Notes under the pieces: generated by a model
The model's database searches: none
The model's input: the letters and a program-made list of their open reading frames with translations, nothing else
What the model was told of the DNA's origin: nothing
Position numbers and translations under genes: made by a program
Source: Oscillospiraceae bacterium
Lineage (GTDB): Bacteria; Bacillota_A; Clostridia; Oscillospirales; Oscillospiraceae
Direction of reading: 5' to 3'
Length of the DNA stretch: 24,805 bases
NCBI GenBank assembly: GCA_015067895.1
Contig: SVLP01000037.1
Span: 1-24,805, forward strand
Shown: piece after piece, positions 1-24,805 of the stretch
How the letters are laid out: each line of letters opens with the position of its first letter
Numbering within the stretch: the first letter of the stretch is position 1

Positions 1-671
1 ACTTCGGTCACCAGACCCGCCGCTGGAACCCCAAAATGGCCCCCTACATCTACACCGAGCGTAACGGTATCTACATCATCGACCTGCAGAAGACCGTTAA
101 GAAGCTGGAGGAGGCTTATTCCTTCGTTCGTGAGATCTCTGCCAATGGCGGCAACGTTCTGTTCGTCGGCACCAAGAAGCAGGCTCAGGACGCCATCAAG
201 GAAGAGGCTGCCCGCTGCGGCGGTTACTACGTCAACGCCCGCTGGCTGGGCGGCATGCTGACCAACTTCCGCACCATGCGTACCCGTATCGACCGTCTGG
301 CTCAGCTGCGCAAGATGGAAGAGGACGGCACCTTCGCCATGCTGCCCAAGAAGGAAGTCATCAAGCACCAGGGCGAGATCGCCAAGCTGGAGAAGTACCT
401 GGGCGGTGTCAAGGAGATGAAGAAGCTGCCCGCAGCTCTGTTCATCGTTGACCCCCGCAAGGAGCGCAACGCCATTGCTGAGGCTACCAAGCTGAACATC
501 CCCATCGTCGCCATCGTCGACACCAACTGTGATCCCGACGAGATCGACTATGTCATCCCCGGCAACGATGACGCCATCCGCGCCATCCGTCTGATCGCTG
601 CCACCATGGCCAACGCCGCCATCGAGGGCCGCCAGGGCGAGGACAACACCGAGGCTCCCGTCGAGGAGTAA
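1..671 (+). CDS. rpsB: Small ribosomal subunit protein uS2 (RpsB), 5' end missing
   Basis: Protein S2 of the 30S ribosome. The reading frame is open from base 3, giving [12 protein letters not shown] before the first internal Met at 36, so the gene begins upstream of the window. The family signatures are clear: [52 protein letters not shown] and the C-terminal core [25 protein letters not shown]. The short acidic tail ends EAPVEE. tsf follows 74 bp downstream, the usual bacterial rpsB-tsf pair, so the two are probably cotranscribed. Codon choice is strongly biased, as expected for a highly expressed gene. Identification is secure; only the N-terminus is missing. Confidence 0.98.
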
Positions 672-684
672 TTCCCGAACCATC

Positions 685-709
685 GTGCCCACCCCGGGTG
701 GGTGGGCAC
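685..709 (+). promoter_or_regulatory. Hairpin in the rpsB-tsf gap
   Basis: A perfect 9-bp inverted repeat (685-693 with 701-709, arms GTGCCCACC and GGTGGGCAC) with a 7-nt loop lies between rpsB and tsf. No run of T follows, so it is not a standard terminator. It may be a partial attenuator, an mRNA-stabilising structure or a processing site that sets the rpsB:tsf ratio; that role is inference. Confidence 0.55.
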
Positions 710-745
710 TTCTCAAATCAACTGATTTCACAGGAGGAAACTACA

Positions 746-1675
746 ATGGCATTTACTGCTCAGGATGTTAAGAAGCTGCGTGAGATGACCAACGTCGGCA
801 TGATGGACTGCAAGAAGGCTCTCCAGGCCACCGACGGCGATATGGACAAGGCCATCGACTGGCTGCGTGAGAAGGGCCTGGCCAAGGCCGCCAAGAAGGC
901 TGACCGCATCGCCGCTGAGGGCGTTGCCTACGCCACCGTCATCGACGGTGTCGGCGTCGTCATCGAGGTCAACTCCGAGACCGACTTCGCCGCCAAGACC
1001 GAGGCTTTCCTGGATCTGGTCAAGAACCTGGCTACCGTCGTTGCCAAGGAGAACCCCGCCGATGTCGAGGCTCTGAAGGCTTCCAAGTACCCGGGCTCCG
1101 ACCTGACCGTCACCGAGATCATGCAGGAGAAGGTCATGTCCATCGGCGAGAACATGGTCATCCGCCGTTTCGACCGCTTCGCTGAGAACACCTCCGTCGC
1201 CTACGTCCACGCCGGCGGCACCCACGGTGTTCTGGTCAACCTGGCTGTCGAGGGCGACATCGACGCCACCGAGATCGGCAAGAACGTCGCCATGCAGATC
1301 GCTGCCATGAAGGCTCAGTACTGGGACAAGTCCCTGGTTCCCGCCGAAGCCGTTGAGAAGGAGCTGGCTGTTCAGGTCGCTCTGATGGACAACGATCCCA
1401 AGATGGCTTCCAAGCCCGCTCAGGTCAAGGAGAAGATCGCTCAGGGCAAGATGGCCGCCTTCTACAAGGAGATCTGCCTGCTGCAGCAGGAGTTCGTCCG
1501 CGCCGACCTCTATAAGGGCGACGTGGCCGGCTACATCGCCGACGCTGCCAAGAAGCTGGGCGGCAAGGTCACCTTCGTCAACGCCATCCACTACACCAAG
1601 GGTGAGGGCATTGAGAAGAAGGTCGACGACTTCGCTGCCGAGGTCGCCGCTCAGGTCGCCGGTGCTCACAAGTAA
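746..1675 (+). CDS. tsf: Elongation factor Ts
   Basis: Nucleotide exchange factor that releases GDP from EF-Tu, acting in the cytoplasm. The protein is 309 aa, close to the usual bacterial length. I place the start at 746 (MAFTAQDVKKLREMTNV) because AGGAGG lies at 732-737, eight bases upstream; a longer frame from 698 would translate through this ribosome binding site. The N-terminal UBA-like region carries the EF-Ts signature LREMTNVGMMDCKKAL at about residues 10-25, and the second signature VNSETDFAAKTEAF follows near residue 75. The core dimerisation region and the C-terminal stretch EKKVDDFAAEVAAQVAG are complete. It lies directly downstream of rpsB and is closed by a strong terminator at 1703. 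Confidence 0.98.
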   Translation: MAFTAQDVKKLREMTNVGMMDCKKALQATDGDMDKAIDWLREKGLAKAAKKADRIAAEGVAYATVIDGVGVVIEVNSETDFAAKTEAFLDLVKNLATVVAKENPADVEALKASKYPGSDLTVTEIMQEKVMSIGENMVIRRFDRFAENTSVAYVHAGGTHGVLVNLAVEGDIDATEIGKNVAMQIAAMKAQYWDKSLVPAEAVEKELAVQVALMDNDPKMASKPAQVKEKIAQGKMAAFYKEICLLQQEFVRADLYKGDVAGYIADAAKKLGGKVTFVNAIHYTKGEGIEKKVDDFAAEVAAQVAGAHK

Positions 1676-1702
1676 TTTGTGACCCAATGATAATGGTAAA
1701 GA

Positions 1703-1729
1703 CCGCCGTGGGAAACCACGGCGGTTTTT
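1703..1729 (+). terminator. Rho-independent terminator of rpsB-tsf
   Basis: A perfect 9-bp GC-rich stem (CCGCCGTGG at 1703-1711, CCACGGCGG at 1716-1724) with a GAAA tetraloop, followed by five T. It lies 27 bp after the tsf stop. Confidence 0.93.
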
Positions 1730-1766
1730 GCTGTCCCCGCCCCTTTTGCTTCGCGCTTCCAAATTT

Positions 1767-1861
1767 GCTACGATGCAATGTAGGGAACGGTCATGACCGT
1801 TCCGCAGAACCAGTTCCCGATCTCTGACACGTTCCGGCGAATTCGTACCGAGCTGACCCAA
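1767..1861 (+). repeat. Left-end repeat L1 of the RAYT element
   Basis: About 95 bp that recurs almost unchanged at 1936-2030. It contains palindrome copy 1 (1784-1803) followed by a conserved stretch of about 55 bp running through GTTCCGGCGAATTC. L2 ends exactly at the transposase start codon, whereas L1 is followed by a 75-bp spacer, so L1 is an orphan transposase leader. Confidence 0.85.
1784..1803. repeat. REP-like 20-bp palindrome, copy 1
   Basis: GGAACGGTCATGACCGTTCC, a perfect palindrome. It forms the core of the outer left terminal repeat. Confidence 0.9.
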
Positions 1862-1893
1862 AAGACCACCTCGAAAACCATAGTGGTCATTTT
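1861..1893 (+). terminator. Possible terminator hairpin in the L1-L2 spacer
   Basis: GACCAC (1864-1869) pairs with GTGGTC (1883-1888). The stem is flanked by AAA on the left and ATTTT on the right, with a 13-nt loop. The stem is short, so this is tentative. It may shield the transposase gene from outside transcription. Confidence 0.35.
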
Positions 1894-1935
1894 GTTCTAT
1901 CTCTCCCTCTCCTCTTGCCATACTCCCCCATATTT

Positions 1936-2030
1936 GTTATCATGCAATATAAGGAACGGTCATGACCGTTCCGCAGAACCAGTTCCCGATCTCTGACACG
2001 TTCCGGCGAATTCTCACCGAGGTGACCCGA
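1936..2030 (+). repeat. Left-end repeat L2, the leader of the transposase gene
   Basis: Direct copy of L1, ending at the base before the RAYT start codon. It carries palindrome copy 2 and the transposase ribosome binding site GAGGTGA (2019-2025). Confidence 0.85.
1953..1972. repeat. REP-like 20-bp palindrome, copy 2
   Basis: Exact copy of GGAACGGTCATGACCGTTCC. The ATG at its centre (1962) is in frame with the transposase and preceded by AAGGA, so it is a possible alternative start. Confidence 0.9.
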
Positions 2031-2513
2031 ATGAACCATCCCAAACGCAAGGCCAACCGCATCCCAAATTACGACTACGCCACGCCCAATTACTATTTCG
2101 TCACCATCTGCACCCACGAAAAGCAGTGTTTGTTCGGCACCGTGGAGCACCTGAACGGCTACGGCCAGATCGCCGTCGAGCTCCTGTTGCAGATTCCCGA
2201 TCACTTCCCCTATGCTGCCATCGACAAATTCGTTGTCATGCCCAACCACGTCCACGCCATCATCATTCTGCGGGAATCGCCCCAGGAGCAGGGACACGCT
2301 CTGCCGGTGATCCTCGGACAGTACAAGGCCGCCGTTTCGAAAAAGCTCCATCACTCCCTCCCCGGCAGGAAGATCTGGCAGAAATCCTATTATGACCGCA
2401 TCATCCGTGATGAGCAAGGCTATCAAAACGCCTGGAAATACATCGACGAAAATCCGATCCGGTGGTATCTCAACCGTGGATCACCGATTCCGGATTCGCC
2501 GGAGGGTGTTTGA
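2031..2513 (+). CDS. REP-associated tyrosine transposase (RAYT, Y1/IS200-like HUH family)
   Basis: A single-strand DNA transposase of the TnpA_REP group, which nicks and rejoins DNA at palindromic repeat ends. The protein is 160 aa. The N-terminal stretch YDYATPNYYFVTICTHEKQ and the HUH motif H73-V-H75 within VVMPNHVHAIIIL are diagnostic. The likely nucleophile is Tyr120 or Tyr121 in KSYYDRIIRDEQGYQNAWKY, followed by the usual DENPIRW tail. I chose 2031 because GAGGTGA lies five bases upstream and the family usually begins close to the YDY motif. An in-frame ATG at 1962, inside the palindrome, also has an AAGGA and would add 23 residues. Palindromes flank the gene on both sides, as in known RAYT-REP loci. 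The last codons fall inside the right-end repeat. The frame is intact, so the enzyme may be active. Confidence 0.9.
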   Translation: MNHPKRKANRIPNYDYATPNYYFVTICTHEKQCLFGTVEHLNGYGQIAVELLLQIPDHFPYAAIDKFVVMPNHVHAIIILRESPQEQGHALPVILGQYKAAVSKKLHHSLPGRKIWQKSYYDRIIRDEQGYQNAWKYIDENPIRWYLNRGSPIPDSPEGV

Positions 2514-2556
2514 AAATCGATGGTTGTACCGCGGAACGGTCATGACCGTTCCCTAC
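2498..2556 (+). repeat. Right-end repeat R1, overlapping the transposase 3' end
   Basis: A segment that recurs at 2617-2675 with a few changes. It includes the last transposase codons and the stop, then palindrome copy 3 and CTAC. Confidence 0.75.
2533..2552. repeat. REP-like 20-bp palindrome, copy 3
   Basis: Exact copy of the palindrome, 19 bp after the transposase stop, followed by CTAC. Confidence 0.9.
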
Positions 2557-2616
2557 GGAATATCTGCAAAGCGCCACAGTCTTCCGATCTTCTCGCCCGT
2601 GGCTTTTTTCGGAACC

Positions 2617-2675
2617 GCCGAAGGGTCTTTGGAAATCGAAGGCTGTACTGCGGAACGGTCATGACCGTTCCCTAC
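2617..2675 (+). repeat. Right-end repeat R2
   Basis: Second copy of R1. It contains palindrome copy 4 and forms the outer right end of the element. Confidence 0.75.
2652..2671. repeat. REP-like 20-bp palindrome, copy 4
   Basis: Exact copy of the palindrome. With its flanks CTGC and CTACAT it is the inverted match of the left terminal repeat at 1778. Confidence 0.9.
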
Positions 2676-2700
2676 ATCTCGTTTTCAAAAAACTTACAAA

Positions 2701-2727
2701 CCGCCGTGATTTTTCGCGGCGGTTTTT
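2701..2727 (+). terminator. Rho-independent terminator before miaB
   Basis: CCGCCG (2701-2706) pairs with CGGCGG (2717-2722), extended by AAA/TTT pairs and followed by a T run. It ends any transcript from the transposase region and insulates miaB. Confidence 0.82.
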
Positions 2728-2751
2728 GCACGTTCTGGATTTGAAATTTCC

Positions 2752-2780
2752 TTGCTTTTATATGCGAAAAGTGCTAAACT
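2752..2780 (+). promoter_or_regulatory. Putative miaB promoter
   Basis: TTGCTT (2752-2757), a 17-bp spacer, and an extended -10 TGC-TAAACT (hexamer 2775-2780). It lies just after a terminator and 45 bp before the miaB start. Confidence 0.6.
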
Positions 2781-2825
2781 AATATATTATGCGAAACTTT
2801 GCCCATCCGATGGAGGATATTTGAT

Positions 2826-4232
2826 ATGGACACCAAAACCACCCGAATCACCCCCGAGCAGGTAGACGCCCAGCTGGCCGTCTGCCAGAAGATCCACGCC
2901 TTTTGGAACGAGAAGGGCGTGACCCCGAAGGCCTATGTGGAGACCTACGGCTGCCAGCAGAACGAGGCCGACTCCGAGCGGATCCGGGGTATGCTGTCGG
3001 AATCCGGCTACGCCATCGTGGGCGAGGCCGAAGGTGCCGATGTGGTGGTGATGAACACCTGCGCCATCCGCGAGCATGCGGAGCAGCGGGTCTTCGGCAA
3101 CCTGGGTGCCCTGACCCACACCAAGCGCCGCCACCCCGGCCAGAAGATCTTCCTGTGCGGCTGCATGGCCGGTGAGCCCACGGTCTCCGAGCGGATCAAA
3201 AAGAGCTACCCCCACGTGGACGGCGTCTTCTCCACCCACCATCTGTGGGAGTTCCCGTCCTTGCTGTGGCAGGTGCTGACCACCAAGAAGCGGGCCTTTT
3301 CTGTTGCTGACGAGGCCGGTTCCATCGCCGAGGGTCTGCCCGTTGTCCGCTCCAACGGCCTGAAAAACTGGGTCTCCATCATGTACGGCTGCAACAATTT
3401 CTGCACGTATTGCATCGTCCCCTATGTCCGGGGCCGGGAAAGAAGCAGACTCCCCGAGGATGTGCTGAATGAGTGCCGGGAGCTGATCGCGTCCGGCTGT
3501 AAGGAGATCACCCTGCTGGGTCAGAACGTCAACTCCTACGGCAAGGATCTGGGTCTGGGCGTGGATTTTGCCGACCTGCTGGCTCAAATTGCCCAGCTCG
3601 ACGGCGATTTCCTGATCCGCTTCATGACCTCCCATCCCCGGGACGCATCCAGAAAGCTTTTCGACACCATGGCGGCTTATCCCAAGATCGCCAAGCAGCT
3701 CCATCTGCCCTTCCAGTCCGGCTCTTCCCGGGTGCTGAAGGCCATGAACCGGCACTACGACCGGGAGCAGTACCTTCAGCTGGTGCGCTACGCCAAATCC
3801 GTCATGCCCGAGCTGGTGCTGACTTCTGACGTCATCGTGGGCTTCCCCGGTGAGACGGCGGAGGAATTTGAGGAGACCATGACCCTGATCGAGGAGGTTC
3901 GCTACGACTCCCTCTTCACCTTCATCTTCTCCCCCCGCATCGGCACCCCCGCCGCCAAAATGGAGGATCCCACCCCCAAGAGTGAAAAAAACGCCCGCTT
4001 CGACCGGCTCTGCGAAGCGCAGAATCAGATCTCCGAGGAGATCCACCAGAGTTACGTGGGCAAGACCTTCCGCTGTTTGGTCGACGGCAAGGATAAGGAG
4101 CTCCTCACCGCCCGCACCGAGGGCGGCAGACTGGTGCGCTTCCAGGGCTGCGACAGCCTCATCGGCACCTACCAGAACATTACCATCACCGGCTCCACCA
4201 CATGGAGCCTTACCGGCGCACTGGCCGAATAA
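2826..4232 (+). CDS. miaB: tRNA-2-methylthio-N6-dimethylallyladenosine synthase MiaB
   Basis: Radical SAM methylthiotransferase that converts i6A37 to ms2i6A37 in tRNAs reading UNN codons, the step after MiaA (also in this window). The protein is 468 aa. The N-terminal UPF0004 domain has the three cluster cysteines C43 (YGCQQNEADSER), C79 (NTCAIREHAE, a MiaB hallmark) and C113 (LCGCM). The radical SAM motif CNNFCTYC gives C189, C193 and C196. A C-terminal TRAM domain begins near GKTFRCLVDG. The start at 2826 has GGAGG at 2812-2816, nine bases upstream; an earlier in-frame ATG at 2799 would overlap this site and is less likely. The usual YGCQMN is YGCQQN here, a mild change. A repeat element begins seven bases after the stop. 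Confidence 0.96.
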   Translation: MDTKTTRITPEQVDAQLAVCQKIHAFWNEKGVTPKAYVETYGCQQNEADSERIRGMLSESGYAIVGEAEGADVVVMNTCAIREHAEQRVFGNLGALTHTKRRHPGQKIFLCGCMAGEPTVSERIKKSYPHVDGVFSTHHLWEFPSLLWQVLTTKKRAFSVADEAGSIAEGLPVVRSNGLKNWVSIMYGCNNFCTYCIVPYVRGRERSRLPEDVLNECRELIASGCKEITLLGQNVNSYGKDLGLGVDFADLLAQIAQLDGDFLIRFMTSHPRDASRKLFDTMAAYPKIAKQLHLPFQSGSSRVLKAMNRHYDREQYLQLVRYAKSVMPELVLTSDVIVGFPGETAEEFEETMTLIEEVRYDSLFTFIFSPRIGTPAAKMEDPTPKSEKNARFDRLCEAQNQISEEIHQSYVGKTFRCLVDGKDKELLTARTEGGRLVRFQGCDSLIGTYQNITITGSTTWSLTGALAE

Positions 4233-4239
4233 CACACCA

Positions 4240-4477
4240 CTGTAGGGTGGGATGATTGCCTGACTCACACAGAAGGGCCAGTTTCAAGTTACCTCTGTCA
4301 TTGCGAGCCCGTCAGGGCGTGGCAATCTCCTGGTAGAATGTTGTAGATTTATACGCATTACCAGGAGATTCCCACGGCCTTCGGCCTCGGAATGACATCG
4401 TAATCGAACACGATTCCTCTAGCTCACACTGGCAGTCATCGAAGCTGATCGGCGTGGGCATGCCACACACCCTACAG
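4240..4477. repeat. TGTAGGG-type composite repeat A
   Basis: A 238-bp element with perfect 10-bp terminal inverted repeats (CTGTAGGGTG at 4240-4249, CACCCTACAG at 4468-4477). It encloses long palindrome A and fills most of the miaB-mutS gap (4233-4535), where I see no gene. The segments around the inner palindrome resemble those around copies B and C, so this is a recurrent element. Confidence 0.72.
4296..4397. repeat. Long palindromic repeat, copy A
   Basis: 102 bp beginning TGTCATTGCGAG and ending CTCGGAATGACA, with inner inverted arms GGCAATCTCCTGGTA and TACCAGGAGATTCCC-like. It can fold into one long hairpin. Three further copies lie at 9803, 12481 and 15083. Confidence 0.88.
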
Positions 4478-4535
4478 ATATGGACATAAAGACTTAACTG
4501 TAACAAGCTACTACATTCTCAAAAGGACTGATGGC

Positions 4536-7148
4536 ATGGCAAAACCCGACAACGAACTGACGCCCATGAAGAGGCAGTACAACCAGATCAAATCCGAGAA
4601 TCAGGACTGCATCCTCTTCTTCCGGCTGGGCGATTTTTATGAGATGTTTGACGACGATGCCAAGGTGGCAGCCAAAGAGCTGGATCTGACCCTGACCACC
4701 CGGGATCGGAACAAGGCCAAGGAGGAGCAGACCCCCATGTGCGGTGTGCCCTTCCACAGCGTGGACAGCTACATCGCCCGCCTGGTGGCCAAGGGCTACA
4801 AGGTGGCCATCTGCGAGCAGATGGAGGATCCTGCCGCCGCCAAGGGCATCGTGGAGCGGGACATCACCCGCATCGTCACCCCCGGCACCGTCACCGAGAG
4901 CTGTATGCTCGACGAGACGCGAAACAACTACATGGCCTGCCTCTACGGCGAAGGCGGACGCTACGGTCTGGCCTTCTGTGATGTGTCCACCGGCGCGTTC
5001 TTCGCCACGGTCTGCTCCGATGCCGCCGCAGCGGCGGGAGAGCTGGGCCGCTTCTCCCCCTCCGAATGTATTCGCGGTGGCAACGGCTGTGATGCCGAGG
5101 AGCTGAACAATGCATTGTTCCTGCGGCTGCACTGCTGCGTGGACGAGGGCAAGCCTGAGCAGTTCGATCTAGTGGCCGCCGAGGAACTGCTGGAGCGGCA
5201 CTTTGGCCGCACCCTGGCCGAGATGGGCATTTCCGGCATGAGCGCCACCATCATCGCCTGCGGCACCCTGCTGACTACCCTGCTCCATGTCCAGAAAAAC
5301 GACCTGGCCCACATCCGGGAGCTGCAGTTCTACACCACCGGCCGGTTCATGGAGCTGGATCTGGACGCCCGGCGGAATCTGGAGCTCACCGAGACCATGC
5401 GGGGCAAGGAGAAGAAGGGCACCCTGCTGTGGGTGCTGGACAAGACCCGCACCGCCATGGGCAGCCGGATGCTTCGCAGCTGGCTGGAGAAGCCCCTCCT
5501 CGACCCCGTGGAGATCACCCGGCGGCATGCCGCTGTGGAGGATCTGGTCAGCTCCACCATCGTTCGCGGCGAGCTGAGCCAGGCCCTGTCCGAGGTCAGC
5601 GACCTGGAGCGCGTGATGACGCGGATCGTCACCGGAAGTGTCAACGGACGGGAGCTGCTGGGTCTGGCAAGAGGATGCCGGGCCCTGCCGGAGGTCAAGG
5701 CCCAGCTGCAAAGGCTGGAAGCTCCCATGCTGCGCAAGCTGGAGAGCTCCATCGATCCGCTGACCGACCTGGCCGACATCATCGAACATACGCTGGTGGA
5801 CGAGCCCCCCATCACCATTCGCGAGGGCGGTCTGATCCGTCCCGGTGCCGATGCTGAGGCCGACCGCCTGCGGGATATCATGTCCGGCGGCAGCGGCGCC
5901 ATCGCCGCCATCGAAGCCTCCGAGCGGGAGAAGACCGGCATCAAGAGCCTGAAGGTGGGCTTCAACCGGGTTTTCGGCTATTATATCGAAGTTTCCAAGT
6001 CCTATTCCGACCAGGTTCCTGCGGGCTACATCCGCAAGCAGACCCTTGCCAACTGCGAGCGCTACATCACTCAGGAGCTCAAGGAGCTGGAAACCCAGGT
6101 GCTCACCGCCAAGGATCGGCTGGTGGCGCTGGAGTATCAGCTCTTCACCAAATTGCGGGAACATCTGGCCCAACAGGCCGCCCGCGTCCAGCTCTCCGCC
6201 GCCGCCGTGGCTGCGGCAGACTGCCTGTGCAGCCTTGCCAATGTGGCCGTTCAGCGGGGCTACTGCCGTCCCGAGATCACCCTGGGGCCGGAGCTGGACA
6301 TCAAGGACGGCCGTCACCCGGTGGTGGAGGTCATGCTGAAGGATGCCCTCTTCGTGCCCAACGACACCCGGCTGGGCGCCTGTGACCATCAGGTCTCCAT
6401 CATCACCGGCCCCAACATGGCAGGTAAATCCACCTTTATGCGTCAGGTGGCGCTGATCGTGCTGATGGCCCAGATGGGCAGTTTCGTCCCCGCCCGGAGC
6501 GCGAAGATCGGACTCGTTGACCGGGTCTTTACCCGGATCGGTGCCAGCGATGATCTGGCCTCGGGCCAGTCCACCTTCATGGTGGAGATGAACGAGGTGG
6601 CCAACATCCTCAAGTACGCCACCGCCCGGAGCCTGCTGATCCTGGACGAGATCGGCCGGGGCACTTCGACCTACGATGGCATGGCCATCGCCCGGGCGGT
6701 GCTGGAGCATGCCGCCAATCCCAAAAAACTGGGTGCCAAGACCCTCTTCGCCACCCATTACCATGAGCTTTCCACCATTGAGAACGAGCTTCCCAATGTA
6801 AAAAATTACAACATCGCCGTCAAGAAGCGGGGCGGTGACATGATCTTCCTGCGCAAGATCGTCCCCGGTGCCGCCGACGACAGCTACGGCGTGGAGGTCG
6901 CCAAGCTGGCTGGCCTGCCCAATACCGTGGTCACCCGGGCCAGGGAGATCCTGAAGGAGCTGGAGAGCGGCGACCCCCGCAGAACAGCCCCCCAGAAGCC
7001 CGCCGAGACCGAGTTCGAGGATCAGGTATCCATGCTGGACATGACCGCCCAGAACATCCGTCTGGCTCTGGAAGAGCTGAACGTGGAGACCATGACCCCC
7101 ATCGAAGCCATGAACGAGCTGTATAAGCTGAAACTGATGCTGAAATGA
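4536..7148 (+). CDS. mutS: DNA mismatch repair protein MutS
   Basis: Recognises mismatches and small loops after replication and recruits MutL in an ATP-dependent manner. The protein is 870 aa, full length. The mismatch-probing motif F34-Y-E36 lies in FFRLGDFYEMF. Connector, lever and clamp regions follow. The ABC-type ATPase has Walker A GPNMAGKST at 625-633, Walker B LLILDEIGRG with D704 and E705, and the switch histidine in FATHYHEL near 741. The C-terminal stretch ENIRLALEEL-like (QNIRLALEELNVETMTPIEAM) is typical of Firmicutes MutS. The start at 4536 has AAAAGGA eight bases upstream; an out-of-frame ATG at 4531 is ignored. The stop overlaps the next gene's ATG by four bases (ATGA), so the two are translationally coupled. 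Confidence 0.98.
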   Translation: MAKPDNELTPMKRQYNQIKSENQDCILFFRLGDFYEMFDDDAKVAAKELDLTLTTRDRNKAKEEQTPMCGVPFHSVDSYIARLVAKGYKVAICEQMEDPAAAKGIVERDITRIVTPGTVTESCMLDETRNNYMACLYGEGGRYGLAFCDVSTGAFFATVCSDAAAAAGELGRFSPSECIRGGNGCDAEELNNALFLRLHCCVDEGKPEQFDLVAAEELLERHFGRTLAEMGISGMSATIIACGTLLTTLLHVQKNDLAHIRELQFYTTGRFMELDLDARRNLELTETMRGKEKKGTLLWVLDKTRTAMGSRMLRSWLEKPLLDPVEITRRHAAVEDLVSSTIVRGELSQALSEVSDLERVMTRIVTGSVNGRELLGLARGCRALPEVKAQLQRLEAPMLRKLESSIDPLTDLADIIEHTLVDEPPITIREGGLIRPGADAEADRLRDIMSGGSGAIAAIEASEREKTGIKSLKVGFNRVFGYYIEVSKSYSDQVPAGYIRKQTLANCERYITQELKELETQVLTAKDRLVALEYQLFTKLREHLAQQAARVQLSAAAVAAADCLCSLANVAVQRGYCRPEITLGPELDIKDGRHPVVEVMLKDALFVPNDTRLGACDHQVSIITGPNMAGKSTFMRQVALIVLMAQMGSFVPARSAKIGLVDRVFTRIGASDDLASGQSTFMVEMNEVANILKYATARSLLILDEIGRGTSTYDGMAIARAVLEHAANPKKLGAKTLFATHYHELSTIENELPNVKNYNIAVKKRGGDMIFLRKIVPGAADDSYGVEVAKLAGLPNTVVTRAREILKELESGDPRRTAPQKPAETEFEDQVSMLDMTAQNIRLALEELNVETMTPIEAMNELYKLKLMLK

Positions 7149-7822
7149 CTCTGAACTTAACGAAACAAGAAAAACGCTGGGGCTGGGTGTACCTGCTGCT
7201 GCAAATGCTGGCGGTTCCCTTCGTGGTGGCCCTGGTCTGCGTCCTGATGGGCATAGAATCCGAGACCACCATCAATGTCATTTGCTTTTTCGTGAACGCT
7301 GCGCTGGCGGTGCTGATCTTCCGGCGGCTGCTGGTGCGCTCCTTCCGGAACGCTTCCAGAAGTTGGACGGAGACCGTCATCACCGCCGCCAAGGGCTTCG
7401 GCCTGTACTGGCTGCTGAATCTGGCGGTGACCACGGCGATCCTGCACATCCAGCCGGATTTCGGCAATGTCAACGACGCCAGCGTGGGCGCCATGCTGGG
7501 GGAATCCCCCGTGCTGATGACCGTGGCGGTGATCTTCGCCGCACCTTTGGCGGAGGAATGCCTGTTCCGGGGCTGGCTTTTCACGGGCCTTTCCGAGCGC
7601 AGTGTGCCCCTGGCCTACATCGTCACCTGCGGCTTCTTCTCCGCCGCCCATGTCATCAGCTACATCGGCCTTTATGACCCGCTGACCCTGCTGCTGTGCT
7701 TCGCCCAGTATTTAGGCCCCAGCATCGCCCTTTGCTGGACTTGCGAGCGCAGCGACAGTCTCTGTGCGCCCCTGCTGCTGCACATGGCGGTCAACGCCCT
7801 TGGCTGCATCCTTTTGAGGTAA
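7145..7822 (+). CDS. CPBP family intramembrane glutamic protease (CAAX-like/Abi)
   Basis: A 225-aa multi-pass membrane protein of the CPBP/Rce1-like family; several hydrophobic segments span the whole chain. The three family motifs are present: E137-E138 followed by R142 (AEECLFRGWLF), H169 (FFSAAHV) and H213 with N217 (LLLHMAVNAL). These are the expected catalytic Glu/His and metal- or water-coordinating residues. The natural substrate is unknown; relatives process prenylated proteins or bacteriocins, or give bacteriocin self-immunity. The gene starts within the mutS stop (ATGA overlap), and its end carries the mutL ribosome binding site, so it is locked into the mismatch repair operon. Why a membrane protease sits there is not evident. 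Confidence 0.88.
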   Translation: MTLNLTKQEKRWGWVYLLLQMLAVPFVVALVCVLMGIESETTINVICFFVNAALAVLIFRRLLVRSFRNASRSWTETVITAAKGFGLYWLLNLAVTTAILHIQPDFGNVNDASVGAMLGESPVLMTVAVIFAAPLAEECLFRGWLFTGLSERSVPLAYIVTCGFFSAAHVISYIGLYDPLTLLLCFAQYLGPSIALCWTCERSDSLCAPLLLHMAVNALGCILLR

Positions 7823-7827
7823 CTTTT

Positions 7828-9723
7828 ATGCCGAAGATCATCCAATTATCCCCCCATATCGCCAACCTGATCGCCGCCGGTGAGGTGGTGGAGCGGCCCG
7901 CTTCCGTGGTCAAGGAGCTGCTGGAGAACGCCGTGGACGCGGGTGCGTCCAAAGTCACCATCGAGATCAAAAACGGCGGCATGACCTACCTGCGGGTCAC
8001 AGACAACGGCTGCGGCATGTCTGCCGAGGATGCCAAGACCGCATTCCTGCGCCACGCCACCTCCAAGCTGCGCACCGCCGAGGACTTAGCTGCCATCACC
8101 ACCTGCGGCTTCCGTGGCGAGGCCCTGGCCGCCATCGCGTCAGTGAGCCGCATCGACCTGATGACCAAGACTGCCGGAGCGATCTCCGGCGTCAGCCTTC
8201 AGCTGGAGGCCGGCACCGTCACCGACGAGGACGAGGTCGGCTGCCCCGACGGCACCACCATCATCGTCCGGGATCTCTTCTACAACACCCCCGCACGGAT
8301 GAAGTTCATGAAATCCGACTCGGTGGAGGGCGGTAAAGTCGCCGCCGCCGTGCAACTGCAGGCCCTGGCCCACCCGGAGGTCAGCTTCACCTTCATCCGC
8401 GACGGCAAGCAGACCCTCCAGACCCCCGGCTCCGGGGAGCTGGGCGCTGCCGTTTACTGCGTCTACGGGCGGGAGTCCGCCAAATTCGTGGAGGTTTCCT
8501 CCCGCTGGGAGGGCTATTCCCTCCGGGGCTTCGTCAGCAAGCCCACGGATTCCCGGCCCAGCCGTTCCTTACAGACCTTCTTCGTCAACAACCGGCCTGT
8601 CAAATCCAAGCTTCTCATTCAGGCGCTGGAGGAGGCCTACCGGAACCAGATCATGGTGGGCAAATTCCCCGCCTGCGTGCTGCATCTGACGCTGCCCGCC
8701 TCCTCCGTGGACGTCAACGTCCATCCGGCCAAGACCGAGGTCAAGTTCCTGTCGGAAAAGGCCGCCTTTGACTGCGTCCACTACGGCGTTCTGGGCGCCC
8801 TGAACAAGACTCCCGACCGTCCCCAGGTGCAGCTGAAGACGCCCCCTGCCCCCGTCCAGCCTGCGCAGCCCGTTTCCAGGGCGGAGCCGGTGAAGAAGCA
8901 GGATTTCTTCCGAACCATGACGGCGGAGGAATACAAGAATTTCACCACCGCCGTTTCCAATACCCCGAAAATTCCCCCCGCCACCGCCCGGCCCGTGATC
9001 CAGGTGATGAACGCCGAGCGCCCCTCCGCACCCAAAGTCCGGGAGCCCATCCTTCCCCCGGTGACCACCTTTGCGCCGCCCCCTCCTCCCCCTCCCGCAC
9101 CGGAGCCCGAGCAGATCGCCCTCCCCATCCAGGAGGAGCTGCCCATGCCCAAGGAGATCCCCTGGCGGATGGTGGGCGAGCTCTACCGCAGCTACGTGAT
9201 CGTGGAGCAGGGGGACGAAGCCTTCCTCATCGACAAGCATGCCGCCCACGAGCGGATCCTCTTTGAAAAGCTCCGGGCAAATCCCACGGACATCACCTCC
9301 CAGTCCCTCCTCTCCCCCATCCCCGTCCGGCTTCGGGCGGATGCGGCGGCCCAGCTTCTTGCGAAAAAGGAGCTGCTGGAAGGCCTGGGCTTTGAGATCG
9401 ACGAATTCGGCGAGAACACCGTGCTGGTGCGCCGGGTGCCCATGGATCTGGCCGAGGGCGACGTGGCCGACACCCTGCTGGAGATGGCCGACGACCTCCT
9501 CGACGGCAGAGCCGCCGACACCGACACCGTTCGCGACGAGCTGCTGCACACCATGGCCTGCAAGGCCGCCATCAAGGCCGGCTGGAAGACCGATGAGCGG
9601 GAGCTGCAGGCTCTGGTCAAAGAGGTCATGGGCCGGGAGGAGCTCAAATACTGCCCCCACGGCAGACCCATCTGCATCACCTTAAGCAAAAAACAGCTGG
9701 AGAAGCAATTTAGGCGGACCTGA
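7828..9723 (+). CDS. mutL: DNA mismatch repair protein MutL, endonuclease type
   Basis: Couples MutS mismatch recognition to strand incision. The protein is 631 aa. The GHKL ATPase domain has ELLENAVDAGAS (E33, N34, D37), VTDNGCGM, RHATSKL and GFRGEALAAIASV. A Pro/Ala-rich linker (about 330-440, with a run of prolines) leads to the C-terminal nuclease domain. There the metal-binding motif reads D469-K-H-A-A-H-E475-R-I-L-F-E480, a DQHA(X)2E(X)4E motif with Lys for Gln. ACKAAIKAG, C609-P-H-G-R-P and a final QFRR complete the set. This fits a genome without MutH. I start at 7828 rather than at an upstream in-frame ATG (7696) because the protein family begins at MPKIIQLSPHIANLIAAGEVV. GAGGT, overlapping the previous stop, is the ribosome binding site. 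Confidence 0.97.
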   Translation: MPKIIQLSPHIANLIAAGEVVERPASVVKELLENAVDAGASKVTIEIKNGGMTYLRVTDNGCGMSAEDAKTAFLRHATSKLRTAEDLAAITTCGFRGEALAAIASVSRIDLMTKTAGAISGVSLQLEAGTVTDEDEVGCPDGTTIIVRDLFYNTPARMKFMKSDSVEGGKVAAAVQLQALAHPEVSFTFIRDGKQTLQTPGSGELGAAVYCVYGRESAKFVEVSSRWEGYSLRGFVSKPTDSRPSRSLQTFFVNNRPVKSKLLIQALEEAYRNQIMVGKFPACVLHLTLPASSVDVNVHPAKTEVKFLSEKAAFDCVHYGVLGALNKTPDRPQVQLKTPPAPVQPAQPVSRAEPVKKQDFFRTMTAEEYKNFTTAVSNTPKIPPATARPVIQVMNAERPSAPKVREPILPPVTTFAPPPPPPPAPEPEQIALPIQEELPMPKEIPWRMVGELYRSYVIVEQGDEAFLIDKHAAHERILFEKLRANPTDITSQSLLSPIPVRLRADAAAQLLAKKELLEGLGFEIDEFGENTVLVRRVPMDLAEGDVADTLLEMADDLLDGRAADTDTVRDELLHTMACKAAIKAGWKTDERELQALVKEVMGREELKYCPHGRPICITLSKKQLEKQFRRT

Positions 9724-9802
9724 TTGCCTTCATCATTCTTATCCCCCGGACGGGTACGATGATCACCCATTCAAACCAGAAGGACCAGCTGCCGACTACA
9801 AC

Positions 9803-9904
9803 TGTCATTGCGAGGCCGTAGGCCGTGGCAATCTCCTGGTACGTCGTTACGAATCCCACTGCTGTGGCAGGAGATTGCCACGCCCTTACGGGCTCGCAAT
9901 GACA
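9803..9904. repeat. Long palindromic repeat, copy B
   Basis: 102 bp from TGTCATTGCGAG to GCTCGCAATGACA, with the inner arms GGCAATCTCC and GGAGATTGCC. Flanking sequence on both sides (for example GAAGGACCAG before and TCGAAGCTGATC after) matches that around copy A, so a longer unit was copied, although the outer TGTAGGG ends are not recognisable here. It occupies the mutL to 10008 gap (284 bp); no gene was seen there. Confidence 0.88.
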
Positions 9905-10007
9905 TGGTTGTCGAAGCTGATCCTTCTATCCCGAATGCACACTCATCCACCCCTTTCGTGCAGGATACACCAACGCAATCAACTGTAATTCTATTTCAGG
10001 TGATTCT

Positions 10008-10349
10008 ATGTACTTACTTATGACCGCAGCCCAGCGAAAGGAGCGGGGCGGCTCGCTGTACCTTGAATTCCAGCCCGGCCCCTACTGCAAACAGCACTGG
10101 CAGTCCGACTCTCTGTATCTGCCAGCACCGCTGTTCGACGACCTGGGGCTTTACGACCTGTTCCGCAAGGCTATCCCCCATTTCGACTACTATTATTACA
10201 CAGAGGTCACCGCTGACCAGTTCCGGCTCCTAACCCAGCTGGCAGAGGAGCACCATACCCAGTGTGCCGCCGAAATTCTGAAGGAGCTGGCCCCCCACGC
10301 GGAAAGCTGGCTGAAGGAGTGCGGCTGCTTCACCATCTGCGGCATTTAA
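10008..10349 (+). CDS. Hypothetical protein, 113 aa
   Basis: I do not recognise a family. The frame starts at 10008, with AGGTG five bases upstream, and its stop is followed at once by the strong ribosome binding site of the Nudix gene, so the two are coupled. The protein is soluble-looking, without signal peptide or membrane segment. It is rich in aromatic residues (a DYYYYTEVT stretch near 60) and has five cysteines, two of them in CGCF near the C-terminus. The central part (DLFRKAIPHF, TADQFRLLTQLAEEH) looks helical. Coding potential is supported by spacing, codon use like its neighbours and the tight junction downstream. Function is unknown. Confidence 0.7.
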   Translation: MYLLMTAAQRKERGGSLYLEFQPGPYCKQHWQSDSLYLPAPLFDDLGLYDLFRKAIPHFDYYYYTEVTADQFRLLTQLAEEHHTQCAAEILKELAPHAESWLKECGCFTICGI

Positions 10350-10361
10350 GGAGGTATCCCC

Positions 10362-10817
10362 ATGTCCCGCTCTGAACCTGCGATTTTCACCAATATGTGC
10401 ATGATCTCCGACCCAAACGGCAACATTCTCGTCCAGGATCGGAAAAATCCCGACTGGCCGGGCATCACCTTTCCCGGCGGCCATGTGGAGCCCGGCGAAG
10501 CCTTCGCGGCTTCCGTCATCCGGGAGGTATACGAGGAGACGGGCCTGACCATCGAAAACCCGCGTCTTTGCGGGGTCAAGCAGTTCCAGACCCGCCGGGA
10601 CGAGCGATACGTGGTCTTTTTCTACAGGGCCGACCAATACTCCGGAACCCTCAAGTCCTCCGCCGAAGGCGAGGTCTTCTGGATCCCCAGAGAAGCCCTG
10701 ACCACCTACCCCCTGGCGCCCGATTTCGAGGACATGGTTCGCGTCTTCGAATCCGACGACCTCAGCGAATTCTACTACACCAAAGAAAACGGCGACTGGC
10801 TCGTCCGGCTGCTTTGA
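10362..10817 (+). CDS. Nudix hydrolase, probable 8-oxo-(d)GTP or related NTP pyrophosphatase
   Basis: A 151-aa Nudix protein. The Nudix box fits the consensus exactly: G40, E46, R54-E55, E58-E59 and G61 in GGHVEPGEAFAASVIREVYE and the following ETGL. These residues bind the metal and catalyse pyrophosphate hydrolysis. Overall length and the GVKQFQ...RYVVFFYRA strand pattern after the box resemble MutT/8-oxo-dGTP diphosphatases, but substrate cannot be read from sequence. The start has an excellent AAGGAGG at 10348-10354. A housekeeping role in clearing oxidised nucleotides would suit the nearby mutS/mutL, which is inference from context. Confidence 0.88.
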   Translation: MSRSEPAIFTNMCMISDPNGNILVQDRKNPDWPGITFPGGHVEPGEAFAASVIREVYEETGLTIENPRLCGVKQFQTRRDERYVVFFYRADQYSGTLKSSAEGEVFWIPREALTTYPLAPDFEDMVRVFESDDLSEFYYTKENGDWLVRLL

Positions 10818-10839
10818 TCTTAGCCGCCCGGCGGCGGTT

Positions 10840-10866
10840 GGAACGGCACGGAGGCCGTTCCCTACA
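10840..10866. repeat. Diverged single copy of the RAYT palindrome
   Basis: GGAACGGC (10840-10847) pairs with GCCGTTCC (10854-10861) and is followed by CTACA, matching the right end of the RAYT element except at the centre (CACGGAGG-like instead of TCATGA). It lies in the 73-bp gap after the Nudix gene. Confidence 0.65.
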
Positions 10867-10890
10867 CTCTCAATACCTGGAGGTATTATC

Positions 10891-11106
10891 ATGACAATCG
10901 GCTTTTTCTTCCTCTTCCTCGTCGGCGCCCTGTTCCCGGGCTTTTTCCTGTACAATTTCTTCAAGGATGCCTATGACGAGTACAAGCAGACCGGCATCTT
11001 CTCCCTGGAGACGCTGATCGGCAATCCCATGCTGTTCTTCCTGTCCCTGGCGGCCTTTGCGGTGATGCTGTTCATGGCCTTCTACTGCCTGGGTCAGGCC
11101 CTGTAA
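10891..11106 (+). CDS. Small membrane protein, two predicted helices, 71 aa
   Basis: A short hydrophobic protein. Segment 1 (about residues 3-23, IGFFFLFLVGALFPGFFLYNF) and segment 2 (about 46-68, NPMLFFLSLAAFAVMLFMAF) are clear membrane spans. A polar loop (KDAYDEYKQTG) separates them. GGAGG at 10879-10883 gives a well-placed ribosome binding site. Its stop is three bases before the miaA ATG, and miaA has no good ribosome binding site of its own, so translation of miaA probably depends on this gene. I do not recognise a family, and the function is unknown. Confidence 0.75.
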   Translation: MTIGFFFLFLVGALFPGFFLYNFFKDAYDEYKQTGIFSLETLIGNPMLFFLSLAAFAVMLFMAFYCLGQAL

Positions 11107-11109
11107 GCC

Positions 11110-12042
11110 ATGGATAAGATCATCTGTGTCGTCGGCCCCACGGCCTCGGGCAAGACCGCCCTGGCAGTGGAGCTGGCGAAATTTACGAACGGCGAGGTGG
11201 TCTCCTGCGACTCCATGCAGATCTACAAACGCATGGACATCGGCACCGCCAAGCCCACCCGCGAGGAGATGCAGGGCATCCCCCACCACATGATCGATAT
11301 CATCGAGCCTGACGAGGACTTCTCCGTGGGCCGCTACGTGGAGATGGCCACCCCCATCGTCGAGGACATCCTTTCCCGGGGCAAGACGGCCATCATCGCA
11401 GGCGGCACCGGGCTGTATGTGGACAACCTCATCAAGGGCGGCGAATTCGCACCCACCCCCTCCACGGGCTGCCGGGAACGGCTGGAGCGTATGGTGGAGC
11501 TGAGGGGAATCGAACCCCTCGTCGAGGAGCTCCGTAGGATCGACCCCGTGGCGCTGGACAAGAGTCAGGGCAACCCCCGGCGGATCATCCGGGCTCTGGA
11601 GGTCTTCCAGGAGACCGGCGAGACCATCACCGCCCACAATCAGCGAACTGCTGCCATCCCGCCCCGCTTCGATCCCCTCTGGATCGGAACGGATTATGTG
11701 AACCGTCAGGATCTCTACGACCGCATCGACCTGCGCGTTCGGCTGATGGTGCAGGCGGGTCTGCTGGAGGAGATCCGGGAGATCCTCTCCTCCGGCATCC
11801 CGGAGAAGGCCACCGCCATGCAGGCCATCGGCTACAAGGAATTTATTGATGCTATGGCGGGCCGCTCTACGATGGAGGAGGCCATCGCCCAGGTGCAGCA
11901 ATCCTCCCGGCGGTACGCCAAGCGGCAGCAGACCTGGTTCAAGCGCAATGAAAAGATCCACTGGCTTCTCAGAACTCCGGGACAGAGCGCAGAGGAAATC
12001 TTTTCCGCCGCCCGCGCCCTTGCGGCCAATTTCGACAAGTGA
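11110..12042 (+). CDS. miaA: tRNA dimethylallyltransferase MiaA
   Basis: Transfers a dimethylallyl group from DMAPP to N6 of A37 in tRNAs with A36-A37-A38, giving the i6A substrate of MiaB. The protein is 310 aa, the typical length. The P-loop GPTASGKT lies at residues 9-16, followed by SCDSMQIYKRMDIGTAKP (substrate-binding Asp/Ser region), GIPHHMIDI and IIAGGTGLY. The C-terminal part has ATAMQAIGYKEF and the RRYAKRQQTWFKR motif. The start lies three bases after the upstream stop and lacks a strong Shine-Dalgarno, indicating coupling. hfq follows 69 bp downstream, the classic miaA-hfq order. Confidence 0.97.
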   Translation: MDKIICVVGPTASGKTALAVELAKFTNGEVVSCDSMQIYKRMDIGTAKPTREEMQGIPHHMIDIIEPDEDFSVGRYVEMATPIVEDILSRGKTAIIAGGTGLYVDNLIKGGEFAPTPSTGCRERLERMVELRGIEPLVEELRRIDPVALDKSQGNPRRIIRALEVFQETGETITAHNQRTAAIPPRFDPLWIGTDYVNRQDLYDRIDLRVRLMVQAGLLEEIREILSSGIPEKATAMQAIGYKEFIDAMAGRSTMEEAIAQVQQSSRRYAKRQQTWFKRNEKIHWLLRTPGQSAEEIFSAARALAANFDK

Positions 12043-12111
12043 ATCGTGCTAAGATATGGGTATTCCAGGGGTAAAGATACAAACCCCAATACAAAGAAGG
12101 AAGGAATACTT

Positions 12112-12342
12112 ATGTCAGAGGTAATGAATCTGCAGGACGCCATTTTGAAGGAGGTTCGCCGGGAAAAGGTTCCCGTGACCCTGTTCCTGATGAATGGATT
12201 CCAGCTCCGGGGAACGGTCAGCGGCTACGACAATTTCGTGGTGGTGCTGGTCACCGATGGCAAGCAGCAAATGATCTACAAGCACGCCATCTCCACCCTG
12301 GTGCCCATCCGGCCATTGAAGGCCAACGGACAACCGGCATAG
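12112..12342 (+). CDS. hfq: RNA-binding chaperone Hfq
   Basis: Sm-like hexameric RNA chaperone that assists small RNA-mRNA pairing. The protein is 76 aa. Conserved residues include Q8 in the N-terminal helix, the Sm1 region [15 protein letters not shown] (28-42) and the Sm2 motif Y56-K57-H58-A-I-S-T. I start at 12112 ([12 protein letters not shown]) with GGAAGGAA just upstream; a longer frame from 12046 would place unrelated residues before the conserved helix. The gene follows miaA and is closed by a terminator. Confidence 0.97.
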
Positions 12343-12347
12343 GCCCG

Positions 12348-12381
12348 AAAGACGGTGGAGCGATCCGCCGTCTTTTGTTTT
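12348..12381 (+). terminator. Rho-independent terminator of miaA-hfq
   Basis: An 11-bp stem (AAAGACGGTGG at 12348-12358, CCGCCGTCTTT at 12365-12375, one G-T pair), loop AGCGAT, and then TTGTTTT. It lies just after hfq. Confidence 0.9.
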
Positions 12382-12398
12382 GCCGATTCGCAAACCTA

Positions 12399-12666
12399 CT
12401 GTAGGGCGGGCGGCTTGCCCCCGCCGACCATGCCGGACGATTGCCCGCGTGACAGCAGAAGAGAAAACCAAAAATTACGCTGTCATTGCGAGCCCCAACG
12501 GGGCGTGGCAATCTCCTGGTACAGCTTCAAAATCTGCACTGCTGTGGCAGGAGATCGCCGCGTCGCTCCGCTCCTCGCGATGACAGAGGAACCTTTTACC
12601 CGTAAGCGACTAACCCACAATCCCGGTCATCGTACCGGGTCGGCGGGGTCATGCCCCCGCCCTACA
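12399..12666. repeat. TGTAGGG-type composite repeat C
   Basis: A 268-bp element with perfect 11-bp ends TGTAGGGCGGG (12400-12410) and CCCGCCCTACA (12656-12666). Each end is itself a hairpin (12405-12425 and 12642-12662, GGCGGG...CCCCCGCC). It encloses long palindrome C and fills the hfq-yggS gap (12343-12694), where I see no gene. The sequence ACGATTGCCCG...CAGCAGAAGAG resembles the same position in repeat A. Confidence 0.75.
12481..12585. repeat. Long palindromic repeat, copy C
   Basis: 105 bp from TGTCATTGCGAGCCCC to CTCGCGATGACA, with inner arms GGCAATCTCCTGGTA and GGCAGGAGATCGCC. Closest to copy D, with which it also shares about 55 bp of downstream flank. Confidence 0.88.
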
Positions 12667-12694
12667 TTGATTTCTACAAAGGGGGACTAACCCT

Positions 12695-13402
12695 ATGTCC
12701 ATCGCAGAAAACATCGCCCGGATCCGGGCGGAAATGAATGCCGCAGCCCTGGCCTGCGGCCGTGACCCCGCATCCATCCAGCTCTGCGCCGCCACCAAGA
12801 TGAACGACGCCGACGCTGTCCGTCAGGCCATCGCCGGAGGCGTGGACTGCTGCGGCGAGAACCGCGTCCAGGAGCTGGTGCAGAAGGAAAAGGAGGACGC
12901 CTATCGCGGCGCCCCCGTCCACTTCATCGGTGTGCTCCAGACCAACAAGGTCAAACAGGTCGTCGGCCACGTGGATCTGATCCAGAGCGTCGACCGGATG
13001 AATCTGATCCAGGCCATCGAGAAGGAGGCCGCAAAACAGAACATCGTTCAGGACATCCTGCTGGAGATCAACATCGGCGGCGAGGAGAGCAAGTCCGGCT
13101 TCCGGGCCGATGAAATTTTCCATGTATTGGAAGAACTTCCCAATTTCCCCCATCTTCGCGTCCGGGGACTGATGGCGATCCCCCCGGTGAGCCATGAGCC
13201 GGGCGATAATCTGAAATTTTTTATAGAAATTTCAAAGCTTTCTGTTGACATCACGGGAAAAAAATACGATAATGTAACCATGGAATGCCTATCCATGGGT
13301 ATGTCGGACGACTTCGCCGATGCCATCCGGGCAGGCTCCACCATGATCCGTGTGGGCACCGCCATTTTCGGTGCCCGGAACTACGCCAAACCTCATCAGT
13401 AA
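12695..13402 (+). CDS. yggS: YggS/YlmE family pyridoxal phosphate homeostasis protein
   Basis: A single-domain, alanine racemase-fold PLP-binding protein that buffers cellular PLP; no catalytic activity is established for the family. The protein is 235 aa, as expected. The PLP-binding lysine is K35 in LCAATKMND. Other family motifs are GENRVQELVQK, HFIGVLQTNKVK, LEINIGGEESKSGF, GLMAIPP, LSMGMSDDFADAI and VGTAIFGARNY. GGGGGAC at 12681-12687 supports the start. As ylmE in Bacillus, it lies just before sepF (ylmF), divIVA and ileS, and the same order holds here. Confidence 0.95.
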   Translation: MSIAENIARIRAEMNAAALACGRDPASIQLCAATKMNDADAVRQAIAGGVDCCGENRVQELVQKEKEDAYRGAPVHFIGVLQTNKVKQVVGHVDLIQSVDRMNLIQAIEKEAAKQNIVQDILLEINIGGEESKSGFRADEIFHVLEELPNFPHLRVRGLMAIPPVSHEPGDNLKFFIEISKLSVDITGKKYDNVTMECLSMGMSDDFADAIRAGSTMIRVGTAIFGARNYAKPHQ

Positions 13403-13441
13403 ATTTTGATGTACAGATACTTTTAGGAGGAATATAGAGAT

Positions 13442-13966
13442 ATGAGTTTTTGGGATGAGATCAAGAATTTTACCAAGCCCTACAACGATGACGAGGATTA
13501 CGACGATTACGACGACGAGATGGACGACTCCTTCGAGGAGGAGACCCAGCCCGAGCGTACTCCCCGCTTCGGCCGCCGCGAGGCTGCTCCCGCCCAGGAG
13601 CCCGCTTTCGCTCCCGCTGTGAGCGCCACCACCACCTTCACCCCCGCTGCCTCCGCCGGCTTCAGCGGTCAGGTGGTCAACACCAACGCCAACAAGATCC
13701 AGCTGATCCTGGTTCGCCCCGAGAGCTTCAACGACGCTCCCACCATCGCCGCCAACATGCGCGCCAAGAAGGCCGTCGTGCTGAACCTGGAGGGCGTGGA
13801 GAAGAACCTGGCCCGCCGCGTCGTTGACTTCCTGTCCGGCTGCGCCTACGCTCTGGACGGCACCGTCAAGAAGGTGTCCCAGGCCACCTACGTCTTCTGC
13901 CCCTACAACATGGAAGTTCTGGGCGATCTGAAGAACCTGCAGGGCGAGGTCGAAAATTACGTTTAA
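13442..13966 (+). CDS. sepF: Cell division protein SepF
   Basis: FtsZ-binding protein that helps align and anchor the division ring in Gram-positive bacteria. The protein is 174 aa. It begins with MSFWDEIKNFTKP, the short membrane-binding amphipathic segment. A strongly acidic linker (about 16-38) and an Ala/Pro-rich stretch follow. The C-terminal SepF/DUF552 domain runs from about residue 84 (NKIQLILVRPESFNDAPTIA) through KAVVLNLEGVEKNLARRVVDFLSGCAYALDGTVKKVS to the end. The ribosome binding site is AGGAGGA, about 12 bases upstream. In many Firmicutes ylmG and ylmH follow, but here divIVA comes next. Confidence 0.95.
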   Translation: MSFWDEIKNFTKPYNDDEDYDDYDDEMDDSFEEETQPERTPRFGRREAAPAQEPAFAPAVSATTTFTPAASAGFSGQVVNTNANKIQLILVRPESFNDAPTIAANMRAKKAVVLNLEGVEKNLARRVVDFLSGCAYALDGTVKKVSQATYVFCPYNMEVLGDLKNLQGEVENYV

Positions 13967-13996
13967 TAGATGCAACCGCTGAACAAATCGTCTTCG

Positions 13997-14104
13997 GCGG
14001 ACAGCGGATCTTTTGGCTCAACTGTGCAGTTTGAAAACTCGAAATACACAAAGTATTCCTTCGTTTCCAAACTTTCATTTGAGCCAAAATCTCTCGCTGA
14101 CCGC
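13997..14104. repeat. Long imperfect inverted repeat between sepF and divIVA
   Basis: About 108 bp can fold into one long hairpin. The outer arms are GCGGACAGCG with CGCTGACCGC (one mismatch), then CTTTTGGCTCAA-like with TTGAGCCAAAA (14079-14089). An inner pair is AGTTTGAAAAC (14029-14039) with GTTTCCAAACT. No T run follows, so it is not an obvious terminator. It occupies most of the 199-bp gap; no gene was seen there. Confidence 0.75.
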
Positions 14105-14165
14105 TCTCGTCGATTTATTCATCGGTCGCATATTCCCATCTCCCCGCACAAGAAAGGACTAGCCT

Positions 14166-14810
14166 ATGTTTACACCGCAGCAGCTCGATGAGATCTCCTT
14201 CGCCAGAGCCCGCTTCAACGGCTACGACATCGATTCCGTGGACGAGGTGCTGGTGCCCCTGATCGAGGACTACACCACCCTCTACAAGGAGAACGCCCTG
14301 CTCAAGAGCAAGATGCGCGTTCTGGTGGAGAAGCTGGAGGAGTACCGCAACGGCGAGGCAAGTCTCCGCGACGCCATGGTGGGCGCTCAGAAGTCCGCCG
14401 ACCAGATGATCCGGGAGACCGAGGCCAAGTGCGCCCAGATGCTCTCCGACGCCAATCTGGCCGCCGCCGAGAATGCCAAGAACGCAGTCACCCTGATCGC
14501 CGCCGAGAATGCTCGGGTCGAGGAGGCCAAGAAGGCCGCTGCCGCCCGGATCGAGGAGATCCAGGAGCAGATGAAGACCTGCGTCCAGGCCCTGGAGCGG
14601 ATCAAGACCGCCAACCTGCCCACCGAGCCCCCCAAGGAGCATGCCGCCACCGCCGACGCCGTGGCCGACGAGATCGCCTCCACCCTGGAGGCCATGATGG
14701 GCACCGCCGACGAGCCCGCCCCCAAGGCCGAGCCCAACCACCCCAACTCCAACACCACCAGCCGTTTCACCAACCTGCAGTTTGGTCGGAACTACGATCC
14801 CACCAAGTAA
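14166..14810 (+). CDS. divIVA: DivIVA family cell division/polarity protein
   Basis: Coiled-coil protein that binds curved membrane at septa and poles. The protein is 214 aa. The N-terminal membrane-binding domain reads FTPQQLDEISFARARFNGYDIDSVDEVL, close to the DivIVA consensus (I..K.F..R..GYD..EVD.FL). A long Ala/Glu/Lys-rich coiled coil covers about residues 30-150. The C-terminal part is Pro/Asn-rich, ending FTNLQFGRNYDPTK. AAAGGA lies upstream of the ATG. Position between sepF and ileS agrees with the family. Its partners in this organism cannot be told from the sequence. Confidence 0.93.
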   Translation: MFTPQQLDEISFARARFNGYDIDSVDEVLVPLIEDYTTLYKENALLKSKMRVLVEKLEEYRNGEASLRDAMVGAQKSADQMIRETEAKCAQMLSDANLAAAENAKNAVTLIAAENARVEEAKKAAAARIEEIQEQMKTCVQALERIKTANLPTEPPKEHAATADAVADEIASTLEAMMGTADEPAPKAEPNHPNSNTTSRFTNLQFGRNYDPTK

Positions 14811-14814
14811 AGAT

Positions 14815-15065
14815 CCCCCAACGCCATGACGAGGACAAGCGACCCGCCCCCTGTTTTCCAGAGAACTGCCGGTTGGTGCAAGGCAGAAAAACAGCCCGGG
14901 AACCGTATCACCTCCGAGCAGCGGTCTGAATTTCAGTAAGACACGCCGGGTCCGCCCGATACAGCGAAACGAGTGCCGGAAATTTTTCCGGAACAAGAGT
15001 GGTACCGCAGAGGAACGATGCGCCTTTGTCTCTTAATGTAAGGGACAAAGGCGTTTCTCTTTTTG
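14815..15065 (+). promoter_or_regulatory. T-box riboswitch leader of ileS, isoleucine specifier
   Basis: A T-box leader, which senses uncharged tRNA and allows readthrough into an aminoacyl-tRNA synthetase gene. Stem I starts near ATGACGAGGACAAGCGAC, with a distal AGAGAA bulge and apical GGTTGGTGCAAGGC. The specifier is probably ATC at 14907-14909 (in GTATCACC), an Ile codon that fits the downstream ileS. The conserved T-box AGAGTGGTACCGCAG lies at 14997-15010, followed by a terminator at 15021-15053. No clear promoter lies between divIVA and the leader, so transcription may start within divIVA or further up. Confidence 0.88.
15021..15065 (+). terminator. T-box-controlled terminator
   Basis: CGCCTTTGTC (15021-15030) pairs with GACAAAGGCG (15044-15053), extended by four more pairs around loop AATGT, and is followed by a T-rich tract (15054-15064). 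It is the off state of the ileS T-box. Confidence 0.9.
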
Positions 15066-15082
15066 CCCAGCCAAAATCGCGC

Positions 15083-15187
15083 TGTCATTGCGAGCCCCAA
15101 CGGGGCGCGGCAATCTCCTGGTACAGCTTCAAAGTCTGCACCGCTGTGGCGGGAGATTGCCACGTCGCTTCGCTCCTCGCAATGACA
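15083..15187. repeat. Long palindromic repeat, copy D, inside the ileS leader
   Basis: 105 bp from TGTCATTGCGAGCCCC to CTCGCAATGACA, nearly identical to copy C. It lies between the T-box terminator and the ileS start. Flanking matches to copy C run from about 15070 to 15248. The outer TGTAGGG ends are missing, so it is a partial unit. It would form a large hairpin in the ileS mRNA. Confidence 0.88.
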
Positions 15188-15281
15188 GAGGTAGCTTTTA
15201 CCCGCAAGCAACCAACCCACATTCCCGGTCAAAAGAACCGGGTCAAAATCATGTAATATCACAATTGGAGGTAACTTCAAA

Positions 15282-18074
15282 ATGGACTATAAAAAGTCAA
15301 TCATCACCCCGAAGACCGACTTCCCCATGAAGGCCGGTCTGCCTGCCCGGGAGCCCAAGATGCTGGAAAAGTGGCAGGAGCTGGATCTGTACAACGCCAT
15401 GCTGGAGAAGAACAAGGATCTGCCCCCCTTCGTTCTGCATGACGGCCCTCCCTTCTCCAACGGCTACATCCACATGGGCCACGCCCTGAACAAGACCCTG
15501 AAGGACTTCATCGTCCGCTCCCAGGCCATGATGGGCCACTACACCCCCTACGTCCCCGGCTGGGACAACCACGGTCTGCCCATCGAGCGGGCCATCGAGA
15601 CTTCCAAGAAGAAGCTCAACAAGGACATGTCCGTGCCCGAGTTCCGCACCGCCTGTGAAGCCTTCGCCGAGGACTTCATCCAGAAGCAGATGGGCGGCTT
15701 CAAGCGGCTGGGCGTGGTCGGTGACTGGGAGCATCCCTACCGCACCATGGATCGTCATTTCGAGGCCCAGGAGGTCAAGGTCTTTGGCCGCATGTTCGAC
15801 AAGGGCTACATCTACAAGGGCCTGAAGCCCGTTACCTGGTGCCCCTTCTGCGCCACCGCCGTGGCCGAGGCCGACATCGAGTACAAGGACGATCCCTGTA
15901 CCTCCGTCTACGTCAAGTTCCCCATGAAGGACGACCTGGGCAAGCTGGCCGGTTTCGACCTGAGCAAGATGTTCTTCGTCATCTGGACTACCACCATCTG
16001 GACGCTGCCCGGCAACATGGGCATCTGCCTGCATCCCCGTGACGCCTACGTTCTGGTCAAGGCCGAGAACGGCGAGACCTACATCATGGCCGAGGCCCTG
16101 ATGGAGAAGACCATGAAGATGGGCGGCTTCGAGAATTACGAAGTCCTGGCCACCTACCCCGGCCAGTTCTTTGAGAACATGCTGGCCCAGCATCCCTTCC
16201 TGGACAAGACCTCCCGTCTGGTGAACGCCGAGTACGTCACCATGGACTCCGGTACCGGCTGTGTCCACACCGCCCCCGGCTTCGGTGCCGACGACTACCA
16301 GACCTGCATGCGCTACGGCATGGAGCTGGTGGTGCCCGTGGACGACTACGGCCGCCACACCGAGTATGCCGGCAAGTACGCCGGTCTGCCCACCGAGAAG
16401 TCCAACCCCATCATCAAGGCCGACATGGAAGAGTCCGGTATGCTCTTCGCCTCCGAGGAGATCATCCACTCCTACCCCCACCACGACCGCTGCAAGAAGC
16501 CCGTCATCTTCCGCGCCACTCCCCAGTGGTTCTGCTCCGTCGAGTCCTTCAAGGATCAGGCTGTGGCCGCCATCGAGAACGTCCAGTGGTTCCCCGCCTG
16601 GGGCGAGGATCGCATGGTCTCCATGATCCGCGAGCGCGCCGACTGGTGCATCTCCCGTCAGCGCCGCTGGGGTCTGCCCATCCCCGTGTTCTACTGCAAG
16701 GATTGCGGCAAGCCCGTCTCCACCCCCGAATCCATCGCCAAGATCTCTGCCCTCTTTGACGAGAAGGGCTCCAACGCCTGGTTCGAGTCTGACGCCATGG
16801 AGCTGGTGCCTGAGAACTTCACCTGCCCCCACTGCGGCGGTAAGGAATTCGATAAGGAGACCGATACTCTGGACTGCTGGTTCGACTCCGGCTCCACCCA
16901 TTACGCCTCCCTGATGCACCGGACTCCCGAGCTGTGGCCCGCTGACGTGTATCTGGAGGGTGCCGACCAGTACCGCGGCTGGTTCCAGTCCTCTCTGCTG
17001 ACCTCCGTCGGTGCCCTGGATCAGGGTGCCCCCTTCAAGCAGGTTCTGACCCACGGCTGGGTCGTGGACGGCCAGGGCCGCGCCATGCACAAGTCCCTGG
17101 GCAACGGCGTGGATCCCGCCGACCTCATCAAGGACTTCGGTGCCGACATCGTCCGTCTGTGGGCCGCTTCCAGCGACTACCACGCCGATGTCCGCTGCTC
17201 CAAGGAGATTTTCAAGCAGATCGCCCAGAACTACCTGAAGTTCCGCAACACCGCCCGCTACTTCCTGGGCAACCTCAGTGACTTCGATCCCAACACCGAC
17301 ATGGTGGCCGCAGAAAACCTGGAGGAGCTGGATCGCTGGGCTCTGACCAAGCTGGACGAGCTGACCCGTCTGGTTCGCAAGAGCTACAACGGCTACGAGT
17401 TCCACGTCATCACCCACGCCATGAACGACTTCTGCGTGGTGGAGCTGTCCAGCTTCTACCTGGATATCCTGAAGGATCGTCTGTACTGCGAGGACAAGGC
17501 CGGTCTGCGCCGCCGCTCCGCCCAGACTGCCCTGTTCCTGATCGTGGACGCCATGGCAAAGCTGTTCGCTCCCATCCTGGCCTTCACCTGCGATGAGATC
17601 TGGCAGTCCATGCCCCACCTGGCTTCCGACGATGCCCGGAACGTGCTGCTGAACCAGATGCCCGAGTCCTTCGTGGGCTATGCCCTGACCGCTGACCAGA
17701 TGGCCAAGTGGGATATGGTCATGAAGCTGCGCCAGGATGTCAACGGCGTTCTGGAGAAGGCCCGCGCCGACAAGCGCATCGGCAAGGCTCTGGAGGCCCA
17801 CGTGACTCTGGCTTCCGAGAATGCCGAGCTGAAGGCCGCCTGTGAGGGCCTGAACCTGGCTGAGGTCTGCATCGTCTCCGCCGTCGATTGGGCCTCCCCC
17901 GAGGAGGGTGCCCAGATCGGCACCGGCACCAACTTCGCTGACCTGACCATCGGCGTCAGTGAGGCCAAGGGCGAGAAGTGCCCCCGCTGCTGGATGCACT
18001 CCACCGAGTCCGACGAGAACGGCCTGTGCAAGCGCTGCGCCGGTGTCATGTCCCGTCTGGAGATCGAGCTGTAA
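15282..18074 (+). CDS. ileS: Isoleucine-tRNA ligase
   Basis: Charges tRNA-Ile with isoleucine, with an editing domain that removes mischarged valine. The protein is 930 aa, full length for bacterial IleS. The class I HIGH motif is H64-M-G-H67. The KMSKS loop reads A601-M-H-K604-S605 (GRAMHKSLGN), a variant that keeps the second lysine. The CP1 editing domain holds the TTTIWTLPGN motif near 240. The zinc cysteines of the C-terminus are C900, C903, C916 and C919. A second CxxC pair set (CKDCGKP...CPHCGGKE) lies within the catalytic insert. GGAGG at 15267-15271 sets the start. A T-box leader controls it. Confidence 0.98.
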   Translation: MDYKKSIITPKTDFPMKAGLPAREPKMLEKWQELDLYNAMLEKNKDLPPFVLHDGPPFSNGYIHMGHALNKTLKDFIVRSQAMMGHYTPYVPGWDNHGLPIERAIETSKKKLNKDMSVPEFRTACEAFAEDFIQKQMGGFKRLGVVGDWEHPYRTMDRHFEAQEVKVFGRMFDKGYIYKGLKPVTWCPFCATAVAEADIEYKDDPCTSVYVKFPMKDDLGKLAGFDLSKMFFVIWTTTIWTLPGNMGICLHPRDAYVLVKAENGETYIMAEALMEKTMKMGGFENYEVLATYPGQFFENMLAQHPFLDKTSRLVNAEYVTMDSGTGCVHTAPGFGADDYQTCMRYGMELVVPVDDYGRHTEYAGKYAGLPTEKSNPIIKADMEESGMLFASEEIIHSYPHHDRCKKPVIFRATPQWFCSVESFKDQAVAAIENVQWFPAWGEDRMVSMIRERADWCISRQRRWGLPIPVFYCKDCGKPVSTPESIAKISALFDEKGSNAWFESDAMELVPENFTCPHCGGKEFDKETDTLDCWFDSGSTHYASLMHRTPELWPADVYLEGADQYRGWFQSSLLTSVGALDQGAPFKQVLTHGWVVDGQGRAMHKSLGNGVDPADLIKDFGADIVRLWAASSDYHADVRCSKEIFKQIAQNYLKFRNTARYFLGNLSDFDPNTDMVAAENLEELDRWALTKLDELTRLVRKSYNGYEFHVITHAMNDFCVVELSSFYLDILKDRLYCEDKAGLRRRSAQTALFLIVDAMAKLFAPILAFTCDEIWQSMPHLASDDARNVLLNQMPESFVGYALTADQMAKWDMVMKLRQDVNGVLEKARADKRIGKALEAHVTLASENAELKAACEGLNLAEVCIVSAVDWASPEEGAQIGTGTNFADLTIGVSEAKGEKCPRCWMHSTESDENGLCKRCAGVMSRLEIEL

Positions 18075-18091
18075 TCAAATTTCTGCCTTCT

Positions 18092-18254
18092 CTTGCCTCC
18101 CCTATTTATAGGGGAGGTGGCCCGGCGACAGCCGGGTCGGAGGGGTTCTGCCCGCTTTGCACCGCAAAGCGGGCTTTCCTCCTATTTGCTTTGCAAATAG
18201 GAGGAAAGCCCCCCTGGCCTGCGGCCATCCCCCCTCATAAATGAGGGGGGCAAG
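18092..18254. repeat. Hairpin-rich composite repeat after ileS
   Basis: 163 bp with related inverted ends (CTTGCCTCCCCTATTTATAG and its near reverse complement ending GGGGGGCAAG). It holds five hairpins in a row: 18096-18117, 18121-18136, 18151-18173, 18171-18211 (19-bp perfect stem) and 18229-18250. The third and fourth share bases and cannot form together. It probably ends the ileS transcript as a by-product. It is MITE-like and has no coding content. Confidence 0.75.
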
Positions 18255-18287
18255 CATGCAGTTTTTGCCCTTTTTCAAAAATAATGC

Positions 18288-18315
18288 TTGACTTTTCGAA
18301 GACCCATGCTATAAT
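18288..18315 (+). promoter_or_regulatory. Promoter of tRNA-Thr
   Basis: TTGACT (18288-18293), a 16-bp spacer, and an extended -10 TGC-TATAAT (18310-18315), 20 bp before the tRNA. It probably drives tRNA-Thr and the first tRNA-Tyr. Confidence 0.85.
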
Positions 18316-18335
18316 ATGCATGTTCGGTTCGAGTT

Positions 18336-18411
18336 GCCGGTATAGCTCAGTCGGTAGAGCAACTGATTTGTAATCAGTAGGTCGGGGGTTCGAGTCCGTC
18401 TACCGGCTCCA
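18336..18411 (+). tRNA. tRNA-Thr (TGT)
   Basis: A 76-nt cloverleaf: acceptor GCCGGTA/TACCGGC, D-arm AGCTCAGTCGGTAGAGC, anticodon stem ACTGA/TCAGT with loop TTTGTAA (anticodon TGT), T-arm with GTTCGAGTC, discriminator T, encoded CCA. Confidence 0.97.
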
Positions 18412-18432
18412 CCGAGCTGGGAAAGAGAATAT

Positions 18433-18517
18433 GGGGGAGTTCCCGAGTGGCCAAAGGGGACAGACTGTAAATCTGCTGCGTTTCGCTTCGATGGTTCGAA
18501 TCCGTCCTCCCCCACCA
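18433..18517 (+). tRNA. tRNA-Tyr (GTA), copy 1
   Basis: An 85-nt class II tRNA with a long variable arm. Acceptor GGGGGAG/CTCCCCC, anticodon loop CTGTAAA (GTA), T-loop GTTCGAATC, discriminator A, encoded CCA. A36-A37-A38 marks it as a MiaA/MiaB substrate. It lies 21 bp after tRNA-Thr. Confidence 0.97.
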
Positions 18518-18518
18518 G

Positions 18519-18550
18519 AAAAAAGCACTTGCGAAAGCAAGTGCTTTTTT
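18519..18550 (+). terminator. Terminator of the tRNA-Thr/Tyr unit
   Basis: A perfect 14-bp stem (AAAAAAGCACTTGC, GAAA loop, GCAAGTGCTTTTTT) beginning one base after the tRNA CCA. Confidence 0.95.
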
Positions 18551-18720
18551 CAATGAAATTTGCCCTGCGGGCAAGTGAAGTTCTGCTTCGCAGAATGAAG
18601 TACGCTTCGCGTATGAAGTGTGCTACCGCACATGATGGCAAATTTCACTTCATGTCCGAAGGACACTTCATTGCGCAGCAACTTCATATTGCGTCAGCAA
18701 TACTTCATTTTTCTTCATTT
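18551..18720. repeat. Modular hairpin array 1
   Basis: A run of small perfect hairpins joined by fixed linkers. Left half: TTGCCCtgcGGGCAA, TTCTGCttcGCAGAA, TACGCttcGCGTA and TGTGCtaccGCACA, joined by (A)TGAAG. Right half: TGTCCgaaGGACA, TTGCgcaGCAA and TATTGCgtcaGCAATA, joined by CTTCAT. Linkers and loops of the two halves are reverse complements, and TGAAATTTGCC/GGCAAATTTCA closes the left group into a branched fold. No gene is convincing here. Confidence 0.8.
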
Positions 18721-18725
18721 CCCCC

Positions 18726-18753
18726 TTGACAAATCCGAAATCCGTGCTATAAT
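18726..18753 (+). promoter_or_regulatory. Promoter of tRNA-Tyr copy 2
   Basis: TTGACA (18726-18731), a 16-bp spacer, and an extended -10 TGC-TATAAT (18748-18753), 29 bp before the tRNA. This copy has its own strong promoter. Confidence 0.9.
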
Positions 18754-18782
18754 AACCAAGTCTTTCAGACACAACCGAATAC

Positions 18783-18867
18783 GGGGGAGTTCCCGAGTGG
18801 CCAAAGGGGACAGACTGTAAATCTGCTGCGTTTCGCTTCGATGGTTCGAATCCGTCCTCCCCCACCA
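18783..18867 (+). tRNA. tRNA-Tyr (GTA), copy 2
   Basis: Identical in sequence to copy 1, including the variable arm and encoded CCA. Copy, terminator and hairpin array repeat as one unit. Confidence 0.97.
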
Positions 18868-18868
18868 G

Positions 18869-18900
18869 AAAAAAGCACTTGCGAAAGCAAGTGCTTTTTT
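18869..18900 (+). terminator. Terminator of tRNA-Tyr copy 2
   Basis: Identical to the terminator after copy 1: 14-bp stem, GAAA loop, ending in six T. Confidence 0.95.
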
Positions 18901-19060
18901 CAATGAAATTTGCCCTGCGGGCAAGTGAAGTACACCTACGGTGTATGAAGTACGCTTCGCGTATGAAGTGTGCTTCGCACATGGGGGCAAATTTCACTTC
19001 ATAGCGAAGCTACTTCATGTCCGAAGGACACTTCATATTGCGAAGCAATACTTCATTTAT
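18901..19060. repeat. Modular hairpin array 2
   Basis: Same architecture as array 1, with some different units. Left: TTGCCCtgcGGGCAA, TACACctacgGTGTA (in place of TTCTGC...GCAGAA), TACGCttcGCGTA, TGTGCttcGCACA. Right: TAGCgaaGCTA (new), TGTCCgaaGGACA, TATTGCgaaGCAATA; the TTGC unit of array 1 is absent. With the next promoter it fills the gap up to 19131, and no gene was seen. Confidence 0.8.
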
Positions 19061-19075
19061 AACCTTCCGGCCCCC

Positions 19076-19104
19076 TTGCCGTTTTCCCGAAATCGCTGTA
19101 TAGT
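19076..19104 (+). promoter_or_regulatory. Putative promoter of the 19131 gene
   Basis: TTGCCG (19076-19081), a 17-bp spacer, and TATAGT (19099-19104), 26 bp before the start codon. Confidence 0.6.
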
Positions 19105-19130
19105 CTAAAAAAACGAAAGGCGGCGATCCA

Positions 19131-19718
19131 ATGCTTGAATCCCAGCTTGAACTCCTCCGGCAGCGTTCCGGAAAATCCGTCAGCCTCGGCATCACCGAGA
19201 CCGGCGAGCCCCGGCGGTCGATCCCCGTGCCCTGGCAGAGGGACATGAACGCCTACAACATGCGCACTCCCAATGTGTATCTCGCGCCCGGCGATCTGGC
19301 TGACCCTGTGGTGCGGGAGCTGCTGAGCGGCTGCCGGGTGGTGGGGTGCTATGTGTTCTGCCCGATGGCGGACTACGGCTTCCTCTGCGATTTTCCCCGG
19401 CTTCAGGATATCCACATCCGCGGCGGCTTCGCGCTGAAGAGCCTGGAATTCCTGCGCACCATGGAGGACTGGTTCCAGCTGTGCATCTGGGACGCAGACC
19501 TGCCCGATCTGGATGCCCTCTTCCCCGAGGGGGTGCACAAAGGCCTCCACAGCTATTGCGTGTGCTTCAACGGCTGCACCATCGCGGATATCTCCGCCCT
19601 GGAGCGGGAAGATGTCCGGCTGTCGGAGCTGGTGATCCTGGTGCCCCAGGGTGCCCGCCAGCGGGAGCGGTGGCAGAACGTGCGGTGCGGGAAGTACACC
19701 TATCATGAGTACAGGTGA
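19131..19718 (+). CDS. Hypothetical protein, 195 aa
   Basis: I do not recognise a family. The start at 19131 has AAAGG ten bases upstream and a promoter in front. No signal peptide or membrane span is visible. The middle (about 90-170) alternates short beta-like stretches with leucines at regular spacing (LQDIHIRGGFALKSLEFL, QLCIWDADLPDLDALF, CTIADISALEREDVRLSELV), which suggests an LRR-like or beta-solenoid fold, an inference from pattern only. It has six cysteines. The protein ends WQNVRCGKYTYHEYR. It appears to be a single-gene unit; the permease downstream has its own promoter. Confidence 0.75.
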   Translation: MLESQLELLRQRSGKSVSLGITETGEPRRSIPVPWQRDMNAYNMRTPNVYLAPGDLADPVVRELLSGCRVVGCYVFCPMADYGFLCDFPRLQDIHIRGGFALKSLEFLRTMEDWFQLCIWDADLPDLDALFPEGVHKGLHSYCVCFNGCTIADISALEREDVRLSELVILVPQGARQRERWQNVRCGKYTYHEYR

Positions 19719-19805
19719 GTTTTTACCATTTTGCAAAAACCCGGACTTTTCTTTCTGCCGAAATGGCGCATAATGCCGAATTTCTTGCAGATCTCAAACC
19801 TTTCC

Positions 19806-19833
19806 TTGCATCCGTATTTTTCCGTGCTATAAT
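19806..19833 (+). promoter_or_regulatory. Promoter of the purine permease gene
   Basis: TTGCAT (19806-19811), a 16-bp spacer, and an extended -10 TGC-TATAAT (19828-19833), 49 bp before the start. The resulting leader is too short for a purine riboswitch. Confidence 0.85.
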
Positions 19834-19882
19834 GGGCACTATCGTTGCAAAACGAAAGAAAATTCGAAAGGAACCAAGAGAA

Positions 19883-21241
19883 ATGTTTGAAAAATTCTTC
19901 AAGCTCGCGGCCAACGGCACCACCGTGAAGCGGGAAGTCATGGCGGGCATCACCACCTTCATGACCATGGCCTACATCCTGGCCGTCAACCCCAGCATCC
20001 TGGGTGACGCGGGCATGGATCCCACCGCCGTGCTGCTGGCCACCGCCATCGCCTCCTTCCTCGGCACCGCCTGCATGGCCTTCATGGCCAACCTGCCCTT
20101 CGCCCTGAGCGCGGGTATGGGTCTGAACGCCTTCCTGGCCTACACCGTTGTCCTGGGCTTCGGCTACAGCTGGCAGGTGGCTCTGCTGGCCGTCTTCGTC
20201 GAGGGTATCATCTTCATCGGCCTGTCCCTGACCAATGTCCGGGAGGCCATCTTCAACGCCATCCCCCTGAACCTGAAGCGGGGTGTCTCTGTTGGCATCG
20301 GCCTGTTCATCGCCTTCATCGGCCTGCAGAACGCAGGTCTCTGCGTGGACTCTTCCACCCTGGTGACCATCACCAGCTTCACCGAGAATTTCAGCACCAG
20401 CGGCATCTGCGCGCTGCTGGCTCTGGTGGGTCTGTTCATCACCGCCGTGCTCTACATTAAAAATGTCAACGGCGCCATCCTGCTGGGCATCGTCGCCACC
20501 TGGATCATCGGCATGATCTGCCAGGTCGCGGGCATCTACGTTCCCGACTATGAGAATTACTTCTCCCTGTTCCCCAGCTGGGGTCTGACCGACTTTTCCA
20601 AGCTGGGCGAGACCTTCGGCCAGTGCTTCAACGTGGATTTCTCCTCCGTCGGCATGGTCAACTTCATCGTCATCGTCATGAGCTTCCTGTTCGTTGACCT
20701 GTTCGACACCCTGGGCACCCTGATCGGCGTGGCCACCAAGGCCGACATGATCGACGAGGAGGGTCGTCTGCCCGGCATCAAGCCCGCCCTGATGGCCGAT
20801 GCCATCGGCACCACCGCCGGTGCCGTCCTGGGTACCTCCACCGTCACCACCTTCGTCGAGTCCGCCTCCGGTGTCGCCGCCGGCGGCCGCACCGGTCTGA
20901 CCGCCCTGACCACCGGTGTGCTGTTCCTGGCCTCCACCCTCTTCGCCCCCATCTTCACCGCCATCCCCAGCTTCGCCACCGCCCCCGCCCTCATCATGGT
21001 GGGCTTCCTGATGGTGGGCACCGTCACCGAGATCCGCTTCGAGCTGGACAACCTGACCGAGGCCATCCCCGCATATCTCGCCATCATCGCCATGCCCCTG
21101 TTCTACTCCATCTCCGAGGGCATTTCCCTGGGCATCATCAGCTACGTGCTGCTGAATCTGGCCGCTGGCAAGGGCAAGTCCGTCAAGCCCCTGATGTACG
21201 TGCTGGCCGTGCTGTTCGTGCTGAAGTATATCTTCCTGTAA
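19883..21241 (+). CDS. NCS2 family permease, AzgA/PbuG type (hypoxanthine/guanine/adenine uptake)
   Basis: Inner-membrane proton symporter for purine bases. The protein is 452 aa with about 12 hydrophobic segments. The N-terminus FFKLAANGTTVKREVMAGITTFMTMAYILAVNPSIL is typical of the AzgA/PbuG branch, as is ANLPFALSAGMGLNAFLAYTVV. The conserved FVDLFDTLGTLIGVATKADMID and the GTSTVTTFVESASGVAAGGRTGLTAL segment hold the substrate-site residues of the family. I start at 19883 (MFEKFFKLA), after AAGGA at 19868-19872; a longer frame from 19715 would run through the promoter. Which purine is preferred cannot be read from the sequence. It stands alone with its own promoter and terminator. Confidence 0.93.
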   Translation: MFEKFFKLAANGTTVKREVMAGITTFMTMAYILAVNPSILGDAGMDPTAVLLATAIASFLGTACMAFMANLPFALSAGMGLNAFLAYTVVLGFGYSWQVALLAVFVEGIIFIGLSLTNVREAIFNAIPLNLKRGVSVGIGLFIAFIGLQNAGLCVDSSTLVTITSFTENFSTSGICALLALVGLFITAVLYIKNVNGAILLGIVATWIIGMICQVAGIYVPDYENYFSLFPSWGLTDFSKLGETFGQCFNVDFSSVGMVNFIVIVMSFLFVDLFDTLGTLIGVATKADMIDEEGRLPGIKPALMADAIGTTAGAVLGTSTVTTFVESASGVAAGGRTGLTALTTGVLFLASTLFAPIFTAIPSFATAPALIMVGFLMVGTVTEIRFELDNLTEAIPAYLAIIAMPLFYSISEGISLGIISYVLLNLAAGKGKSVKPLMYVLAVLFVLKYIFL

Positions 21242-21251
21242 GACCCCCTTT

Positions 21252-21283
21252 CTCCCGTCCGGGATCCGGACGGGAGTATTTTT
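21252..21283 (+). terminator. Rho-independent terminator of the permease gene
   Basis: An 11-bp stem (CTCCCGTCCGG at 21252-21262, CCGGACGGGAG at 21266-21276) followed by TATTTTTG, just after the stop. Confidence 0.92.
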
Positions 21284-21348
21284 GTGAACATCGCCTGTTT
21301 CACCCGGCAGAACTTCATACCATTTTATCGCTTTTGCCTGAAACCACC

Positions 21349-21377
21349 TTGCAATTACTTCCAGCCTATTGTAAAAT
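21349..21377 (+). promoter_or_regulatory. Promoter of the NamZ-NagZ fusion gene
   Basis: TTGCAA (21349-21354), a 17-bp spacer, and TAAAAT (21372-21377). Transcription would start near 21384, about 230 nt before the start codon. Confidence 0.65.
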
Positions 21378-21384
21378 TGTACAG

Positions 21385-21615
21385 AATACAGTTCCGGAAG
21401 GGCGGCTTGATGGGCACTTTCACGGGAGGTGGCCCGTGGAACGCATCTGATCCCGCCAGTTCCGGGCTGGTTTGTCCGGGGAGCGTCACGGCTCCGGCAG
21501 GCGAGCGGCAGCCCGTCCCCCCGGGAAACGTATCCGTAAGTTGGAAACGCGGTATATACGCGGAGCTTCGCCTGACTCCCGCGGGATATACTGCAGAAAG
21601 GTGTGAAGAACAAGA
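21385..21615 (+). promoter_or_regulatory. Structured 5' leader of the fusion gene, class unknown
   Basis: GC-rich leader with several nested stems: CCGGAA-GGCGG with CCGCC-TTCCGG, the hairpin CACGGG-AGGTGG-CCCGTG, GGGCTG with CAGCCC enclosing GGAGC-GCTCC, and a last stem GCGGTATAT with ATATACTGC around CGCGG/CCGCG that ends just before the AGAAAGG ribosome binding site. The final stem could hide or expose that site. I could not match it to a riboswitch class I know; c-di-AMP (ydaO), c-di-GMP, cobalamin, ykkC and T-box signatures were looked for and not found. No gene is seen in 21242-21615. Confidence 0.5.
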
Positions 21616-24600
21616 ATGAAAAAGATCACAGCAAAGCGTCTTCTGGCCTTCGTTCTGGCACTGGCCATGGTCATCGGCATGTTCCCCGCCATGACCGCCT
21701 CCGCCGTTGAGGAGGAGTCCTCCACCGTCAAGATCGGTGCTGAGGTTCTGCTCGAGAGCGAATACTGGCAGGAGTACCTGAGCGGCAAGAGCGTGGCCCT
21801 GTTCACCAACCAGGTCTGCGTGGATGCCGAGATGAACCACCTGGCCGACAAGCTGGCCGCCTCCGAAAGCATCAACCTGGTGTGCCTGTTCGGCGGCGAG
21901 CACGGCCTGCGCGGCGCTGCCCAGGCCGGCGCAGCAGTTCCCCACTGCATCGACGCCACCACCGGCCTCATCAACTGGAGCCTGTACTCCGGCGGCACCA
22001 TCGACACCGAGGCCCTGGGCATCGCTGCCCTGGATGAGGGCATGGAGAACCCCTCCAGCCCCAACCGTCCCACCCGTGCCATGTTCACCGGCAACAACGG
22101 CAAGTGGTACGAGCCCATCGACGTCATCCTGTTCGACCTGCAGGAGATCGGCTCCAAGACCTGGACTTACCTGTACAACCTGGCTGACCTGATGGCCGCC
22201 TGTGTCGAGGCAAAGAAGTTCTACGGTCAGGAAGTCGAGCTGATCGTGCTGGATCGTCCCTCCCCCATCAGCTCCGATGTGGTCGAGGGCACCATGCATG
22301 CCTCCAACAACCAGACCGGCTTCGCCCGCTTCCCCCTGCCCTCCCGCTATGGCCTGACCATGGGTGAGGTCGCTCTGATGTACCAGGGCGAGGGCTGGAG
22401 CTACTTCTGGCAGAAGACCTATCCCGGCGGCCCCGAGAACCTCTACGGCTCCACCACCTCCCTGTCCAGCAAGACCTACAAGGGTCTGTGGCCCTGGGAG
22501 AACGAGGTCGAGGAGGGCGACTCCGACGAGATCATCGCCATCAAGGAGAAGCTGACCGCCAACTTCGCCGACAAGCTGTCCTTCGCTGACTGCCCCGTCA
22601 CCGTCATCCCCTGCGAGGGCTACACCCGCGACATGTACTGGGATGAGACCGGCCTGGAGTTCATCCTGCCCTCTCCCAACATGCCCACCGCCGAGGCCTG
22701 CCTGGTCTACACCGGCACCGTCTGGTTCGAGGGTCTGCCCATCAACGAGGGCCGCGGCACCACCCAGCCCTTCACCACCATCTCCGCTCCCTATATCACC
22801 GATGCCGATGCTCTGGCTGAGCGTCTGAACGGCTTCGGCCTGGACGGCGTCATCTTCCGCCCCGTCCACACCACCACCCTGTCCACCAACCAGCTGCTCT
22901 CCGGTACCGACTATGTCGGCAAGCTGGCCCACGGCGTGCAGATCCATGTCACCGACAAGCGGGCCTTCTCTCCCATCGAGATGCAGACCTACCTGAACCT
23001 GACCCTGCAGGCCATGTACGGCTGGGAGACCAAGGCCGAGCAGAAGGACGGCGACCACTTCTACTCCCACTACCAGCTGGACTACCGCTCCGGCTCCGAC
23101 TGGGTGTCCGCTGATACCGCCGCCTTCCCCAAGGGCGCTTCCGACGAGCAGATCGTGGCCGAGGCCAACAGAATGCTGGCTCTGATGGACGAGCAGACCG
23201 CTGATTACAAGGTCATGCGCGAGAAGTACCTGCTGGACGAGTACAATGTCCCCGCTGACAAGGAGCTGGTCAATACCCTGGAGCCCCAGGTCATGCTGGG
23301 CGCCGAGGTCTACCTGAAGTCCAATCAGTACGGCCGCAAGATCGCCCTGGTCACCAACCAGTCCGGCGTCACCTCCGACCTGGAGCACATCGTTGATGCT
23401 CTGAACGACAAGTCCGATGTGGAGATCGTCTCCGTCATCACCACCGGCAATGGCCTGCGCGGCGAGTTCCAGACTGCTGAGGACGGTGTCTACACCGATG
23501 CCAAGACCGGCCTGACCGTCTACCGCGTCCACGAAAACGGCATCCCCGCCGAGGCTCTGGCCAATGTTCAGGACATCGTTTTCGATATCCAGGACACCGG
23601 CTCCCGCTGCAACGGCACTGTGGAATTCATGGCCCAGTGCATTGAGGCCGCCAAGGCTGCCGACATCACCTTCACCGTTCTGGATCGTCCCAACCCCGTC
23701 GGTGCTGCCGCCGTTGAGGGCCCCGTGGACACTGCCTATGGCATCTCCACCCGCCACGGCATGACCAATGGCGAGCTGGCCTTCTACCTGGCCAAGAAGC
23801 TGGGCTTCGAGAACGCCGGTGTCGTCAAGATGTTCGGCTACACCCGGGATATGCTGTGGGCCGACACCGGTCTGCAGTTCATCCAGACCGACCGCCGGAT
23901 CGGCGCCGCCGAGGCTCTGCTGACCTACGCCTCCCTGGGCTGGCTGGAGGGCATCGAGTCCGTCTCCTACGGCTGGGGCACCACCAAGACCTATGAGTTC
24001 TTCGGCGCACCCTACATGAAGGACGACATGGTCGATTTCGCCAACGCTCTGAATGAGCTGGAGCTGCCCGGCGTCCGCTTCCGTCTGGCTGCCATGACTC
24101 CCTGGAACAACACCACCGAGCTGGCTGACATCCGCTACCCCGCCGAGGCCTGCTACGGTGTGCAGATGCACATCCTGGACGAGGAGGCCTACAGCGCCAT
24201 CGACACCATCCTGGGCATCCTGTACACCATGAAGGAGTTCTTCCCCGATGAGTTCTCCCTCTCCGAGCAGTTCAACGAGATCGTCGGCTCCGCTGTCATC
24301 GCCGACGGCATCAACAACGACCGCAGTCTGCCCGAGCTGATGGATTCCTACAAGGACGATCTGGCCGAGTTCAAGACCGCCCGTCAGGACTGCCTGATCT
24401 ACGGCGACGAAGCCGAGTCCTATGTGGACTACCTGGTCGACACCATGTCCCTGCGCGACAAGGTCACCCAGATGATGATGGTTGACTTCCGCAAGTGGGG
24501 CGCAACCGCCGAATCTTCCACCGACTTCACCGAGATGAACGACGAAGTCCGCAAGATCATCGAGGACTACAACTTCGGCTCCATCATCCTGTTCGCCAAC

Positions 24601-24805
24601 AACATCAAGGAGACCGAGCAGTCCTTCAATCTGGTCTACGCCATGCAGGAAGCCGCCACCAAGGACGGCGGCCTGGCCCTCATCATCTGCGCCGACCAGG
24701 AGGGTGGCTCCGTCTACCGTCTGGGCTCCGGCACCGCCCTGCCCGGCAACATGGCTCTGGGCGCAACCTACGCCGCCAACGGCACCAAGTACGCCCTGCA
24801 CGCCG
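21616..24805 (+). CDS. Secreted peptidoglycan glycosidase fusion: NamZ (GH171) + degenerate NamZ + NagZ-type GH3, 3' end missing
   Basis: At least 1063 aa, open at the window edge. A signal peptide (KK-ITAKR, hydrophobic core, ASA cut after residue 30) indicates export. Domain 1 (about 38-530) is DUF1343/NamZ, an exo-beta-N-acetylmuramidase family, with GGE95-H96-GLRG, S353PNMPT and E378GRGTT. Domain 2 (about 558-930) has the same fold landmarks (VLDRPNPVG, VEGP, RHGMTNGEL) but has lost these motifs. Domain 3 (from about 935) is a GH3 N-terminal domain of NagZ type, with ICAD1027QEGGSVYRLGSGTALPGNMALGAT. In Bacillus, separate NamZ and NagZ remove MurNAc and GlcNAc in turn from wall fragments; here they are one polypeptide. 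AGAAAGG lies 14 bases before the ATG, rather far. The C-terminus, including the GH3 catalytic parts and any wall anchor, is not visible. Confidence 0.9.
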   Translation, partial: MKKITAKRLLAFVLALAMVIGMFPAMTASAVEEESSTVKIGAEVLLESEYWQEYLSGKSVALFTNQVCVDAEMNHLADKLAASESINLVCLFGGEHGLRGAAQAGAAVPHCIDATTGLINWSLYSGGTIDTEALGIAALDEGMENPSSPNRPTRAMFTGNNGKWYEPIDVILFDLQEIGSKTWTYLYNLADLMAACVEAKKFYGQEVELIVLDRPSPISSDVVEGTMHASNNQTGFARFPLPSRYGLTMGEVALMYQGEGWSYFWQKTYPGGPENLYGSTTSLSSKTYKGLWPWENEVEEGDSDEIIAIKEKLTANFADKLSFADCPVTVIPCEGYTRDMYWDETGLEFILPSPNMPTAEACLVYTGTVWFEGLPINEGRGTTQPFTTISAPYITDADALAERLNGFGLDGVIFRPVHTTTLSTNQLLSGTDYVGKLAHGVQIHVTDKRAFSPIEMQTYLNLTLQAMYGWETKAEQKDGDHFYSHYQLDYRSGSDWVSADTAAFPKGASDEQIVAEANRMLALMDEQTADYKVMREKYLLDEYNVPADKELVNTLEPQVMLGAEVYLKSNQYGRKIALVTNQSGVTSDLEHIVDALNDKSDVEIVSVITTGNGLRGEFQTAEDGVYTDAKTGLTVYRVHENGIPAEALANVQDIVFDIQDTGSRCNGTVEFMAQCIEAAKAADITFTVLDRPNPVGAAAVEGPVDTAYGISTRHGMTNGELAFYLAKKLGFENAGVVKMFGYTRDMLWADTGLQFIQTDRRIGAAEALLTYASLGWLEGIESVSYGWGTTKTYEFFGAPYMKDDMVDFANALNELELPGVRFRLAAMTPWNNTTELADIRYPAEACYGVQMHILDEEAYSAIDTILGILYTMKEFFPDEFSLSEQFNEIVGSAVIADGINNDRSLPELMDSYKDDLAEFKTARQDCLIYGDEAESYVDYLVDTMSLRDKVTQMMMVDFRKWGATAESSTDFTEMNDEVRKIIEDYNFGSIILFANNIKETEQSFNLVYAMQEAATKDGGLALIICADQEGGSVYRLGSGTALPGNMALGATYAANGTKYALHA

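Follow-up and report, generated by a model that had tools for sequence, protein, structure and literature searches.

At its end, the window (the whole stretch of DNA that was analysed, 24,805 nucleotides) encodes a chain in which a motif-complete NamZ unit, a second NamZ unit without the family motifs, and the beginning of a NagZ-type GH3 domain follow each other. NamZ and GH3 seem to be genuinely joined, in a combination that looks uncommon but varies a theme already known. We regard the conserved degenerate NamZ unit as the most interesting feature of the fusion. Read from sequence, the protein would be exported and probably located at the cell surface, where its several domains would act as an exo-glycosidase on the sugars of peptidoglycan with a role in salvage, a reading to which we assign a probability of about 0.6.

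The fused reading frame and the contig end

The features of the region, all on the plus strand, are:

21252..21276, +: terminator-like hairpin 3' of the upstream permease gene (weak, one found versus a mean of 0.6 in shuffled sequences)
21616..24804, +: open frame of 1063 codons running on past the contig end, with a probable signal peptide, the two NamZ units (the second degenerate) and the GH3 start
21616..21705, +: putative Sec signal peptide, residues 1-30 (MKK...ASA), read by eye from the sequence
21721..23250, +: NamZ unit 1, residues 36-545, motif-complete (Pfam; PDB 4k05, 4jja; motif counts)
21895..21915, +: GEHGLRG motif of unit 1, residue 94 (motif scan)
22672..22689, +: SPNMPT motif of unit 1, residue 353 (motif scan)
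22747..22764, +: EGRGTT motif of unit 1, residue 378 (motif scan)
23281..24408, +: NamZ unit 2, residues 556-931, predicted NamZ fold without the family motifs
23443..23463, +: TGNGLRG, unit 2 equivalent of GEHGLRG (motif comparison)
23887..23898, +: TDRR, unit 2 equivalent of PSPN (motif comparison)
23971..23985, +: GWGTT, unit 2 equivalent of GRGTT (motif comparison)
24424..24804, +: start of a GH3 domain of NagZ/YbbD type, residues 937-1063, cut by the contig end (Pfam; structures 3bmx, 4gyj, 3lk6)
24535..24804, +: last 90 codons, whose protein sequence recurs unchanged where the truncated GH3-GH3 paralogue P0018 ends (protein comparison)
24691..24765, +: ADQEGG (residue 1026)...LPGNMALGA (residue 1042) (motif scan)

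The frame begins with ATG and contains no stop up to the end of the window. Its third-position GC content varies between 0.78 and 0.95 without a step at the NamZ-to-GH3 junction, and is similar to that of five other genes in the window (0.83-0.88). Scored over the whole protein, the Pfam models NamZ_N (PF07075; 309.5 bits, cut-off 26.9, four stretches) and NamZ_C (PF20732; 205.8 bits, cut-off 25, two stretches) match far beyond chance. By sequence, the nearest solved structures to the NamZ part are 4k05 (E 2.9e-39) and 4jja (8.2e-34), both DUF1343-type proteins from Bacteroides fragilis. Residues 946-1054 match Glyco_hydro_3 (64.6 bits, cut-off 27, profile positions 2-97 of 316), again far beyond chance, and the GH3 start matches the YbbD/NagZ structures 3bmx, 4gyj and 3lk6 at E about 5e-25. 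With the NCBIfam model PRK05337 (cut-off 207 bits) the GH3 fragment of the window scores 34.2 bits, and P0001 (179.8), P0003 (180.1) and the GH3-first fusions P0032 (194.1) and P0318 (172.5) also stay below the cut-off.

Among the best 120 of 462 homologues, four proteins (P0001-P0004, 1709-1788 amino acids) align with 99-100% of the query, are 82-86% identical to it, and each contain NamZ_N, NamZ_C and GH3 in the same order as the window. P0001 ends with three SLH stretches and P0003 with LRR_5, as do P0002 and P0004 according to precomputed annotation. The catalytic residues of GH3, the Asp-His acid/base dyad and the nucleophile Asp, are presumably located in the KHFPGHGDT..DSH and VTDAMNM-type motifs. 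In the window protein these positions lie beyond the contig end and were therefore read in the relatives, all four of which contain KHFPGHGDT..DSH and GFEG(I/V)(I/V)VTDAMNM. Because the four longer relatives have complete GH3 motifs and SLH or LRR ends, the fusion cannot be put down to the edge of the window.

The initial annotation had proposed NamZ and a NagZ-type GH3 in one secreted chain. Their combination is borne out by the uninterrupted frame, the Pfam matches and the four longer relatives, and the motifs it had named (GEHGLRG, SPNMPT, EGRGTT, ADQEGG, LPGNMALGA) were all found at their residues. Secretion stands as far as the protein looks exported, by its Sec-like residues 1-30. Two observations had been named that would speak against the fusion, a frameshift or stop between the domains and a GH3 without catalytic residues; the frame is open throughout, and the dyad and nucleophile motifs, which in the window protein would lie past the contig end, are present in all four longer relatives. 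The search for further NamZ-NamZ-GH3 proteins that it had proposed yielded the four database relatives, and no fused match was listed in the genome searches.

The window protein and P0018 stop at the same residue. The contig break was probably caused by a repeat, because the last 90 residues are identical to the end of the second GH3 of P0018. This shared end, and the C-terminal halves of P0003 and the GH3-GH3 protein P0022, which are 98% identical over 769 amino acids, could be taken as signs that NamZ and GH3 were falsely joined during assembly, between genes with near-identical GH3 blocks. However, in the protein-level comparison unit 2 is followed by 37 GH3 residues before the shared block begins, six of which differ from P0018, so that a swap within the shared block would still leave GH3 behind NamZ. 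The same domain order is also found in four relatives of differing sequence, and the five fused proteins together with P0005 form one clade (support 100/100). We therefore consider a chimera highly improbable. The second GH3 of a GH3-GH3 protein can be nearly identical to the GH3 of a NamZ-NamZ-GH3 protein, which points to domain exchange between surface glycosidases. Two GH3 matches in tandem were found in P0018-P0027 and P0029-P0031, most of which have SLH or LRR_5 ends.

The upstream neighbour of the fusion gene encodes a xanthine/uracil-type permease, and the remaining genes in the window are mostly housekeeping genes (rpsB, tsf, miaB, mutS, mutL, miaA and ileS by eye; SepF, DivIVA and others by Pfam). 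The MutS protein points to Oscillospiraceae: among the 120 matches listed for it, the single labelled one, 'Oscillospiraceae bacterium', is 81% identical, and unlabelled ones reach 93%. No recycling gene was recognised beside the fusion gene among the genes of the window, and a plasmid search by DNA gave zero matches. The window contains several other features. A 198-nucleotide direct repeat (18427-18624 and 18777-18974, 96% identity, copies 350 nucleotides apart) comprises in each copy a tRNA-Tyr followed by a Gut-1 RNA (RF01706). A T-box leader is situated upstream of ileS (14817-15036; 96.3 bits, cut-off 93), and a 195-residue frame at 19131-19718 has no Pfam match. Dispersed palindromic repeats at 4296-4397, 9777-9904, 12471-12629 and 15073-15231 contain four copies of a 62-nucleotide unit, whose inverted pairs show complementarity of up to 97%. 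Together with an IS200-like frame at 1962-2513 (Y1_Tnp 21.2 bits, below the cut-off of 23) they resemble REP elements with a RAYT transposase.

The degenerate NamZ unit

The family motifs EHG, SPN and GRG are all present in unit 1, and we infer that they form the NamZ active site; the structure 4k05 has EHG, yet lacks SPN and GRG. In unit 2 of the window protein they are replaced by TGNG, TDR and GWG, so that the motifs noted in the initial annotation hold for the first unit and not for the second. This loss is common to the tandem proteins. SPN and GRG are missing from unit 2 in all 18 readable tandem proteins (window included), and in none of the 18 does unit 2 combine the E with the H. In contrast, single NamZ proteins (n=19) retain the H and SPN in 19, GRG in 18 and the E in 14 cases. 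Unit 2 has conserved residues of its own: of the 18 readable rows, 17 have GWG and 14 carry DR in place of SP. A structure prediction, as proposed in the initial annotation, was made for a two-unit model, and in a structure search with this model the reported NamZ matches cover unit 2. According to the model, unit 2 has thus retained the NamZ fold. Units 1 and 2 of the tandem proteins cluster in the tree.

On these sequence grounds, unit 2 is a NamZ-fold homologue that has to be kept apart from the NamZ enzymes. The chain, which had been described as NamZ-NamZ-GH3, reads by motif as NamZ, degenerate NamZ, and NagZ, without a second working NamZ copy. Most likely, unit 2 is an old duplicate that now serves as a non-catalytic binding or spacer module. 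It could instead be imagined that both NamZ units are active and that unit 2 has changed its specificity to another sugar or linkage, which would give the protein three activities. The fold predicted by the model to be kept is in line with this, and the conserved residues specific to unit 2 (GWG, DR) suggest selection rather than decay. A reference title in PMC10465942 attributes distinct specificities to NamZ1 and NamZ2 of Tannerella forsythia. However, unit 2 has lost in every readable tandem protein the motifs that single NamZ proteins have nearly all retained, and three activities are therefore unlikely. A still bolder and somewhat less probable idea is that unit 2 is a pseudo-glycosidase with a new job, which would hold the glycan end and pass it back and forth from one exo-enzyme of its chain, the muramidase, to the other, the glucosaminidase. 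This would result in a true alternating exo-degrading machine at the cell surface. Whatever its role, the conserved motif loss in unit 2 provides a testable case of an enzyme fold outliving its motifs, and such proteins should not be annotated as two NamZ enzymes plus NagZ unless the second unit has been checked.

Distribution of tandem and fused proteins

The tree of tandem proteins comprises 18 tandem NamZ proteins and the protein of genome G114; P0006 was left out because its unit 2 is apparently out of frame. A second tree contains NamZ units including those of single NamZ proteins (P0006, P0008, P0009 and P0011 left out). The clade of the five GH3-bearing tandem proteins includes P0005, which ends with LRR_5 and has no GH3, and the distribution of GH3 on the tandem tree needs two changes, for example one gain and one loss in P0005. 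The other tandem NamZ proteins end with SLH, LysM, other modules, or nothing that is annotated. The unfused state is found in G091, which encodes P0013 (tandem NamZ plus SLH) and a separate GH3 gene with an end that is SLH-like by eye. Over the tandem part, P0013 and the GH3-free tandem frames of G001 and G002 are 56-58% identical to P0002.

The fused chain is rare in the genome searches. No NamZ-GH3 fusion was present among the matches listed for 400 family genomes, with up to two candidates scored in each, or for 136 genus genomes, with up to three; all 19 matches of the genus search, at E 1e-60, contained GH3 without NamZ. Matches to tandem NamZ came from at least four of the 400 family genomes (G001, G002, G091, G114) and from at least one of 394 order genomes, which is the centre genome itself. 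These counts are lower bounds, since the order search also scored at most two candidates per genome, and the groups overlap. NamZ_N is found in 85 of 398 phylum genomes, and three of 14 control genomes also match. Besides G001, the phylum search listed four matches in frames of at least 700 residues, and none of them contains GH3: one protein combines a beta-lactamase-like part (by eye) with NamZ (L074), in one locus NamZ adjoins a GH3 gene that is separate (L095), and in two NamZ follows a seemingly unrelated stretch (L078, L096). In a motif scan of 105 loci, no frame longer than 600 residues combined an EHG-type motif with one of KHFPG type. Two short peptide patterns compared with the genome contigs gave ten loci, of which L001 and L002 match both NamZ units without the GH3 part and the other eight match at 28-33% identity. 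The locus in G114 (L105) contains a 3047-residue frame with tandem NamZ near the N-terminus and without a GH3 match.

The window is not the first case of a NamZ-GH3 fusion, because Halobacillus and Georgenia also encode such chains. Five GH3-first NamZ fusions are among 120 listed matches: GH3-NamZ in P0032 (Halobacillus) and P0241 (67% identity), together with P0242 and P0243, which are shorter pieces, and GH3-NamZ-NamZ in P0318 (Georgenia), where both NamZ units have EHG, SPN and EGRGTT. The NamZ units of P0032, P0241 and P0318 group with single NamZ in the tree, and the GH3-first joinings therefore look independent of that in the window. A passage of PMC5061867 lists nagZ followed by ybbC (namZ) last in the recycling cluster of Bacillus subtilis. 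From this gene order, the GH3-first arrangement could arise by simple gene fusion, while the order in the window would need recombination. MurNAc and GlcNAc removal are the work of separate enzymes in B. subtilis; that different lineages have put both domains into a single chain, and in opposite orders, supports the view that these steps belong together. We found no description of a NamZ-NagZ fusion among the literature titles and abstract openings listed, which does not prove that none has been published.

Proposed function and comparison with known systems

Outside the cell, terminal MurNAc would be cleaved off by unit 1 and terminal GlcNAc by the NagZ/YbbD-type GH3, with unit 2 as a putative non-catalytic binding or spacer module between them. 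By analogy with the relatives, the C-terminus beyond the window may be SLH or LRR_5 and may attach the protein to the surface. Jointly, they would break down wall fragments that carry no peptide into single sugars, which the cell could take up and use for MurNAc salvage. NamZ requires MurNAc that is free of stem peptide, and no amidase domain was found by domain search. Therefore, the substrate is probably glycan stripped of its stem peptides or short fragments, and a different enzyme would have to act first on native glycan. It is thus doubtful that MurNAc and GlcNAc are smoothly removed in turn from such native chains, as envisaged in the initial annotation.

That annotation had left the choice between recycling and attack on neighbours. 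Salvage fits, and nothing here favours attack over salvage. MurQ is over the cut-off in four of five related genomes (it matches 12 of 14 control genomes at E 0.001 and is over the cut-off in five; only matches over the cut-off were counted). The exception, G051, has no MurQ match; it is the nearest of ten genomes by MutS (78%), and with 1.6 Mb it may be incomplete. In G468, the neighbours of murQ appear by eye to encode AnmK, a BadF/NagK-like kinase and a NagZ-type GH3 that lacks a signal peptide, and the genome encodes a related exported-looking GH3-SLH protein (by eye). G468 and G050 gave no full MutS match, and the closeness of G468 to the window, taken from the genus search, is less sure. 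The MurQ matches and the G468 cluster, read in genomes other than the window's own, make MurNAc salvage plausible in the group. An enzyme mainly aimed at the walls of other bacteria, scavenging foreign debris or attacking, would also be exported and could carry the SLH or LRR_5 ends seen in the relatives, and the GH3-GH3 paralogues with the same kinds of ends suggest a set of surface glycosidases. However, exo-glycosidases work from chain ends, so that lysis of an intact wall is not to be expected of them, and an SLH end would hold the protein on its producer. The presence of MurQ fits wall sugar of own or foreign origin and separates salvage only weakly from attack. Such a target is improbable in our view, and we prefer the salvage enzyme.

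Like the exo-beta-N-acetylmuramidase NamZ/YbbC of B. subtilis, whose family we take to be CAZy GH171, unit 1 has EHG, SPN and GRG and the two-part layout of PF07075 and PF20732. It differs in being one of two units, the other without motifs, in a large exported fusion. The GH3 start shares DFRxW and DQEGG...PGNMALGA with B. subtilis NagZ (YbbD), and the longer relatives also share the dyad and nucleophile motifs; unlike YbbD, the GH3 of the window, of which 127 residues are visible, sits behind two NamZ units. In addition, the signal sequence is by eye of the non-lipoprotein type, whereas YbbD is called a lipoprotein in PDB names. The tandem proteins P0013 and those of G001 and G002 share the motif-complete unit 1 and the degenerate unit 2 but do not contain GH3, which in G091 is encoded by a separate gene. 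The Halobacillus and Georgenia chains likewise join NamZ to a NagZ-type GH3. However, they have GH3 first, with one NamZ unit in Halobacillus and two motif-complete units in Georgenia.
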